Positions 1 to 64,000 of a stretch of DNA of 64,000 nt are shown one piece after another (the stretch's first letter is position 1; each line of letters opens with the position of its first letter). The position numbers and the translations under genes were made by a program. Source of the stretch: Chryseolinea soli (lineage in GTDB: Bacteria > Bacteroidota > Bacteroidia > Cytophagales > Cyclobacteriaceae); the NCBI RefSeq assembly GCF_003589925.1, contig NZ_CP032382.1, positions 3,348,001 to 3,412,000 of the forward strand, given 5' to 3'. A model generated the notes under the pieces. That model was not told the origin of the DNA. It ran no database searches and saw nothing but the letters and a program-made list of their open reading frames with translations.

Positions 1-1182
1 CTCCGTCACGCCTTCCTCGCCAGCCAGCGCCAGGCCATAAACATAGGGCCGGCCGATGCAAACCGCCGTGGCTCCCAGGGCCAGCGCCTTGAATGCATCG
101 GCGCCACCGCGGATGCCGCTGTCGAGCAGGATGGGAATTTTTTTGTTGACCACGGCCGCGATCGCCGGCAAGGCCTGCAGTGTTCCGATGGCGCCATCTA
201 CCTGGCGTCCGCCGTGGTTGGAGATCAGGATGCCGTCCATGCCGTGATCGATGGCTTTCAGGGCATCGTCGGGATGGAGAATGCCTTTCAGTACGATCGG
301 GAGTTTTGTGCAGGAGCGAAGAAAGGCCAGGTCTTCCCAGGTGGTACACGGGTTGGAATAGGTTGAGACAAACGTGCGCACGGCCTTCACCGGTTTGCCG
401 GACAAGAGCTTTTTGAGAAAGCCGCTTCCGGGATAGTGGTTCACCATCGAGACCAAACCCTGCAGCGTTCGAAGCGTGACGTGCCGTTTCATGTCGGGCG
501 CATCGTCGGGCAGGTCCAGCATTTTTTGAAAGACAGGATCGCTGGTGTATTGGGCAATGCCTTTGCCTTCCAGAAAGGGGAGATAGGCCAGCTCCAGGTC
601 GCGCGTGCGCCAACCCAGAAGGGTTGTGTCTAGCGTGACCACAATGGCGGAACAGCCACACTGTTCGGCGCGTCGCACAAAACTGGCGACAAGTTCATTC
701 GACTTACTCCAGTAAAGCTGAAACCAACGGGGTGACTGGTGCATGACTTCGGCGCAGGCCTCCATAGGCCGCGAGGCCTGATTGGAGAAAATGTAAGGCA
801 CACCAAACTGCGCGGCTACCCGGGCCACCGCGACGTCGGCTTCTTTGTGCACCATTTCCAAGACGCCGATGGGAGAGAGCAGAAAAGGGGTCGGAAGTTT
901 CCGGCCGAAGAGTGTGATGGAGGTGTCGCGCTCACCCACATCGCGCAACATGCGCGGCACAATCTTGTATTTCTCAAAAGCGTCGCGGTTGTTGCGCATC
1001 GTGCTTTCCCGGCCTGCGCCCCCGGCCACGTAGGCAAACGCTTCGGGGCGCATCACGCCGGCAGCGGCCTCTTCCAGTCGCGCAAAATCAATGTTCACTT
1101 TGGGGCTTATCCCGGCAAAGCCTTTCAGATAAATTTCTTTTTGCCACATAGCATCAGCGGATGTGAGCAGGGAAGATAACAT
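1..1182 (-). CDS. FMN-dependent alpha-hydroxy-acid oxidase (lactate oxidase/monooxygenase-like), C-terminus cut by window edge
   Basis: I translated this minus-strand frame directly; it runs open for 394 codons to base 1, so the C-terminus is missing. The family (lactate 2-monooxygenase, glycolate oxidase, L-lactate dehydrogenase LldD) oxidises 2-hydroxy acids with FMN. Visible family marks are an N-terminal FAYVAGGAG block, a strand LPIVLKGIL carrying the FMN/substrate lysine, the active-site block SNHGGRQVDG with the catalytic histidine, and the C-terminal phosphate-binding LLDSGIRGGADAFKAL followed by IGRPYVYGLAL. Only a short tail should be missing. The start is taken as ATG at 1182; a second ATG at 1149 (MWQKEIYLKG) is an equally plausible start that would remove 11 residues. 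It lies 62 bases after the anti-sigma gene on the same strand and may be its distal operon partner. Substrate and whether it acts as an oxidase or a dehydrogenase cannot be told from sequence. Confidence 0.9.
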   Translation of the reverse strand, partial: MLSSLLTSADAMWQKEIYLKGFAGISPKVNIDFARLEEAAAGVMRPEAFAYVAGGAGRESTMRNNRDAFEKYKIVPRMLRDVGERDTSITLFGRKLPTPFLLSPIGVLEMVHKEADVAVARVAAQFGVPYIFSNQASRPMEACAEVMHQSPRWFQLYWSKSNELVASFVRRAEQCGCSAIVVTLDTTLLGWRTRDLELAYLPFLEGKGIAQYTSDPVFQKMLDLPDDAPDMKRHVTLRTLQGLVSMVNHYPGSGFLKKLLSGKPVKAVRTFVSTYSNPCTTWEDLAFLRSCTKLPIVLKGILHPDDALKAIDHGMDGILISNHGGRQVDGAIGTLQALPAIAAVVNKKIPILLDSGIRGGADAFKALALGATAVCIGRPYVYGLALAGEEGVTE

Positions 1183-1244
1183 TTATTGGCCGCACTTCGA
1201 CAACGGCTGGGCCAATTCTAAAAGATGGATCGGGAGAAAAAATG

Positions 1245-2945
1245 TTATCGCATGAGTCTGTACGAAAGACCAACACTGACGCCCGGCCGGTACTGTTTCA
1301 GCGTGAAAGGAACATGAAGCGTCTCATTCACCAGCCAAGTGCGCGTAACCGAAGGCTGCACGATGAACGTAAGGCGACCATTCAGCGCCAGCTCGGCACG
1401 ATACAATATCTGGTAGTTCAAATAGCTGGACGAAGAGTTGTCATAGGGCTCACTGGACGAAGCATGGGCCAGCCCCTTTTGATATTGAAGACCCAGTCCG
1501 ATCTTATGCGAAAGCCGGTTTTCCGTCAGTGTATACAAAACGCCGGCCTGTGCGCCGATGTTCAGCATGCTGTAGGAAACCGAACGCTCTGCCGTGGTGG
1601 GTTTGACGGTATAGGAAAGATCGTCCCCACCATTTTCGATCACAAAGCTGCCCGAGCTTTGATAGGTGTATTGCAGGGTTTGCGACTGGTGATAGACCGA
1701 CAAGCCTGCGAAGTACTCAAACTTCTTCGACAACCGACCCTGCACGCCAGCCTCCAACCCAATTCCAAGCCGGTCGCCCGAAAGGATGGAAGGCTTGTTG
1801 AATTTCTGAATGATCACCCCGTCGCGAGCCGAGGGCGTGGCGGTTTGAAAGGAGAGGGTAGGACTGAACAACGCATAAAATGAAATGCCTGCCCGTTTCT
1901 TTTTGGGGCGGTTATAGGGGACCGTTTGCCCATCCGTCACGGCCGAGTCTGCAGGGGACAGATTAATCAAAACCCCGTTCAGTTGGGATGAGTCGCTAGC
2001 GTGTTTGATGTATGAACCTTGTGTTGATAGGTTCGCTGCGGATGAAGTTCCATCTGCTGGTTTGATCGCCTGCTGCGCGTTGTATGATAAGTTGTTCAGT
2101 GGGGATTCCTGTTTCGCAGATCCCTGGGATCCATCGGCGACCGCATCAAGCGCATTTGACTCCGTTGTTGACTGGGTCGTTACCGATGTAGTTCCATCTG
2201 CCGGTCTGATCGCCTGCGAAGTGTGGGATGATAAGTTGTTAGGTGAAGATTGCTGTTTCGCTGATCCCTGGGATCTATCGACAGCCGCATCAAGCGCTTT
2301 TGATTCCGCGTACGGAGTGCTTTGATCCGGTTGTAAATGGGAATGACGATTCTCGTTCGATGTCGGGAAGATGGATGAAGCGGGCGATGAGGCTGAGACC
2401 TGACTTTCCATGGAATGTGCCCCGGTTTGTGAATCGACATCAGATGCCAGATCATGTGCCGATCCTGAAGGTTGATTCAAGGAACTTGCATCGCTTGCAT
2501 CCGAATTTAAACCTGAACCTGCACCAGACAAAGATGACCCCGAGCCTTGACTTGACCCGGTGCTTTTTTTGTTCGTGAATGCATCTGCCGCAAGTTCCTG
2601 TTCGCCTGTTAGTAGCAAAGCATCTTTTGCGTCTGTATTCTCCGGATGAATTTGCGAATCGGTTGCACGATCGGGCGCGACGTCGTCAACGGATGCTGAC
2701 TTTGGTTGAACGATGGCCAGGGTATTCCCTCCAACCTCCGGTGCCGAACTATACCCCAAAGCCCATCCCAAAGCCGCCACCACAACGACCCCGGCAAATT
2801 GATTCATCCACGGTGCCCATACCGGTTTGCTGGACGGCAGGCCGGCGGCGATCTTTTGCCAGAGGTCGTCGTCGGGTTGTTCCGTGTAGTTGTTCAGGCG
2901 GTTTTCCAGCGCCTTGAACGCTTCGTGTTCAGGCAAGTTTTTCAT
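1245..2945 (-). CDS. Anti-sigma factor fused to an outer-membrane beta-barrel (dual membrane-spanning anti-sigma, Dma-like)
   Basis: 566 residues in four parts. Residues 1-45 are a small acidic/amphipathic cytoplasmic segment (FKALENRLNNY, DDDLWQKIAAGL) of the kind found at the N-terminus of Bacteroidota anti-sigma factors. Residues about 48-66 are one hydrophobic span (AGVVVVAALGWALGY). Residues about 67-350 are a Ser/Ala/Asp/Gln-rich low-complexity linker with an exact-length 48-residue tandem duplication (214-261 and 262-309). Residues about 352-566 alternate like a small outer-membrane barrel and end in SVGLSYRLMR, a typical last strand. The start overlaps the end of the ECF sigma gene by 17 bases, so the two are translationally linked. 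I infer that the N-terminus holds the sigma factor, the span anchors it in the inner membrane and the linker crosses the periplasm to a barrel in the outer membrane. I recall proteins of this plan described in Bacteroides as dual membrane-spanning anti-sigma factors. The alternative is an unrelated inner-membrane protein with a periplasmic beta domain. Confidence 0.8.
   Translation of the reverse strand: MKNLPEHEAFKALENRLNNYTEQPDDDLWQKIAAGLPSSKPVWAPWMNQFAGVVVVAALGWALGYSSAPEVGGNTLAIVQPKSASVDDVAPDRATDSQIHPENTDAKDALLLTGEQELAADAFTNKKSTGSSQGSGSSLSGAGSGLNSDASDASSLNQPSGSAHDLASDVDSQTGAHSMESQVSASSPASSIFPTSNENRHSHLQPDQSTPYAESKALDAAVDRSQGSAKQQSSPNNLSSHTSQAIRPADGTTSVTTQSTTESNALDAVADGSQGSAKQESPLNNLSYNAQQAIKPADGTSSAANLSTQGSYIKHASDSSQLNGVLINLSPADSAVTDGQTVPYNRPKKKRAGISFYALFSPTLSFQTATPSARDGVIIQKFNKPSILSGDRLGIGLEAGVQGRLSKKFEYFAGLSVYHQSQTLQYTYQSSGSFVIENGGDDLSYTVKPTTAERSVSYSMLNIGAQAGVLYTLTENRLSHKIGLGLQYQKGLAHASSSEPYDNSSSSYLNYQILYRAELALNGRLTFIVQPSVTRTWLVNETLHVPFTLKQYRPGVSVGLSYRLMR
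2019..2306 (-). repeat. 144-bp tandem duplication inside the anti-sigma linker
   Basis: Two adjacent in-frame copies, 2163-2306 (residues 214-261) and 2019-2162 (residues 262-309), each exactly 48 codons. Both begin ES(K/N)ALDA and contain SQGSAKQ and RPADGT/KPADGT at matching positions. The DNA word gatccctgggat recurs with a 144-base offset (2119 and 2263). The copies have diverged, so this is not an assembly duplication. Confidence 0.9.
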
Positions 2946-3492
2946 AGTAATGTGTCAGGTTCTGACATTTTAATTTTTTTTTCAACAGCTGCTTCGCGTG
3001 GTGAAACTGCGAGCGCGAAGTGCCCTCTGTGACGTGCAGCATTTCCGCGATCTCGGCATGACTGTAGCCTTCAACGGCAAACAAGTTGAACACCACCCGG
3101 CAGCCGTCGGGCAATTCGTTGATGAGCGTGAGCAGGTATTCGTCCGAAAAATTTTGGATGTCGGTATACAGCTCTGCGCCATCCTGGTTTTCGTTTTCTG
3201 TTGCGGGTGCAAAGATCATATCGTGCTTCTTGGTGCGGTGATATTGATTGATGGCCGTGTGCACCACAGTGGCCTTCATCCACGCTTCCAGTTTTTCGGG
3301 TGATGCCAATTGGTTCAGGTTGGTGAAGATCTTCACAAAGGAATCCTGTAACACGTCCTGTGCTTGTTCGCGGTCGCGCGTATAGCGGCGGCACAAACCC
3401 ATCAGCTTGCCTTTGAAAAGATCGTATAACATGCGCTGCGCTTTGGGCTCGCCCCGCTTACAGCGTTCGAATAAATCGTAGTGGCGGCTCAT
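2929..3492 (-). CDS. ECF-family RNA polymerase sigma factor
   Basis: 187 residues, the normal size for a group IV (ECF) sigma-70 factor. Region 2 is seen near residues 10-75 (LYDLFKGKLMGLCRRY, AQDVLQDSFVKIF), which binds core polymerase and melts the -10 element. Region 4 is near 125-180 (ELPDGCRVVFNLF, EGYSHAEIAEML, TEGTSRSQFHHAKQLL), a helix-turn-helix that reads the -35 element. The 3' end overlaps the anti-sigma/barrel gene by 17 bases, so its activity is very probably controlled by that protein at the envelope. Start is the ATG at 3492. A strong hairpin (3504-3528) lies 12 bases upstream and separates it from the preceding lipoprotein gene. The regulon is unknown; likely targets are envelope genes, by analogy with similar pairs. 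Confidence 0.92.
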   Translation of the reverse strand: MSRHYDLFERCKRGEPKAQRMLYDLFKGKLMGLCRRYTRDREQAQDVLQDSFVKIFTNLNQLASPEKLEAWMKATVVHTAINQYHRTKKHDMIFAPATENENQDGAELYTDIQNFSDEYLLTLINELPDGCRVVFNLFAVEGYSHAEIAEMLHVTEGTSRSQFHHAKQLLKKKLKCQNLTHYYEKLA

Positions 3493-3503
3493 GCGGTAAC
3501 GGT

Positions 3504-3528
3504 AAAAGCCTTCCCTTGCGGGAAGGCC
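3504..3528 (-). terminator. Rho-independent terminator or attenuator after the 3562-4578 lipoprotein gene
   Basis: Perfect 8-bp stem (3508-3515 with 3520-3527, GCCTTCCC/GGGAAGGC) closed by a 4-base loop. Read on the minus strand it is followed by CTTTTA, a short T run. It sits between the lipoprotein stop (3562) and the sigma start (3492), so it either ends the first transcript or attenuates read-through into the sigma gene. Confidence 0.6.
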
Positions 3529-3561
3529 TGTGAGGAGTATTTTTTTAGGGTCATGTCGAAA

Positions 3562-4578
3562 TCAACGGCTTACTTTTACGACCACTTTCGCCTGCCGGCA
3601 CACGGCGTCGCGACACAATTGATAGCGCAGCGAATCGGTACGCGAAGTGCCCGCCGGCAAATTGTCGGGCGTATACGTTATACCGTCCCACCCGATGCGT
3701 GCCTGCCCATACAACGGCGCCTTGGCGATACTCAGCGTGTAGCCATACGATGTGGTGTCGCAAAGGTTGTCGTTGGTAAAGACACGTAGCAATACCGTGT
3801 CGGCCTTTAACGTGTCGGGGTTGATCTGGAGGGTGTCGCCGAGCAACGTGAAGGTGCACAGGGGAGTTGGCTTGGAGGCGGCGATGTAAACATATCCGAA
3901 AACAAGATTTCTCAGGTCCCGCGACTGGATCTTGTAGAGGAGGGTGTCACCTTTCGTGTAAGATGCGCCAGCCGTGTAGATGATCTTGTTGTTTACGACG
4001 TCCGCACTCCCATGGCGCGGGCCGGTATTGTTGCCCTGCCAGAAAACACTCACCTGGTAGTCGAGCGTGTCGATGTTACAAAGATTGTCGTTGGCCAACA
4101 CATCGATCGTAAGCGGATGGTCGCCATGGAAATTGTAAACATAGTCGTCGGTAGGATAGAGGCCGCAGGGCAGTTTGGTGGAATCGGGCTCGACCACGAT
4201 CACCAGCGTGTCTTTGGCCAATATTTCGTGACTTTCGGAATAGACCGTGAATTCAAAGGCGTCGCGCGTGCTGGCGTTCCGGTTGTTGGGTGTATATCGC
4301 AGCAGCCCGAGGCCTAGCGAGGAAAGCTTGCCTTTGCTCGTGGGCTGTGTAACCGTCAGGGTCACAGGAAGATTCGTCCTGATCCGCTCGTTCAGGTCGA
4401 TTACCGACGCACGGTTGTTGGATACATAGACTTCATTGCCATTCAATTCCGCGTCGGGTATGAGCACATCGGGGTCTTCTTTCAGGGTGTCGCATGCTGT
4501 AAAACAAAGCGCCAGGGCACCCATCAATAAAATACCGAAAAGAATTTCTGACTTCAGGAATATTTTAGTTGTTTTCAT
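3562..4578 (-). CDS. Exported lipoprotein with Ig/cadherin-like repeats
   Basis: 338 residues. The N-terminus is a signal peptide with a lipobox (LCFTAC, cysteine at about residue 29), so it is probably a surface or periplasmic lipoprotein. The rest is beta-rich and contains DVLANDNLC and FTNDNLCD blocks about 95 residues apart, each preceding a TLDYQVSV/YGYTLSI strand. This is the pattern of cadherin-like (Big_9/VCBS-type) domains. A third, N-terminal copy is suggested by LSSLGLGLLRYTPNNR and the matching GITYTPDNLPAG near the C-terminus. Several cysteines recur after each repeat and may form disulfides. It is divergent from cinA with an 84-base shared promoter region. No enzymatic motif is visible; adhesion or binding is a guess. 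Confidence 0.75.
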   Translation of the reverse strand: MKTTKIFLKSEILFGILLMGALALCFTACDTLKEDPDVLIPDAELNGNEVYVSNNRASVIDLNERIRTNLPVTLTVTQPTSKGKLSSLGLGLLRYTPNNRNASTRDAFEFTVYSESHEILAKDTLVIVVEPDSTKLPCGLYPTDDYVYNFHGDHPLTIDVLANDNLCNIDTLDYQVSVFWQGNNTGPRHGSADVVNNKIIYTAGASYTKGDTLLYKIQSRDLRNLVFGYVYIAASKPTPLCTFTLLGDTLQINPDTLKADTVLLRVFTNDNLCDTTSYGYTLSIAKAPLYGQARIGWDGITYTPDNLPAGTSRTDSLRYQLCRDAVCRQAKVVVKVSR

Positions 4579-4662
4579 GTTTGTACGATTAGGCTTCCGC
4601 CGGGTAAGACCTCATGCGGGGAGATAACGTTGGACGAGCCGGGTAAATTTTTCAGAAAAATA

Positions 4663-5973
4663 ATGAACCACAGAACCATAACCGCCGAGCTCCTCACGAT
4701 AGGAGACGAAATTCTTTACGGACAAATCACCGACACCAACGCCCAATGGATGAGTGTCGAACTGGGCTTAGCCGGCATCAAAGTGGTCCGCAAGACCAGT
4801 GTGGGCGACGTTGAGAGCGAGATCCTCACCGCTCTGGCCGAAGCCGAACAACGCGTGGACATCGTGCTCATCACCGGCGGCCTGGGCCCGACCAACGACG
4901 ACCTGACCAAACCCTGCCTGGCAAAATATTTTAACTGCGGTCTCAAAATGAACGAAGAGGCCCTGGCCGAGGTAACCGCATTCTTTGCCAGCCGCGGCCG
5001 CGAGCTCACGGCCGTGAACCGCCAGCAAGCCGCCTTGCCCGAATGCTGCGAGAAGGTCACAAACAAAATGGGCACGGCCCCGGGCATGTGGTTCCATCGA
5101 AACGGAAAAGTGTTTGTCTCCATGCCCGGTGTGCCCCACGAGATGAAACGCATGATGACCGACATCGTCATCCCCAAGCTCAAACAGACCTTCCCCACAC
5201 CGGTCATCGTGCACAAAGTGATCCGCACCGTGGGCATTGGCGAATCCTTCCTGGCCGACAAGATCGCCGCGTGGGAAAATGCGCTTCCGCCCCATATCAA
5301 GCTGGCTTACCTGCCCGGCCTGGGTGAAGTGAAGCTCCGGCTCACGGCCATCGGTGACACCGAAGCAGAACTGAAAGCAGAGACCGAGGCCCTCAGCGAC
5401 CAGTTGCAACCCCTTGTCGGCAGTTTCATCTACGCGCATGGCGAGGAATCCCTGGAGGTAACAGTCGGCAAATTGCTGCGCGAAGCCAAGCTCACCCTCT
5501 CCATTGCCGAGAGCTGCACCGGGGGATACCTCTCACACCTCATCACCAGCGTGCCGGGCTGCTCCGACTATTACCTGGGCACCATGATCCCCTATTCCTA
5601 CGAAGTAAAAATGCGTCAGCTTGGGGTGAGACCTGAGGTGCTGGAAAAACACGGCGCCGTGAGCGAGCCTACCATCATCGAAATGGCCAACATCGTCCGC
5701 GCCAAATTCAACACCCACATCGGCGTAGCCACCAGCGGCATCGCCGGCCCCGGCGGAGCTACCCCCGAGAAACCCGTGGGCACGGTCTGGATTGCTTTCT
5801 CGGACAAGGACAAAACGGTCACAAGGAAACTACAGCTGTCACCCGACAGAGAAATCAATATTAAAATGGCATCGGTAGCGGTGTTAAATTTGATCCGGCA
5901 GAACGTGGAGAGATCAGGAGCTAAAGTACAGGAGCCAGAAGCCAGGAGCCAGGAGCCAGGAGTCAGAAGTTAG
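4663..5973 (+). CDS. cinA: CinA-family nicotinamide-nucleotide amidohydrolase
   Basis: About 436 residues from the ATG at 4663. The frame is open upstream to a TTG at 4630, but the ATG gives the canonical N-terminus just before ELLTIGDEILYGQITDTNA. That block is the MoaB-like CinA/COG1058 domain (residues about 8-175, with TGGLGPTNDDLT). The C-terminal half carries the amidase signature AESCTGGYLSHLITSVPG and the downstream TSGIAGPGG. Family members convert NMN to nicotinate mononucleotide in pyridine-nucleotide salvage, and some have ADP-ribose pyrophosphatase activity in the first domain. The recognisable core ends about LNLIRQNVERSG. The last 20 or so residues (EPEARSQEPGVRS at the end) are encoded by a run of 7-bp repeats at 5917-5972, so the tail and stop codon appear to come from a repeat insertion. 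Confidence 0.95.
   Translation: MNHRTITAELLTIGDEILYGQITDTNAQWMSVELGLAGIKVVRKTSVGDVESEILTALAEAEQRVDIVLITGGLGPTNDDLTKPCLAKYFNCGLKMNEEALAEVTAFFASRGRELTAVNRQQAALPECCEKVTNKMGTAPGMWFHRNGKVFVSMPGVPHEMKRMMTDIVIPKLKQTFPTPVIVHKVIRTVGIGESFLADKIAAWENALPPHIKLAYLPGLGEVKLRLTAIGDTEAELKAETEALSDQLQPLVGSFIYAHGEESLEVTVGKLLREAKLTLSIAESCTGGYLSHLITSVPGCSDYYLGTMIPYSYEVKMRQLGVRPEVLEKHGAVSEPTIIEMANIVRAKFNTHIGVATSGIAGPGGATPEKPVGTVWIAFSDKDKTVTRKLQLSPDREINIKMASVAVLNLIRQNVERSGAKVQEPEARSQEPGVRS
5917..5972 (+). repeat. Heptameric tandem repeat array (eight 7-bp units) overlapping the 3' end of cinA
   Basis: Eight contiguous 7-bp units: GGAGCTA, AAGTACA, GGAGCCA, GAAGCCA, GGAGCCA, GGAGCCA, GGAGTCA, GAAGTTA. Consensus is GGAGCCA. 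The array encodes the odd CinA tail and supplies its TAG stop. A second array of the same motif in the opposite orientation lies at 6088-6136. Confidence 0.85.
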
Positions 5974-6087
5974 AATACAAGCGGACTTGTATTTTTGTAT
6001 CCTGATTCTTGCGATTGACAAAACTTGCAGCTAACTAGACCCCTACAGGCGCCGCAAAATTTATCCCCCCAACCCGGCCCTAATATT

Positions 6088-6136
6088 TAGCTACTGACTA
6101 CTGGCTACTGAATTCAGGCTCCCAGCTTCGGGCTCC
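6088..6136 (-). repeat. Heptameric tandem repeat array (seven 7-bp units), inverted relative to 5917-5972
   Basis: Read on the minus strand from 6136: GGAGCCC, GAAGCTG, GGAGCCT, GAATTCA, GTAGCCA, GTAGTCA, GTAGCTA. Same 7-bp period and G(G/T)AG(C/T)CA consensus as the cinA-tail array, with 115 bases between the two arrays. Transcribed together they could pair into a long imperfect hairpin between cinA and the DUF5686 gene. Confidence 0.8.
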
Positions 6137-6188
6137 TGATTTCAACTTTGCACAACTAATCCCGTAAGCAAGCAGTAAAGGAATAAAT

Positions 6189-8636
6189 ATGCGTTTGATC
6201 GGGGCCTTTCTTTTTTTGATGATAGCGGCCTATAATCTTCCCGCCCAAACCACGACCACGATTTATGGCCGCGTGATCGATAGCGTCAGTTCCCAGCCTG
6301 TGGCTTTTGTGAGCGTTACTTTGCAGGATGGGCGGCACGGCGCCAACACGGATATGGAGGGCAATTTTACGCTGCGCGTTCCGGCGGGGTATGAGGGGTG
6401 GGTTTATTTTTCGCACGTGAGCTATCAAAAGACGAAGCTGCCGTTGCGCGCTTTTCGGGGGAAGACCGTGGTGAAACTGAAGCCGGGGTCGACAGTGCTT
6501 TCGGAGTTCACGGTATTTTCGGGGGAGAACCCGGCCTTTAAGATCATCCGGCAGGCGATCGAGCATCGGAAAGAGAACGATCCGGAAAACTTGAGATCCT
6601 ATAGCTACACGTCCTACTCCAAATTCTTCATTAGTCCATCCGAACCCAATCACAAGACCGACTCGATCATGCAAGCGCTCCGGCAACGGCCCGATAGCGT
6701 GAAGCTCACGAAGGATCAAAAGTCGTTGTTGCAATTCGATGCCCTGGCCGATTCGGCGAACCTGTTCCTCAGTGAATCAGTTTCTGAGAAGAAGGTCTTG
6801 CATCCCGGGCAGGTTAAAGAGCAATTGCTGGCCTACCGAATTTCGGGATACAGAAGTCCGATGTTTAGCAGCGCCGCCATGGACGGGCAGCCGTTTGCGT
6901 TCTACGACGAGAACATCAACTTGTTTGGGAAAGCCTTTATCAATCCCCTTCAGCCCGGCACTTTTCGACGTTATGATTTCAACCTGGTGGACACCACATT
7001 TTATCAGGCGGATACCGTATACGTGATTCAATTTGCGCCGCGCGACAAAAAACTGTTCAACGGTCTGGAGGGCATCATCTCCATCGCCGTGGATGGTTAT
7101 GCGGTGAAGAATGTGGCGGCCACGGCGGCTGATCCGGTGGGATTGGTGGGCATTCGCATTCAACAAGATTATGAGAAGATAGACGGACATTGGTTCCCCG
7201 TACAACTCAACACCGACCTGGACTTTCACGATCTGGTGTTTGCCGGCCGGAGCATGAAAGCACAGCAGCTCAATTTTTTGAGAGATGTCCGGATCAATCC
7301 CGAATTAAACAAAAAAGAATTTGGCGACATCGTGATGGACCTTTCCGCCGTGCGCAAAGACCTGAACGCGTCCATCCTGGAAACCCATCGCATCCGCCCG
7401 TTGGAGCGCCGCGAGTTGAACACCTACACCTTTTTGGATTCGGCCATGCGCAAAGTGCGCTGGCTCGATGGGGCCTTTGAAGCGCTGGTCACCGGCACGG
7501 TTCCGGTGGGGTGGGTCGACGTAGACCTGAGCAAGGTCATGTCGTTCAATGCGTATGAGAGCGCCCGGTTTGGGATGGGGCTGTACACCAACGATCGCGT
7601 TTCCAAACTCGTGCGGGTGGGAGGCTATTATGGCTATGGCATCAGCGACCGGCAATCCAAATACGGCGGAGAGGTGAAGTTCACTTTTGACCGGAACCGC
7701 GACTTGTACCTGCGCCTGTCCTATGCGCATGACATCTACGAGACCGGCTCGCTCCATCAAAACAATGAAGGCCAATACCTCAGCAGCGAGTCGTTCCGGC
7801 GATGGACGGCGTCGCGCTATGACCGGATCGACAACTACAAAACCGAATTCGGCTATCGCGTGCTGCCCAGCATTCATGCGCGCCTTTCGCTGTCGCATCA
7901 GCAGATCCGTCCAACCTATCCTTACACGGTCGAGGTGAGCGGCGAACCGCAAGATGTTTTCGACATCACGGAGGCAGCGTTCAGCGTGCGCTATGTGCGC
8001 CGGGAGAACTACACCAGTCTGCGGGGCAAGAAAATATTTCTGACGCATAAGTTTCCCACCGCTACGTTTTCCATTACCAAGGCGATCCCGCTCTTCGATG
8101 CGAAAGACTTCCACTACACGATCTATGATCTCACGGTAAAGCATCAGACCAAATACAGTGGTTTTGGAAAAACCGTTATCGGCCTCACGGGCGGCATCGT
8201 CGACGGTGTGGCGCCCTATGGGAAACTGTTCAATGGCCGCGGTGCCAAGACTTCTTCGTTTTATGTGGAGAATTATTTCCAGACCATGGGCCTGTATGAA
8301 TTTTCGGCATCCAAATATGCCGGGCTGTTCCTGCGGCATAACTTTGGCAATGTGCTGATGAACAAAAAATATTCGAAGCCCGAATTGCTGATCTTTCAAA
8401 ACGCCGGCATCGGCGCGCTGGACCACAGCCAGCTTCATACGGGTGTGTTGATGCAAAGCATGGACAAGGGCTATCTGGAGTCCGGGGTAGGGATGGACAA
8501 TATTATCCGCATTCCCTATTTCGGGTTGGGCTACTACAATTTCGGAGGCTCCGTCTTTTACCGCTACGGCCCGTATCGCTTCCTCCGGCAGCAGGATAAT
8601 TTTGCTTACCGGATCAACTTCACCTTCACGTTTTGA
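6189..8636 (+). CDS. DUF5686 outer-membrane protein with N-terminal carboxypeptidase-regulatory-like domain
   Basis: 815 residues with a cleavable signal peptide (residues 1-19, ending NLPAQ). Residues about 24-105 form a carboxypeptidase-D-regulatory-like beta sandwich (IYGRVIDSVSSQPVAFVSV, GANTDMEGNFTLRVP), the plug-like domain common in Bacteroidota outer-membrane proteins. The remainder matches my knowledge of DUF5686: PAFKIIRQAIEHRKENDP near residue 120, then a long region of alternating aromatic/polar strands ending NFAYRINFTFTF, a classic barrel-closing C-terminal strand. It therefore probably sits in the outer membrane. Function in the family is not established. It is alone on its strand, with a 215-base upstream spacer that carries one heptad array. 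Confidence 0.85.
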   Translation: MRLIGAFLFLMIAAYNLPAQTTTTIYGRVIDSVSSQPVAFVSVTLQDGRHGANTDMEGNFTLRVPAGYEGWVYFSHVSYQKTKLPLRAFRGKTVVKLKPGSTVLSEFTVFSGENPAFKIIRQAIEHRKENDPENLRSYSYTSYSKFFISPSEPNHKTDSIMQALRQRPDSVKLTKDQKSLLQFDALADSANLFLSESVSEKKVLHPGQVKEQLLAYRISGYRSPMFSSAAMDGQPFAFYDENINLFGKAFINPLQPGTFRRYDFNLVDTTFYQADTVYVIQFAPRDKKLFNGLEGIISIAVDGYAVKNVAATAADPVGLVGIRIQQDYEKIDGHWFPVQLNTDLDFHDLVFAGRSMKAQQLNFLRDVRINPELNKKEFGDIVMDLSAVRKDLNASILETHRIRPLERRELNTYTFLDSAMRKVRWLDGAFEALVTGTVPVGWVDVDLSKVMSFNAYESARFGMGLYTNDRVSKLVRVGGYYGYGISDRQSKYGGEVKFTFDRNRDLYLRLSYAHDIYETGSLHQNNEGQYLSSESFRRWTASRYDRIDNYKTEFGYRVLPSIHARLSLSHQQIRPTYPYTVEVSGEPQDVFDITEAAFSVRYVRRENYTSLRGKKIFLTHKFPTATFSITKAIPLFDAKDFHYTIYDLTVKHQTKYSGFGKTVIGLTGGIVDGVAPYGKLFNGRGAKTSSFYVENYFQTMGLYEFSASKYAGLFLRHNFGNVLMNKKYSKPELLIFQNAGIGALDHSQLHTGVLMQSMDKGYLESGVGMDNIIRIPYFGLGYYNFGGSVFYRYGPYRFLRQQDNFAYRINFTFTF

Positions 8637-8875
8637 TGCCGGATCCTGAACAGACCGGCAAACTTCCGGTTGTCAGGTTTGCTGCTGAAAAATTCGCGTC
8701 AAACTGCCTAAGGTTTGTATGGAAATCCGGCAACCGATGGCTTTCTCTTTCTTCTACAAAGTCGTCGAAAGGCCAAATAAAAGTTTGAAAATCCGGGATC
8801 GAAAACGATCTCATAACAAGCCATATTTTTAAAAGCCAAAAGTGTTAACTTGCGGCGAAACCATTGAAAAGACTC

Positions 8876-10192
8876 ATGGCGCAAGTAGAACTGATCATGC
8901 CTAAAATGGGCGAAAGCATTATGGAGGCCACCATTTTATCCTGGTTGAAAAAGCCTGGCGATAAAATTGAGCAGGACGAATCCGTGCTGGAAGTGGCCAC
9001 CGACAAAGTGGACACCGAAGTGCCGTCGACCCACGCCGGCGTGCTGAAAGAGATCCTCGCCAAGCAAGGCGATGTGGTAAAGGTGGGCAGTCCCATCGCC
9101 ATCATCGAATCCAATGTGGAGGCCGGCGCCACACCGAGCGCTCCAGCGGCGCCCGTTAAGGCGGCGTCTATGCCTGCCGTTGCAACACATGCCGCCGCGG
9201 TTCATACGAACGGCAATGGAAACGGCGCGCATGCCCCGGTCGACTTCAAAGGTAGCTCACGTTTTTATTCACCCCTGGTGAAGAACATCGCGAAAGAAGA
9301 AAGCATCACCGTGGCCGAGTTGGAGACCATCGCCGGTTCCGGCGCAGAAGGTCGCGTGACCAAGAAAGATGTATTGGACTATGTGCAGCATCGCAAGCTG
9401 GGAGCAACGGTGCAGGCCGTACAACATGCCGTGAACGTCGGTTCCAACGGCGGCGCACCCAAAGTGCCCGTGTCGGTGAGCGGCGCAGACGAGATCATCG
9501 AAATGGATCGCATGCGCAAAATGATCGCCGAACGCATGGTCGACTCCAAACGCACCGCCCCACACGTGACTTCCTTCGTGGAAGCCGATGTGACCGGCGT
9601 GGTGTTCTGGAGAAACAAAATGAAGAACGAGTTCCAGAAACGCGATGGCGACACGTTGACGTTTACGCCGATCTTTATCGAAGCCGTCGCCAACGCCATC
9701 AAGGACTATCCCATGATGAACATCCAGGTGGATGGCGACAAGATCATCAAGAAAAAAGACATCAACATCGGCATGGCCGTGGCGCTGCCGTCGGGCAACC
9801 TCATTGTGCCGGTCATTCGCAATGCCGATCAATATAACATCAGTGGCCTGGCCAAGATCGTTAACGACCTGGCCAAACGCGCCCGCGACAATAAGCTCAA
9901 ACCCGACGAACTGGCGGGCGGCACCTTTACCATCTCCAACGTGGGATCGTTCGGCAACGTGATGGGCACCCCCATCATCATGCAGCCGCAGGTGGGCATT
10001 ATCGCTTTGGGCGCCATTCAGAAGAAACCTTCGGTTCTCGAAACACCCTACGGTGACGTGATCGCGATCCGGCATAAGATGTTCCTTTCCCACTCCTATG
10101 ACCACCGCGTGGTGGATGGAGCCCTGGGCGGAAGCTTTGTGCGGCGCGTAGCCGACTACCTCGAGAAGTTTGATGTGAACCGGACCGCTTAA
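8876..10192 (+). CDS. Dihydrolipoamide acyltransferase, E2 component of a 2-oxoacid dehydrogenase complex
   Basis: 438 residues from the ATG at 8876; an in-frame TTG at 8864 would add four residues and is less likely. Domains in order: lipoyl domain (residues about 1-80, lipoyl lysine K44 in ATDKVDTEV), an Ala/Pro/His/Gly-rich hinge with a NGNGNGAH stretch (about 85-120), a peripheral-subunit-binding domain (about 122-160, YSPLVKNIAKEE and GRVTKKDVLDYV), and a catalytic acetyltransferase domain with the H-X3-D-G motif at H410-D414 (SYDHRVVDGALGG) near the C-terminus. E2 transfers the acyl group from E1-bound thiamine adducts to CoA. The VDTEVPS lipoyl environment and NVGSFGNVMGTPIIMQPQ block resemble branched-chain 2-oxoacid E2s, but pyruvate or 2-oxoglutarate cannot be excluded. 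No E1 or E3 gene is adjacent. A repeat element follows the stop. Confidence 0.93.
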   Translation: MAQVELIMPKMGESIMEATILSWLKKPGDKIEQDESVLEVATDKVDTEVPSTHAGVLKEILAKQGDVVKVGSPIAIIESNVEAGATPSAPAAPVKAASMPAVATHAAAVHTNGNGNGAHAPVDFKGSSRFYSPLVKNIAKEESITVAELETIAGSGAEGRVTKKDVLDYVQHRKLGATVQAVQHAVNVGSNGGAPKVPVSVSGADEIIEMDRMRKMIAERMVDSKRTAPHVTSFVEADVTGVVFWRNKMKNEFQKRDGDTLTFTPIFIEAVANAIKDYPMMNIQVDGDKIIKKKDINIGMAVALPSGNLIVPVIRNADQYNISGLAKIVNDLAKRARDNKLKPDELAGGTFTISNVGSFGNVMGTPIIMQPQVGIIALGAIQKKPSVLETPYGDVIAIRHKMFLSHSYDHRVVDGALGGSFVRRVADYLEKFDVNRTA

Positions 10193-10198
10193 GGAAAA

Positions 10199-10332
10199 TT
10201 CAACCGTCTCGCCTTCGCTAAAGCTACAGCGGGCAAGTCGGCGAGCAAAGAAAGGGCGTGGAGACGTAGGGATGCAAATGAAATCTTTGCATTAACCTTA
10301 CGTCTCCGCGCCTTTGCGCTTAAACGGCCTTT
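10199..10332 (+). repeat. Intergenic hairpin repeat, copy A of a dispersed family
   Basis: Begins seven bases after the E2 stop. It has a core at 10204-10250 (ctcgccttcgctaaagct, then ggcgagcaaagaaa) followed by an imperfect inverted repeat. The arms are 10251-10278 and about 10286-10315, with GGAGACGTA matching TACGTCTCC. It ends in a cctttgcgctt tail. The same core plus hairpin plus ctttgcg order occurs at 52030-52132 in inverse orientation, and the core again at 41019-41068. It may also act as the E2 terminator. Confidence 0.65.
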
Positions 10333-10364
10333 GATTTCTGGGAAATTGGATTTTACTTGAGTCC

Positions 10365-10988
10365 ATGTCCAGTATTGTATCGTTCATCAGCCGCAAAGGA
10401 GGCACCGGAAAGACCACCAACGCCATTAACCTGGCCACCACCCTGCACCACATGGGCAAACGCATCCTGCTGGTGGAAACCGATACGAACTACACGCTGA
10501 ACACCCTCCGGAAGATGGAGATGTTCAAAGCCAAAGACGGTGTGAAGGGGTTCGAACTGCTGGGTTCGGGTGATGCCCAGGTGGCGGACGAGCTTTCGCA
10601 GTTGAAAGCCAGCAAAAAGAACGACATTATCATTGTCGACAGCGCCGGTAAGACCACCGACGAAGGGATTAAGAAGCTTTGCCTGGTGAGCGACATCGTG
10701 GTGGTGCCGACCAGCCTGACCCAAAACGACCTGCTGGTGACCTACCAGACCGTGGCCGACCTGGCGCCGGCCCGCGAGTTGAACCCGCGCTTGAAGATCG
10801 CCATTTTGCCCAACCGCATCCACAGCGGAACCAACCTCTATACCGTGCGTGAACACCTGAAAAACCTGGACGCCATAATTCTGCCGGTGATCGTGCCTCA
10901 GAAAAATCTTTTCGTAAATTTCAGTACCCTGGAGGCCGAAAAGGCCTATCAGCCCATCGCCCAAGCCATTCTGAACACTCTCGCATGA
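10365..10988 (+). CDS. ParA-family P-loop ATPase (orphan, short form)
   Basis: 207 residues beginning MSSIVSFISRKGGTGKTT, the deviant Walker A of ParA/MinD/Soj proteins (lysines 11 and 16). A Walker B-like strand NDIIIVDSAGKTT follows near residue 85, and VVVPTSLTQNDL is the usual switch region. It lacks the N-terminal helix-turn-helix of plasmid ParA proteins and has no ParB gene beside it. It is therefore probably a cargo-positioning or septum-type ATPase rather than the chromosome ParA. Its stop overlaps the start of a 130-residue gene by four bases (ATGA), which strongly suggests that gene is a functional partner. The start ATG at 10365 is the first codon of the family N-terminus. Confidence 0.88.
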   Translation: MSSIVSFISRKGGTGKTTNAINLATTLHHMGKRILLVETDTNYTLNTLRKMEMFKAKDGVKGFELLGSGDAQVADELSQLKASKKNDIIIVDSAGKTTDEGIKKLCLVSDIVVVPTSLTQNDLLVTYQTVADLAPARELNPRLKIAILPNRIHSGTNLYTVREHLKNLDAIILPVIVPQKNLFVNFSTLEAEKAYQPIAQAILNTLA

Positions 10989-11377
10989 GCAAGAAAAAGA
11001 ACACGTTAAAAGACCTCGACGAATTTTTGAAACAACAGGCCGCCTCACTGGTGTCGCCTCCTTCCCTGCGCGAGAAAATCGAAGAGACTGCCCCGCCGGC
11101 CCCAGCGATCAAAGAGCAACCCAAAGTAGAAGCGCCGGCACCCCAGGCCAGCACCCCGGAAGAAGTGAGCACCGCCAGCATCCTGCAGGACCTGAAAACC
11201 CTGTCCGAAAAGGAAGGCGTCTTCTTCCGCCAGAAGCTGTATGATCTCATCATCCAGACGCTGGAAACGCAAAAGAAATCCCTCCCGGAAGATAAAATGC
11301 TTATCAACACCGCCCTCTACCTCAAGAGCGGGAGCCTTTGGAAAGAGGCCATTCGTGAATACTGGAAAAAACAGTAG
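10985..11377 (+). CDS. Small protein coupled to the ParA-like ATPase, unknown function
   Basis: 130 residues, no signal peptide or membrane span. Residues 1-40 are basic then helical (MSKKKNTLKDLDEFL). Residues about 45-60 are Pro/Ala-rich (APPAPAIKEQPKVEAPAPQ). Residues about 62-130 are helical and charged (SILQDLKTLSEKEGVFFRQKLYDLIIQTLE and a C-terminal LWKEAIREYWKKQ). It overlaps the ParA stop by four bases. An N-terminal lysine-rich peptide that stimulates the ATPase is common in ParA partners, and the first six residues fit that idea, but this is inference. I do not recognise the family. Confidence 0.8.
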   Translation: MSKKKNTLKDLDEFLKQQAASLVSPPSLREKIEETAPPAPAIKEQPKVEAPAPQASTPEEVSTASILQDLKTLSEKEGVFFRQKLYDLIIQTLETQKKSLPEDKMLINTALYLKSGSLWKEAIREYWKKQ

Positions 11378-11440
11378 CCGTGGCCAAGCGCAGCAACCCG
11401 AAGACCGGTGATCGCCTCATGGGTAATCCATTTATGTTGT

Positions 11441-11448
11441 TAAGTTTG
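11441..11448 (+). promoter_or_regulatory. Candidate Bacteroidota -7 promoter element upstream of the PLP enzyme
   Basis: TAAGTTTG matches the TAnnTTTG consensus of the primary Bacteroidota sigma factor and lies 42 bases before the start at 11490. No clear TTG at the -33 position is seen, so support is limited. Confidence 0.3.
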
Positions 11449-11489
11449 CTGTCGTACAAAAAGAAAAAAATATCCTAAACAGTAACGAT

Positions 11490-12635
11490 ATGAAGTTTGG
11501 AACGAAAGCCGTGCACGCGGGCGTAGAGCCCGATCCGTCGACGGGTGCGATCATGACACCGATCTATCAAACCTCCACCTATGTGCAGGAGTCGCCGGCA
11601 AAACACAAAGGATATGCCTATGCGCGGGGTGCCAACCCTACGCGAAACGCACTTCAGAAAAGTATTGCCGCCCTGGAGAACGGCAAGTTTGCCATTTGCT
11701 TTTCATCGGGCATGGGCGCGACCGATGCCGTGATCAAACTGCTCAACCCCGGCGATGAAGTGATCACCACCAACGACCTCTACGGCGGATCTTACCGCAT
11801 GTTCAAGCGCGTGTTTGAAAAATACGGCATCAAATTCCATTTCATCGACCTCACCAAAACGGCGAACATCCAACCGCTCGTAAACGACAAGACCAAACTA
11901 TTTTGGCTGGAGACCCCCACCAACCCGTTGATGAACATCATCGACATCAAAGCCTGCGTGGACATTGCCAAGAAGAAAAACATTTTGGTGGCCGTAGACA
12001 ACACGTTTGCTTCACCCTATCTTCAGAATCCCCTCGACCTTGGTGCCGACATCGTGATGCACTCCGTGACCAAATATCTCAGCGGCCACTCCGATGTGAT
12101 TATGGGCGCGTTGGTGATGAACGACGAAAAACTTTACCAGGAACTGGCCTTTATTCAAAACTCGTGTGGCGCTGTGCCTGGCCCGCAAGATTCGTTTCTC
12201 GTATTGCGCGGCATCAAGACGTTGCACCTGCGCATGGAAAGACATTGCCTGAACGGCAAGCGCATCGCCGAATTCCTGAACGCCCATCCTAAAGTGGGAA
12301 AAGTATATTGGCCCGGATTTACGGACCATCCCAATCACGACATCGCGAAGAAACAAATGCGCGATTTTGGAGGCATGCTCTCGTTCACGCTAAAAGACGA
12401 CAGCCAGGAGAAAGCCACGAAGCTGATGGAAAGCATGTCGCTGTTTTCGCTCGCCGAATCGTTGGGCGGAGTGGAGTCCCTGATCAATCACCCGGCTTCG
12501 ATGACACACGCCAGCATTCCCAAGGAAGAACGCATCAAGAACGGTCTGCTCGATTCACTCATCCGCCTCAGCATCGGGGTGGAGGATGCCGAAGATCTGA
12601 TCGAAGACCTGACGCAAGCCTTGGCGAAAGTTTAG
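11490..12635 (+). CDS. Cystathionine gamma-synthase/gamma-lyase family PLP enzyme
   Basis: 381 residues, the family's normal length. Marks of the Cys/Met-metabolism PLP fold: TPIYQTSTYVQES near residue 25; YARGANPTRNALQ; SSGMGATDAVIKLL; the cofactor-contacting VDNTFASPYLQNPL; the PLP lysine K195 in HSVTKYLSGHSD; and the C-terminal ESLGGVESLINHPASMTHASIP. Family members catalyse gamma-replacement or gamma-elimination between O-acyl-homoserine, cysteine, cystathionine and homocysteine. The sequence alone does not distinguish synthase (metB), gamma-lyase or O-acetylhomoserine sulfhydrylase, although ESLGGVESL is common in cystathionine gamma-lyase/synthase. It stands alone between the ParA pair and an MFS transporter. 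Confidence 0.93.
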   Translation: MKFGTKAVHAGVEPDPSTGAIMTPIYQTSTYVQESPAKHKGYAYARGANPTRNALQKSIAALENGKFAICFSSGMGATDAVIKLLNPGDEVITTNDLYGGSYRMFKRVFEKYGIKFHFIDLTKTANIQPLVNDKTKLFWLETPTNPLMNIIDIKACVDIAKKKNILVAVDNTFASPYLQNPLDLGADIVMHSVTKYLSGHSDVIMGALVMNDEKLYQELAFIQNSCGAVPGPQDSFLVLRGIKTLHLRMERHCLNGKRIAEFLNAHPKVGKVYWPGFTDHPNHDIAKKQMRDFGGMLSFTLKDDSQEKATKLMESMSLFSLAESLGGVESLINHPASMTHASIPKEERIKNGLLDSLIRLSIGVEDAEDLIEDLTQALAKV

Positions 12636-12730
12636 GACGGCCGCAAACCCGATCATCATTCATCCGAAACGCAAAGCAGATGGCTGCAGGGCAGGGTGTT
12701 GGAAACGCATACCGATAAACTTCAAATACA

Positions 12731-13960
12731 GTGGACCAAAGAGATCTGAAACAACTTTTTAGTATCCCCGTCATCGTAGCAGCGCTGGGTTACTTTGTTG
12801 ATATCTATGACTTGTTGCTGTTCAGCATCGTGCGGATCCCAAGCCTCACATCGATGGGTGTTGCCACGCCCGCCGATCTGCAAACGCAAGGCGAATACCT
12901 GATCTCTTTTCAAATGGCCGGACTGCTGACCGGCGGCATCATCTGGGGCATCATGGGCGATAAGCGCGGACGTCTTTCCGTATTGTTCGGTTCTATTTTG
13001 TTGTATTCACTGGCCAACATTGCCAACGGCTTTGCCACCAATGTGGAGCAATATCGATGGCTTCGTTTTATCGCAGGCATTGGTTTGGCGGGAGAGTTGG
13101 GTGCGGGTGTCACGTTGGTTTCCGAAACGTTGCCGACCCATTTGCGCGGATATGGCACGACGATCATCGCTTCGGTTGGATTGATGGGTGCTGTGGTAGG
13201 CAATTTTCTCTCGAAGGCCTTTGCCTGGCAAACTTCCTTTTTTATCGGGGGTGCCATGGGCTTGTTACTTTTAATCGCACGCGTGAGTGTGTTTGAATCC
13301 GGTATTTTTCTGAAGACAAAGACCATGCAGATCCAGCGCGGAAACTTTTGGCAACTGTTCACCAACCGCAGCCGCTTTCTGAAATACATGGGATGTATTT
13401 TTATCGGACTACCCATCTGGTTTGCCATTGGCATTTTGATCACCTTCTCGCCGGAGTTTGCGCGTACGCTGGGAATAGAAGGTACCATATCGGCGGGTGA
13501 TGCCGTGATGTATAGCTACATCGGCTTGGCCGTGGGCGACATGGCCAGCGGCTCTATCAGTCAGTGGGTCGGATCGCGAAAAAAGATCGTGATGGTTTTC
13601 ATTCTCCTGACCCTGGCGTTCTTTTGCTTGTATTTGTTCATGCCCGTGCATACCACAACCTTCTTTTACTTCACATGCTTTTTACTCGGGGTGGGGATCG
13701 GCTACTGGGCATTGTTTGTGACCATTGCCGCCGAGCAGTTTGGCACCAATTTGCGCTCGACGGTGGCCACAACGGTACCCAATTTTATTCGAGGCACCGT
13801 GATTCCGCTGGCCATGATTTTTAATTATTTGAGAGGCCAGGTAGGCCCTATTCATGGCGCGCTGATAATTGGTGTGACAACAATTATTATCGCTTTTATT
13901 GCCCTGGGAGCAATTGACGAGACCTTTGGACGCGATATGAATTTTGAGGAGATAGACTAG
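12731..13960 (+). CDS. MFS transporter
   Basis: 409 residues with about 12 hydrophobic spans in two halves. Loop 2-3 carries the major-facilitator signature (IMGDKRGRLSVLFGS, residues about 75-90), and the second half has the related MASGSISQWVGSRKKIVM. The first helix (VIVAALGYFVDIYDLLLF) with its internal Asp pair is typical of metabolite/sugar-acid:H+ symporters. The start is a GTG at 12731 because no ATG precedes the first helix in frame. It follows the PLP enzyme by 95 bases and precedes a sensor kinase by 75 bases. Substrate unknown. Confidence 0.88.
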   Translation: MDQRDLKQLFSIPVIVAALGYFVDIYDLLLFSIVRIPSLTSMGVATPADLQTQGEYLISFQMAGLLTGGIIWGIMGDKRGRLSVLFGSILLYSLANIANGFATNVEQYRWLRFIAGIGLAGELGAGVTLVSETLPTHLRGYGTTIIASVGLMGAVVGNFLSKAFAWQTSFFIGGAMGLLLLIARVSVFESGIFLKTKTMQIQRGNFWQLFTNRSRFLKYMGCIFIGLPIWFAIGILITFSPEFARTLGIEGTISAGDAVMYSYIGLAVGDMASGSISQWVGSRKKIVMVFILLTLAFFCLYLFMPVHTTTFFYFTCFLLGVGIGYWALFVTIAAEQFGTNLRSTVATTVPNFIRGTVIPLAMIFNYLRGQVGPIHGALIIGVTTIIIAFIALGAIDETFGRDMNFEEID

Positions 13961-14035
13961 AGTGGTTTTAGCGCCAAATTGGTTCTTGTGAAAGATTAAC
14001 TTTATTGCAATCTTTCCATGTAAAAAGATTCACGC

Positions 14036-16105
14036 GTGTTGAAGAAGCCCCTCATTCTCTCCCTATTCCTTCTTTTTTGGTCGACCTGCACAATTGCCCA
14101 GAACCTGCATTTAATAGACAGCCTATCCCGACAACTGCATTCCGCGGAAGGCAAAACCCGTTTCGAGCTTTTAAACGATGTGGCCTGGGAATACCGGTTT
14201 TCTTATCCAGACAGCACCGTATTTTACGCCCGCCAGTCCTATGAACTCGGGCAGCGTCTTAAGCTTCCTTCCGGCCTGGCCGAGCCCCTCAACTTTATCG
14301 GCGTAGCGCTCAACTACAAGGGCGACCGGATCGGCGCGTTCGACAACTATGGGAAGGCCCTGAAGGTTGCCATGGACCAAAACGACTCCATTCAAACGGC
14401 CTATTCCAACAACAACCTGGGTAGGCTTTTCTTTGAGCAGGGCCTGCTGGCACGCTCTTACGATTATTTCATCCGCGCCCTTTCCATCTTCGAAGACCTG
14501 AACGACTCCAGCGGCCTGGCCTACACCTACCAGAGCCTGGCCAACCTCTACAAATCCCAGCACGATTATCCGAAAGCGGAAAGCAATTATCTCAAAGCAA
14601 ACAAGATCAGGCTTGCCCTGGGCAATACACGCGACATCATGTCGGGCTATTCGCAAACGGCCCGGTTCTATCAAGACAACAACCAACACGACAAGGCCCT
14701 CCGCTACCTGCACCTGGCCGACTCTGCGGGGCGTGTGATAAACGATGAGATCAACCTGGCCGAGGTGCACATTTCGCTGTCGGAAAGTTTTCTCAACCGG
14801 GGCGAGCTCAACGAAGCCGAGAGCATTTGCGCCGAGGCGCTCAAGGTGATCGCGGCAAAGCGCAACATGCGCATGCTGCCCCAGGCCTACATCTCGATGG
14901 GCCAGATCAAGCTGGAGCAACGCGATCTCATCGCGGCAAAGAAATTTTTCAACCTGGGCCTCGACATCGCCAAGTCCACCAACGACATCGCCTCGAAGAT
15001 GGAGGCGCACTATTACCTTTGGAAAATATCTGAAAAAGAAAAAAACAAGCTCTCGGTGTTGACCAACCTCAACGCCTACTTGTTGCTGAAAGATTCCATC
15101 AAAGACCTGGACCTCGCGCGCCAGGTGGAGCGGCTGCAATTCGAGATCGAGATTGAGCGCAAGGAAAGGGAAAACGAGTTGCTGAAGGTGGACCAGGTGA
15201 AGACGGAAGCCATCATCAAGCAACAACGCATGTCCAACATCATTCTGGGCATCATCATCGTGGCCGTGAGTTTGCTGGGCTTTGTGCAATGGCGCAGCAG
15301 CAAGAAGCGTCGCGAGATCAACGAGAAGCTGGCGCAACAAAATCAGTTCATCCAAAACCAGCGTGAAGAGATCGTGGATCAAAACGAAAAACTCTCCCGC
15401 CGCAACCAGCAGCTGTCGGACCTCAATCACGAAAAGGATACGCTCATGAGCATTGTGGCACACGACCTCAAGTCGCCGCTCAACCGCATCAAAGGCATTA
15501 CCGACCTCATGGAGATGGAGGGCCACCTCAACAAAGACCAGCAGGACTTTGTGCGCATGACAAAAGACGCCACACAAGCGGGATTGGACCTGATCAAGGA
15601 TTTGCTCGATGTGCACATGCTGGAAGAAAGCGTGATCCTCAACCTCTCAATATTCGACATCAGCGCCTTCTTGCTGGAGAAGACCAACAACATACTGCCC
15701 GCCGCCGAAGCCAAAAGCATTCACCTGCACATCGCGAAGATCGAAAGCGTTGAAGTGCAGATGGACGCCGACTACCTGAGCCGCATTGTAGACAACCTGC
15801 TGACCAACGCCGTCAAGTTTTCAAAGCGGCAGACTTCCGTGTCGGTATCGGCAGGAAAGTCCAATGGTGAACTTTGGATCTCCATCAGCGACCAGGGGCA
15901 GGGCTTTTCCGAAAAAGACAAGCTGCAACTCTTCCAGAAATTCAAAAAGCTGAGCGCCCGTCCCACCGACGGCGAGTCGTCCAACGGGCTTGGGCTGGCC
16001 ATTGTAAAGACCCTGGTCGACCGTTTGAAAGGCAGCATTGCCCTGGAATCGGAACAGGGAAAAGGAAGCACGTTCACGATCCGGTTCCCGCTCCACAACA
16101 ATTGA
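14036..16105 (+). CDS. TPR-containing sensor histidine kinase, orphan
   Basis: 689 residues. A signal peptide (ending CTIAQ) precedes a periplasmic array of tetratricopeptide repeats (residues about 40-360; for example SYDYFIRALSIFEDL, KAESNYLKANKIRLAL). A coiled segment (RQVERLQFEIEIERKERE) leads to one membrane span near 401-420. After it come a coiled coil (QNQFIQNQREEIVDQNEKLS), a HisKA domain with the phospho-acceptor H476 (SIVAHDLKSPLNRIK) and an HATPase domain with N, G1 and G2 boxes (DNLLTNAVKF, DQGQGFSEKD, NGLGLAIVKTL). No response regulator is adjacent, so the partner is encoded elsewhere. Start is a GTG at 14036; the next codon is a TTG. Stimulus unknown. Confidence 0.92.
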   Translation: MLKKPLILSLFLLFWSTCTIAQNLHLIDSLSRQLHSAEGKTRFELLNDVAWEYRFSYPDSTVFYARQSYELGQRLKLPSGLAEPLNFIGVALNYKGDRIGAFDNYGKALKVAMDQNDSIQTAYSNNNLGRLFFEQGLLARSYDYFIRALSIFEDLNDSSGLAYTYQSLANLYKSQHDYPKAESNYLKANKIRLALGNTRDIMSGYSQTARFYQDNNQHDKALRYLHLADSAGRVINDEINLAEVHISLSESFLNRGELNEAESICAEALKVIAAKRNMRMLPQAYISMGQIKLEQRDLIAAKKFFNLGLDIAKSTNDIASKMEAHYYLWKISEKEKNKLSVLTNLNAYLLLKDSIKDLDLARQVERLQFEIEIERKERENELLKVDQVKTEAIIKQQRMSNIILGIIIVAVSLLGFVQWRSSKKRREINEKLAQQNQFIQNQREEIVDQNEKLSRRNQQLSDLNHEKDTLMSIVAHDLKSPLNRIKGITDLMEMEGHLNKDQQDFVRMTKDATQAGLDLIKDLLDVHMLEESVILNLSIFDISAFLLEKTNNILPAAEAKSIHLHIAKIESVEVQMDADYLSRIVDNLLTNAVKFSKRQTSVSVSAGKSNGELWISISDQGQGFSEKDKLQLFQKFKKLSARPTDGESSNGLGLAIVKTLVDRLKGSIALESEQGKGSTFTIRFPLHNN

Positions 16106-16241
16106 TTTAGTGATTTGGGATGGACCCTTTTGTGGGATTCCCGACGGATTGCGGTTTGCACCCGCTCAAAAAAAGCATTTTCCTCCATTAAACCTCCATC
16201 CAAGATCTCTGTCTAAAGGGCCAAATCAAACACATTGGAAG

Positions 16242-16568
16242 ATGAAAAAGGTGATGGCTCTTTTTGCTTTTGTAGCAGTTGTCGGTTTGTATCACGCCCA
16301 AGCCCAGGTGGCTACGCCCGGGGTCGATCAGCGGGAGGCTTTGCAGCGGGAACGCATCCGCAGCGGCGCCGCCAGTGGTGAACTCACCCGCCGGGAGACG
16401 GCCCAAGCGCGCCACGATCAACGCAACATCCGCCGCACCGAACGCCGGGCAAAAGCGGATGGCGAAGTGACGCGCCGCGAACGGGCGCAGATTGAGCATA
16501 AACAAAATCGCGCCAGCCGCCAGTTGCGACGCAACAAACACGACGCACAGGTGCGTCCGGGTGCATGA
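16242..16568 (+). CDS. Small exported arginine-rich protein of unknown function
   Basis: 108 residues from the ATG at 16242. Residues 1-21 form a signal peptide ending HAQAQ. The mature part is a highly charged helical protein with two near-repeats: SGELTRRETAQARHDQRNIR and DGEVTRRERAQIEHKQNRAS, about 30 residues apart, each followed by RRTER or RQLRR. Such short periplasmic proteins occur widely in Bacteroidota but I know no assigned role. The upstream frame is open without a start of its own and is not part of the gene. It faces the convergent gene 16571-17548 with only two bases between stops. Confidence 0.75.
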   Translation: MKKVMALFAFVAVVGLYHAQAQVATPGVDQREALQRERIRSGAASGELTRRETAQARHDQRNIRRTERRAKADGEVTRRERAQIEHKQNRASRQLRRNKHDAQVRPGA

Positions 16569-16570
16569 TC

Positions 16571-17548
16571 TTATTTTCCGCCGGCGCGTGCAATGAAGTC
16601 ATTCAAGATGCTTTTCAAGCGCCGGCGCGAAACATCCTGTTCGTATTTGGCTTCGCGGTAGGATTTGGTGAGCGTTTCCAGCTCGGGTGATGATTTCGCG
16701 TAGAGCATCCGTTGCATAAACTCATCGGCATACCAATATGAATTTTCCGGAAGATTTTTCAGGGAGCGAAACATGTATTGATAGACGTCGTCGCTCTCTT
16801 TGCCAACATACACCAGGTCGATGAGACCGAGGTTATTGTATTCGGTTTCTGTACTGGCGAGCAAGGCGGTGCGGAGGCGTTCTTTTTGCTCGGGGCTGAG
16901 GAGGAAACGGAAAAATTCAAAGGGGCTTCGGGCATAGTAAGACATGAAGTCGCTTTCGGGCGAAAGCTCGTAAACACCTTCCCAGCGCGTGGCCTCATTT
17001 TCGGCGCATCGCACCAGCCATTCCACGGTTTCCATATATTTATCAAGCCCGTCGGGATGGGTCATGATGCGCTGCATTTCCTGGATGCGCTTTTTGTAGA
17101 CCTCGATTTGTGGAAGCTCCAGCGTTTTGGCGCCATAGGAAGGCGTGTGGGTGTAGTATTCGCCGCTTTCATTTTTCTTCAGAAACAAAAGCACCTCCGT
17201 GCCAACCTTAAATTGGTCGGGCGCGGGGCGAACCATAAAGGGTTCGAACGATAACTCAATGATGGATTCCTGTATTTCCCCTTGCAACATTTCCCGCACC
17301 AGGATGCGCGCGATCGAATAGTCGACGGAATAGCCTTTCTGAAAATATTCCTGGAGCGAGAGTCTTCCGGTGGCCGAATCGGGTTGCTGCTCATTGGTGT
17401 TTTCCAGGATGTCGCGGATGTCCATGACGTATCCCACCAGGATATAGTCACTTTCGATCACCAACGTGCGCAGGGGTGCCGGGCTGATAGGGTAAGAGAA
17501 CGCGGATAAGCCAACCAGAACAAAGCATGCGATCAAAAGACGTTTCAT
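16571..17548 (-). CDS. Exported protein of unknown function
   Basis: 325 residues from the ATG at 17548 (MKRLLIACFVLVGLSAFSYP), a clear signal peptide; an upstream in-frame ATG at 17602 would bury it and is rejected. The mature protein has an N-terminal beta-rich part (LRTLVIESDYILVGYVMDI; QESIIELSFEPFMVRP; FKVGTEVLLFLKKNESGEYY), resembling domains that describe a signalling or cost value of a secreted product, followed by a helical C-terminal half (residues about 165-320). I do not recognise the family. It is convergent with the small Arg-rich gene and preceded by a structured spacer. Confidence 0.7.
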   Translation of the reverse strand: MKRLLIACFVLVGLSAFSYPISPAPLRTLVIESDYILVGYVMDIRDILENTNEQQPDSATGRLSLQEYFQKGYSVDYSIARILVREMLQGEIQESIIELSFEPFMVRPAPDQFKVGTEVLLFLKKNESGEYYTHTPSYGAKTLELPQIEVYKKRIQEMQRIMTHPDGLDKYMETVEWLVRCAENEATRWEGVYELSPESDFMSYYARSPFEFFRFLLSPEQKERLRTALLASTETEYNNLGLIDLVYVGKESDDVYQYMFRSLKNLPENSYWYADEFMQRMLYAKSSPELETLTKSYREAKYEQDVSRRRLKSILNDFIARAGGK

Positions 17549-17717
17549 AAGAAAACAGTTAAGGTGATCGTAAAAATGCCATTCACGCGAAAACAACGCC
17601 AAAAATCATTCCATCCCTGTAGTCAATCCCGGAGGAGGGGAAAAGTCACGGTAGCGGTAGGGAATTTAGGAGATATCTCTATCCGGAGCAACCGGAACTC
17701 GATAAAAGGGTAGGGCT

Positions 17718-17785
17718 GGGGTGGAGCAAATGCCCGGGCTCCATCCCATTTCCGGCCAAAATCTGTCCAGCACCTGCCCTGGACA
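17718..17785. other. Two adjacent stem-loops in the 17549-17829 spacer
   Basis: Stem 1: 17718-17727 with 17738-17747, ten pairs including one G-T (GGGGTGGAGC/GCTCCATCCC), 10-base loop. Stem 2: 17764-17770 with 17779-17785, seven perfect pairs (TGTCCAG/CTGGACA), 8-base loop. Neither is followed by a T run on either strand, so neither is a standard terminator. They lie downstream of the small PLDc_N gene (minus strand) and upstream of the 17548 start. Confidence 0.5.
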
Positions 17786-17829
17786 CCGGTGTTTCCGGGG
17801 CCAGGCAAGGCTGAAATTTTGGCGTCGAT

Positions 17830-17994
17830 TTATTTTTTGCCGATCACGTAATAGAAAATCGGTCCCAGCACGGGCAGAAATACGACGGCAATGATCCACA
17901 ATATTTTCTTTTCGTTGTCTTTATTGCTTCGCAGGATGTCGAGGATCACAACAACATCGAGGATGAGAATGAGGAGAGATATCAGGCGTGCCAT
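17830..17994 (-). CDS. Small two-helix membrane protein, PLDc_N domain
   Basis: 54 residues, read directly from the sequence. It has two hydrophobic spans (ARLISLLILILDVVVILDIL and ILWIIAVVFLPVLGPIFYYV) separated by a charged loop (RSNKDNEKK), and ends IGKK. This matches the phospholipase_D-nuclease N-terminal (PLDc_N) family of stand-alone small membrane proteins: the W-I-x-x-V-x-x-x-P-x-x-G-P-x-x-Y motif in helix 2 is the family signature. Role unknown; in longer proteins the domain precedes cardiolipin-synthase catalytic domains, which are absent here. It starts nine bases after the OmpA-type gene stop (18004) and is probably co-transcribed with it. Confidence 0.75.
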   Translation of the reverse strand: MARLISLLILILDVVVILDILRSNKDNEKKILWIIAVVFLPVLGPIFYYVIGKK

Positions 17995-18003
17995 AGGTAA
18001 GGT

Positions 18004-18957
18004 TTAGTTTGATTCCAGGATTTTGAAAAGTTCGTCGAGATTGGGGGTGATGATGATCTCCGTGCGGCGGTTTTTCTGTTTGTTTTGCGGTGTGTCGTTG
18101 GCGGCCAGCGGCATGTATTCGCCGCGGCCCGACGGTGTCACCTGTTGGGCGCTCACACCCGCTTTGGTCAGGATCTTGGTGATGGCCGTGGCGCGCATCA
18201 CGCTGAGGTCCCAGTTGTCGTTCATGTACTGCGATTTTTTGGAAATGGGCACATTGTCGGTGTGACCTTCCACCAGGATGTTGATGTCTTTTTGATCTTT
18301 GATGGCCTTGGCCAATTGTTGCAGTGCCGTAACCCCTTTGCTGTCGACTTCAATGCTTCCGGAGCCAAAGAGAAGTTGTTCGGCCAGGGATACATATACT
18401 TTGCCATTCTTCACCTTGACGGTGATGTCGCCTTCCTTGAAGTTGAGCAACGCGCCGGTGATCTTGTTCTTCAGATCTTGCACGGCTTTGTCTTTAGCGG
18501 CCAACACCTGTTCCAGTTCTTTTACTTTTTTCTCGCGTTCGGCAAGTCCTACACTCAGCGAGTCGTTGAGCTTGCGGGTTTGTTCGAGGTTTTGCTGGAT
18601 GGCCAGCAGTTGTTCTTGTTGTTGGGTGAGGTCGCGGTTCAGCTTGCCGCTGCTCGTCATCAGGTTTTTATAGGTGGTGTTCAGCTGATGGTGTTCTTTC
18701 TCCAAAGCCCCCAGCCGTTGTGAAGTGTTTCGTTGGTCGATACCCAGGTTGGTGGTGTCTTCCTTCAGCCGCGCAAGTTTGTCGTTGAGATCTTTGATGT
18801 CGGCATTGGCTTTGTCGAGCGCCGTGGCGCGATCGGAGAGGTCGGCATCGGTTTGTATTTTTTGTGCCAACAACGCATCGTATTTCTTTTTGGAAACGAT
18901 GCACGATGAAAACAGGGAGCACAACAAGAGACCGAATAGAATTTTGTTCAGGAACAT
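18004..18957 (-). CDS. OmpA-family lipoprotein with coiled-coil domain
   Basis: 317 residues. Lipoprotein signal peptide (LFSSC, cysteine about residue 19), then a long coiled coil (residues about 25-165; QTDADLSDRATALDKANADI, LTQQQEQLLAIQQNLEQTR). A C-terminal OmpA domain carries the peptidoglycan-binding signature (NILVEGHTDNVPISKK and LSVMRATAITKILTKAGV, then GRGEYMPLAANDT and KNRRTEIIITP). It is expected to be outer-membrane anchored by lipid and to bind peptidoglycan, with the coil as a spacer. The related Pal proteins are shorter and lack the coil. It precedes the small PLDc_N gene by nine bases and is divergent from the 19231 lipoprotein gene. Confidence 0.9.
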   Translation of the reverse strand: MFLNKILFGLLLCSLFSSCIVSKKKYDALLAQKIQTDADLSDRATALDKANADIKDLNDKLARLKEDTTNLGIDQRNTSQRLGALEKEHHQLNTTYKNLMTSSGKLNRDLTQQQEQLLAIQQNLEQTRKLNDSLSVGLAEREKKVKELEQVLAAKDKAVQDLKNKITGALLNFKEGDITVKVKNGKVYVSLAEQLLFGSGSIEVDSKGVTALQQLAKAIKDQKDINILVEGHTDNVPISKKSQYMNDNWDLSVMRATAITKILTKAGVSAQQVTPSGRGEYMPLAANDTPQNKQKNRRTEIIITPNLDELFKILESN

Positions 18958-19230
18958 ACGGATCGCAGAGATTATAGTTATAGGTGGTTTAAGTTCATTC
19001 GTACGCTGGACGGAGTCTTTCCTACGCGAGGCGGAGCAAAAATTATAGAGTCTTCACAACCTTTTACAAGCGTCCCGTGTCTCGCCCCGTGCATGAAATT
19101 ATTTTCAATTTTTTTGCAACCCTTTCCTTTGGCATCGCCGTATAAGCCCCTATTGATTTTTTCGATATGCATATCCGGAAAGTGCAACAACACGAAAGTA
19201 AAAACAAAACTCACAAATCGTAAATTTTTT

Positions 19231-20316
19231 ATGACCCTTACCCAAAAGACTCTCTCCATTTTTTCTTTCTCACTGCTGGTGGGCCTCTCGGCCTGCAACA
19301 AAGACGACGATCAGGTCAGTCAGCCCTCGAAGGAGGATGCGAAAACGAAGATCTCGCAATTCAACACCGATGCAAAGACCGATCTGCAAGACCTGTCCAG
19401 CGCCCAAGGTTTCAAGGCCGTGAAAGATTTCTTCGACCTCACGTCTTCCGACGATCCCTTCGGTCGCGCAGCAGAACAGAACTCCAAACATTTCTTCCGC
19501 GATAAAGGCAAAGCGTTCCGTTCTGTGTTCGCCACAGCGAAGGCAGCGACCGGCCGCACACAAGGCGATGAACCTTTTGACTTCGAGGCCAACACCGGCG
19601 TATATGCCTGGAACTCGGAGAATGAAGAATTTCAGAGAACCGCCGACGCCAGCACCATCCGCATTCAATTCCCCACCGAAGGCTCAGCCACCAACGACGC
19701 CGAGCTTAAACTATCGGCTTATACTGAAGTGGAGGTTTACGACGAAGAAAATCAGCAATATTTTTACCAACCCGAGGAACTGAAAGCCGAGCTGTTTGTC
19801 AGCAACGAAAAACTAGCAGCGCTCAACCTCGCGATGACCTGGGATGACTACGGCTTTCCTTTAACGGCCGACATCAGCGCCCTGGCAAAACCTTTCACCA
19901 TCACTGTTGGGTTCGATGTTGCCGGCAGCACCACGTCCACCCTGGCCATCGCATTGTCGGGCGATCAAACGACACTGGTGAGCACACAAGTGACGGCCAC
20001 CTACAAAGACAACACCAAGTCGGAAGAAAGTTTGAAAAAGATCGATGGCTTTGTGCAGGTGAGAAACCTCAAGCTGGAAGGCACCATCGACGTGGAGGCC
20101 GCTAACCAATCGCAAGTGAATTGGAACAATATCGTGAAGCTCGTGCTGAAGGCCAACAATGAAAAGATAGGCGATATTGTGATCGTAGATGAAAACGAAA
20201 AACCGGTAGCCTACCTGCAGTACGCAGACGGCTCAAAAGAAAAACTCGAAACGGTTCTGAAGCCCGTGTTGGATGAGGTGGATGCACTGCGTGGCGACCT
20301 GGAGGTCAACGGCTGA
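19231..20316 (+). CDS. Lipoprotein of unknown function
   Basis: 361 residues from the ATG at 19231, which opens a lipoprotein signal peptide (MTLTQKTLSIFSFSLLVGLS then AC with NKDDD after the cysteine). An upstream in-frame ATG at 19093 would add 46 residues before this signal and is rejected. The Asp residues just after the lipidated cysteine are common in Bacteroidota lipoproteins. The body is mixed: helical about 40-130, then beta-strand segments (AELKLSAYTEVEVYDEENQ, PFTITVGFDVAGSTTSTLAI, IVDENEKPVAYLQYADGS). No family recognised. A clear terminator follows at 20340. Probably a monocistronic unit. Confidence 0.8.
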   Translation: MTLTQKTLSIFSFSLLVGLSACNKDDDQVSQPSKEDAKTKISQFNTDAKTDLQDLSSAQGFKAVKDFFDLTSSDDPFGRAAEQNSKHFFRDKGKAFRSVFATAKAATGRTQGDEPFDFEANTGVYAWNSENEEFQRTADASTIRIQFPTEGSATNDAELKLSAYTEVEVYDEENQQYFYQPEELKAELFVSNEKLAALNLAMTWDDYGFPLTADISALAKPFTITVGFDVAGSTTSTLAIALSGDQTTLVSTQVTATYKDNTKSEESLKKIDGFVQVRNLKLEGTIDVEAANQSQVNWNNIVKLVLKANNEKIGDIVIVDENEKPVAYLQYADGSKEKLETVLKPVLDEVDALRGDLEVNG

Positions 20317-20339
20317 TCGGCATGTGTTCAAGTTTAGGA

Positions 20340-20366
20340 GGCTGTCTCACAAGGACAGCCTTTTTT
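20340..20366 (+). terminator. Rho-independent terminator
   Basis: Perfect 7-bp stem GGCTGTC (20340-20346) and GACAGCC (20354-20360) with a 7-base loop, followed directly by six T. It lies 24 bases after the stop of the lipoprotein gene 19231-20316. Confidence 0.9.
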
Positions 20367-20542
20367 GTGTCGATGAAATTTTGCGAGACGTTTAAAAACG
20401 CTGTCACCCTTACATGACACGCTGGATTTTAAGATGATGGCCGGATCAACTTCCGGAGAAATGTCTCTCCAGCCGTCCATATATACTGGCGAAAAGGAAG
20501 TGTGTAAAATCATTATCTTTAAGGAAGCACCTGGCCGTATCT

Positions 20543-21052
20543 ATGACAAAGAAAATAATCATTCCTTATTTTCCCGTAGGACTTAAGCTCTTTTCACCGG
20601 TCTTGTTTTTTGCCGGTTTATACGTGCTTGCGATCGGACATCCGCTGTGGGGCGTAGTGCTGATCTTGCTAACAGCCATTATTCTCACCACGCGTTACGT
20701 CACAGCGATCGATCTGGAAAAGAAAGTGTATGATGACTATCTGTCCATGCTCGGCATTCCTTTTAGCAAGGAAACCAAAAAGTTCAACGCCTTGGATCGC
20801 ATCGTGATCACCAAAGCCAACTTTGCCCAACACGTGCAAAGCCGGATCCAATCCCACGACATGAACTGGTCGGACTACACGGCCACGCTGGTCTTCGACG
20901 ACGGTGGGACGCTTGATCTGGTGACGCGAAACGACAAGAAAGAACTGTTGCTCGGCGTAAAGGACTTTGCCGGCTTTTTAAAAGTTGGTGTTGAAGATCA
21001 TTCCACAAGTCATCATTACTGGGTAGACTTTTCCCAGGTCACAAAAGACTAA
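20543..21052 (+). CDS. Membrane protein of unknown function with PH-like C-terminal part
   Basis: 169 residues. Two adjacent hydrophobic spans (residues about 12-30 and 32-50; LFSPVLFFAGLYVLAIG and WGVVLILLTAIILTT) are followed by a soluble beta-rich segment (YVTAIDLEKKVYDDYLSMLG, KFNALDRIVITKAN, YTATLVFDDGGTLDLVTR, KKELLLGVKDFAGFLKVGV). The hairpin-pair topology plus beta domain resembles small bacterial PH-domain membrane proteins, but I only infer this. A TATCTTTA at 20514 resembles the -7 promoter element. It ends 22 bases before the sugar isomerase-like gene and may be co-transcribed. Confidence 0.7.
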   Translation: MTKKIIIPYFPVGLKLFSPVLFFAGLYVLAIGHPLWGVVLILLTAIILTTRYVTAIDLEKKVYDDYLSMLGIPFSKETKKFNALDRIVITKANFAQHVQSRIQSHDMNWSDYTATLVFDDGGTLDLVTRNDKKELLLGVKDFAGFLKVGVEDHSTSHHYWVDFSQVTKD

Positions 21053-21074
21053 ACAAATCTCCATCCCCTATAGC

Positions 21075-21923
21075 ATGAAAAAAAGTTTGATTATCCTGCT
21101 CCTTGCTTCCGCGACTTTCGGCGCCGTTGCGCAGCGCTTTGGCAAAACGTTGAAGAACACACCGGGCATTGTTTCCTACACCTATCGCAACAGCTTTCAG
21201 AAAGACGTAGCCCTCACGCTCGACACGATCAAGGCGTTGGGCATTACCGACATTGAATTTTCGAACCTGTTTGGCAAAACGGCCGCAGAGCTCCGCGCCC
21301 TGCTCGACGCCCGGGGCTTGCACTGCTCTTCGTTTGGTGTGAGCTACGACGACCTGAACAACAAAACCCGCGAGGTGGGCAACAACGCCAAAACATTGGG
21401 AGCTTCGTTTGTGCGGGTGGCGTGGATCCCACACGAAGGAAAAACGGTGGATGCCGTCTTAATCAAAAAAGCAGCCGACGATTTTAATGCGGCCGGCAAA
21501 ATCCTGAAGGAAGAATTCAACCTCAGTTTCTGCTATCACAACCACGGCTATGAATTTGTGTCCTATGAAAAAGGTACGTTGTTCGACTACCTGGTGGCGA
21601 ACACCAACCCGGCCTACGTGAACTTTGAATTGGATATCCTCTGGGCCTTTCACCCCGGTCAGGACCCGGCGCAGCTGTTGAAGAAATATGGCAAGCGGCT
21701 CAAGCTCATGCATGTGAAAGACTTGCGCAAAGGCGTGAAAGGCGATTTTACGGGCGGCACCTCGCAGGAGAACGACGTCGCCCTCGGCACCGGTCAGATC
21801 AACATTGCCGAGGTGATCAAGGCAGCGCAGCAATCGGCCATCGAGCACTATTACATTGAAGATGAAAGCAGCGCTGTGAAGACGCAAGTTCCCCAAAGCC
21901 TGAAATACCTGAAGTCCCTCTAA
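21075..21923 (+). CDS. Exported sugar phosphate isomerase/epimerase-like TIM-barrel protein
   Basis: 282 residues with a signal peptide (MKKSLIILLLASATFGAVAQ). The fold is the xylose-isomerase/AP-endonuclease-2 TIM barrel: DTIKALGITDIEFSNLF, LHCSSFGVSYDDL, FCYHNHGYEF with a metal-ligand His-x-His motif, NFELDILWAFHPGQDP with the Asp ligand, LKLMHVKDLRKGV and HYYIEDESSAV with the terminal Glu. Divalent metal and a sugar or keto-sugar substrate are expected. Secreted members are common in Bacteroidota carbohydrate loci, and some act on 3-keto-glycosides. It lies 31 bases before an acetylxylan-esterase-like gene, suggesting a shared carbohydrate role. Confidence 0.85.
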   Translation: MKKSLIILLLASATFGAVAQRFGKTLKNTPGIVSYTYRNSFQKDVALTLDTIKALGITDIEFSNLFGKTAAELRALLDARGLHCSSFGVSYDDLNNKTREVGNNAKTLGASFVRVAWIPHEGKTVDAVLIKKAADDFNAAGKILKEEFNLSFCYHNHGYEFVSYEKGTLFDYLVANTNPAYVNFELDILWAFHPGQDPAQLLKKYGKRLKLMHVKDLRKGVKGDFTGGTSQENDVALGTGQINIAEVIKAAQQSAIEHYYIEDESSAVKTQVPQSLKYLKSL

Positions 21924-21953
21924 TCATCCATCCCAGACCAACACATATCCGCT

Positions 21954-23252
21954 ATGAGAAAACTGTCTTTCCTCGTTCTTTATCTTTTTATACAAAGCGT
22001 CACCCCGCTGCTGGCACAACCCACCGAGCGACTCATCAAAATATGGGTAGCCCCGAACCACAGTGACTGGACGTACAAAAATGGCGAGCCCGTGAAGTTC
22101 GATGTCACCGTCTTGGAGAACAGCAACGCCGTGAAGGACGTAAAGATTTATTACGAGATCGGCCCCGAAAAAATGACGCCCCTTAAAAAGGATTCCATCG
22201 TGCTAAAAGAGGGCAAGATCACGCTCGACGGTGGAACGATGAAAAGTGCCGGTTTTCTACGCTGTGTGGTTACCGCAAAGATCGATGGCGTCACCTACCG
22301 GAACCTCGCCACCGCGGGTTTTGAACCCTTGACGCTTAAGCCTACCGTTGAAATGCCCGCTGACTTCATACAGTTTTGGGACAAAGCCAAGGCCGAGCTT
22401 GCCGAAGTGCCCGTCGACGCCCGCATGACGCTGATGCCCGAACGATGCACCGAAACCGTAAACGTGTATCATGTCAACTTACAAAACTTTGCAAAGGGCA
22501 CGCGCCTCTATGGGATCCTTTGTATTCCAAAGAAGGCGGGAAAATATCCGGCCTTGCTAAAAGTGCCCGGCGCGGGCGTGAGGGCTTATAACGGTGATGT
22601 GGCCATGGCGGAAAAAGGAATCATTACCTTCGAGATCGGCATTCACGGTATTCCTGTGAACATGGATCCCAACGTCTACACGGTGCTGGGCGCTGGGGCA
22701 TTAAAAGGATATCAAAATTACAACCTCGACGACCGCGATCGCTTTTATTATAAGCGTGTATACCTGGGTTGTGTGCGGGCGAACGACTTCCTGGTGGGCC
22801 TGCAGCAATTCGATGGCGTTAACCTGGGGGTGACCGGAGGAAGCCAGGGGGGAGCCTTGTCGGTGATCACGGCGGCACTCGACCCTCGCGTGCAATGCCT
22901 GGGAGCATTTTATCCGGCACTGAGCGACGTGACCGGCTACTTGAAAGGACGCGCCGGTGGATGGCCACATTATTTTGATCCGTCGAACATCGCGTTCAAT
23001 AACACAAAAGAAAAGATCGCTACCTGTGGGTACTACGACGTCGTGAATTTTGCCAAGCAACTGAAGAAGCCGGCATGGTTCAGTTGGGGCTTCAACGACG
23101 AGACTTGCCCACCCACGTCGATGTACGCCGCTTACAATTCCATCACAGCACCGAAATCGTTGCTGCTGGTTTTGGAGACGGGGCATTGGACCTATCCCGA
23201 GCAATACGATAAATTGAATCAGTGGCTCATCGCGAAGCTGACCGGACACTAG
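21954..23252 (+). CDS. Secreted acetylxylan esterase-like alpha/beta hydrolase (CE7/AXE1 family)
   Basis: 432 residues with a signal peptide (ending TPLLAQ). An N-terminal beta-sandwich of about 110 residues (WVAPNHSDWTYKNGEPVKFD) precedes the hydrolase. The catalytic domain shows the CE7 marks: nucleophile S297 in VTGGSQGGALS, the Asp in WGFNDETCPPTSMYAAYNSI and the His in LETGHWTYPEQYD. VPGAGVRAYNGDVAMAEKG fits the oxyanion loop region. Such enzymes remove acetyl groups from xylo-oligosaccharides and other acetylated sugars. It follows the sugar isomerase-like gene in a likely operon. A 14-bp palindrome (23251-23264) overlaps its stop. Confidence 0.9.
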   Translation: MRKLSFLVLYLFIQSVTPLLAQPTERLIKIWVAPNHSDWTYKNGEPVKFDVTVLENSNAVKDVKIYYEIGPEKMTPLKKDSIVLKEGKITLDGGTMKSAGFLRCVVTAKIDGVTYRNLATAGFEPLTLKPTVEMPADFIQFWDKAKAELAEVPVDARMTLMPERCTETVNVYHVNLQNFAKGTRLYGILCIPKKAGKYPALLKVPGAGVRAYNGDVAMAEKGIITFEIGIHGIPVNMDPNVYTVLGAGALKGYQNYNLDDRDRFYYKRVYLGCVRANDFLVGLQQFDGVNLGVTGGSQGGALSVITAALDPRVQCLGAFYPALSDVTGYLKGRAGGWPHYFDPSNIAFNNTKEKIATCGYYDVVNFAKQLKKPAWFSWGFNDETCPPTSMYAAYNSITAPKSLLLVLETGHWTYPEQYDKLNQWLIAKLTGH

Positions 23253-23290
23253 GTTTTAAAACCTGGGGGTGATGCGTTATCTTTAGCGTA

Positions 23291-23434
23291 ATGACCCTCA
23301 GCTGTGTATTTCCCCCCGTACTCGTGGCGGGTGCGACAACCGTTGCCCTGTCGTCATTAAAACGCCCGGTCGAGGGCGTGATGCTTAGCGGAGATGTCGC
23401 GCACGAAGTTGTGTTAAACGCTTCCAAAGTATGA
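23291..23434 (+). CDS. Possible 47-residue small gene coupled to the AsmA-like gene
   Basis: An ATG-to-TGA frame of 48 codons (MTLSCVFPPVLVAGATTVAL at its start, ending ALNASKV-like residues VVLNASKV) whose stop overlaps the ATG of the 23431 gene in the form ATGA. It has a mildly hydrophobic first half and no recognised motif. A TATCTTTA at about 23278-23285 resembles a -7 promoter element just upstream. The overlap may be coincidence; I rate it a candidate leader or small coupled gene only. Confidence 0.25.
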   Translation: MTLSCVFPPVLVAGATTVALSSLKRPVEGVMLSGDVAHEVVLNASKV

Positions 23435-26400
23435 AAAAGAAGCTCATCATTTTGGCGGCGTCATTGGTGCTGTTCGGTGTGCTCTTCCTGCTGGGATTCC
23501 GTTACTACAAGCTGATGAGCTTTAAAGACTCGCTTGCCGACCTGGTGGAGACCAAAACCCACGGCCAGTACAAGCTCGTTATCGGCAACGCCAAAATGAA
23601 CCTGCGCGAACTCCAATTCGAAATGAAGGACGTGTCGCTCGTAAAAACCGAAAAGGCCGGCCCGAACGGTGTCGAGTCTGTGACAATACCCTCGATGGAA
23701 GCGGAAGCCGGCTCGCTGCGATCGCTATTCAATACAGGACAGATGGTGATCGAACGACTGACCATCCAAGAGCCCGTCCTAAAAATGGCTGCGAAAAACA
23801 GCGCGCAGCATGATGTGAACATCGCGCATAGCCTCGTGAAGATCTTTCCGGCGATTGAAGCCGTGCTGGATAAATTTCTCATCAAATCATTTACGTTGCA
23901 GCGCGGTGCGCTGCAAATTGAAAAGAAAGGGGAGAGCCTCATCAGTCTCCGGCTCATCGATTTCATCATCCGCGATTGGAACATGCGTCAGCTCACCGAC
24001 AGCAGCCGGGTGAGACTCAACCTCCAGGGGCAACGGCTGTTGCTCAGCAAAACCTCCATTGCCTTTTCGGAAATAGCGTTCAAGTATCCCGAACATTTCC
24101 TGGAGTTTAAGGATCTTACGTTGGAGTCGGAAGACACGATCAGCCGGTCGCACATGAAGATCGAGGGAACGTCGGTGTTGATCCAGGGATTGGACTACAA
24201 CGAATTGTATAACCACCAGCGCTATAAGCTGAAAAAGATCCGCATCGAAAAGCCGGTCATCTCCGGAACACTGCGGGTGGGAGGCACCCACCACAAGGTG
24301 AAACATCCCTTGAAGGAGATCCTGCAGCAAACCTTTGGTGAAGCCCTTCTCGACAGCGCGATCATCAACGATGCCAACATCGAAGTGAGCGTGTACCATG
24401 GCAAAGACTCCATCCACACCCGGCTGCCCCACGTCGATGTAGGCCTAAGTAACTTTGAGGTGCGTCCCGACACGTCGGCGTTGCTGGTGGATGGCTTGCG
24501 CATCGATCTCAACGAAACTTCCGTGCGGCTCAACAACAACGTGACATTGCATTGCGATGATCTTACCTTTCTGCGAGGGCACTACCTGGCCATCACCAAC
24601 GCGAGCTTCATCGATGTGGCGGCGAAAAAATCCTTCATCCAATGCCAGCACATCGAGCTAAGCCAATTTGGGTTGATCGACTTTGTTTTTTATCGCAAGC
24701 TCCACCTGGAATCGGCCCTGATCGAAAATGCGGACGTGAACATCACACCGCACTACCTGGACCTGTTTCCTAAAATGTCTTCCGACGTGAAAGACACTAC
24801 CCAGGTAAAAAAGAAACTGGACAAGTACATCGGTGGCCTTCGCCTGCGCAACGCCAACATCCGGTTCAACGACGGTACGCGCTCCATGATCATACAGCGG
24901 GCCGACCTGGAGGTGAAGTCGTTCAGCACCACGTCGGTAAAAACGCTGATCTCCCGGCTTTCCCGTTTCAGCGCCGGAAGTATCACGTTCGACAGTCCGA
25001 AGGACAGCACGCATATCAAAGTGGGTGAGCTGTCGCTTTCAAAAAATCAATTTTCGTTGGGTCGTGTAGAGATGCAAATGAAGAAACTGGCGGTTTCCGG
25101 AAAATCCATCAGCATTCACGACTATGTGTTGGCAGAAGACACGTTGGGCAGTGCGGTGCTGGAGAAGATCTACATCGAGTCGCTTTCGCTTAAGGGTGTG
25201 TTGCCCGTAGGTAAACAGCATGCGAAAACAAAAAAGAAAAACGCATTTGCCCTATTGATGAAGGACTTCCAGATCGGCAAGCTGGAAGCCGACGTTCACC
25301 TGAAAGAGAAGCACATCGCATTTAACGCCAACGCACTGACGGGGCGCAGCATCCACTTTCGCGGGGGCAAAGTGAATTATCAACACATGGTAGGGAACAT
25401 CGATCATTTCCGGTTTCAGCAACCGGAGACGGAGGTGAGCGTGGAGTCACTGGAGCTTAACTTTTTTAAAGAAACCCACCTGAAGAACGCCCGGGTACAC
25501 GTGCAGCACCACGATGTCAGCGTACCGTCGGCGACCATGGGCCGGGTGGACTTCGAAAGCAAGGCAACACACGTGTCCTATCTTCACGTCGACAACATCA
25601 ACGTGCAACAGGACGGCGTGCTGCGCTTCGCGACCGACAGCCTGACGGTTAAGGGCATCACGTTGCGGCCAGGCAAAGATCCGCATATAAAATCACTGGC
25701 GGCCCATCGCCCCATCATCCATCTTCCGAAGCCCGTCGTGTCAGCATCGAAAAAAGAAAAGACGTCAAAGAAACTTCCCACAGATATGGTGGAAGAATTT
25801 GCACTCTATGATGGCGAGCTCACCTTACCCAAAGGACAGGTGCTGCACTTCACAAAAATAGACGGCGATCTCAAAGCCCCGCATCAAACCCTCCGGCTCG
25901 ACCAGGCGACCTATGGCACCGAAAAAATGGCCTTGCAATTGAACGGGTTGAACGTGCAGGAGGGCAAGCTCACCATAAAGCGATTCACCATCACACCGCA
26001 AGCGTCGTTTGTGAAGAACCTCGCCGTCGAGACCAGCGTACTGGCCGGTGAACTAAACGATATTTCCCTCGTCGACTTCAACCTCGACAGCCTGATGGAA
26101 CACCACACCCTCGTGGCCAGTGCCGTGAACGTCGACAAATTCTCCTTGCACATTTCCAAAGACAAACGCCTGCCCGACGCGCCACCAAAAGAAAAACCAT
26201 TCCTGCTCCACGAGATGATCTTGCCGGTGCTTCATACCAAAAAATTGAACGTGCGGGATGGCTTTATTCATTATCGCGAAACGTCCGATATCACGGGAAG
26301 AGAAGGAGAAATTTCATTGCACAAGATCAACATTGAAGCGAACAGCGTGGACGCTCGCAAATACCTGGCGGATGGATTGGTGGTGAACGCGACCACGCGC

Positions 26401-26862
26401 CTCTATGACCAGGGAGAGGTTCACCTGAACTATAAATTTCTTTCCCCGGAACGATTTGCCCTGACCATCGATGTCCTGCCATTTGATCTGACCGTCCTCA
26501 ACAAGCTGATCGTCCCTGTAAAGGCCATGGAGATAAAGTCAGGCGACCTGGAGGCACTTCATATCGATGTGACGGCCGACCGCGAAAGGGCTTTGGGCAG
26601 TGCCACCATGAGCTACCAAAACCTGCACCTCGAATTGTTTTCCAAGACCGACCCCGAAAAGAAAAATCTGGGCAGTACCCTGCTCACGTTGCTGGCCGAC
26701 GGCATTGTGCTGAAGCATAACAGACACCAGGCAACGGCCACGATCGACCAGACCCGCATCCCCACAAAATCGGTCTTCAACTATTGGATCCGCATTGCCA
26801 CACACGGTGCCATGAACGTGGTGCGGCACGGAAAGCCGGCGAAAAAGGTCAAAGTCGTGTGA
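23431..26862 (+). CDS. Very large AsmA/DUF748-like envelope protein
   Basis: 1143 residues. One N-terminal hydrophobic anchor (residues about 5-27; LIILAASLVLFGVLFLLGF) and then a uniform succession of amphipathic beta strands with short turns to the end. Repeated strand words are of the type LQFEMKDVSLVKTE, LEFKDLTLESEDTI, IRFNDGTRSMIIQRADLEV, VHVQHHDVSVPSATM. This plan (inner-membrane anchor plus a long beta-groove) is that of AsmA/TamB/YhdP-type proteins thought to bridge the periplasm and move lipids. Low-complexity Lys stretches punctuate it (AKTKKKNAFALLMKD near 600; ASKKEKTSKKLP near 770). The C-terminal part (INIEANSVDARKYLADGLVV, LTIDVLPFDLTVLNKLIVP, KSGDLEALHIDVTADRERA) resembles the DUF748/AsmA_2 end. 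Family assignment is by fold pattern, not by a diagnostic motif. Confidence 0.75.
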   Translation: MKKKLIILAASLVLFGVLFLLGFRYYKLMSFKDSLADLVETKTHGQYKLVIGNAKMNLRELQFEMKDVSLVKTEKAGPNGVESVTIPSMEAEAGSLRSLFNTGQMVIERLTIQEPVLKMAAKNSAQHDVNIAHSLVKIFPAIEAVLDKFLIKSFTLQRGALQIEKKGESLISLRLIDFIIRDWNMRQLTDSSRVRLNLQGQRLLLSKTSIAFSEIAFKYPEHFLEFKDLTLESEDTISRSHMKIEGTSVLIQGLDYNELYNHQRYKLKKIRIEKPVISGTLRVGGTHHKVKHPLKEILQQTFGEALLDSAIINDANIEVSVYHGKDSIHTRLPHVDVGLSNFEVRPDTSALLVDGLRIDLNETSVRLNNNVTLHCDDLTFLRGHYLAITNASFIDVAAKKSFIQCQHIELSQFGLIDFVFYRKLHLESALIENADVNITPHYLDLFPKMSSDVKDTTQVKKKLDKYIGGLRLRNANIRFNDGTRSMIIQRADLEVKSFSTTSVKTLISRLSRFSAGSITFDSPKDSTHIKVGELSLSKNQFSLGRVEMQMKKLAVSGKSISIHDYVLAEDTLGSAVLEKIYIESLSLKGVLPVGKQHAKTKKKNAFALLMKDFQIGKLEADVHLKEKHIAFNANALTGRSIHFRGGKVNYQHMVGNIDHFRFQQPETEVSVESLELNFFKETHLKNARVHVQHHDVSVPSATMGRVDFESKATHVSYLHVDNINVQQDGVLRFATDSLTVKGITLRPGKDPHIKSLAAHRPIIHLPKPVVSASKKEKTSKKLPTDMVEEFALYDGELTLPKGQVLHFTKIDGDLKAPHQTLRLDQATYGTEKMALQLNGLNVQEGKLTIKRFTITPQASFVKNLAVETSVLAGELNDISLVDFNLDSLMEHHTLVASAVNVDKFSLHISKDKRLPDAPPKEKPFLLHEMILPVLHTKKLNVRDGFIHYRETSDITGREGEISLHKINIEANSVDARKYLADGLVVNATTRLYDQGEVHLNYKFLSPERFALTIDVLPFDLTVLNKLIVPVKAMEIKSGDLEALHIDVTADRERALGSATMSYQNLHLELFSKTDPEKKNLGSTLLTLLADGIVLKHNRHQATATIDQTRIPTKSVFNYWIRIATHGAMNVVRHGKPAKKVKVV

Positions 26863-27038
26863 CGTTTTCCCCCAATATTTTCCAGTGCCGGGTACCCGAC
26901 TAACGAAACATTTGGTTTACTTTGTGACCGAGCAAACTCTGGGCTTACCGGTTAGCGCATCTTTTGAATGGCCGTAGCTAGGTTCCTCATACAGACCCTC
27001 GTATTTTGAGTTGCGACGGCTAAAATAACCGACATTAC

Positions 27039-28496
27039 ATGGCAAACATTTGGATCACAAAACCGCTTCAACAGCTCATGACCGAAACCGCCGACAAGGC
27101 TGTTGGGCTGCGGCGAACCCTGGGTAGATTTAACCTGATCATGTTAGGTGTGGGCGGCATTATTGGTGCCGGCATCTTCGTGCTCACCGGCCAGGCGGCG
27201 GCCAACTATGCGGGCCCGGCCATCATCCTGTCGTTCGTCATTGCGGGCATTGCCTGCGGGTTTGCCGGCCTGTGTTATGCCGAGTTCGCCTCCATGATCC
27301 CCATCGCGGGAAGTGCCTATACCTACGCCTATGCTACCCTTGGAGAATTTATCGCCTGGATCATCGGCTGGGACCTCATCCTCGAATACCTCTTCGGAGC
27401 GGCCACCGTGGCCGTGGGCTGGTCGGGCTACGTGGTCAGCTTCCTGAAAAATTTTGGCATCCAAATTCCCCCCGCCCTTTGCAACGCGCCATTCACTTAC
27501 GACACGGCCACGCACGAATGGATCCGGACGGGAAGCCTTTTGAATTTTCCGGCCATGTTCGTCATCGCCGTCATCACCACCCTGCTGGTGATCGGTATCC
27601 GCGAGTCGGCCAACTTCAACAACATCATCGTGGTCATCAAAGTGGCCGTCATCCTCTTGTTCATCGGGTTTGGGTTGAGCTATGTGTCAGTGGACAACCT
27701 CGAGCCCTTCATCCCCGCAAATGACGGCGTTTTTGGAAAGTTCGGATGGAGCGGGGTCTTCCGCGCTTCGGGCATCGTGTTCTATGCCTATCTGGGTTTT
27801 GACGCCGTGTCCACCGTGGCACAGGAAGTGAAGAATCCCCAGCGCGATATGCCTTGGGGCATCCTGGGCTCGCTCGTCGTCTGCACCATTCTCTACATCG
27901 CCGTCGCGTTTGTTATGAACGGCATGGTGTCGTACAAAGAATTGAACACGGCTGCTCCCATCGCCGTTGCCGTTGACTCTGCGGGATCTGCTTTGACATG
28001 GCTGAGCACCCCCATCAAGATCGGCGCCATCGCCGGATTGAGCTCCGTGATCCTCGTGATGCTGATCGGCCAATCCCGTATCTTTTTCTCCATGGCCAAC
28101 GACGGTCTCTTACCCAAAAGCTTTGGAAAGACCCACCCCAAATTCAAAACCCCTTACATCACCACCATCGTCATCGGCGGCGTAGCCATGATCATCACCG
28201 GCCTGCTCCCCATCAACTTGTTGGGTGAACTTGTCTCCATCGGCACCTTGCTCGCGTTCGTACTCGTAAGCGCCGGCGTGCTGATGCTTCGCTACAAAAA
28301 CCCCGACATCCACCGCCCCTTCAAGACCCCTTTGTTCCCCTTCGTCCCCATCATGGGCGTACTCACTTCTTTGGGCGTGATGGCCACCCTACCCCTCGAA
28401 ACCTGGATCCGCCTCATCGCCTGGATGGCCCTCGGCATCATCATCTATTTCGTCTACAGCATCAAACGCAGCAAACTGAACAACCAGCCTAAGTAA
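27039..28496 (+). CDS. APC-family amino acid permease (cationic amino acid transporter-like)
   Basis: 485 residues with about 12 spans. The APC consensus start is present (LGRFNLIMLGVGGIIGAGIFVLTG, shown in part as GVGGIIGAGIFVLTGQAAA), followed by GPAIILSFVIAGIACGFAGL and AYTYAYATLGEFIAWIIGWD. This matches the CAT/YfnA branch, in which helix 1 GxGIGAGIF and helix 6 FYAYLGFDAVSTVAQEVKNP bind the amino acid. Length and the internal MPWGILGSL helix fit. Substrate is likely a basic or neutral amino acid, not resolvable here. A perfect terminator follows at 28518. Start is the ATG at 27039. Confidence 0.92.
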   Translation: MANIWITKPLQQLMTETADKAVGLRRTLGRFNLIMLGVGGIIGAGIFVLTGQAAANYAGPAIILSFVIAGIACGFAGLCYAEFASMIPIAGSAYTYAYATLGEFIAWIIGWDLILEYLFGAATVAVGWSGYVVSFLKNFGIQIPPALCNAPFTYDTATHEWIRTGSLLNFPAMFVIAVITTLLVIGIRESANFNNIIVVIKVAVILLFIGFGLSYVSVDNLEPFIPANDGVFGKFGWSGVFRASGIVFYAYLGFDAVSTVAQEVKNPQRDMPWGILGSLVVCTILYIAVAFVMNGMVSYKELNTAAPIAVAVDSAGSALTWLSTPIKIGAIAGLSSVILVMLIGQSRIFFSMANDGLLPKSFGKTHPKFKTPYITTIVIGGVAMIITGLLPINLLGELVSIGTLLAFVLVSAGVLMLRYKNPDIHRPFKTPLFPFVPIMGVLTSLGVMATLPLETWIRLIAWMALGIIIYFVYSIKRSKLNNQPK

Positions 28497-28517
28497 AAAT
28501 ATTTCAGATTTGATTTG

Positions 28518-28554
28518 AATGCCATTACCCTCAAAGCGTAATGGCATTTTTTTT
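28518..28554 (+). terminator. Rho-independent terminator of the APC permease gene
   Basis: Perfect 10-bp stem AATGCCATTA (28518-28527) and TAATGGCATT (28539-28548), 11-base loop, and an eight-T run that begins in the last pairs of the stem. It lies 22 bases after the stop. Confidence 0.92.
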
Positions 28555-28619
28555 AAGAACCACCGTTTACGAAGTATCATCCTCGGTGTTTCATTAACAA
28601 CATTTTGACCGCACCCCCG

Positions 28620-28642
28620 GTTGTTGGTGTCCCACCAACAAC
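28620..28642. repeat. GTTGTTGGTG hairpin, copy 1
   Basis: Perfect 10-bp inverted repeat GTTGTTGGTG-TCC-CACCAACAAC, followed by atttct. An identical stem with a different loop recurs 373 bases downstream at 28993-29017, also followed by attt. Both lie in the spacer between the two convergent APC permease genes. A decayed half copy (attaacaacatttt) is at about 28593. Confidence 0.85.
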
Positions 28643-28755
28643 ATTTCTCGCCTTCAACCTCACCCAAAAGAATGGGACGAAAAACGCAACACTCATAAAC
28701 ATCCCAGCAAAAAAATCAAACCAAATAAATAGATAAAATTTACTGTACACATCTT

Positions 28756-28850
28756 GCGGCCCCCCTCGTACCTCGGGGCCGGGCTATCCGTTCCAAGTCC
28801 GTCCACCCACAACCCATCCACTACGGGCTTTCCACTCCTATCCCTGGCCG
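28756..28850. repeat. GC-rich intergenic element with a direct-repeat core
   Basis: Starts with a hairpin-prone CCCC...GGGG block (ccccctcgtacctcgggg) and has two related units, GGGCTATCCGTTCCAAGTCC at 28781-28800 and GGGCTTTCCACTCCTATCCC at 28825-28844 (14 of 20 identical). From memory, closely similar GGGGCCGGGCTATCCG sequences recur between genes in many Bacteroidota genomes, without known function. The whole spacer 28497-29035 holds no convincing gene: besides the terminator, this element and the two hairpins, I see only AT-rich sequence. Confidence 0.45.
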
Positions 28851-28992
28851 GCCCACCTCATGCATGTGCCCCCCATCACAAATCCTCACCAGCCGCATAA
28901 CCAACAACGGGGTGGACGTCATAGAGGGAGCGTGGTATATTTGATGCTGTTCGCCCTATTGTTTTTATCATCATGGCATGATAGCCATCGCC

Positions 28993-29017
28993 GTTGTTGG
29001 TGTTCTTCACCAACAAC
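28993..29017. repeat. GTTGTTGGTG hairpin, copy 2
   Basis: Perfect 10-bp inverted repeat GTTGTTGGTG-TTCTT-CACCAACAAC. The stem is base-for-base identical to the hairpin at 28620-28642 while the loop differs in sequence and length. It ends 18 bases before the stop of the convergent APC permease gene (29036). On the minus strand it could follow that gene's stop as its transcript end, but a T run is lacking. Confidence 0.85.
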
Positions 29018-29035
29018 ATTTGTGCGTGCACCTTT

Positions 29036-30451
29036 TTATTTCCCCCTCGTCCAATACCAATAAAACGGCAACCCACTTCCCATAAGTGCCAACCCAATTA
29101 ACGCCTCGCGCGGCTTGGTAATCAAAGTAACCGCAATCAACGCCACACAAAACAAGATAAAAATTGCCGGCACCACCGGATATCCCCACGCCTTATACGG
29201 GCGCGGCACATCCGGCATTTTCACCCGCAGCACAAATACCCCCAGCGTGGTGGCCCCATAAAAAATAAATGCCGCAAACACCAACATATCCGTCAACTGA
29301 TCAAAGCTCCCCGAAAACACCAGCACCGACGACCACACGGCCTGGATCAAGATGGCTTTGGATGGTGTATTATAGCGGGGATGGATGTAGGACGCCGAGG
29401 AGAAGAACATGCCTTCCTTGGCCATCGCATAATACAAACGCGGCGGCCCCAGCAGGGTAGTGTTCGTGCAACCGAAGGTGGTGAGCAGGATCAGCAACGC
29501 AATGAACAATGCCCCGGCCTCCCCCAGGAAATGGCGGATCACCACCACGGCGGCGATCGTGTTTTGTGATTTATGAGCCGCGATGATCTCGTCAATGGGA
29601 AGCACAAAGAGGTAGGTGAAGTTGATGCTGATGTAGACCAGCATCACAAACGAAACGCCGAGCACCAGGGCCAGCGGCAAGTTCCGGTTCGGGTTCTTGA
29701 TCTCCCCGCCGATGTAGCCCGTAGCGCTCCAGCCTTCATAGGCCCAGAAGGCTGCTAGTAGTGCTGCGAAAATGCTTTGAATAAACGCACCCTCGGTCCA
29801 GGCGTGGTGCACAAAGCCGGTGGCCGGTGTAGTGAAATTAGCCCAGCTGCCACCGCCCAACGTGAGGCCCAGTACAATGACTAGAAAGATGCTGACCACC
29901 ACGATGATGGTGACGGTCTTGCTCAACCCTTCACCGAATTTCAGACCGATATAATTGTTATAAGACAAGCCCACGATGAGCAGCACGGTGAGGGTCTTGA
30001 CCCCAAAATTGTCGAAGGGCGTAAAGACGCCGCCTAATGAGATCTGTGCCCAGGAGGCGGGAAGCTCCGGCAGGGGCACGAGCGCGTTGAAGGAGTGGGC
30101 AAACACATAGGCGATAGACGCCACGGCTGCCGAGCGGATCACCGTAAAGGCGGTCCAGCCAAAAAGGAACGCAAAGAATTTGTTATAGATCTTGCGAAAG
30201 TAAACATACTCGCCACCCGAGTCGGCCAGCAGCCCCGCCACTTCGGCGTTGCTCAGCGTGCCGCAGAGTGTGATCAAACCGGCCAGTACCCAGCACGCCA
30301 GCACCAGGTCGGCCGACAACAGCTCGGACGACATGGGCGCCACTTTTTTATACACGCCCGACCCGATGACCGAGCTGACGGTGAGGATGAAGGCCGAGAA
30401 CAATCCGAGGGAGCGTACGAGTTGCCCCTGTGTCTTTTCAGGTTGCGCCAT
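29036..30451 (-). CDS. APC-family amino acid permease
   Basis: 471 residues, about 12 spans. The first helix is of APC/LAT type (LGLFSAFILTVSSVIGSGVYKKVAP, cited in part as SSVIGSGVYKKV), then LACWVLAGLITLCGTLSNAEV and GGEYVYFRKIYNKFFAFLFGW. Helix 6 is FAALLAAFWAYEGWSATGYIGGEIKNP, again an APC hallmark (FWAYEGW, GGEIKNP). The sequence is clearly different from the neighbour 27039-28496, so this is not a recent tandem duplicate. Substrate unknown. The genes are convergent across a 539-base repeat-rich spacer. Start is the ATG at 30451, with 275 bases of upstream spacer in which I see only a weak CGGCC/GGCCG stem. Confidence 0.92.
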   Translation of the reverse strand: MAQPEKTQGQLVRSLGLFSAFILTVSSVIGSGVYKKVAPMSSELLSADLVLACWVLAGLITLCGTLSNAEVAGLLADSGGEYVYFRKIYNKFFAFLFGWTAFTVIRSAAVASIAYVFAHSFNALVPLPELPASWAQISLGGVFTPFDNFGVKTLTVLLIVGLSYNNYIGLKFGEGLSKTVTIIVVVSIFLVIVLGLTLGGGSWANFTTPATGFVHHAWTEGAFIQSIFAALLAAFWAYEGWSATGYIGGEIKNPNRNLPLALVLGVSFVMLVYISINFTYLFVLPIDEIIAAHKSQNTIAAVVVIRHFLGEAGALFIALLILLTTFGCTNTTLLGPPRLYYAMAKEGMFFSSASYIHPRYNTPSKAILIQAVWSSVLVFSGSFDQLTDMLVFAAFIFYGATTLGVFVLRVKMPDVPRPYKAWGYPVVPAIFILFCVALIAVTLITKPREALIGLALMGSGLPFYWYWTRGK

Positions 30452-30727
30452 AATGGTTTAGGATGGTTAGTGAACGTTCCTTACCGCCGGCGCGGAAGGA
30501 AGCGTTTTTCCGGAGGGTAAAGTATTCAGATTTGCCGAATAAAGCGGCACCGGAGGGACGAAAGTTAACGGCCTTTTTCGGCCGGCAGCACGCTAGGCGT
30601 TACAAGAGGTTGGTGAAAGGGCGGATTTAGCTGCGATCGGGGAAGGATTCAAGCAACGGCGAGTTTAATCGAGGCGGTGAGTACACCTAACAAACACATC
30701 GGTAGTGAAAGAATGCGATGCACGTAT

Positions 30728-31060
30728 TCAATTGATGGGCACATAACTCGTGCGTTGGCTGATGCGGCGGAGGTATTGATGAAGCCAGATATATTTCTTG
30801 ATCTTGCGCCCCGGCCGGCGCATGTTCACCTCCTCGTCCTCAACGCGCGTGATCAACCCACTGCGATTGAATTGCGTGAGGATATTCGATACATGTGCAC
30901 TATCCACCTTCTCTGTCCTGCCCAGATTTCGAGCCACCTGTTCCGCTGTAAAATATTCGGTGTATTCGAAAATACATTGCAACACGCGCAGCCGCAGTGG
31001 CGTGGCGGGGATGCTCCGCCGGTGTAGCATCGTCTCTAAAAACTCTTTGTGGATTTTCAT
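30728..31060 (-). CDS. Fur-like winged-helix DNA-binding protein lacking the metal-binding domain
   Basis: 110 residues. Residues about 16-75 follow the Fur-family winged-helix plan: IPATPLRLRVLQCIFEY, FTAEQVARNLGR, DSAHVSNILTQFNRSGLITRVED. This aligns in order with the Fur start (TPQR..VL..L), helix 2, and the recognition helix (ATVYRTL..L...GLI). The usual C-terminal dimerisation domain with His/Cys zinc sites is missing; it ends with a basic tail (MRRPGRKIKKYIWLHQYLRR). It may therefore be a metal-independent regulator or a different winged-helix family. It is flanked by spacers of about 275 and 400 bases and is not in an operon. Confidence 0.65.
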   Translation of the reverse strand: MKIHKEFLETMLHRRSIPATPLRLRVLQCIFEYTEYFTAEQVARNLGRTEKVDSAHVSNILTQFNRSGLITRVEDEEVNMRRPGRKIKKYIWLHQYLRRISQRTSYVPIN

Positions 31061-31468
31061 GGCCTGAAATTATTTCGCGACAAATACGGTATGGCTACTG
31101 AAACGCATTTGCAGTTTGTAAATAATTTTTTGAACGCCTTAAATTTTGTGCAAGAGGTTCCTGCGAATCCTTGCATTCACATCCTGGCGTTTGTTTTTTC
31201 GCGCCGGAAACATACATCCAAAAAAATCCTGCATAACGGGATGACGGAATGGGGACGCGGGTACAGTTTGTTGATTTTGAGTATCTCAACGCCGCTCGCG
31301 GGAACCGTCCCGGAAAATAAGTGTTGCATCAATCCGGAATAATGTCAAATATTAGATTGAAAAATACGGTCCGTCCGCAAAAGCGTGCTTTACAAGAAAA
31401 TGGCTTGCTCTGCTGCCGGCGATGTGGTTAAACCCCCTAAGAAACCCCAAACTATTGATCACTATACT
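31061..31468. other. 408-base spacer without a supported gene
   Basis: Contains AT-rich stretches (for example ttgtaaataattttttg near 31117) and the probable promoters of the flanking divergent genes. A + strand frame at 31049-31342 is open but shows no family features. No strong hairpin, tRNA or repeat is seen. Confidence 0.4.
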
Positions 31469-32638
31469 ATGAAAAATCTCCTGTCAGCAGCGTTGCTCCT
31501 GAGTGCGTGTGCAGCCTTTGCACAACCTAAAATTGACGTCGACAAACAAATGAAGCTGAGCCTGCAGCAATACAAAGGCATGCTGAAAGAATTCACCGAC
31601 ACCACCCTCTTCCCGCAGTCGGTAAATCCCGACGGCACCTACAAGAAGATGCCGAGCGAGTGGTGGTGCACCGGCTTCTTTGGCGGCTCGCTCTGGTATC
31701 TCTACGAATACACCAAAGACCCTGAAATGAAGGCCGCTGCCGAAAAATGGACGATGGCCCTGAAGAAAGAACAATACAACACCGGCACCCACGACCTGGG
31801 CTTCATGCTCTACAATTCGTTTGGCAACGGCTATCGCCTCACGGGCAACCCGGCCTACAAGCCCATCATGCTCAAGGGCGCCGAGTCGCTGTCGACGCGC
31901 TTCAATCCCAAGGTGGGTGTCATCAAGTCGTGGAACAACTTTCATGGCTACACCTATCCCGTCATCATCGACAACATGATGAATCTCGAGTTCCTGTTCT
32001 GGGCGGCCAAAACTTCGGGCAACAAAAAGTTCTACGACATCAGCGTCACGCACGCCGACAACACGATGAAGAATCACTTCCGCCCCGACTACAGCAGCAT
32101 CCACGTGTTGTGCTACGACAGCGTCGGGAACGTGATCGCCCGCAAAACCGCCCAGGGCTACGCCGACGAATCGGCCTGGGCACGCGGACAAGCGTGGGGT
32201 CTCTATGGCTACGTGGTGATGTATCGCGAAACCAAAAACAAAAAATACCTGGACCAGGCCGTGCACATCGCCGACTTCTTCACGCATCACCCCAACATGC
32301 CCAAAGACAAAGTTCCCTACTGGGATTTTAATTCGCCGGCCATCCCCAACGATGTTCGCGACGCGTCGTGTGCCGCCATCGCCGCCTCTGCCTTGCTGGA
32401 GCTAAGCGGCTATGTGAAAGGCGAGAAAAGCAAGGCCTATTTCGCTTTCGCGGAAGAAGTGTTGCAGAACCTGTCCAAACCGGAATACTTCGCCTCCTCC
32501 GACAATCACAACTTTCTATTGAAGCACTCCACGGGCCACAAACCCGCCAACAGCGAAATCGACACCCCCATCGTCTACGCCGACTACTATTACCTGGAAG
32601 GTCTGCTCCGTTACGACAAACTGACCCGCAAGAAGTAG
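31469..32638 (+). CDS. Glycoside hydrolase family 88 (unsaturated glucuronyl hydrolase-like), exported
   Basis: 389 residues from the ATG at 31469, which opens a signal peptide (MKNLLSAALLLSACAAFAQ); an upstream in-frame ATG at 31385 would place 28 residues before it and is rejected. The alpha6/alpha6 barrel marks of GH88 are present: EWWCTGFFGGSLWYLYEYT, D109 in THDLGFMLYNSFGNGYRL, D168 in IIDNMMNLEFLFWAAK, and YADESAWARGQAWGLYGYV. D109 and D168 correspond by position and context to the two catalytic aspartates. The family hydrates and releases unsaturated uronic acid from oligosaccharides made by polysaccharide lyases. No lyase or SusCD pair is nearby. The downstream spacer carries copy B of the hairpin repeat family. 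Confidence 0.92.
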   Translation: MKNLLSAALLLSACAAFAQPKIDVDKQMKLSLQQYKGMLKEFTDTTLFPQSVNPDGTYKKMPSEWWCTGFFGGSLWYLYEYTKDPEMKAAAEKWTMALKKEQYNTGTHDLGFMLYNSFGNGYRLTGNPAYKPIMLKGAESLSTRFNPKVGVIKSWNNFHGYTYPVIIDNMMNLEFLFWAAKTSGNKKFYDISVTHADNTMKNHFRPDYSSIHVLCYDSVGNVIARKTAQGYADESAWARGQAWGLYGYVVMYRETKNKKYLDQAVHIADFFTHHPNMPKDKVPYWDFNSPAIPNDVRDASCAAIAASALLELSGYVKGEKSKAYFAFAEEVLQNLSKPEYFASSDNHNFLLKHSTGHKPANSEIDTPIVYADYYYLEGLLRYDKLTRKK

Positions 32639-32647
32639 TTTGCATTT

Positions 32648-32730
32648 CTTTGCGTCTTCTTTGCGTCCTTTGCGCCTTTGCGGTAGAATTTGACCGCCGA
32701 GCCGCAAAGGACGCCGAGGAAAACGCAAAG
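32648..32730. repeat. Long imperfect hairpin repeat, copy B of the dispersed family
   Basis: Arms of about 36 bases (32648-32683 and 32694-32730) rich in ctttgcgtc words pair with few mismatches around a tagaatttga loop. It begins ten bases after the GH88 stop and may terminate that gene. Shared words with copies A and C are ctttgcg, gaccgcc and gcaaagg. Relation to the others is weaker than between A, C and D. Confidence 0.55.
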
Positions 32731-32773
32731 CCGTGAATTTTTTATAAATTTCCCCCGTTAAATATCATCCGCC

Positions 32774-33466
32774 GTGAAAAAGATCCTTGTCGTTGAAGAT
32801 GATCACCGCCTTTCAGAGTCTGTCACCAAAGCTCTGGAAAAGGAAGGCTATGGTTGCGAACCCGCCTTCGATGGCCACATGGCCCTGAAGTATTTTCAAC
32901 AAGGAAGCTACCAGCTCGTGCTCCTCGACATCAATCTCCCCAAAATGAACGGCATGGACCTCTGCCGCAAATTCCGCGAGACTAACGCCGAGATCCCCAT
33001 CCTCATCATCACCGCCTTTGGCGACATCGACAGCAAGATGGAAGCGTTCACGCTGGGCGCCGACGACTACTTGGTCAAGCCGTTTCATTTGCGCGAACTG
33101 TTGGCCAAGGTGAAAGTGTTCCTGAAACGCGCCGAGCAGCCCAATGCGGCCCAGCCCCTCTATCAACTGCAGGACATCAAGCTGGACCCCAACAAGAAGA
33201 TCGCCATCCGCGAAGGCAAGGAAATAAACCTCACGCCCAAAGAATACGGCTTGCTGGAATACATGCTGAAGAACCGGAATCGCATCATTTCCAAAGACGA
33301 ACTGGCCATGAACCTCTGGGACGCCAACTACGGCGTGACCCACAACACCATCGAAGTGTACATCAACTTCCTGCGAAACAAGATCGACAAGGAGTTTGAA
33401 AAGAAGCTCATCCTCACCAAGCCCGGCTTCGGCTATTATCTAAACGATCAACGCGATGAACTATAA
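32774..33466 (+). CDS. OmpR/PhoB-family response regulator
   Basis: 230 residues. Receiver domain 1-115 with acidic pair D9-D10 (VVEDD), phospho-acceptor D52 (LVLLDINLPKMNG), T/S at IITAFG and K at DDYLVKPFHLREL. Winged-helix output domain about 130-228 (GKEINLTPKEYGLLEYMLKN, THNTIEVYINFLRNKID, LILTKPGFGYYL). The start is a GTG at 32774. The stop region overlaps the next gene, a sensor kinase, by 11 bases, so they form a two-component system. It stands directly before the metal pump operon. The 7-N4-7 direct repeats at 34828 and 47400 have the geometry bound by this family and are its best candidate sites. By position it is similar to CusR/CzcR-type metal regulators. Confidence 0.93.
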   Translation: MKKILVVEDDHRLSESVTKALEKEGYGCEPAFDGHMALKYFQQGSYQLVLLDINLPKMNGMDLCRKFRETNAEIPILIITAFGDIDSKMEAFTLGADDYLVKPFHLRELLAKVKVFLKRAEQPNAAQPLYQLQDIKLDPNKKIAIREGKEINLTPKEYGLLEYMLKNRNRIISKDELAMNLWDANYGVTHNTIEVYINFLRNKIDKEFEKKLILTKPGFGYYLNDQRDEL

Positions 33467-34823
33467 AACGAGGCTGACGCTGCTTTTCGTAGGGCTCTTC
33501 TTCTTCGTGCTGTCGTCCATCCTCGTCTTCATCTACATTTCTTATTCGGAATTCCGGCGCGACGAATTTTTCGCGCGCCTCCGCGAAAAGAGCTTTAATA
33601 CGGCCAAGTTGCTCATCGATGTAAAAGAGATCGACATCGGCCTGCTGAAGATCATCGACCAGAACTCCATCAACAAAATGTATGACGAGAAGATCCTCAT
33701 CTTCGACGAACAAAACACCCTGATCTACAGCAGCCTCGACGATGAAAAGATCCCCTATTCCCTAAAGACCATTGAACAGATCCGGAAGCGTGCCGACAAA
33801 TACTACGTCGACGACGATGGCGACGAAGTGGTTGGCGTGCACTACACCGGCCAGGGCCACGACTACGTGGTGCTGGCTTCCGCCTACGACACCTATGGCA
33901 TCAGCAAGCTGGAAAATTTAAAGACCCTGGTCATCATCGCCCTGGTGTTGGGCACGTTGTTGATCGCGATATCCAGTTACTACTACATCCGGCAAGTGTT
34001 CCGCCCGATCGATGCCTTGAATTCCTCGATACAAACGATCGGGGAAAACAATTTACATGAGTTCATCCCCGTGAATGGAAGAAAGAACCGCGACGAACTC
34101 GATCAATTGGCCGTGAACTACAATCAAATGTTGGGGAGGCTTTTCAAGGCGTTCGAGTCGCAGCGCGCCTTCGTGCGGAACGCGGCCCACGAATTGAAAA
34201 CACCATTGGCCCTCATTCACGGCAAGCTCGACCGCCTGGACGAACTTGCGGGACCTCAAAACCCTGAGATGCAAGTCTTGCTGACCAGCCTGGAGCAGGA
34301 CGTCGACAGCCAGGCCGATCTGGTGGAGTCGCTGCTCTTGATCCAGCGTCTCCAGTCGCAGTTGCCGGTGAACACCGCCAAGGTGCGAATCGACGAATCG
34401 CTCTATGAAAGTGTAAAAGATGTGAACGAGACCTTTCCCCAACAGGCCGTCAAGATCGACATCGAATCGTCTATCAAAACCGAAGACCAGCTGACGGTGG
34501 TGGGCAATACGTTGTTGTTGAAGATCTGTTTTCGCAACCTCATCGCCAACGCCGCCATGTACGCCTCCACACCGGAGCTGAACATAAAAATATCCGAAGA
34601 AGGTCACGGCCTGCAGCTCACGTTTGTCAACGCCGGCGACGACCCCATTCCCGACACGCGCATTTTCGAGCCGTTCTATCGCCAGACCCAACAACAGGAA
34701 AAACCCGGACACGGGCTGGGACTTTCCATTGTGAAGCAGATCATCGAACTGATGAACGGCACGGTTGCCTATTATTTCGAAAGCGAAAAACACCATTTCC
34801 AGATCACTATCCCGCACACCTGA
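33456..34823 (+). CDS. Sensor histidine kinase of the metal-region two-component system
   Basis: 455 residues. Two membrane spans (about 8-28 and 156-177) flank a periplasmic sensor region of about 125 residues with an acidic stretch (YYVDDDGDEVVGVHY) that could bind cations. A HAMP linker (about 175-230), HisKA with H245 (NAAHELKTPLALIHG) and HATPase with N box (NLIANAAMYAS) and G2 box (GHGLGLSIVKQIIEL) follow. It overlaps the response regulator gene by 11 bases. In Bacteroidota, such pairs beside HME-RND operons are usually metal-responsive; the metal cannot be read from this sequence. Start is the ATG at 33456. Confidence 0.93.
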   Translation: MNYKTRLTLLFVGLFFFVLSSILVFIYISYSEFRRDEFFARLREKSFNTAKLLIDVKEIDIGLLKIIDQNSINKMYDEKILIFDEQNTLIYSSLDDEKIPYSLKTIEQIRKRADKYYVDDDGDEVVGVHYTGQGHDYVVLASAYDTYGISKLENLKTLVIIALVLGTLLIAISSYYYIRQVFRPIDALNSSIQTIGENNLHEFIPVNGRKNRDELDQLAVNYNQMLGRLFKAFESQRAFVRNAAHELKTPLALIHGKLDRLDELAGPQNPEMQVLLTSLEQDVDSQADLVESLLLIQRLQSQLPVNTAKVRIDESLYESVKDVNETFPQQAVKIDIESSIKTEDQLTVVGNTLLLKICFRNLIANAAMYASTPELNIKISEEGHGLQLTFVNAGDDPIPDTRIFEPFYRQTQQQEKPGHGLGLSIVKQIIELMNGTVAYYFESEKHHFQITIPHT

Positions 34824-34827
34824 AATT

Positions 34828-34845
34828 TTAAGGTTTATTTAAGGT
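34828..34845 (+). promoter_or_regulatory. Direct-repeat operator candidate for the first RND operon
   Basis: TTAAGGT at 34828-34834 and TTAAGGT at 34839-34845, separated by four bases (ttat): perfect 7-bp repeats on an 11-bp period, the spacing used by OmpR/PhoB-family dimers. A further ACCTTTAA follows at 34847-34854 in inverted sense. The box is 70 bases before the tolC start at 34915 and five bases after the kinase stop. A near-identical box precedes the second pump operon at 47400-47417. Confidence 0.6.
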
Positions 34846-34914
34846 CACCTTTAAGCGCCCCTAAAGTCTACTGGCGTTCATTTGTATGACTTTAGAAATG
34901 GTGCATTGCATAAA

Positions 34915-36168
34915 ATGATGCGGTTTATTGGATTAGTGGTGGCGCTCTTGTGTATAACAATCTCACTTCACGCTCAGGACACTTTACGGGTCTCCATACA
35001 GCAGGCCGACAGCTTGCTCGTGATGCGGAACCTGTCGTTGCTGGCGTATAAATACGAAGTAGACAAGGCAGAGGCCAGGACGATACAGGAGAAGTTGTTT
35101 AACAACCCTCAACTGTATACAGAATGGAATTTATATAACCCAACGGCACAAAAATGGTTTGACACCGGCAAGAACGGGCAGAAGATCGTGCAATTGCAAC
35201 AGGTCTTCCGCATCGCCGGGCAGCGTAGAACGGCCATCCGCCTGGCGGAAGAAGAAAAGCGTATGACCGAGTGGCAATACTATGAGCTGGCGCGGAGCCT
35301 GAAGTATGAGCTTCACGTGAGCTTTTATCGCTATTACTATCTCAACAACGCCATCGTGAACATCCGCTCGCGACTGGATCTGTTAAAAAATCTCATCTCC
35401 ATCTACGAGCAGCAATACAACAAAGGCAACATCTCGTTGCAGGAACTCACACGCTTGAAGTCGACCTACTTCGAGATCAACAACAAAGTGAACGACACGC
35501 AGACCGAGTTGGTGCAACTCCAGGAAACCCTGAAGGTGCTGCTGGCCGACGATCGTGCCGTTGCCCCGGTGCGTGGAGCCTCGGATGCCGTGGTCGCCGT
35601 ATTGCCCGCTGCGACACTGCCCGAGTTGGTAGAGAAGTCGATGGAGAATCGCCCGGAAATTAAAGCCGCACAAAGCATACAAGCCCAAACCCAACTGCGC
35701 TATTCATTGGAGCGCAAAGAGGCCATCCCAAACCTGATGGCGGGTGCCGTGTATGACCAGGCCGGTAGCTACGTGCCCAACTACAGCGGTGTGTCGTTCG
35801 GGTTGCAACTCCCCTTGTTCAACCGGAACCAGGGTCGCATCCAGGAAGCCAAAGCGGGCATGGCCCAGGCGAACGTGCTGCTGCAAAGCCGCCGCCAGGA
35901 AATTAGTCACGAAGTAGAAACCGCGTGGAAGGTCTTTCAACTGTTGGATGCCCAATACAAAGCATCCGGTGGAGACTTCGAAGCGCAGCTGGATCTGTTG
36001 AGCAAAGGGCTGGTGAGCAACTATAGCAAGAACAACATCTCCCTGCTGGAATTCACCGACATGTTTGAAGCTTACAACTCCAGCATCATCGAATTAAATC
36101 AACTCAAAGCCGATTTAAATAAGTCATATGAAGAACTCAATTATGCCGTGGGTGAAGATCTCCATTAA
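34915..36168 (+). CDS. TolC-family outer-membrane efflux protein of the first metal RND system
   Basis: 417 residues from the ATG at 34915; an in-frame TTG at 34882 is less likely. Signal peptide MMRFIGLVVALLC... ending SLHAQ. Two helix-rich TolC (OEP) halves follow, with typical blocks such as EARTIQEKLFNNPQLYTEWN, VQLQQVFRIAGQRRTAIRLA, SLQELTRLKSTYFEINNK and, in the second half, NRNQGRIQEAKAGMAQANVL. It forms the outer-membrane channel of a CzcCBA-type tripartite pump. The stop overlaps the adaptor start by about 40 bases, so the three genes are one operon. Confidence 0.9.
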   Translation: MMRFIGLVVALLCITISLHAQDTLRVSIQQADSLLVMRNLSLLAYKYEVDKAEARTIQEKLFNNPQLYTEWNLYNPTAQKWFDTGKNGQKIVQLQQVFRIAGQRRTAIRLAEEEKRMTEWQYYELARSLKYELHVSFYRYYYLNNAIVNIRSRLDLLKNLISIYEQQYNKGNISLQELTRLKSTYFEINNKVNDTQTELVQLQETLKVLLADDRAVAPVRGASDAVVAVLPAATLPELVEKSMENRPEIKAAQSIQAQTQLRYSLERKEAIPNLMAGAVYDQAGSYVPNYSGVSFGLQLPLFNRNQGRIQEAKAGMAQANVLLQSRRQEISHEVETAWKVFQLLDAQYKASGGDFEAQLDLLSKGLVSNYSKNNISLLEFTDMFEAYNSSIIELNQLKADLNKSYEELNYAVGEDLH

Positions 36169-37255
36169 AAATTGCCCATGGATGCCGTTGGTGTGGTTGG
36201 TTGTGCTGTTGGCAGTGGGATGTGATCCGAAGAAGACAGAAGACCCGGCCGAGAACAAGGCGTTTGCCTTGAGCGACACCATGCTGAAAAGCATAAAACT
36301 GGATACCGTAACCGTGAGACCGGTGAACGGCACCCTGAACCTGAACGGAAAGATCGTGGCCGACGAAAACCGGCTCGTAGAAATATTTCCTATCGTCGGT
36401 GGGAACGTCGTGGAAGTGGATGCCGAGTTGGGCGACTATGTTAAGAAAAATCAAACCCTCGCGACCATTAAAAGCGGGGAAGTAGCGGAATACGATCGTC
36501 AGCTGATCGAAGCACAGTCGGACGTGCTGGTGGCACAAAAGAACCTGAGCGTGAAGCAAGACCTGTACGATTCGAAATTGTCTTCCGATCGCGAACTGGT
36601 GGCCGCTCAAAAAGAACTGGAAAAAGCCGAAGCCTCCCTGCGGCGGATCACGGAAACATTCTCGATCTACAATTTCAACAAGAAATCCGAATACAGCCTG
36701 AAGGCGCCCATCAACGGTTTTGTGATCTACAAAAACCTGACGCGTGACATGACTTTGCCCGCGGGCCACACCGAAAGTGTGTTCACAGTGGCCGAGTTGG
36801 ACGAAGTGTGGGCCATCGCCGACGTCTATGAAAGCGATATCTCCCGCATCCGCGAAGGCATGGATGTGTGTGTGACCACCCTAAGTTATCCCGGCGACCT
36901 CATCCGCGGCAAGATCGACAAGATCTTCAGCGTGCTGGACCCGGAAACAAAAACCATGAAGGTGCGCATCCGCATTCCCAACCCGCTGTTCAAGCTGAAG
37001 CCACAAATGCTGGCCACCATCAAAGCCACGTACCACGAAGACAAATCGCTGACGGCCGTCCCGTCGTCGGCCATCATATTCGACAACAGTCGCCAGTTCG
37101 TCATGATCTTCAAAGACCGGTTCAACATCGACACCCGCGAGGTGGAGGTGTATAAAACGGCCGACGACATCACGTGGATCACGCAAGGTGTGAAACCTGG
37201 CGAGGTAGTGATCAGTCATAATCAGCTCTTCATTTACGATGCTCTTAACGACTAA
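36128..37255 (+). CDS. RND efflux periplasmic adaptor (membrane-fusion) lipoprotein
   Basis: 375 residues. N-terminus MKNSIMPWVKISIKNCPWMP then VWLVVLLAVGC, a lipoprotein-type signal; ATGs at 36143 and 36182 are alternative starts, and 36143 would fit a shorter leader. The MFP order is complete: barrel-sandwich (GGNVVEVDAELGDYVKKNQ), a long coiled-coil hairpin about 120-190 (LIEAQSDVLVAQKNLSVKQD), the second sandwich half (LKAPINGFVIYKNLTRD), and a beta-barrel (VWAIADVYESDISRIREGMD). It links the inner-membrane pump to the TolC channel and may ferry metal. Four bases separate it from the RND gene. Confidence 0.92.
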   Translation: MKNSIMPWVKISIKNCPWMPLVWLVVLLAVGCDPKKTEDPAENKAFALSDTMLKSIKLDTVTVRPVNGTLNLNGKIVADENRLVEIFPIVGGNVVEVDAELGDYVKKNQTLATIKSGEVAEYDRQLIEAQSDVLVAQKNLSVKQDLYDSKLSSDRELVAAQKELEKAEASLRRITETFSIYNFNKKSEYSLKAPINGFVIYKNLTRDMTLPAGHTESVFTVAELDEVWAIADVYESDISRIREGMDVCVTTLSYPGDLIRGKIDKIFSVLDPETKTMKVRIRIPNPLFKLKPQMLATIKATYHEDKSLTAVPSSAIIFDNSRQFVMIFKDRFNIDTREVEVYKTADDITWITQGVKPGEVVISHNQLFIYDALND

Positions 37256-37258
37256 CGG

Positions 37259-40200
37259 ATGATCAAGCTGATAAAAAATATCGTTGCGTTTTCGTTAAAG
37301 AACAGGTTCTTCACGTTCTTTTGGGTGACCATCATGGTGATCGCCGGCGTGGTGAGCTATCGGAACACTTCGATCGAGGCGTTCCCCGATGTCACCAACA
37401 CACAGATCATCATTGTCACGCAATGGCAGGGGAGAAGTGCGCAGGAGATAGAACGTTTTGTGTCCATTCCCATCGAAGTGGCCATGAACTCCGTGCAGCG
37501 AAAAACCAATGTGCGGTCCATTTCCATGTTCGGGTTGTCGGTGATCAAGATCATTTTTGAAGACAACGTAGAAGATTTCTTTGCCCGTCAGCAAGTGAAC
37601 AACCAATTGGTGACGGTGTCACTTCCCGATGGCGCTGAACCGGAAGTGCAACCGCCCTATGGCCCGACCGGCGAGATTTTTCGCTATGTCCTCACGTCCA
37701 AAACGAAGGACACCCGCGAAATGCTCACGGTTCAGAATTGGATCATCGACCGTCAGCTCCGCGCCGTGCCCGGTGTGGCCGATGTGGTAGCCTTTGGCGG
37801 CCGCGAAAAGATCTACGAGATCCAGGTAAACCCCGCCCAACTGAACCGCTACGAGATCACACCCCTCGACGTGTACCAGGCCGTTACGAAAAGCAACATC
37901 AACGTCGGTGGCGACGTAATCGAGAAGAACGGCCAGGCGTATGTGGTGCGGGGTATGGGGTTGCTGAACTCCATCGAAGACATTGAAAATATTATTATCG
38001 AGGATCGTGGCGGTGTGCCGGTATTGGTAAAAAATGTAGCGAACGTCATCATGTCCGACCTCCCTCGCGTGGGACAGGTGGGATTGAATACAAAAGACGA
38101 CGTGGTGGAAGGCATCATCGTCATGCGCAAGGGCGAAAATCCCAGTGAGGTGTTGCAGCGCGTGAAAGCCAAGATTGAAGAATTGAACACCCACATTCTC
38201 CCCGGCGATATACGCATGGCTACGTTTTACGATCGCGATGTGCTGATGAATTACACCACGCACACCGTGATGCACAACCTGGTGGAAGGGATCATCTTCG
38301 TAACGGCCATTGTGATGTTGTTCATGGCCGATTGGCGCACCACGCTCATTGTGTCCATCATCATTCCGCTGTCGTTGCTGTTTGCGTTCTTTTGTTTGAA
38401 GATGAAGGGCATGAGCGCCAACCTGCTTTCGCTGGGGGCGATCGACTTCGGGATCATCATCGACGGCGCCGTGGTGATGGTGGAGGGCATCTTTGTGACC
38501 CTCGATCACACGGCGAAGAAGTTTGGCATGGACCGGTTCAACAAGATCGGGAAACTTGGCATCATCAAAAAGACCGCCTCCCGCACGGGCCTCGCCGTGT
38601 TCTTTTCCAAGCTCATCATCATCACTGCACTGTTGCCCATTTTCTCCTTCGAAAAAGTGGAGGGAAAAATGTTCTCGCCCCTGGCCTATACGCTTGGATT
38701 TGCTTTGTTAGGCGCGCTGATCTTTACCCTCACGCTGGTGCCGGTGCTCAGCGCCGTGTTGTTGAAAAAGAACGTAAAAGAAAAACATACGTTCATCGTA
38801 ACCTTCTTCGATCGCATCGTATCGAAAGGATTTCACTGGACATTCTCACATAAAACCATAAGCCTCACCGTAGCTCTGGTGATCGTAGCGGCAACCTTGT
38901 TCTCGACCAAATGGCTGGGAACCGAATTCTTGCCCCAATTGAACGAAGGTGCCTTGTGGGTGGAAGCAAAAATGCCGATGAGCATGTCGCTGAACGAGAC
39001 GGTGAAGATGGTGCACACCCTGCGCAATGAACTGAGCTCGTTCAAGGAAGTGAACGGCGTGCTGTCGCAAACCGGCCGCTCCAACGATGGCACGGACCCC
39101 AGCGGTTTCTATTATGTGCAGATGCAGGTGAACCTGAAACCGAAAGAGGAGTGGGGCCGCAAGATCAGCCTCGACGGCCTCATCGGCGAAATGGACAAAA
39201 AGCTGAAAAAATACCAGGGCATCAACTACAACTATTCGCAGCCCATCATCGACAACGTGGCTGAAGCGGTGGCCGGTATGAACGCCAACAACGCCGTGAA
39301 AATATTCGGCCCCGACCTGGCAGAGCTCGACAAACTGGCCACGCAAGTGCTCGCCAGCATTCAGGACGTGCCGGGCATCAAGGACGCCGGCATCCTGCGC
39401 AACGTGGGCCAACCCGAGATCCAGATCAAACTGCACGATCACGAAATGGCACTCTATGGCGTAACCACCAGCGACGCCCAGGCCGTGATCGAAATGGCCA
39501 TCGGCGGCAAGACCGCGTCCATCATGTATGAAGGCGAAAAGAAATTTGATATCCGCCTGCGCTTCCCCTACGAATACCGGAAGTCGGAACAGGAGATCAC
39601 CAACTTGTTGGTGCCCACGCTGAAGGGAAGTAAAGTGGCCCTAAAGGAAATAGCCACCGTCACCGCCATCACGGGCCCTGCGTTCATCTACCGCGACAAC
39701 AACAGCCGCTTCATCGGCGTGAAGTTCACGGTGCGCGAGCGCGACCTGGGCAGCACCATTGCCGAAGCACAGCAACGCGTAAAACAACGCCTGCACATAC
39801 CGCAAGGCTACACCATACAATGGACAGGTGAGTTTGAGAACCAGGTGCGGGCAACGGCCCGGCTGGCCCAAGTGGTGCCCCTGAGCCTCATCGCCATCTT
39901 TGTGCTGCTGTTCATCACGTTCGGCAACGCCAAAGACGCGGGATTGGTGCTCATCAACGTGCCCTTTGCGCTCATCGGGGGGATCCTTGCCATTCACGTT
40001 ACCGGCATCAACTTCGGTATCTCGGCGGGGGTAGGGTTCATCGCGCTTTTCGGCATCTGCGTGCAGAACGGGGTGATCCTGATCTCAGAATTCAATGAAA
40101 ACTTAAATAAAGATATGAGCTTGTCCGACGCGATTGCGCTCGGGATCAAGCATCGCACTCGGCCCGTCGTGATGACGGCGCTGATGGCGTCTATAGGTCT

Positions 40201-40375
40201 TATGCCTGCGGCTTTGTCCACAGGCATTGGGTCAGAAAGTCAGAAACCGTTGGCCATAGTGATAATCGGGGGGTTAATCACGGCCACGGTTCTGATTTTA
40301 TTGATCTTTCCCATTTTCTATGAACTGGTGAATCGCCGCAGCCATGGCCGTAGGTATAAGCCACAAAGCGCATGA
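37259..40375 (+). CDS. HME-type RND metal efflux pump (CzcA/NccA-like), first copy
   Basis: 1038 residues, normal for the family, about 12 spans. Helix 4 carries D396-F-G-I-I-I-D402-G-A-x-x-M-V-E409 (AIDFGIIIDGAVVMVEG), the HME1/HME2 signature of Co/Zn/Cd/Ni pumps. It does not carry the HME4 Cu/Ag form. The periplasmic docking and porter domains show QGRSAQEIERFVSIPIEVAM, GADEP-like SLPDGAEPEVQPPYGPTGEI and DVVAFGGREKIYEIQVNP. The C-terminal GVGFIALFGICVQNGVILIS and RPVVMTALMASIGLMPAALS blocks complete the RND fold. It should extrude divalent cations from periplasm or cytoplasm through the partner TolC. Its 3' end overlaps the next gene by four bases (ATGA). Confidence 0.95.
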   Translation: MIKLIKNIVAFSLKNRFFTFFWVTIMVIAGVVSYRNTSIEAFPDVTNTQIIIVTQWQGRSAQEIERFVSIPIEVAMNSVQRKTNVRSISMFGLSVIKIIFEDNVEDFFARQQVNNQLVTVSLPDGAEPEVQPPYGPTGEIFRYVLTSKTKDTREMLTVQNWIIDRQLRAVPGVADVVAFGGREKIYEIQVNPAQLNRYEITPLDVYQAVTKSNINVGGDVIEKNGQAYVVRGMGLLNSIEDIENIIIEDRGGVPVLVKNVANVIMSDLPRVGQVGLNTKDDVVEGIIVMRKGENPSEVLQRVKAKIEELNTHILPGDIRMATFYDRDVLMNYTTHTVMHNLVEGIIFVTAIVMLFMADWRTTLIVSIIIPLSLLFAFFCLKMKGMSANLLSLGAIDFGIIIDGAVVMVEGIFVTLDHTAKKFGMDRFNKIGKLGIIKKTASRTGLAVFFSKLIIITALLPIFSFEKVEGKMFSPLAYTLGFALLGALIFTLTLVPVLSAVLLKKNVKEKHTFIVTFFDRIVSKGFHWTFSHKTISLTVALVIVAATLFSTKWLGTEFLPQLNEGALWVEAKMPMSMSLNETVKMVHTLRNELSSFKEVNGVLSQTGRSNDGTDPSGFYYVQMQVNLKPKEEWGRKISLDGLIGEMDKKLKKYQGINYNYSQPIIDNVAEAVAGMNANNAVKIFGPDLAELDKLATQVLASIQDVPGIKDAGILRNVGQPEIQIKLHDHEMALYGVTTSDAQAVIEMAIGGKTASIMYEGEKKFDIRLRFPYEYRKSEQEITNLLVPTLKGSKVALKEIATVTAITGPAFIYRDNNSRFIGVKFTVRERDLGSTIAEAQQRVKQRLHIPQGYTIQWTGEFENQVRATARLAQVVPLSLIAIFVLLFITFGNAKDAGLVLINVPFALIGGILAIHVTGINFGISAGVGFIALFGICVQNGVILISEFNENLNKDMSLSDAIALGIKHRTRPVVMTALMASIGLMPAALSTGIGSESQKPLAIVIIGGLITATVLILLIFPIFYELVNRRSHGRRYKPQSA

Positions 40376-40947
40376 AACGAGTAGTATATTTCCTCTGCCT
40401 GTTGTTTTCGCTGATCACCGTCAGCGCACGCAACGGGCATTTTGATGGGGAAATATTGACCAACGGCATCTTCATCACGCCGCACGATCTTGCCACGAAC
40501 CGCGTTTCCGAACAGGCCGAAACCGACGATCTCAATACCGTCGTGAACGTCGACAACAACGTGCTGCTCATCCGCCACGGCCTCGAACAACGCTATAAAT
40601 TCGGTACGCTCTCCGGCTACTACAAAGACGGGTACCGCTACCGTGCCTTTGGCAAAAAAAATATTTTCTCGGCGTCCGGCTACTACAAAGTGCTCGACGC
40701 CGCCGGCCTGATCATTTATTCCAAACGCTCCGGCCATCGCAAGACCGGTGGTAAGACCTATTACTATTACAGCACCGGATGGGATGCGCCCGTACGCAGG
40801 CTCACCCGGCAAAATCTTGAGGGAGACTTTTCAAATGACCCTGTCTTTGTTGACGCCGCCACAAGCACATTGCAGGGTCAGGTCTTCCTCACTGAAAAGA
40901 ACGGTCGCATGCTCATCAACGACCTTTACTTGTCGCGAAAGAAATAG
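40372..40947 (+). CDS. Exported protein of unknown function at the end of the RND operon
   Basis: 191 residues with a signal peptide (MKRVVYFLCLLFSLITVSA). It overlaps the RND stop by four bases, so it is translationally coupled to the pump and likely belongs to its function. The mature part is beta-rich with repeated tyrosine motifs (GTLSGYYKDGYRYRAFG, ASGYYKVLDAAGLIIYSKR, TYYYYSTGWDAPVRRLTRQ) and ends FLTEKNGRMLINDLYLSRKK. I do not recognise the family. It contains no Cys and few His, so a classical metal-binding role is not evident. A strong terminator follows at 40970. Confidence 0.78.
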   Translation: MKRVVYFLCLLFSLITVSARNGHFDGEILTNGIFITPHDLATNRVSEQAETDDLNTVVNVDNNVLLIRHGLEQRYKFGTLSGYYKDGYRYRAFGKKNIFSASGYYKVLDAAGLIIYSKRSGHRKTGGKTYYYYSTGWDAPVRRLTRQNLEGDFSNDPVFVDAATSTLQGQVFLTEKNGRMLINDLYLSRKK

Positions 40948-40969
40948 CCCATCTGTTAATTAGTTTCTC

Positions 40970-41008
40970 ACGCCTCGGTTGCACTGTGCAGTCGGGGCGT
41001 TTCTTTTT
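40970..41008 (+). terminator. Rho-independent terminator of the first RND operon
   Basis: Imperfect 31-base palindrome 40970-41000 (arms acgcctcggttgcac and gtgcagtcggggcgt, closing base pairs ACGCC/GGCGT and TGCA/TGCA) followed by TTTCTTTTT. It starts 23 bases after the stop of the 40372 gene. Confidence 0.75.
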
Positions 41009-41018
41009 GGTGTTGCTC

Positions 41019-41068
41019 CTTGCGTCTTTCTGCGTCGTCGAAATTTTAGCGAAGACGGGGCGGTGAAA
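41019..41068 (+). repeat. Intergenic repeat core, copy D of the dispersed family
   Basis: cttgcgtctttctgcgtc, cgaaattttagcgaagac and ggggcggtgaa follow one another, in the same order as ctttgcgcttttctttgctc, gccgaagctttaccgaagg and cgaggcggtgaa of copy C (52082-52132). The outer hairpin seen in copies A and C is absent. The spacer 40948-41262 otherwise holds the terminators and the operators listed separately, and no supported gene. Confidence 0.6.
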
Positions 41069-41081
41069 CCTCCAACGAACA

Positions 41082-41110
41082 AAAATGCCCGTGGCCATGC
41101 AGCCACGGGC
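41082..41110 (-). terminator. Hairpin resembling a minus-strand terminator upstream of the XRE gene
   Basis: Perfect 9-bp stem GCCCGTGGC (41087-41095) and GCCACGGGC (41102-41110), six-base loop. Read on the minus strand it is followed by ATTTTTG, a rho-independent pattern. An outer pair TCCAAC/GTTGGA (41071-41076, 41117-41122) can extend it. It would stop minus-strand transcripts arriving from the second RND operon after they pass antisense through the XRE gene. Confidence 0.6.
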
Positions 41111-41193
41111 GGGGAAGTTGGACTCCACGGTCCCTTATCGGGAATTGGGTTGCGGAACAGGGTATTTTCGTGCCCTCAACAAGAATACGGAAT

Positions 41194-41213
41194 GTATAGC
41201 TAATTTGCTATAC
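41194..41213. promoter_or_regulatory. Operator candidate 1 upstream of the XRE regulator
   Basis: Perfect 7-bp inverted repeat GTATAGC-TAATTT-GCTATAC. Same half-site and same six-base spacer as the second palindrome at 41229-41246; the centres are 34 bases apart. It lies 50 bases before the XRE start, where an autoregulated promoter is expected. Confidence 0.75.
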
Positions 41214-41228
41214 CCCGTTCAAAGAAAA

Positions 41229-41246
41229 TATAGCAAATTCGCTATA
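41229..41246. promoter_or_regulatory. Operator candidate 2 upstream of the XRE regulator
   Basis: Perfect 6-bp inverted repeat TATAGC-AAATTC-GCTATA, 16 bases before the XRE start codon. Together with operator 1 it forms a two-site array with TATAGC half-sites, the geometry expected for a dimeric helix-turn-helix protein repressing its own promoter. Confidence 0.75.
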
Positions 41247-41262
41247 CATCAACGCCGTTAAA

Positions 41263-41496
41263 ATGACCCAGAACACAAAACAGCGCAACCTCAAAAAGCT
41301 GGCTGCTTTCGGACGTAATCTTCAACGCATCAGAATAGAAAAAGGGATCTCGCAGGAAGACCTTGCCGACCGGGCCAACGTGGCGTTTTCAACGATAAAC
41401 AAATTGGAAAATGGACACCTCAATACCGGTGTCTGCACCGTGTTCGACCTGGCCCGCGCGCTCAAAGTGTCGCCAAAAGAGCTCTTCGACTTTTAA
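41263..41496 (+). CDS. Small XRE-family helix-turn-helix regulator
   Basis: 77 residues, essentially one HTH_3 domain. LAAFGRNLQRIRIEKGISQE, DLADRANVAFSTINKLENGH and STVFDL-like CTVFDLARALKVSPKELFDF cover the five helices of a Cro/C1-type domain with the recognition helix at FSTINKLENG. There is no toxin or methyltransferase partner beside it, so it is neither an obvious antitoxin nor a restriction-modification controller. Two perfect TATAGC-N6-GCTATA palindromes lie in the 70 bases before its start and probably are its own operators. It sits between the convergent ends of the two RND operons. Confidence 0.9.
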   Translation: MTQNTKQRNLKKLAAFGRNLQRIRIEKGISQEDLADRANVAFSTINKLENGHLNTGVCTVFDLARALKVSPKELFDF

Positions 41497-41538
41497 CCGC
41501 TTTACTTCATGTCCCAGGGCCGTGACCGTGTGACGGGT

Positions 41539-44500
41539 CTAGGCCTCGCTCTCGTCGTTCGTCTTTTCTTCGGTGTGATTGCCGCGCTCTACCCACCAGT
41601 ACAGCGGGGGAATGAGTATCGGCGCGAAGATGAGGGTGGAGGTGAGGCCGCCAATGATGACGGTCGCCAGGGGGCGTTGCACATCCGAGCCAATGCCGGA
41701 GGAGGTCGCTGCGGGGATTAACCCCACGATGGCCACGATGAGAATGGACAGGATGGCCCGCATCTGCTCCTCTGCTGTCTTCTGCACGGTGTCGACATTA
41801 AACGAACTTTCCAGCGCGGCCCGGTTCAAAGCGGAGACGAGCAGAACGCCTGCCATCACCGAGATCCCGAAGATGCTCACAAAGCCCACACCACCGGATA
41901 CGTTGAAGTAGTAGCCCCTGAGCAGCAAGGCAAGAATTCCACCCGCGAGGGCAAACAGGATGCAACTCATCGTAACCAAGGTGTGCTTGAGACTTTTGAA
42001 TAACATGAACAGGAATAGGAACACCATCACGATGGTGAGCGGTATGGTGATCAGGAGTTGCTTGCCGGCTCTTTCCAGGTTTTCGTATTGCCCGCCATAG
42101 ATCACGCTGTATCCTTTGGGGATTTTGATAGACTCGTGGATCTTTTTTTCAAGGTCTTTTACAAATCCACCCTGGTCGCGGCCGCGGATATTGGTTCTCA
42201 CGGTGACCATGCGCTTGCCGCTGTAGCGATAGATGTTGGTCTGTCCCTCCACGAAGGTGATGTCGGCCAATTGGCTCATGGGGATCAGCGCACCGGCAAT
42301 CGAGGACACTTGCAGGTTCTTGATCACTTCGACGTTGTTCCGGAACTCGGGCAGATAGCGGATCACGATGTCGTAGCGTTTGGTGCCGTCATAGAGAACG
42401 GAAATGACTTTCCCGCCCACGGCAGCTTCGATCATGTTTTCGATATCGGAGATGTTGATCCCAAAGCGCGCTGCATTTTCGCGGTTGATCTTTATGGCCA
42501 ATTGCTCTTGTGGGCCCTCTTGCTCGATGTTCACCGACTCGCTGCCTTTCATATTCCGGACGATGGCGGCAATGGAGTCCGCTTTCGGTCTCATCTTCAC
42601 GAGGTCGTCGCCGATAATGGACACGGCAAGGTCGGCGGCGCTTCCCGTCACGATCTCCATCACCTGGTCGATGATCGGCTGGCCGCTCGAGAAACGGACG
42701 CTGGGGAAGGCTCGCTCGAGGTCGACGCGGATCCGCGAAACCAATTCCTTTTTCGAAACGGTGTCGCTCCACAAATGATAATCTTTTAGGCCGACGAGGA
42801 TCTCGTTCCGGTTGGCGGGAAACGGGTCGGTGCCTTCATCGTTCCGGCCGGTTTGTGTGATCACAAAGGCGATCTGCGGATAGTGCCGTATGATCGCCCT
42901 GATCTGGGGTGAGTATTGTGCGTTTTTCTGGATGGTGATCCCGGAAGGAAAATTGCCCCGGAGAAAAATGGAGCCTTCGTCCAGCTCGGGCAGAAACTCC
43001 GTTCCAAGCTTGGATCCAAAACCAACGAGGGTCAGCACGATGGCGAACCCGATCAGCACGGTCAGCTTTGTTTTGGAGAGAATGCCCTTTACCAGCGCGC
43101 CATACTGATCTTGCAGAAAGTCCAGCACTTTGTTTTTATGCTCTTTGATCGGTTCATCCACATTGGCGATCGTTTTCCCGTAGGCAAACGACACCAGCAC
43201 GGGGATCAATGTGAGCGCAGCAAGCATGGAACCGATCACGGCAAACGCCAGCGTCAATGCCATCGGCGAAAAGAGCTTGCCTTCTACGCGGGTCATCAGC
43301 AAGATCGGCATGTAGGCCAGGATGATGATGGTGACGGAAAAGAAGATCTCCCGGCCCACTTCCTGGGCGGCCAGGTTGGTGATCCGAATAATGCCCTGAC
43401 GGCGGTCGGCCGCGCTGGACGATCGGTATTTTCGCACGAGGTGTTCCACCATCACGCAGGCTCCGTCTACAATGATCCCGAAGTCGATGGCTCCAAGCGA
43501 AAGTAAATTGGCCGGGATGCCGGTGAGCCGCATCAGGATAAACGCAAATAACAAAGAGAACGGAATGGTCAAGGCCACCACCAAAGCGCTTCGAATGCTT
43601 CCTAAAAACAAGACGAGGATGATGACGACGATACTAACGCCTTCCACCAGGGTCTTTCCCACCGTTTGAAGCGAATGATCGATAAGAAAACTCCGGTCAT
43701 AGAGCGTACGGATGCGGATGCCTTCGGGCAGCTCGTGCTCCTGCAGGTCTTTGAGTTTTTGTTTCAGGGCTTTTAGCGCATCGCTGGGATTTTCATAACG
43801 ACGCAACAAGACAATGCCTTCCACACCGCTGTTGACGTTGGTGTTGTCATCGGCAACCGAATAGCCCAACACACCACTCGGTGGGGGAGGGGCAATTTCC
43901 ACACTGGCGACGTCGCGCAAAAATATCGGCACGCCGTTCTCGGATTTCAATACAATGTTTTGGATGTCCGTTTCGGATTTGATCGCCCCCAGACCGCGGA
44001 TGGCATAACCTTGTTCACCCTGGTCGATCAAATTTCCACCGGTGTTTTGATTATTGGCTGCGACGGCATTTTCGACATCGGAAATCGCCAGATCATACCG
44101 GCGGAGTTTTTCAGGGGACGCCAGGATGTGGAACTGTTTCAACGGACCACCAAAGGTGGTGATATCGGCCACACCGGGTGTTTGGAGCAAGTAGGGTTTG
44201 ATCACCCAGTCTTGTAAATCGCGTAACTCGGTGGGGGTGAAGGAGGGCGGTCCTTCCACAACGTAACGAAAAATTTCGCCCACCGCGGTGGACAGTGGTG
44301 CCAGTTCGGGTGAAACGCCATCGGGCAATTGTGCGGACTGCAAGCGTTCCAAGACTTGCTGGCGGGCAAAATAATCGTCGGTTCCATCCTGGAATGTTAG
44401 CTGTACGACGCTGAGGCCAAAGATCGTCCGGCTTCGTCTGTCCAGCACGCGTGGTGTGTTTTGCAGGGCGCGTTCAACGGGGACGGTCACTTGCTGCTCC

Positions 44501-44682
44501 ACTTCCTCGGCCGCTCTTCCGGGGTATTGTGACACGATGATCACGTTCGTGTCGGCAATGTCGGGATAAGCTTCGATCTTCAATTGCGTGAAACACCAAT
44601 AGCCGATGGCCATCATGGCTACGCTGATGCCGACAACGATCAACCTGTTCTGAAGCGAGAAAAGTAAGAGCCCTCTGATCAT
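41539..44682 (-). CDS. HME-type RND metal efflux pump (CzcA-like), second copy
   Basis: 1047 residues, about 12 spans. Helix 4 has D400-F-G-I-I-V-D406-G-A-C-V-M-V-E413-H (AIDFGIIVDGACVMVEHL), again the HME1-type DFGx3DGA signature of divalent-cation pumps, with a Cys in place of the usual Val next to the proton-relay acid. Other blocks: PGRAAEEVEQQVTVPVERAL, GVADITTFGGPLKQFHILAS, GVGFVSIFGISVMAGVLLVS, and RAILSILIVAIVGLIPAATS. It is clearly diverged from the first copy rather than a recent duplicate. The fourth gene of an operon tolC, adaptor, DUF190, pump on the minus strand; three bases separate it from the DUF190 stop. Substrate: Zn, Co, Cd or Ni is most likely. Confidence 0.95.
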   Translation of the reverse strand: MIRGLLLFSLQNRLIVVGISVAMMAIGYWCFTQLKIEAYPDIADTNVIIVSQYPGRAAEEVEQQVTVPVERALQNTPRVLDRRSRTIFGLSVVQLTFQDGTDDYFARQQVLERLQSAQLPDGVSPELAPLSTAVGEIFRYVVEGPPSFTPTELRDLQDWVIKPYLLQTPGVADITTFGGPLKQFHILASPEKLRRYDLAISDVENAVAANNQNTGGNLIDQGEQGYAIRGLGAIKSETDIQNIVLKSENGVPIFLRDVASVEIAPPPPSGVLGYSVADDNTNVNSGVEGIVLLRRYENPSDALKALKQKLKDLQEHELPEGIRIRTLYDRSFLIDHSLQTVGKTLVEGVSIVVIILVLFLGSIRSALVVALTIPFSLLFAFILMRLTGIPANLLSLGAIDFGIIVDGACVMVEHLVRKYRSSSAADRRQGIIRITNLAAQEVGREIFFSVTIIILAYMPILLMTRVEGKLFSPMALTLAFAVIGSMLAALTLIPVLVSFAYGKTIANVDEPIKEHKNKVLDFLQDQYGALVKGILSKTKLTVLIGFAIVLTLVGFGSKLGTEFLPELDEGSIFLRGNFPSGITIQKNAQYSPQIRAIIRHYPQIAFVITQTGRNDEGTDPFPANRNEILVGLKDYHLWSDTVSKKELVSRIRVDLERAFPSVRFSSGQPIIDQVMEIVTGSAADLAVSIIGDDLVKMRPKADSIAAIVRNMKGSESVNIEQEGPQEQLAIKINRENAARFGINISDIENMIEAAVGGKVISVLYDGTKRYDIVIRYLPEFRNNVEVIKNLQVSSIAGALIPMSQLADITFVEGQTNIYRYSGKRMVTVRTNIRGRDQGGFVKDLEKKIHESIKIPKGYSVIYGGQYENLERAGKQLLITIPLTIVMVFLFLFMLFKSLKHTLVTMSCILFALAGGILALLLRGYYFNVSGGVGFVSIFGISVMAGVLLVSALNRAALESSFNVDTVQKTAEEQMRAILSILIVAIVGLIPAATSSGIGSDVQRPLATVIIGGLTSTLIFAPILIPPLYWWVERGNHTEEKTNDESEA

Positions 44683-44685
44683 GGG

Positions 44686-44985
44686 TTAGTGAATTTCTAC
44701 CGGATGGGTAATGATCAATCCATTTTTAAATTCCTTGCGAAGCTGGGAAACGGTGTTGATCACCTTTTCATCTTCGTCTATAAACGTTATCATCATGGGG
44801 GGCTCGTCAAAACTGAAAAGATCGTCGGGGCGTTTCAGGTGTTGATTTAAACCAAAGCCGATGTGGCCCCGAAACGCTGTTGCACCTTTTATCTTGTGAC
44901 GGATCAGAAATCGGATGATGTATTCAAACAAGGGCTGTGATCCGTGGAGTTCGTCCTTGTCGATAAAGATCTGTGCTTGCAGCAT
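44686..44985 (-). CDS. DUF190 (PII-like) small protein inside the second RND operon
   Basis: 99 residues matching the DUF190 plan: AQIFIDKDELHGSQPLFEYI, IRHKIKGATAFRGHIGFGLN and a C-terminal DEPPMMITFIDEDEKVINTV then LRKEFKNGLIITHPVEIH. From established knowledge DUF190 proteins have a PII-like ferredoxin fold and are often encoded with fluoride exporters or metal transporters. Here the gene is placed between adaptor (12 bases away) and pump (three bases away), so a direct regulatory or ligand-sensing role on this pump is the simplest reading. Cytosolic, no signal peptide. It has several His (H14, H30, H41, H49, and one near the end) that could bind metal. Confidence 0.85.
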   Translation of the reverse strand: MLQAQIFIDKDELHGSQPLFEYIIRFLIRHKIKGATAFRGHIGFGLNQHLKRPDDLFSFDEPPMMITFIDEDEKVINTVSQLRKEFKNGLIITHPVEIH

Positions 44986-44996
44986 GCGTATGGGGG

Positions 44997-46010
44997 TTAG
45001 TAGCCGAATGATAGACCCTTTAATTGGATGGAGCCTTCCACCACCACCTTCGCACCGAGCGCGATGCCGTTGCTGATGAGGGTGCGGTCTCCCACTTGGG
45101 CGCCGATGCTCACTTCCTGGCGCTGATACTGCAGACTATCCGATTTAACAAAAACATAGTGCTTTCCCTGCACCGTGATCACCGCCGATTTGGGGACACT
45201 GATGACCTCACCTTCGTCGACGCCAAAAGACAACAACGCAAACATGCCGGCCTTCAACTTGTTTTGGGGATTCTTTAACGTTACCCGGAGCTTCACCATT
45301 CGGGTGGCGTTGTCCACAACATCGGCGATGTCGTCAATTTTTCCGTGAAATGTCTCGGTGGGAAAGGAAGTGAACAGTATGGTGCACGGTCCGCCCTCCG
45401 TGACTCTGCTGAGCTGATTCTCTGGCAGGTCGCACGTAATGTAGGCCATGCCTGCCGATGATTTTCGCAGGACTTCAGGGTTAAAGCCGTTTGACTTCAA
45501 TTTGGTTTCGTGTTCGATCAGGGCGGCACGTTCATTCGCCAGGTTGGTCTGTTCCATCGCCAGGGCCGTCTGGGCATCCAGCAGGTCCTTGCCCGTAGCC
45601 ACACCGTGAGCTTGCAGGTCTTTGATCCGGTCCAGCTCGATCTGCTTTTGTTTGATGTTGATATTTTGAATTTGGTTGATGTTGATCTGGTGTTGGATCA
45701 ACGATGTGTAGTTCGCTGCCAGGTCAGGGTTTTCGAAGAGCACAATATTTTGCGTGGCCCCTTCGACCGAAGGTATGACGGTGGCCGAAACTTTGGCCGG
45801 AATGGTGAGGTTGGCCGTGACGCCTTTTTTACCGATCACTTCCGTTTTGAAGAAATTGATGCCCAACGTGTCGTGAAACACGATGGTATTGCCATGGTCC
45901 TTGACTTCGGGAGCATAGTTTACGACAGGTGTTTGCTGATCTTTTTTACCGCACGAGATCAGCAGCAGGAAAACTGCCGTGCAGGCCCATGTTAAACGTC
46001 GAGATATCAT
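44997..46010 (-). CDS. RND efflux periplasmic adaptor lipoprotein, second operon
   Basis: 337 residues with a lipoprotein signal (MISRRLTWACTAVFLLLISC, Cys about residue 20, then GKKDQQ). Barrel-sandwich, coiled-coil hairpin (INQIQNINIKQKQIELDRIK; TNLANERAALIEHETKLKSN) and beta-barrel (SRVTEGGPCTILFTSFPTET; NATRMVKLRVTLKNPQNKLK) are in the standard MFP order. The start overlaps the tolC stop by four bases (ATGA). It connects the pump to the TolC channel. It is shorter than the first-operon adaptor and lacks a C-terminal metal-binding extension. Confidence 0.92.
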   Translation of the reverse strand: MISRRLTWACTAVFLLLISCGKKDQQTPVVNYAPEVKDHGNTIVFHDTLGINFFKTEVIGKKGVTANLTIPAKVSATVIPSVEGATQNIVLFENPDLAANYTSLIQHQININQIQNINIKQKQIELDRIKDLQAHGVATGKDLLDAQTALAMEQTNLANERAALIEHETKLKSNGFNPEVLRKSSAGMAYITCDLPENQLSRVTEGGPCTILFTSFPTETFHGKIDDIADVVDNATRMVKLRVTLKNPQNKLKAGMFALLSFGVDEGEVISVPKSAVITVQGKHYVFVKSDSLQYQRQEVSIGAQVGDRTLISNGIALGAKVVVEGSIQLKGLSFGY

Positions 46011-47260
46011 TGTGCCAATTGGTTTATTAAGCCTGAGACAAATAAGAGCTGGATATAGCTTTGCCGGTATTGTTGTTGTGCGTCGTAGTATTGCTGCTGC
46101 GTTTCCAGCCAGCTTCGCTGTGCCTCGAGGAAGTCAATGATCGTGGTGCCGCCACGCAGGTAGGCGTAGCGCACCCGGTCGAGTATGGATTGTGCTTGTT
46201 GCAGGATGCCGGTGAACCGTTCTACATTTTGTTGTTGAACGATAAAACTTTTATAGGCCGTGTTGATCTCGGTCTGGATCTGCGTTTGAACCGTCACATA
46301 GTTCTGTTCGGCCTGTTTTTTTAAGATGGTTGACTTTTGAATCTCACCTTGGTTGCGGGAAAAGATCGGCAATTCGATCGTGCCGAAGAAGCCGACATAG
46401 GGCACCGTGTTTTGCGGGTTCCAGATCATGCCAAGCTCCGGCTGCGGAAGGGCCATCGACCGCTGGAATTTTATGTTGCTTTCCGAAAGCGTGATCATGG
46501 ACTGGATCTGTTGGATGTCCGACCGGTTGGCGAGCGCGTATCGCAAAAGCGTATCGATATTGATGGATTCGGGAAACAGGAACTCATTGGTCAGATCTAC
46601 ATCCACGGAATCGGTTGTCCCGATCAAAAAACGCAATTGACTTCGCTTGTTCAGTAGATCTTGCCGAACGGATTTCAATTGCACGGCATACTGTTCGGAC
46701 AACAGCTGCGTCCGGATCAGATCGGTCTCCGAGATCACCTGGTTTTTCAAACGGAGCGCGTTGATCTTGGCCAGCGTATCGGCATTGTTCTTGGCGATTT
46801 CAATGACGCGGATCTGATTTTGGGCGATCCACACATCAAGCCATTTGGACGCTACATCGAAAAACACGTTGCGCTCCAACTCCAGGAAATTCTTGTTGAT
46901 GAGATTGTAGCCTTGATTGGCGACATCGATCCGGTACTTCCGCTGATTAGGCAATTGAAACGGTTTGGTCAGTTGCCACCAAACCTGGCGGTTATGTGGG
47001 CTGTTCCAGGCGGTGTTCTCCTGGTAGTATTTGCTGTTGGCCAGTTGCAGCGTTTGATTGTTCAGCGCGGGATTAGGCCGGAGTTTGGCCGAGACCACAT
47101 CGGCTTGGCCCGCCTCTATCGTGTAGCGCTCCGTCTTGAGAAAAAGGTTGTTCACACGGGCGGCCTTCAAAGCCTCCTGCAGGCTCATAGACGATTGTGC
47201 TTCCGCGGTCAGGCATACAAAGTAGCCCAGCACCAATAGAAAGGATATTCGATAACGCAT
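46007..47260 (-). CDS. TolC-family outer-membrane efflux protein, second operon
   Basis: 417 residues with a signal peptide (ending LTAEAQ). OEP halves include LQEALKAARVNNLFLKTERY, GQADVVSAKLRPNPALNNQT, LTKPFQLPNQRKYRID and, later, ISETDLIRTQLLSEQYAVQL and SRNQGEIQKSTILKKQAEQN. It is the first gene of the second pump operon. The two TolC proteins share only family-level similarity, so each system seems to have its own channel. The region 47261-47400 upstream contains the promoter and, at 47400, the TTAAGGT-type box. Confidence 0.9.
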   Translation of the reverse strand: MRYRISFLLVLGYFVCLTAEAQSSMSLQEALKAARVNNLFLKTERYTIEAGQADVVSAKLRPNPALNNQTLQLANSKYYQENTAWNSPHNRQVWWQLTKPFQLPNQRKYRIDVANQGYNLINKNFLELERNVFFDVASKWLDVWIAQNQIRVIEIAKNNADTLAKINALRLKNQVISETDLIRTQLLSEQYAVQLKSVRQDLLNKRSQLRFLIGTTDSVDVDLTNEFLFPESINIDTLLRYALANRSDIQQIQSMITLSESNIKFQRSMALPQPELGMIWNPQNTVPYVGFFGTIELPIFSRNQGEIQKSTILKKQAEQNYVTVQTQIQTEINTAYKSFIVQQQNVERFTGILQQAQSILDRVRYAYLRGGTTIIDFLEAQRSWLETQQQYYDAQQQYRQSYIQLLFVSGLINQLAQ

Positions 47261-47399
47261 GAACCCGGGATGAGGTTAAAAAAACATTTAAAGATAGAGC
47301 AAATTCAACTGGAATTTGATCCATCACCAAGCAAAACAAAGCTTATAGATCATTGCTTGTCCACAAAGTCACATACAATCCGAAAGAAAATATACGGAA

Positions 47400-47417
47400 T
47401 TAAGTTCTTTTTAAGGT
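47400..47417 (+). promoter_or_regulatory. Direct-repeat operator candidate for the second RND operon
   Basis: TTAAGTT at 47400-47406 and TTAAGGT at 47411-47417, separated by four bases (cttt), again an 11-bp period. The pair differs by one base from the perfect TTAAGGT-N4-TTAAGGT of the first operon (34828-34845). It lies 140 bases before the tolC start at 47260, in opposite orientation relative to that gene. Confidence 0.5.
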
Positions 47418-47516
47418 GATCATACTTGAGGGCATGGTAGAAAAAATGACCGCAGATGTATACCCGATGGCAATACCCAGCGGTGCCGCCGCCAACCGCT
47501 CACCGGGTGGTGACCA

Positions 47517-49346
47517 TCATGGCGGTGTGACGGTGAAGGTGCCGCCGTTCATTTGAAACCCATTGACGGTAAGCACCAGGTCACCCGTAACAGCCAACGC
47601 CGGAACCGTGACGACGATTTCCGTGGACGTAGCACTCACCACGGTAGCCGACACGCCGTTAAAGGTCACGAGCGTACCCACGAGCGTTGGATCAAACCCT
47701 GTGCCCGTGAGCGTGACGGTAGTACCAACGCGTCCGCTGGTCGGTGCAAAAGAGGCGAGCGACAGTTGCTGTACCGTGAACACGGGCCCATAGATTTCGC
47801 GCTTGCCATACTTCAGAGAGATGTTCCCCGTTTTCGCCCCATGGGGAACCGTAGCGACGATCTGTGTTTCCGTAATGCTTTGAATGACCGCAGGCACACC
47901 GTTGAATTTTAAGACGACTTGACTGACGTCGGTGTTAAAGCCTGCTCCGTTGATGGTCACCGTCGTGCCGGCGAGACCCGACGCCGGTTGGATCGAAGCC
48001 ATATTGGTTTGAATGACGGTGAAGATGGGTCCGCTAAGCAACCGCACGCTGTACTCAACGGTGACGTAGCCCGTGGTGGCGGTGGTGGGCACGGTCACCT
48101 TAATTTGTGTGGAGGAAAGCTTTCTGACCTCGGCGGCAAGCCCGTTGAATTTTACCAGTGGCGCGTTCTGGGTATCGAACCCCTGCCCGTTTATCGTGAC
48201 GTCCGAATCGGGGAAACCACGGCTTGGAGAAATATCTGAAATGGCCGATGGACTTACGGTGAACGTCGGGCCGGTAGCCATCAGGTTGCCAACCTGCACC
48301 GTCACCGCTCCCGTCGTGGCGCCCAGTGGAACGACAACCAACAATTGCTTCGCCGAAGCCGAAGTCACGGTAGCCAGCGCGCCATTGAAAAGCACGGTGT
48401 TGCCGGAAGGCACCAGGCTAAAGGCGTCGCCGTTGATGGTCACCACAGTGCCGGGTGTGCCCACCGCCGGTGCAAGTTGTGATATCCCGAACACCGTGAA
48501 CAAAGGCCCGGTCACGCGTTGACCCGCCACCTCTACGCTGACGGACCCGGAAGTAGCCCCTGCGGGAACGGTCGCCTTAAGTTGCAAGGTTGTGGCGCTC
48601 GTGACCGTCGCGGCTACTCCGTTAAATTTTACGATGTTTTGTGCAACATGGCCACTGAACTGCGAGCCGAAGATGGTCACCTGCGTGCCGGCAACTCCGG
48701 TCATCGGGTTGACGGCACTAATGGTGAGTCCGGTAGCCTCGATGAAATCAAAAAATGGCCCGGTCACCAATTGATTTCCCACGGCCAATCCCACGGCGCC
48801 GTCGCCGGCCTGGAAGGGCACCTCGGCGTAGAGCGTATCCTTTTTTACACTTTTCAGGATGGCGGTTTTGCCATTGAACGTCACGACGTCGTCGGCCGCC
48901 TTGGCACTGAAGCCTTTTCCGATAATGGCCACGAGGGTGCCCGTCGTGCCTTCTTTGGGTTGAATGTCTTTGATCGTGAGCTTCTCCTGGAAGGCGAGCG
49001 ACGGTCCGGTCACCGTCACGCCATTCACCGTGACCTTCACCGGCCCGGAACCGGCATCTTCAGGAATGACCACCACGATCTGGGTTTCCGTCACGCTTTT
49101 CACCACTGCGGGCACACCGTTGATGGTGACGGAAACCTGATCGATGTCGGTACCAAACCCGGTGCCGCTGATCTTTATTTCCGTTCCTGGCATACCATGG
49201 TCGGGATCGATCGAAGAAATGGTGGGAGGAATCAAGGGGGGCTCATCTTTCCGGCTGCAACCCTGGAACAAAAAAACAAAAAGCGGGATAGAAAGGATCA
49301 CGGTGACGGCCAGCGACCAAAAAGGATGCGTTGTTTTCTTTTTCAT
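47517..49346 (-). CDS. Lipoprotein with seven IPT/TIG repeats
   Basis: 609 residues from the ATG at 49346, which gives a lipoprotein signal (LFVFLFQGC). An upstream in-frame ATG at 49382 is rejected because it would place 12 polar residues before it. After a short Pro-rich linker the protein consists of seven consecutive IPT/TIG Ig-like domains of about 80 residues, each opening with a P-x-x-G-x-x-G-T-x-V-x-I-x-G pattern (PDHGMPGTEIKISG, PKEGTTGTLVAIIG, PMTGVAGTQVTIFG, PAVGTPGTVVTING, PSRGFPDSDVTING, PASGLAGTTVTING, PTSGRVGTTVTLTG). This is a common plan for SusE/SusF-like or surface adhesin lipoproteins of Bacteroidota. No C-terminal carbohydrate or sorting domain is seen. It is alone on its strand. 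Confidence 0.88.
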   Translation of the reverse strand: MKKKTTHPFWSLAVTVILSIPLFVFLFQGCSRKDEPPLIPPTISSIDPDHGMPGTEIKISGTGFGTDIDQVSVTINGVPAVVKSVTETQIVVVIPEDAGSGPVKVTVNGVTVTGPSLAFQEKLTIKDIQPKEGTTGTLVAIIGKGFSAKAADDVVTFNGKTAILKSVKKDTLYAEVPFQAGDGAVGLAVGNQLVTGPFFDFIEATGLTISAVNPMTGVAGTQVTIFGSQFSGHVAQNIVKFNGVAATVTSATTLQLKATVPAGATSGSVSVEVAGQRVTGPLFTVFGISQLAPAVGTPGTVVTINGDAFSLVPSGNTVLFNGALATVTSASAKQLLVVVPLGATTGAVTVQVGNLMATGPTFTVSPSAISDISPSRGFPDSDVTINGQGFDTQNAPLVKFNGLAAEVRKLSSTQIKVTVPTTATTGYVTVEYSVRLLSGPIFTVIQTNMASIQPASGLAGTTVTINGAGFNTDVSQVVLKFNGVPAVIQSITETQIVATVPHGAKTGNISLKYGKREIYGPVFTVQQLSLASFAPTSGRVGTTVTLTGTGFDPTLVGTLVTFNGVSATVVSATSTEIVVTVPALAVTGDLVLTVNGFQMNGGTFTVTPP

Positions 49347-49734
49347 AGGGCAGGAGGTTCGTTTGCAAAGGTGAAGGCACAAACTGAAACAGAATTGCAG
49401 TGACGGAATTTTTGTGATGACAAACGCGTCAATATCGGCCAGTACCCATTCCGTTGTATCCTATGGGAAAGAAAGAGAGCCGGTTCATTGGCCAGATCCT
49501 TTTCTGATTCGAGGAGCACAAAGGCAATCATCCCACGACAGTGAAAACCAAGTGGCCGAAATGCAAAAAGCGGGGACTAGCCGCTGAATGCCCGTCAAAA
49601 CCGTTCATCGGGGCCGCCCGCAAAAAAAATGTCCGAAGCCTGTCGGAATTCCGAACTTTATTAACTTTAAGGCCGCTCCTGGAGACCCTTGCAGGAGTGT
49701 TGAGAAATTGACCGGATAATCAGAAGCTGACCAT
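49347..49734. other. 388-base divergent spacer
   Basis: Lies between the TIG lipoprotein (minus) and the GMC operon (plus) and must hold both promoters. A TAACTTTA at 49662-49669 resembles the -7 element 66 bases before the 49735 start, without an evident -33 TTG. No repeat, terminator or small gene is seen. Confidence 0.4.
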
Positions 49735-50316
49735 ATGTTGATCAACCGAAGAATCGCCCTGAAGCAATTGGGCATCATTACTGGCGGCGTGCTGCTGCTC
49801 CCTTCCTGCGTGAAGCAGGCCAAAGCAGTTTCCGTAACGCTGAAACACATCACGATCACCGGCGACCAGGAAGCACTGCTGGCCGAAGTAGCCGAAACCA
49901 TCCTTCCGGCCACCGACATTCCCGGTGCCAAAGCCCTGGAAGTGCCATCGTTTGTTTTGCGCATGGTCGACGACTGCTATGATGCGGAGCAGCAAAAAAG
50001 CTTCGTGGCGGGACTGACGTCGCTGGACCAAGAAATGAAAAAGAAAACCGGCAAATCCTTCACCGATAGCGATACCGCAGCACGGGAGACATTTTTGAAT
50101 GCACTGGAAGCGGAACGCAAAAAAGCCGACGAAGCACAAACCCAACCCAGCGACCTGGCCAACTTCTATGGCATGACTAAGCGTCACACCGTGCAGGGCT
50201 TTCTGAATTCGAAATACATCATGACCACCGTGCTGGTTCACAAAATGATCCCCGGCCGCTTCGACGGCTGCGTGGAGATAAAAGATAAAAATGATATTCA
50301 AACTGTAATCGGATGA
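49735..50316 (+). CDS. Gluconate 2-dehydrogenase subunit 3-like protein, Tat-exported lipoprotein
   Basis: 193 residues. The N-terminus MLINRRIALKQLG is a twin-arginine signal followed by ITGGVLLLPSC, a lipobox, so it is exported folded and lipidated. The body matches the gluconate_2-dh3 family: ITITGDQEALLAEVAETILPATDIPGAKAL, cited in part as LLAEVAETILPATDIPG, is the family signature. The family is the small non-catalytic partner of membrane-bound GMC sugar dehydrogenases, often needed for their export and maturation. The stop overlaps the GMC gene by four bases (ATGA), so the pair forms one operon and probably one complex. Confidence 0.88.
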   Translation: MLINRRIALKQLGIITGGVLLLPSCVKQAKAVSVTLKHITITGDQEALLAEVAETILPATDIPGAKALEVPSFVLRMVDDCYDAEQQKSFVAGLTSLDQEMKKKTGKSFTDSDTAARETFLNALEAERKKADEAQTQPSDLANFYGMTKRHTVQGFLNSKYIMTTVLVHKMIPGRFDGCVEIKDKNDIQTVIG

Positions 50317-52025
50317 GTTTAATGAACATTGACGGCAAGAAGGAAAATACCTTCGATGCCATTGTGATCGGTTCGGGTATAAGCGGTGGCTGGGCCGCAA
50401 AGGAGTTGACAGACAAAGGACTGAAAACGCTGGTGCTGGAACGCGGACGCGACGTGAAGCACAATGTGGATTATCCCACCACCAGCCTGCAGCCCTATGA
50501 ATTTGAACATCGCGGCCAGATCACCGAGGAAGTGCGCAAGGCCAACCCCGTGGTGAGCAAGTGTTACGCCTTCCGCGAAGACGCGCAACATTTCTTTGTG
50601 AAAGACGACGAACATCCCTACGTACAGGATAAACCCTTCGACTGGATCCGCGGCTATCAGGTAGGCGGCAAGTCCCTGCTGTGGGCGCGTCAGACCCAGC
50701 GGTGGAGCGACTTCGATTTCACCGGTCCCGCCCGCGACGGTTTCGCCGTGGACTGGCCGATACGCTACAGCGACATCGCGCCGTGGTATAGCCACGTAGA
50801 AAAATTCGCCGGCATCTCCGGCAACAAAGACGGTCTGAAAGAATTGCCCGACGGCGAGTTTCTGCCCCCGATGGAGATGACGTGCGTAGAAAAATATTTC
50901 AGCGAAAAAGTAGCCGGTGCCTACAAAGACCGCCACATCATCATCGGCCGCTGTGCGCACATCACGCAACCCGGGCCGGTGTTCGCGGAACAAGGCCGCG
51001 CCTCGTGCCAGCATCGCAACCTGTGTCAGCGCGGCTGCCCGTTTGGAGGTTATTTTAGCAGCAATGCCTCAACGATACCCTGGGCGCTGAAATCGGGCAA
51101 TCTTACCTTGCGCCCCGATGCTGTGGTACACTCCATCATCTACGACGAACAAAAAGGCAAAGCCACCGGCGTGCGCGTGATCGACGCCAAGACCAAGGCT
51201 GCCACCGAATATTTCGCGCCGGTTATTTTTGTGAATGCCGCCGCGTTGAACACCAACCTGATCCTGCTCAACTCCACCTCGTCGCGCTTCCCCAACGGAC
51301 TGGGCAACGACAATGGATTGATGGGCAAGTACGTGGCCTTCCACAACTACCGCGCACGGGTTTCCGGTGAGTATGAAGGCTTCGAGAACTTCACTAAATA
51401 TGGCAACCGCCCCAACGGATGCTATGTGCCGCGCTTCCGGAACGTCTACAAACAGGAAACGGATTTCCTCCGCGGCTATGCGGCGGGTTTTAGCGGCTTC
51501 CGCCGGATGGAACAAAATCGCGATGGCGTAGGACAGGATCTGAAGAGCCGCTTGTTGCATCCCGCACTGGGCAACTGGAGCGTGGGCTCGCACATCATGG
51601 GAGAAACCATTCCCAAAGAAAGCAACACGGTGTCGCTCAGCAAAGATCAAAAAGATGCCTGGGACATGCCGCAGTTAAAAATCAACATCGACTACGACGA
51701 CAACGACGAGAAGATGGTGAAAGACTACCTGGAGCAGTTCACAGAAATGTTTACCAAGGCCGGCTTCACCAATATCAAGACCAGCGACTCCAAACAAGCA
51801 CCAGGATTGGATATCCATGAAATGGGTGGCGTCCGGATGGGGAACGACCCCAAGACTTCGTTGCTGAATAAATGGAATCAGCTTCACGCGTGCAAAAATG
51901 TTTTTGTGACGGATGGGGCGTGCATGACTTCTACAAGCACACAGAATCCCTCGCTAACGTATATGGCGTTGACGGCCCGGGCAGTTGATTATGCAGTAAA
52001 GGAAAGTAAGAAGGGCAACGTATAA
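50313..52025 (+). CDS. GMC-family FAD-dependent sugar dehydrogenase (glycoside 3-dehydrogenase-like)
   Basis: 570 residues. Residues about 12-40 form the FAD-binding dinucleotide fold (FDAIVIGSGISGGWAAKEL, LVLERGRDV). Typical later blocks are DWIRGYQVGGKSLLWARQTQ, ASCQHRNLCQRGCPFGGYFS with a Cys pair, and the C-terminal TDGACMTSTSTQNPSLTYMA with the conserved Asn, plus the HEMGGVRMG block with the His. The pairing with a subunit-3 partner and the lack of an own signal fit the gluconate 2-dehydrogenase/glucoside 3-dehydrogenase group, which oxidise sugars in the periplasm after co-export with the Tat-signal partner. Electron acceptor (a cytochrome c in relatives) is not encoded here. Substrate is not determined. 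Confidence 0.9.
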   Translation: MSLMNIDGKKENTFDAIVIGSGISGGWAAKELTDKGLKTLVLERGRDVKHNVDYPTTSLQPYEFEHRGQITEEVRKANPVVSKCYAFREDAQHFFVKDDEHPYVQDKPFDWIRGYQVGGKSLLWARQTQRWSDFDFTGPARDGFAVDWPIRYSDIAPWYSHVEKFAGISGNKDGLKELPDGEFLPPMEMTCVEKYFSEKVAGAYKDRHIIIGRCAHITQPGPVFAEQGRASCQHRNLCQRGCPFGGYFSSNASTIPWALKSGNLTLRPDAVVHSIIYDEQKGKATGVRVIDAKTKAATEYFAPVIFVNAAALNTNLILLNSTSSRFPNGLGNDNGLMGKYVAFHNYRARVSGEYEGFENFTKYGNRPNGCYVPRFRNVYKQETDFLRGYAAGFSGFRRMEQNRDGVGQDLKSRLLHPALGNWSVGSHIMGETIPKESNTVSLSKDQKDAWDMPQLKINIDYDDNDEKMVKDYLEQFTEMFTKAGFTNIKTSDSKQAPGLDIHEMGGVRMGNDPKTSLLNKWNQLHACKNVFVTDGACMTSTSTQNPSLTYMALTARAVDYAVKESKKGNV

Positions 52026-52029
52026 AAAA

Positions 52030-52132
52030 TTTACCGTAAGACGCAAAGAGCGCAAAGTAAATGCAAGAGATCGTGCGTTTACTTTGCGCTTTTCTTTGCT
52101 CGCCGAAGCTTTACCGAAGGCGAGGCGGTGAA
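52030..52132 (+). repeat. Intergenic hairpin repeat, copy C of the dispersed family
   Basis: Begins five bases after the GMC stop and ends eight bases before the LuxR-regulator stop. Order: gtaagacgcaaaga, a 16-bp stem, then core ctcgccgaagctttaccgaa and ggcgaggcggtgaa. Copy A (10199-10332) has the same order in inverse orientation, and copy D (41019-41068) has the core only. All lie at gene 3' ends. Confidence 0.7.
52050..52097. terminator. Strong bidirectional terminator formed by the copy C hairpin
   Basis: Arms 52050-52065 (GCGCAAAGTAAATGCA) and 52074-52089 (TGCGTTTACTTTGCGC) pair at 15 of 16 positions around an 8-base loop, followed on the plus strand by TTTTCTTT. On the minus strand the stem is followed by tctttgcgtctt, weaker. 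It separates the convergent GMC operon and the LuxR response regulator. Confidence 0.8.
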
Positions 52133-52139
52133 CATTCCC

Positions 52140-52847
52140 TTAATGACTCATAAAATATCCCATATGCCCCGTCACCAACTGATCAGTAACTGCCTTCCGC
52201 ACAGCATCCGCCTTTGAATTCACATTGAGCTTTTTATAGATATTCTTCAAATGCGACTTCACCGTTTCGCCGGAGATATAGAGTTCCGTGGCAATAGTGG
52301 AGTAGGTCTTTCCCTGGATCAAAAGCTTCAACACCATCGACTCGCGGTTCGACAATGGCGAGATCTCGCTGATGTGCATAGACCTTACCAATTGCCGCGC
52401 AATGATGGGATCCAAGGGTGATCCGCCCTCCATGAGGGTGTTCAAAGCGTCCAGCAGATGTTCGATGCAGTTGCGCTTCAACAGATAGCCGGAAGCGCCG
52501 TGGCTGAGGGTCGAGAACACCACCTCTTCGTCTTCGTGATGGGTGGTGACGAGGATCTCCAGTCCGGGAATTTTTTCCCGCAACTTCAAAATGAATTCCG
52601 TGCCCTTCATCTCCGCAAAATCGATGTCCATGATCACGATCTCCGTGAGGTCGTCTTTCACTCTTTTTATCGCCTCGCGGCAATCGGTGTAGGTGCTCAC
52701 CAGGTTGTAGCGGCCCGACACTTTGATGAGGGAAGAGACCACGGTAGAGAAATTTTCGTCCGGGTCGATGAGGGTCACATTTTTGGGTGCCAGGGGTAAG
52801 GGTAGCTTGCCGGTGGCCGAAGAAATTTCTTGTAGAGTTACTTGCAT
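52140..52847 (-). CDS. LuxR/NarL-family response regulator, orphan
   Basis: 235 residues from the ATG at 52847; a longer frame to 52910 adds 21 residues that are unlikely. Receiver about 22-140 with phospho-acceptor D74 (IVIMDIDFAEMKG) and SGYLLKRNCIEHLLDALN containing the conserved Lys. HTH_LuxR domain about 170-225 (LSNRESMVLKLLIQGKTYST, TELYISGETVKSHLKNIYKK). The linker holds VRSMHISEISPLS. No kinase is adjacent on its strand; the LytS kinase starts 237 bases away on the other strand but has its own LytTR partner. It is convergent with the GMC operon. Confidence 0.9.
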   Translation of the reverse strand: MQVTLQEISSATGKLPLPLAPKNVTLIDPDENFSTVVSSLIKVSGRYNLVSTYTDCREAIKRVKDDLTEIVIMDIDFAEMKGTEFILKLREKIPGLEILVTTHHEDEEVVFSTLSHGASGYLLKRNCIEHLLDALNTLMEGGSPLDPIIARQLVRSMHISEISPLSNRESMVLKLLIQGKTYSTIATELYISGETVKSHLKNIYKKLNVNSKADAVRKAVTDQLVTGHMGYFMSH

Positions 52848-53083
52848 AGCCTTTGGGTTTTGTTTGAACGATGATTTTATACCTTTAAGTACGAGAGTTT
52901 TGTAACGCAAAACGGGGCGCGGCTACAGACACCCCGCGAAACGGTACAAATAAGCCTTTTGAGCCAATAACCCGGATTGAGCCTCCGGAGCGCCCAATTG
53001 GTATGATGCAATAACACATCCGTCGGCGTCACAAATTGGAGGTGTATTTTCTTTTGTACTTTGAACCGGTATTCTGTTCACCC

Positions 53084-54166
53084 ATGAGTTTTCTGACCAC
53101 CTTCATCTACAGCAACCGCCCGGGCATTCGAATTTTCAGGCACGTGCTGTTTTGGGTGACGGATATCATCAACTATCTCCTCATCATTTCCGTGAACACG
53201 GAGGTCACGTCCGTGGAGGTATACAAGATCGTTTTCCGCATTCCGCTCATTGCCCTGGCCGCCTATTTCATCCTCTACTACCTCATCCCGAAATTTTCGC
53301 AAGAGCGCGACAAGGGGAAATTGTTTCTCTGGATACTGGGGGTCATGGTGTTTCTGGGGGTGGGCGTGCGCTACTATCGCTATTTTATCCTCGGGCCGTT
53401 GGTAGACCCCGACCAGGTAATCGACTTTGATGTGTGGGACTTCCGGCGCATTCTTTCTGAAATATTGCAGTCGATGATGGTGATCTGCATGGCCATTGCC
53501 ATCAAGCTCATCAAGAACAAAACAGAACTGCAACAAAAGAACGAGGAACTGGCGGCAGAAAAGAAAGTGGCGGAATTGGGATTTCTCAAGGCGCAGATGC
53601 ACCCGCATTTTTTGTTCAATACCCTGAATACCCTGTATTCAGAGACCATCCAGGATTCGGGAAAAGCGCAGTTGGTGGTGTTGCACCTGTCGAACTTGCT
53701 GCGTTTTATCTTGGACGAATGCCAGAAACCGTTGATCCCCGTGCAATACGAGATCAAAGTCGTGAAAGATTTTATAGCTTTGGAAGAGCTGCGCCACGGG
53801 GCGCGCCTGAATGTGAACCTGGAGGTAACGGACGTAAATCCCCACATGATGCTGAGTCCCCTGATCTTTCTGCCCTTTGTGGAAAACAGTTTCAAGCACA
53901 CGCTGCTGAACAAACGTGGGCCCATCACGATCGATATCTCCATCCGGGGCGAAGCAGACCGGTTGCATTTGTTGATCGGCAACGACAACGAAACGCCGTC
54001 GCCCATGCAGCGCAACGGCCACAAACACGGCCATGGCATTTCCAACATCCGGCGACAGTTGGATTTGTTGTATGGAAAAGAATATGCTTTGAACGTGGAT
54101 GAATCGCAGGAGAAATATGTCGTGTCACTCTATATTCCGGCAAAAAAATCATTGACCTATGCCTGA
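53084..54166 (+). CDS. LytS-type sensor histidine kinase
   Basis: 360 residues from the ATG at 53084; an in-frame TTG at 53036 is less likely. Four hydrophobic spans within the first 150 residues (about 15-35, 45-65, 80-100, 125-145), then a coiled linker (TELQQKNEELAAEKK). The His_kinase domain shows QMHPHFLFNTLNTLYSE with the phospho-acceptor H175, and the HATPase domain has LPFVENSFKH and GHGISNIRRQLDLLY. This is the COG3275/LytS family that lacks a HisKA dimer helix. It overlaps the response regulator start by eight bases. Ligand unknown; no extracytoplasmic sensor domain is present, so it probably senses membrane state. Confidence 0.92.
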   Translation: MSFLTTFIYSNRPGIRIFRHVLFWVTDIINYLLIISVNTEVTSVEVYKIVFRIPLIALAAYFILYYLIPKFSQERDKGKLFLWILGVMVFLGVGVRYYRYFILGPLVDPDQVIDFDVWDFRRILSEILQSMMVICMAIAIKLIKNKTELQQKNEELAAEKKVAELGFLKAQMHPHFLFNTLNTLYSETIQDSGKAQLVVLHLSNLLRFILDECQKPLIPVQYEIKVVKDFIALEELRHGARLNVNLEVTDVNPHMMLSPLIFLPFVENSFKHTLLNKRGPITIDISIRGEADRLHLLIGNDNETPSPMQRNGHKHGHGISNIRRQLDLLYGKEYALNVDESQEKYVVSLYIPAKKSLTYA

Positions 54167-54893
54167 CATTACGTGCATCGTGATCGAGGACGAGAAGCCC
54201 GCCCAGGAAGTGCTAAAATCATTTTTGGGTAAAACGGAATGGATCCGCCTGGCCGCCGTTTTCGACGATGCCGTGAGCGCGTTGGATTATTTAAAGAGGC
54301 ACGACGTGGACATGATCTTCCTCGACATCCAGATGCCTACGCTCACGGGTCTGGAATTTCTCAAGATCCTTAAAGATCCACCCCAGGTCATCATCACTTC
54401 TGCCTATTCGCAATACGCCATCGAAGCCTTCGAACTCGATGTGCGCGACTACCTGATGAAACCCTTCTCATTCGACCGCTTCCTGAAAGCCGTAGGCCGC
54501 ATCGCCGCCAAGCCCGACCCGGCCGCCATACAGCAACTGAACAACAAGGCCCAGCCCACCTCCGACAAAAGCTTTGCCTTTTTCAATGTGAAGAAGACCA
54601 TGACCAAAGTGATGTTCAGCGACATCTTGTATGTGGAGAGCATGCGGGAATACGTATACGTCCACACCACCAAAAACAAAGTGGTCACCAAGATGAGCAC
54701 GGCCGAAATGGAAAAGTTGCTGGGAAGTGGTTTTGTGCGCATCCACCGCTCATTCATCGTGAACGTGGACAAGATCACGGCCTACAACGCCGAGGATGTT
54801 TTCGTGGACCAGGTGGCGCTGCCCATCGGTGTGAACTATAAGAAATATATCGACGAGTATTTCCGCAATTCCTTCACGCATTCGCTGCCCTGA
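54159..54893 (+). CDS. LytTR-family response regulator
   Basis: 244 residues. Receiver 1-120 with phospho-acceptor D56 (MIFLDIQMPTLTGLEFLK, cited in part) and the conserved Lys in DYLMKPFSFDRFLKAV. LytTR domain about 140-240 (FFNVKKTMTKVMFSDILYVE, SMREYVYVHTT, KLLGSGFVRIHRSFIVNVDK). LytTR proteins bind direct repeats through beta-strands and often regulate a neighbouring envelope gene. The neighbour downstream is the 1614-residue exported protein; 114 bases separate them. Start ATG overlaps the kinase stop. Confidence 0.93.
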   Translation: MPDITCIVIEDEKPAQEVLKSFLGKTEWIRLAAVFDDAVSALDYLKRHDVDMIFLDIQMPTLTGLEFLKILKDPPQVIITSAYSQYAIEAFELDVRDYLMKPFSFDRFLKAVGRIAAKPDPAAIQQLNNKAQPTSDKSFAFFNVKKTMTKVMFSDILYVESMREYVYVHTTKNKVVTKMSTAEMEKLLGSGFVRIHRSFIVNVDKITAYNAEDVFVDQVALPIGVNYKKYIDEYFRNSFTHSLP

Positions 54894-55007
54894 AACCGGA
54901 TCGTTAGCGTGGCGCATTTACCACGAAAAAGGCCCTGAAAAACGCTCCCAAAACGCTTTTTAGCGAGCCATAACACGTTTTTTCTTACATCGTCGTTTAG
55001 GACGGTG

Positions 55008-58000
55008 ATGGTCTTTAGTTTATTAGCACAATATTTCCGAATTTCAGGGTTTAGATTTTCTGTGAACCAGATCAGAACATATTTTTTCGTCGCATTCCTT
55101 CTCCCGGCGGTTGTTTCCATGGCTCAGAAGAAGGAACAGCCGGCGGTTCCCATTAGCTTCCCTGACAGTGTTCGCATCGTCCTGGAAAACACCCGCAATG
55201 TAGACGCCACAGTGGTCGGCGCCAGTTTTGCGTCGGCCTGGAACAGCCTGGCTCCCGATCAGCAGAACCTTGTCCGGAAACAGGCCTTCATGATGCGCAG
55301 GAAGAAATACCCCCTGCGCCCGCACCAGGTGAACTACTTTGGCGCCATCGCCAACGCCGTTTCCACCGAGCGGGCCGAGGCCTCCAAGATCTCCGGCTTC
55401 CTGAATGTGGCCGGCCAGGTGATCGAGAAGGAAACGACCCAAAAAGCAGCAAGTTTCCTGCAGATCAGCAACACCTTTTTTCAACACCACGCCCTACACT
55501 ACGAGAAACCCTTCCGGCTCTACGCTCGCGACGACGACTATGCGTTCGACTACATCGCCCCTGCGCCGGCCTTCGATATGAATGACACCACCAGCACGGG
55601 AGATTCAAATCCCCCGCCGACCTCGGACCCGCTGGTCTCTTCTTCCAATGACGATAACACTGACGCCTCGGCCGACACTTCCTATGTGGAAATGCCACCG
55701 CTATGGATGAACCCACCGCCGCAACCCATCGTGGAGGGCGCCGTGATCCGGTTCAACCGTGTAACGCTGAACTTCGTGACCCGCTATGATTCCGTGTTCC
55801 TGAAAAATACCAAGGGCATGCTCTCCTTCCGCACTTCCTTATTCGTAGGCGAAGAGGGAACCTTTGATTGGACGCCCGCCCAACTGAGCGCCGACAGCGT
55901 GAACTGCAACCTCACCACCTACAATTTTAACGTAAACAAGCCCGAATTTAAATCGGACCTCGTCAAGCTGAATTACCTCGGCAAAACACCCGGTTATATC
56001 CCGGGTACGTTCGAATTCAAGTCGGCCGCCCGCAAGGATTCTGTGCCGTCCAGCTACCCGCGCTTCAAGTCGTTTCAAAACAACCTGGCCATCAAAGGCA
56101 TTGGCGACGAGAACGTGAAATACAGCGGCGGTTTTTCGTTGACCGGCCGGAGGATCTCCAGCGCCTCGGTCACGGGCGACCCGTCGACGATTGAAGTGTA
56201 TCACAACGGGGAACTGAAATTCACTTCCAAGTCGCCGGACTTCGTGTTCACGGATTCGACCATCTCGGCAAAAAATTCGAGCGTGAACATTCGGATGAAA
56301 AATGACTCCATCACCCACCACACGGTGCGGATGCGTTACACGTTTGGGAAAGACAGCACGCAGCGCCTGGTGCTGCAAAAGGATAAGGGCGGCATGAAGC
56401 ACACGCCCTACTCGGCATCGTTCTTCAACATTGATTTTGCTGCCGACGTGATCCGCTGGGATCTGTTTGCCGATAGCTTGAACATCATGACCGACGGCGG
56501 CCGCAACACGGTGCCCATGATCATCGAATCGGTGGACTACTTCGACGCGGAAGATTATCGATTGCTGAAAGGCGAAGGGTTCACGTTCCACCCGTTGGCC
56601 CTGGTGGCCAATTATTGCTTAAAAAACAAAGTGCGCGATTTTTATTCCGGCGACCTGGCGTCCTTCTCCGGAAAGAAAATGCCCGACATCAAAGCGGCTA
56701 TCGAATTTCTCAGCGAAAAAGGATTGATCGACTATTCCCCGAAAACGGACGTCATCCATGTAAAAGAAAAAGCCATTCTGCTCTACAAAGCCTATCGTGG
56801 CGAAATGGACTATGACAACCTCAAGATCCATTCGGTGATCGACAGTTTTCCAAACGCTACGCTGAATTTTCAGAAGGAATATATGGTCGTGCGCGGGGTG
56901 GAAGAATTCGATGTGAGCGACTCGCTGAACGTGCGCATCGAACCCGACAGCAGCGTGATCACGCTCCTTCAAAACCGCGACATCAAGTTTGACGGAACCA
57001 TCAACGCCGGGAACTTCGAGATCAGCGGAAAGGGCTTCACCCTGAAATACGACAGCTTCTACATCAGCCTCACGCACATCGACTCCATCAACTTCTACGT
57101 GACGGAAACCAACGCGCGAGGGCAGAGTGTGCGCCGAAAGATCAACAACTCCATGGTGGGCACCGACTCCACCGCGGCGGCGGCCGGGGGATTGGACAAC
57201 AAACAGCAAACCTCGGGCACGCTGTTCATCAGCAAGGCCAACAACAAATCCGGCAAACAAAAGCTGGCACATTATCCGCGCCTGGATGCTGCGGCTGGTG
57301 GTGTGATCTACTTCGATCGAGAGGAGGTGCTGGGAGGTGCCTACGACCGGTCCATGTTCTTTGTGGTGCCACCGTTCAAGCTCGACAGTTTGAACAACGC
57401 CGACCCGGCCTCCATCAATTTCGATGGTACGTTTGTGAGCGGCATGTTCCCCAGCTTCAAAGAGAAATTGCATACGCAGCCCGACAAGTCATTAGGCTTC
57501 GATCACACCATTCCCAAAGGAGGCTACCAACTCTATCAGGGTGAAGGAAAAATGAACGGAAGTCTCTCGATGAACAACCGCGGTTTGCGCGGCACGGGTA
57601 AGATTGATTACCTGGCGGCTTCTGTGACCTCCAATGACTTTGTATACTATCCCGATTCGGTGCTGGCCCGCGGTATGCGCGCCACGATATCGGAGAAACA
57701 ATTTGGCGGTGTCGAATTTCCCGACGCCTCGCTGACGGACTACGACATGAAGTGGTATCCGAAGAGCGACAAGATGAAATTCAAGAACATGAAGGAGCCC
57801 TTCAGTTTCTATGACTCCACGGCACAGATGCAGGGAACGGTCACGGTCTCCAAGGAAGGTGTGGCCGGCGCCGGCAAGCTGGAGACACGGGGCACCGAGT
57901 TGATCTCGCGCAACATGAACTTCAACGGCAAGGATTTTGGTGCCCGCCACGCCCGCTTCAAAGTGAAGTCAGACGATCCAGAAAAACCCCTGTTGCAGGG

Positions 58001-59849
58001 TAACGACATCCGCCTGAAGTTTAACCTCGAACAAAACTACGCCGACATCAGTCCGGAAGTAGAAGGTGTGGCCGCCATCGCGTTCCCTTTTGCGCAATTC
58101 AAAACATCCATCCCCAAGATGCGGTGGGATCTGAACGCGCAGAAGATCACTATGAGCAAAGACCCGGATGTGCCCCTGGAAAATTCATACTTCTACACGA
58201 CACGTAAAGATCTCGACTCGCTGAACTTCAACGCCGAAAAAGCGGAATACAACCTGAAGACCCAGGAACTGAAAGTGAGCGGCATTCCCTACATCATCGT
58301 GGCCGACGCCAAGATCACACCCGAGAACAACGAGGTGTTGATCCTGGAGAACGCCAAGATCGGAACCTTGAAGAACACTACCATCGTGCTCGACACACTG
58401 AACGGCTACCACCGCCTCACCGAGGGTGTGGTGGACATCGTGTCGCGGAAAGAGTTTGCCGGGTACGCGACTTACCAATATGTGAACTTCCTGCAGGATA
58501 CGTTTGCCATTAAGATGACCAACTTCCATTTGGAGCCCATCGAGCCCATTGACCAGACCAAGCGGTCGTCGAAGCGGAAGTCATCCGAGGCCAGCATGCA
58601 GACCGTAGCGACCGGCGCCGTGACCGACAAAGAGATGTTGGTGTTGGGAGCGGGCATGTATTACAAAGGCGACATGATCATGTATGCCACGCGTCCGGCC
58701 CTGCAATTGTCGGGTTATGTGAAACTCGATATCAAAAAGATCAAAGGTGCCAACACGTGGATCCAATATTCGCAAAGTGGCGATGAGACCGACGTGGCCG
58801 TCGACTTCGCCAACGCGGTGACCGAAGACGGCAAGAAAGTGAATGCCGGTCTGCACGTGGGCTCCGACAACGACCTCTACATCACGTTCATGAACGACAA
58901 GAAGTCCGACGACGACGAGGATTTCTTTTTGCCTCAGGGCATGCTGCACTACGACACCGCTACCCGCGAATTCAAGATCGAAGACATGGAGAAGGCCGCA
59001 GGCAACAAACTGTCGGGAAAACTTTTTGCCTACAAGGACGAAAACATGCAGGTGCGGTTTGAAGGACCCATCAACCTTTTCAAGGGAAGCAAAGACTTCA
59101 ACGTGACCGCCTCCGCCCTTGGCCAGGGCAACATGGAGAACAACGAGATCAAGATGAACAGCTTTATCATGGTCGACTCCAATGTGCCGATCCAGGCCTT
59201 CGACATCATGGCGAAACAAATCCAGGACGTGATCAAGAACGAAGGGGCCGAAGAAGGATTGGGTGATCAAACGGAACTCTTGTATAAGATCGGTGATTTC
59301 CTTGGTGAAAAAGCGGTAAAAGATTTTGAGCAACGCAGCCTCCAGGGCTATGTCTCGCTGGGAACGCTGGCGCCTACGGCCAAGCCGCTGGTGTTTGCCA
59401 ACGTGAACCTGAAATGGTCCCCCAAGCACAAGGCGTTTTATAGCGAAGGACCGCTGGGCATGTCGAACAGCGGACGCAACGATATCAATGGCGCGTTTGA
59501 AGGTTTCATGGAGATAAAAAAGAACGAGGATGGTTCCCCCGTGTTCCACGTCTTCTTTAAGGCCTCACCGGAAGCCTGGTACTATTTCGGTCTGGAAGAC
59601 AATCGCCTGATGGTGCAGTCGTCTAACTCCGAATTCAACACGATCATTTCAAAGAAATCCAATGCCGGCAAGGCAAAGATCGGCGAGGTGGCCTTCATTC
59701 CCGGCAGTGATGATGAAACGCTGGCGTTCATCAACCGCTTCCGCCGCGAATACTTTGGCAACGACGTGCCCTATAGCTTTGGCGACAGCACCGCCACCAT
59801 CAAGAAGAAGGACGACGAAAAGAAAAAAGAAACGGATGACGGATTCTAG
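55008..59849 (+). CDS. Very large exported beta-rich protein of unknown function
   Basis: About 1613 residues. The ATG at 55008 gives a long leader; an in-frame GTG at 55062 gives a more typical signal peptide (NQIRTYFFVAFLLPAVVSMAQ), so the true start may be there. The mature protein has a short helical N-terminal region (about 40-170; WNSLAPDQQNLVRKQAFMMR), a disordered Asp/Ser/Pro stretch (about 195-225), and then more than 1300 residues of regular beta strands with repeated words of the type DSFYISLTHIDSINFYVTE and LKYDSFY, and short glycine turns. No trans-membrane span or catalytic motif is seen. Repeated INFDGT, IKFDGT and RGTGKID strands suggest a beta-helix or jelly-roll stack of the OstA/LptA or AsmA kind. 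I do not recognise the family. It follows the LytTR regulator and precedes a DUF2339 gene by 239 bases. Confidence 0.8.
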   Translation: MVFSLLAQYFRISGFRFSVNQIRTYFFVAFLLPAVVSMAQKKEQPAVPISFPDSVRIVLENTRNVDATVVGASFASAWNSLAPDQQNLVRKQAFMMRRKKYPLRPHQVNYFGAIANAVSTERAEASKISGFLNVAGQVIEKETTQKAASFLQISNTFFQHHALHYEKPFRLYARDDDYAFDYIAPAPAFDMNDTTSTGDSNPPPTSDPLVSSSNDDNTDASADTSYVEMPPLWMNPPPQPIVEGAVIRFNRVTLNFVTRYDSVFLKNTKGMLSFRTSLFVGEEGTFDWTPAQLSADSVNCNLTTYNFNVNKPEFKSDLVKLNYLGKTPGYIPGTFEFKSAARKDSVPSSYPRFKSFQNNLAIKGIGDENVKYSGGFSLTGRRISSASVTGDPSTIEVYHNGELKFTSKSPDFVFTDSTISAKNSSVNIRMKNDSITHHTVRMRYTFGKDSTQRLVLQKDKGGMKHTPYSASFFNIDFAADVIRWDLFADSLNIMTDGGRNTVPMIIESVDYFDAEDYRLLKGEGFTFHPLALVANYCLKNKVRDFYSGDLASFSGKKMPDIKAAIEFLSEKGLIDYSPKTDVIHVKEKAILLYKAYRGEMDYDNLKIHSVIDSFPNATLNFQKEYMVVRGVEEFDVSDSLNVRIEPDSSVITLLQNRDIKFDGTINAGNFEISGKGFTLKYDSFYISLTHIDSINFYVTETNARGQSVRRKINNSMVGTDSTAAAAGGLDNKQQTSGTLFISKANNKSGKQKLAHYPRLDAAAGGVIYFDREEVLGGAYDRSMFFVVPPFKLDSLNNADPASINFDGTFVSGMFPSFKEKLHTQPDKSLGFDHTIPKGGYQLYQGEGKMNGSLSMNNRGLRGTGKIDYLAASVTSNDFVYYPDSVLARGMRATISEKQFGGVEFPDASLTDYDMKWYPKSDKMKFKNMKEPFSFYDSTAQMQGTVTVSKEGVAGAGKLETRGTELISRNMNFNGKDFGARHARFKVKSDDPEKPLLQGNDIRLKFNLEQNYADISPEVEGVAAIAFPFAQFKTSIPKMRWDLNAQKITMSKDPDVPLENSYFYTTRKDLDSLNFNAEKAEYNLKTQELKVSGIPYIIVADAKITPENNEVLILENAKIGTLKNTTIVLDTLNGYHRLTEGVVDIVSRKEFAGYATYQYVNFLQDTFAIKMTNFHLEPIEPIDQTKRSSKRKSSEASMQTVATGAVTDKEMLVLGAGMYYKGDMIMYATRPALQLSGYVKLDIKKIKGANTWIQYSQSGDETDVAVDFANAVTEDGKKVNAGLHVGSDNDLYITFMNDKKSDDDEDFFLPQGMLHYDTATREFKIEDMEKAAGNKLSGKLFAYKDENMQVRFEGPINLFKGSKDFNVTASALGQGNMENNEIKMNSFIMVDSNVPIQAFDIMAKQIQDVIKNEGAEEGLGDQTELLYKIGDFLGEKAVKDFEQRSLQGYVSLGTLAPTAKPLVFANVNLKWSPKHKAFYSEGPLGMSNSGRNDINGAFEGFMEIKKNEDGSPVFHVFFKASPEAWYYFGLEDNRLMVQSSNSEFNTIISKKSNAGKAKIGEVAFIPGSDDETLAFINRFRREYFGNDVPYSFGDSTATIKKKDDEKKKETDDGF

Positions 59850-60088
59850 TCAGGAGCAGATCCGATTTCAGGATGCTCGCGTCGGTGGTAAATTTCAGCA
59901 GCAATCTTAATTCGAAATGGATACATCCAATACTGCGGGGTTACGGTAGCGCCACCAGATCGCCGGAGCGAGTAGTTGGAGGACTTGTGAGGTAAGGAAG
60001 AGGGATGTAGAAAAAAGGAGCCTGTTTAGCAAAGAAGAACCTGTTTTATAGATTATTCTGTATTTTATACCTGCACTAACCTAGCTCT

Positions 60089-62536
60089 ATGGAAGCGTTT
60101 TTTGTCTTTCTTCTCGCGGTGATTTTTGTCGCGCTTATTCTCAATGTCAAGAGCACGGTCAATGCTCATTTCAACACGCTTCAAAAGACCATCGAAGACC
60201 TTCGGGAAGAGTTGCGAAAGCTACAGCGGCAACAACCTCCCATACCGCCCACGCCACCCGCCCGCTCCGTCTTGGAAGATATCGTGGCTTCGCACACCAC
60301 GGCGGTACAGAAGCCTGTGCCCATTCCTGAAAAGAAGGTGGAGCCCGTGACGGAACCGGAGACGAGGCAGGAGCCAGAAAAAGTAAGCCCCCGGCCACCC
60401 GAGGAAGTGGTGTCTGTGCCCCAAGTCATTTCAACACCTACCTACCAGCCCGGTCCGCGCAAACCCGTGCCGGCACCGAAACCCGAACGCCCCGGCTTCT
60501 TCGAGCGCAATCCGGATCTTGAAAAATTCATCGGCGAAAATCTGGCCAACAAGATCGGTATCGGGATCCTGGTGTTGGGTATTGGATTTTTTGTGAAGTA
60601 TGCCATCGATCGGGAATGGATCAGCGAGATCGGCCGTGTATTCATCGGCGTGCTCTGTGGAGGTATTTTGATCGGCGTCGCGCATCGCTTGCGCAAAACC
60701 TTTGTGGCCTTCAGCTCGGTGTTGGTCGGTGGAGGCATCGCGATACTTTACCTCACCATCTACATCGCTTTTCATGACTATCAAATCTTCTCACAGACGG
60801 CCGCTTTTATGCTCATGGTCGTCATCACCGCGTTTGCCGTGGTGCTATCGTTGGGATACGACCGCAAGGAGCTTGCGATCCTTTCTATCCTGGGTGGCTT
60901 TGCATCGCCCTTCATGGTGAGCACCGGCGAAGGGAATTATGTGGTGTTGTTCACGTATGTGCTGATCCTGGATGGTGGTATGCTGGTGTTGGCGTACTAC
61001 AAGAAATGGAATGTCGTCAATATCATTTGCTATGCGTTCACGATCCTGCTTTTTGGATCGTGGCTGGGCGCGCGCTTCGACGGCGAGAAAACTTCCATGA
61101 TTGCCGGGGCGATGATCTTTGCCACGCTGTTCTACCTCGTGTTCTTCGCCATGAACATGATCAACAACCTGCGCAAACGCACGTCATTCGAAGCGTTGGA
61201 AATTGGCATGCTGCTGAGCACCACCTTTTTCTATTACGCCGCTGGCATGGTGATCCTGAACAATCCGCACGGCGAAGACTTCAAAGGATTGTTCACCGCC
61301 AGCCTCGGCATCTTTAATTTCATCTTTGCCTACACCTTATTCAAGAGTACACGCGTCGATAAGAACCTGGTGTACTTACTTATTGGTCTCGTTTTAACCT
61401 TCATCAGTCTCGCGGCCCCCGTTCAGTTGGAAGGCAACTATATCACGCTTTTCTGGGCCGCTGAAGCGGTGCTGTTGTTGTGGCTTTCCCAAAAGTCGGG
61501 CATACGGTTAATGAAACTGACTTCCGTGATCGTCATGGCATTGATGGTCATAAGTTTGCTGATGGACTGGGGACAGATCTATCTCGGGAGCAATAGCGAT
61601 CAGACCCTTCGCATCATCTTTAACAAAGGATACATCACCAGCCTGGTATCCCTGGCCTCCATTGTATTGACGGTGATCTTGTTGAAATCGGAAACACAGG
61701 AGCGCTTGGAAGTGCAGGTATACAAAACCTTGCTCACATTTACCGGCATCGCCCTGCTGTATTTCTCGCAGTTGTTGGAGTTGCGCTACCACCTGGCGGC
61801 CTATGGATTTTCGTATGAGGCGCAAAACATCATCATCGGTGTATACAACATGGTGTTTATCGCCGGGTTGCTTTTGGCGCAGAAGAAACTGCCGCTGCCG
61901 CAGGAGATCAAATATGCCCCGGCGGTATTGGGGGTATTTGCTGTGTTACTTTACCTATTCTTTTACCAGGGCCAAAGCGTCATCGCTCGAAACGAATATT
62001 TTTTGGACATGACCAGTGCAACGGGCTTTGTGTTTCACTATGTTTTGGTCGCCGCGTTGCTGGTGGTGTCGGTTCTTAGCTTGAGAGAGATCCAAAAAAT
62101 GGAGTCCTTTAATCAAAGCTCGCAGAATGCCTATTCCTGGTTTTTCGTATTCTTCTATTTATTCGTGGCCAGCGCCGAACTCGATAACCTCGTGGTGAGC
62201 ATCGGTTATTCTACTCCGGAGTCTCTGGGACACATCATCACACAGAACCACAAGATCGGCTATCCCATCCTGTGGGGCGTGACGTCGTTCCTGCTCATTG
62301 CCGTGGGATTGAAAACCAAAAAGAAACACCTCCGTATCATTTCATTGACACTTTTTCTGATCACGCTGGTAAAGCTTTTTGCCGTGGATATCCGGGGCAT
62401 CTCGGAAGGCGGAAAGATCGCCGCATTCATTTCGCTGGGCGTCCTGTTGCTCGTGGTCTCGTTCATGTATCAGCGATTGAAAAAGCTGTTGCTGGCCGAT
62501 GAAGTGTCCACCAAAGAAAACAACCCAGAAGCATGA
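60089..62536 (+). CDS. DUF2339 multi-span membrane protein
   Basis: 815 residues. One N-terminal span (MEAFFVFLLAVIFVALILNV), a Pro/Glu/Lys/Arg-rich cytosolic or periplasmic segment (residues about 40-140, PPIPPTPPARS and QKPVPIPEKKVEPV), then about 20 further spans. The signature ENLANKIGIGILVLGIGFFVKYAID at about 150 (cited in part as NKIGIGILVLGIGFF) followed by LCGGILIGVAHRLRK is typical of DUF2339. Function unknown; in other bacteria it is paired with a DUF3999 gene. Here the next gene overlaps its stop by four bases (ATGA) and fits that role. No catalytic motif. Confidence 0.88.
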   Translation: MEAFFVFLLAVIFVALILNVKSTVNAHFNTLQKTIEDLREELRKLQRQQPPIPPTPPARSVLEDIVASHTTAVQKPVPIPEKKVEPVTEPETRQEPEKVSPRPPEEVVSVPQVISTPTYQPGPRKPVPAPKPERPGFFERNPDLEKFIGENLANKIGIGILVLGIGFFVKYAIDREWISEIGRVFIGVLCGGILIGVAHRLRKTFVAFSSVLVGGGIAILYLTIYIAFHDYQIFSQTAAFMLMVVITAFAVVLSLGYDRKELAILSILGGFASPFMVSTGEGNYVVLFTYVLILDGGMLVLAYYKKWNVVNIICYAFTILLFGSWLGARFDGEKTSMIAGAMIFATLFYLVFFAMNMINNLRKRTSFEALEIGMLLSTTFFYYAAGMVILNNPHGEDFKGLFTASLGIFNFIFAYTLFKSTRVDKNLVYLLIGLVLTFISLAAPVQLEGNYITLFWAAEAVLLLWLSQKSGIRLMKLTSVIVMALMVISLLMDWGQIYLGSNSDQTLRIIFNKGYITSLVSLASIVLTVILLKSETQERLEVQVYKTLLTFTGIALLYFSQLLELRYHLAAYGFSYEAQNIIIGVYNMVFIAGLLLAQKKLPLPQEIKYAPAVLGVFAVLLYLFFYQGQSVIARNEYFLDMTSATGFVFHYVLVAALLVVSVLSLREIQKMESFNQSSQNAYSWFFVFFYLFVASAELDNLVVSIGYSTPESLGHIITQNHKIGYPILWGVTSFLLIAVGLKTKKKHLRIISLTLFLITLVKLFAVDIRGISEGGKIAAFISLGVLLLVVSFMYQRLKKLLLADEVSTKENNPEA

Positions 62537-63789
62537 GACGTTTGTTGATAGTTTTGACGTTTTGTTTGATTGCAGCATCGGGGACTGCACAGACCCCCGC
62601 ATTTGTGGCCGAAGCCTCGTTGCCCGCGGTGACCAAAGACGGTTTTTATGAAGTGGAGATCGTACCGGCGCTGGCAGTGTACCTGAATGGATCTTTCGGA
62701 AACATTCGCCTCTACGATGCCCAGCATCATGAAGTGCCCTATCTCTTGCGCGAAGAATCGGCGCGTTATTACGCCGGAAAGTTCACACCCTACGAGATCC
62801 TGGAGAAAAAGCAAGAGGAGGGATGCTGCACGTCGCTGATCCTCCATAATCCAAAGCAAAGCGAACTCAACTCCATCCAACTGATCATTCGCAACGCGGA
62901 GGTCACAAAGGAAGCGACTTTGTTAGGCAGCGACGACCGCAAACAATGGTTCGCGCTGAAGCAGCATTTCTCGCTTTCCCCCGCTGCCAACGCCAATGGA
63001 ACATCCGAAGTCAAGATCGTGGACTTCCCCCTGAGCAACTACCGCTATTACTCCCTGCGGATTGCCGATTCTACCAGCGCGCCTTTGAACATTCTGAATG
63101 CCGGCTACACAGAAGATAACCGCGTGGAGGAAGCAAAATTTACGGAAGTGCCTGTGCGAAAAGTAACCACAGGGCAGAAGCCCGGAGAAAAGAACACGTA
63201 TGTCACCATTCGTTTCGATACCGCCCGCCTAGTCGACAAGTTGGAATTGAAAATGAAAGGCGCGCCCTATTTTCTCCGGCACGCTGTGTTGTACGAACCG
63301 CAGCAACGCATATCCAAAAAAGGCGAAACGTCTACGTATTACAATCGTCTGCAAGAAATGGAAGTGAATTCTCATCACCCCACCACGCTGGAATTTCCCG
63401 CGTTAAAGGTGAAAGAATTTTTGATCGTGATCGACAACCAGGATAACCCACCCCTGGAAGTCGCCGAGGCAAAGCCTTATCAACGGCGCCGCTATCTAAC
63501 GGCTTACCTGAAAAGCGGCGTGACGCATACTTTGGATGTTGGTCTGGAATCTTTGTCAACCCCCGCATACGACCTCGCCTTCTTCAAAGACAGCATCCCG
63601 GATCAGCCTCAAGTGATCCATACGGGCGCAATCACCGTGTTCGAACAAAAACAACCGGAAGCTTCGCCAACGTTTTTCACCACAAAAGCCTTCATCTGGG
63701 TGGCGGTGATCGCCGTGATTGCCGTGTTGGGCTTTATGTCGGTAAAACTTTTGAAAGAGACGAGCGCTGCGAAAAAAGAAGGCCTGTAG
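62533..63789 (+). CDS. DUF3999-like envelope protein, partner of DUF2339
   Basis: 418 residues. Signal peptide (RRLLIVLTFCLIAASGTAQ), then a beta-rich exported part with repeats of the LYDAQHHEVPYLLREESARY type (about 55-80) and LTAYLKSGVTHTLDVG, and one C-terminal span (about 385-405, FIWVAVIAVIAVLGFMSVKL) with a short positively charged cytosolic tail. The topology (exported beta domains anchored by a C-terminal helix) and the four-base overlap with a DUF2339 gene are the arguments for DUF3999; sequence similarity I can only recall in outline. It probably forms a membrane complex with DUF2339. Confidence 0.72.
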   Translation: MRRLLIVLTFCLIAASGTAQTPAFVAEASLPAVTKDGFYEVEIVPALAVYLNGSFGNIRLYDAQHHEVPYLLREESARYYAGKFTPYEILEKKQEEGCCTSLILHNPKQSELNSIQLIIRNAEVTKEATLLGSDDRKQWFALKQHFSLSPAANANGTSEVKIVDFPLSNYRYYSLRIADSTSAPLNILNAGYTEDNRVEEAKFTEVPVRKVTTGQKPGEKNTYVTIRFDTARLVDKLELKMKGAPYFLRHAVLYEPQQRISKKGETSTYYNRLQEMEVNSHHPTTLEFPALKVKEFLIVIDNQDNPPLEVAEAKPYQRRRYLTAYLKSGVTHTLDVGLESLSTPAYDLAFFKDSIPDQPQVIHTGAITVFEQKQPEASPTFFTTKAFIWVAVIAVIAVLGFMSVKLLKETSAAKKEGL

Positions 63790-63798
63790 AAGAGGATG

Positions 63799-64000
63799 CT
63801 AGGCCCGTTGCATCAACATGAACGCGTAATTCCGGTTCATGTAATGACTCACGGATAATACCTTTTTGATTTCTTTAGGAGTTTCAAAAGCCGAAGCTTT
63901 CACTACCTCTGGAATAGCTTGTTTCTTTAAGATAGAGGCGCCCAACCAGAGGGCGAACGACGCGGCCGTGCAATAGTCACCGCAAAGGTGTTTGTATCGG
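63799..64000 (-). CDS. C-terminal fragment, probable beta-ketoacyl synthase-like protein (5' end beyond window)
   Basis: 66 residues plus stop, read on the minus strand to the window edge, so the N-terminus is missing. The fragment begins RYKHLCGDYCTAASFALWLG, continues ASILKKQAIPEVV and ends SHYMNRNYAFMLMQRA. The KHLxGDYxTAxxFALWLGA and terminal NYAFMLM pattern resemble the C-terminal end of ketoacyl-synthase-like proteins of Bacteroidota aryl-polyene/flexirubin-type clusters (H of the conserved K-H motif at residue 4). With only 66 residues this is a guess. It is convergent with the DUF3999-like gene. Confidence 0.45.
   Translation of the reverse strand, partial: RYKHLCGDYCTAASFALWLGASILKKQAIPEVVKASAFETPKEIKKVLSVSHYMNRNYAFMLMQRA

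Follow-up and report, generated by a model that had tools for sequence, protein, structure and literature searches.

A 566-aa protein encoded beside an ECF sigma factor in Chryseolinea soli is most likely a dual-membrane anti-sigma factor of the Dma/Reo type; it is a divergent Dma member with a repeat-built tether, of a kind that is itself already published for Bacteroides and Phocaeicola. The gene pair lies in the window, i.e., the whole 64,000-nucleotide stretch of DNA analysed, which belongs to a genome of 8.24 Mb assembled as a single contig. The assignment is based on the sigma clade, the predicted fold and the order of the parts taken together, because the barrel is nearly invisible to profiles and the N-terminus is non-discriminating. 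The domain order and the 17-base overlap of the sigma and anti-sigma genes, both claimed in a preliminary description of this DNA, are confirmed by the open reading frames, the predicted fold and the relatives; in particular, the overlap is identical in eight of nine pairs of the subfamily. The features are listed in Table 1.

Table 1. Features of the sigma/anti-sigma region and of related loci; positions are those of the window or of the locus named.
Feature	Sequence	Positions	Strand	Basis
Probable Dma/Reo-type dual-membrane anti-sigma gene, 566 aa	window	1245..2945	-	ORF, alignment, predicted fold
Residues 1-43: presumed cytoplasmic anti-sigma segment, two helices, P...W..I...L motif	window	2817..2945	-	predicted fold, alignment
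Residues 44-64: single inner-membrane helix	window	2754..2816	-	predicted helix and hydropathy
Residues 65-350: Ser/Ala-rich disordered tether	window	1896..2753	-	predicted fold, alignment
Tether repeat 1, 48 aa (residues 215-262)	window	2160..2303	-	
Tether repeat 2, 48 aa (residues 263-310)	window	2016..2159	-	
Residues 351-566: predicted outer-membrane beta-barrel, NspA/OmpA/OmpW-like fold	window	1248..1895	-	predicted structure
ECF sigma factor, 187 aa, of the clade partnering Dma-plan genes	window	2929..3492	-	Pfam, tree, profile
Sigma/anti-sigma overlap, 17 bases	window	2929..2945	-	
RNA hairpin just 5' of the sigma start	window	3506..3529	-	
Lipoprotein-like gene, 338 aa, Big_9 (Ig-like) domains, 5' of sigma	window	3562..4578	-	Pfam
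Dma-plan gene, 650 aa	L054	2633-4585	minus	barrel recognised by Pfam
Dma-plan gene, 594 aa	L063	2208-3992	minus	barrel recognised by Pfam
3' lipoprotein-like gene	L034	2374-3111		
3' lipoprotein-like gene	L035	609-1325		
3' lipoprotein-like gene	L036	83-835		
3' lipoprotein-like gene	L206	1803-2528		

The Dma family, named in the preliminary description, exists in print with exactly such a domain order: the Dma2 paper (Pardue et al.) describes an anti-sigma segment, a transmembrane (TM) helix, a disordered tether and a barrel, with an adjacent ECF21 sigma factor (PMC13088901). Dma1/Das1, Dma2/Das2 and Dma3 of Bacteroides thetaiotaomicron share this order with the window's protein according to their published description, not their sequence; the adjacent ECF sigma factor of the window appears to be of the same clade, and both organisms are Bacteroidota. 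In contrast to Dma1-3 as described there, the window's protein belongs, by its nearest named proteins, to the genus Chryseolinea, its barrel is divergent and unseen by Pfam, its tether contains 48-aa repeats, and the neighbouring lipoprotein gene carries Big_9 instead of NigD domains. Two other papers concern the EcfO-Reo pair of Bacteroides fragilis and Phocaeicola vulgatus, in which an anti-sigma factor described as reaching from the cytoplasm to the cell surface is encoded, as in the window, 3' of its ECF sigma factor and whose regulon includes nigD genes (PMC9308784, PMC13114119). The similar anti-sigma factor of P. vulgatus is predicted to span the periplasm and to end in a C-terminal outer-membrane barrel. 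When this anti-sigma gene is disrupted the sigma regulon becomes active, and the sigma gene is induced 33-fold by the toxin BcpT (PMC9308784). This pair is the one named EcfO-Reo, with BcpT or Bd-A as inducers and outer-membrane stress as the proposed signal (PMC13114119); bacteroidetocin A, here taken to be Bd-A, is described as a BamA inhibitor (PMC9308784).

The distribution of the plan was assessed by a census of profile hits, in which at most five candidates were scored per genome in most genomes, so that the counts are lower bounds; ORF starts were crude, TM helices were called by hydropathy, and a part of the matches was read. The profile of the window's subfamily matched in 58 of 296 Bacteroidota genomes. 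The loci read amounted to 61, the window's and 60 others; the latter gave 53 sigma/anti-sigma pairs, and seven were dropped due to a sigma shorter than 150 aa (L116), no adjacent sigma (L117, L128, L163 and L167) or no profile ORF (L133 and L162). Based on length and TM helix, 40 pairs follow the Dma plan (388-609 aa with an early TM helix) and 13 have a short anti-sigma factor. The former occur in at least 37 of the 296 genomes and are distributed over 10 taxonomic families, with 23 pairs in one family and two outside the window's class. When 14 Dma-plan proteins from outside the core of the window's subfamily were compared with Pfam, eight passed the OMP_b-brl cut-off, four more matched with E below 1e-3 and two did not.

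The sigma factors of these loci group together. In a quick tree of 143 sigma-like rows, built without bootstrap, one clade (59 rows, SH-aLRT 93) contains all 45 Dma-plan partner sigmas (among them that of the window and two Bacteroides sigmas), together with all 13 short-form partners and one further sigma of the Chryseolinea genome (L048), whereas the remaining 84 rows all fall outside it; the grouping is informative because the census loci were picked by their anti-sigma and not by their sigma. In addition, a sigma profile that excludes the window's own taxonomic family, made from 39 census and two Bacteroides sigmas, places the window's sigma third among 60 sigma-like proteins of its own genome, with a gap in score after the fifth (186 vs 107 bits). 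By clade and profile rank, the adjacent sigma thus appears to belong to the Dma-partner group, ECF21 in print. Since the same clade carries the plan in at least 10 sampled Bacteroidota families, the dual-membrane anti-sigma, an idea from Bacteroides, is no gut speciality. The preliminary description had expected a copy in a Cytophagales-like genome to extend the family: the copy is there, and the extension is only modest because the plan is widespread in Bacteroidota.

A Cytophagales-side sigma profile holding no Bacteroides sequence found 51 matches in Bacteroides sp. GM023, the top two (E 3e-51 and 6e-49) being far above the third (7e-24). The gene after each of them encodes a protein that has a single TM helix near its start, then a linker, and ends in an OMP_b-brl-like stretch; the first of these proteins has 422 aa and an OMP_b-brl_2 match above cut-off, the second 346 aa and a best E of 6e-6, below cut-off. 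The first pair is very probably the Dma1/Reo locus because its divergently oriented neighbour carries NigD_N and NigD_C domains; a protein search giving 16 proteins added no named Bacteroides Dma. Such a sigma is present in all 31 Bacteroides-group genomes (weakest best match 1.3e-45). In one of the 31, G352, two proteins of 551 and 554 aa (L222, 561-2216, minus, and L223, 823-2487, minus) are sigma factors fused to a membrane helix, a tether and a barrel-like C-terminus, and resemble the published Dma3. These fusions were considered as a view of sigma/anti-sigma docking and set aside because they lack an anti-sigma segment, the sigma being joined directly to the TM helix.

In an alignment of 14 proteins the N-terminus and the barrel are conserved and the tether is variable in both sequence and length; compared with the orthologue in G002, identity is 96% for the sigma, 93% for residues 1-45, 64% for the tether and 86% for the barrel, with dN/dS values of 0.03, 0.39, 0.50 and 0.19, respectively. 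The tether is predicted to be disordered, with pLDDT below 50 at residues 35-348 and no secondary structure from 65 to 354 in the single-chain prediction. The duplicated linker claimed earlier was found again as two 48-aa repeats, and the copy number of this unit varies among relatives: one in P0005, two in the window, three in P0001 and in P0004, and four in P0003; one copy was seen in the short entry P0011, and none was recognised in the other eight at the threshold used. A separate observation concerns window positions 2811-2945, i.e., the first 45 anti-sigma codons, where dS relative to G002 is low (0.07 vs 0.35 gene-wide) in a stretch that reaches past the 17-base overlap.

The weak constraint on the tether would also suit a different working state, which is considered improbable, in which the single chain is normally cut in the tether to leave an inner-membrane anti-sigma stub and a free outer-membrane barrel, the physical link mattering only for delivery or stoichiometry. 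Short anti-sigma factors of 237-301 aa do occur in relatives with a sigma of the same clade, and a separate barrel gene adjoins at least seven of the 13. For 12 of the 13, the start of the next gene resembles a signal peptide (by eye and hydropathy); among these 12 next genes, OMP_b-brl_2 is above cut-off in seven and below it in one (E 5e-4), three lack any barrel match, and the last, truncated by a contig end, has no match either. At least seven of the 13 short-form relatives thus have a split version composed of sigma, short anti-sigma and separate barrel gene; no description of this plan was found among the open-licence papers searched, and it may be known from the PNAS 2024 Dma paper. However, the full-length relatives of the subfamily keep N-terminus and barrel in one chain, one relative, G014, has lost the whole N-terminal half, and fused pairs are common, making up 40 of the 53; these points speak against a chain that is normally cut.

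The Chryseolinea genome contains further members of the clade. Of its 80 sigma-region-4 matches, 60 were examined with their downstream DNA, plus one more and the window's own; the tree omits one of the 60 because of its length. Six sigmas stand apart (E 3.6e-88 to 5.6e-49, the next being 4.5e-28; three of the six are in the profile). Dma-plan partners are found beside the window's sigma and those of L063 and L054, a short anti-sigma lies beside the clade sigma of L060, and L048 has a short, frame-broken anti-sigma and, encoded separately, a barrel-like protein whose OMP_b-brl_2 match (E 0.002) is below cut-off. The sigma of L211 probably has a Dma-plan partner, its OMP_b-brl_2 match being sub-threshold. 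In L048 (genome positions 4265500-4272500; 3625-4460, minus), the anti-sigma frame is broken at an A run past the anti-sigma segment, which could be due to an assembly error, decay or slippage. In L211/L212 (about 2114300), the sixth clade sigma looks frame-broken near region 4; the gene after it codes for a 412-aa protein that has a single TM helix, a linker that looks coiled and a weak match to OMP_b-brl_2.

At E up to 0.01 the genome shows 21 OMP_b-brl_2 matches. Five of them are on the same strand as one of the 80 sigma-region-4 matches and no more than 3 kb downstream of it (0.3 expected randomly). Such a match is found beside four of the six clade sigmas (two below cut-off) vs one of the 74 others, a very weak one; the hypergeometric probability of 5e-5 was computed after looking, and the window's own barrel is undetected in this count. 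This association, together with the overlap of the 566-aa gene with the sigma gene and the P...W..I...L motif, whose tryptophan (W29 in the window) is kept in at least 90% of 20 aligned N-termini from sigma-adjacent genes across the phylum, makes it very improbable that the first 64 residues are a mere long signal or anchor of an ordinary outer-membrane protein whose sigma partnership is incidental. On the other side, the N-terminal helices are predicted at low confidence (pLDDT 41-53 in the first five blocks), and the segment matches no solved anti-sigma domain, the search for a relative of solved structure giving eight matches at chance level (E 0.87-4). Dma membership cannot be read from the N-terminus alone because some decoys match the census N-terminus profile equally well (window E 2e-8; best decoy 1.2e-8 among 38 other sigma-following proteins of the same genome), and this profile was dropped as membership evidence. 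The membrane helix at residues 44-64 of the predicted structure falls within a single hydrophobic stretch, 42-69 (hydropathy windows 42-60 and 51-69).

The C-terminal outer-membrane barrel claimed in the preliminary description is recovered in the predicted structure, in which residues 351-566 resemble NspA, OmpA and OmpW among the fold families compared. The search against OMP_b-brl families suggested at that stage gave nothing: no Pfam or NCBIfam domain is significant in the 566-aa protein. A barrel profile from 39 census proteins reaches the window only at E 0.21, barely above decoys (0.47), and finds its relatives P0014 and P0012 at 4e-5 and 0.0015; the link of the window's barrel to the census barrels therefore runs through these relatives and the predicted fold, and the barrel is a divergent subfamily missed by Pfam. 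A soluble or inner-leaflet beta domain, with only the inner membrane spanned, would agree with the missing Pfam match and with the terminal LMR, which lacks the aromatic residue usual at barrel ends (one is present within the last three residues in 28 of 40 census proteins), and is hardly credible. The soluble periplasmic fold, checked for as the outcome that would count against a barrel, was not predicted.

For the dual-membrane chain the following mechanism can be proposed. In the resting state the 566-aa protein would use its cytoplasmic N-terminal helices to hold the ECF sigma at the inner membrane, with one helix through this membrane, a flexible tether through the periplasm and the C-terminal barrel presumably in the outer membrane. 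Trouble at the outer membrane would alter or destroy the protein and free the sigma, which would then drive transcription of its own operon together with a small set of envelope genes, the neighbouring lipoprotein gene perhaps among them. The likeliest trigger would be a failure of barrel assembly or retention, or a strain on the tether. Failure of the BAM machinery is attractive as a signal because the 566-aa protein is likely itself a BAM client and a BamA inhibitor induces a relative; by analogy with induction data that come from gut relatives only, barrel-assembly or outer-membrane stress is put forward, tentatively and with somewhat less than even confidence, as the signal of the window's protein. 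In the text of a BAM paper (PMC12611786) no sigma or stress-response terms were found.

In the FecI-FecR-TonB receptor relay, an outer-membrane event reaches an ECF sigma via an inner-membrane anti-sigma. This relay consists of separate proteins with a TonB-dependent receptor, whereas in the window sensor and anti-sigma are in one chain. Operation without such a relay, as proposed earlier, is in line with the region: among the ORFs in 1-6000 none has the size of a TonB-dependent receptor, those above 250 aa being the 566-aa gene, the Big_9 gene and a CinA-like gene (three ORFs of the region were scanned with Pfam). The gene cut by the left edge of the window corresponds to 425 aa in G002. A scan of 1100-4750 for sigma-70-type promoters, whose coverage does not extend to ECF promoters, found none vs 2.5 expected.

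In a broader reading, rather unlikely as a whole, one Bacteroidota sigma clade would be repeatedly wired to a small outer-membrane barrel by a fused anti-sigma, a split operon or direct fusion to the sigma; the Chryseolinea protein would be a length-tunable inter-membrane gauge, and the split operons non-covalent versions of the sensor. In Chryseolinea the tether changes in length by whole 48-residue steps and therefore could serve as such a gauge. The repeat-built tether and the split operons are natural variants for asking whether tether length or covalent linkage matters in sensing.

The neighbourhood upstream of the pair is also shared. A lipoprotein-like gene similar to the window's precedes the sigma-Dma pair in all four relatives read (G001, G002, G003 and G028), and a CinA-like gene, named by look, is divergent to it in each. 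The window and the four relatives read for it (L041, L042, L034 and L035) have a hairpin in the gap that separates the end of the lipoprotein gene from the sigma start, strong in all five yet little conserved in sequence; it is perhaps a partial terminator setting the lipoprotein to sigma ratio. In four relatives a lipoprotein-like gene also lies just 3' of the Dma gene or of a Dma remnant (Table 1), a position in which the window has none; the L034 copy is a DUF4197 protein by Pfam, and those of L035, L036 and L206 look similar. In L206, from G014, one gene (2753-3775, minus) combines an N-terminal part resembling the upstream lipoprotein with a C-terminal part resembling the Dma tether and barrel; its junction has no sigma, anti-sigma segment or Dma TM helix, as if it came from one deletion.
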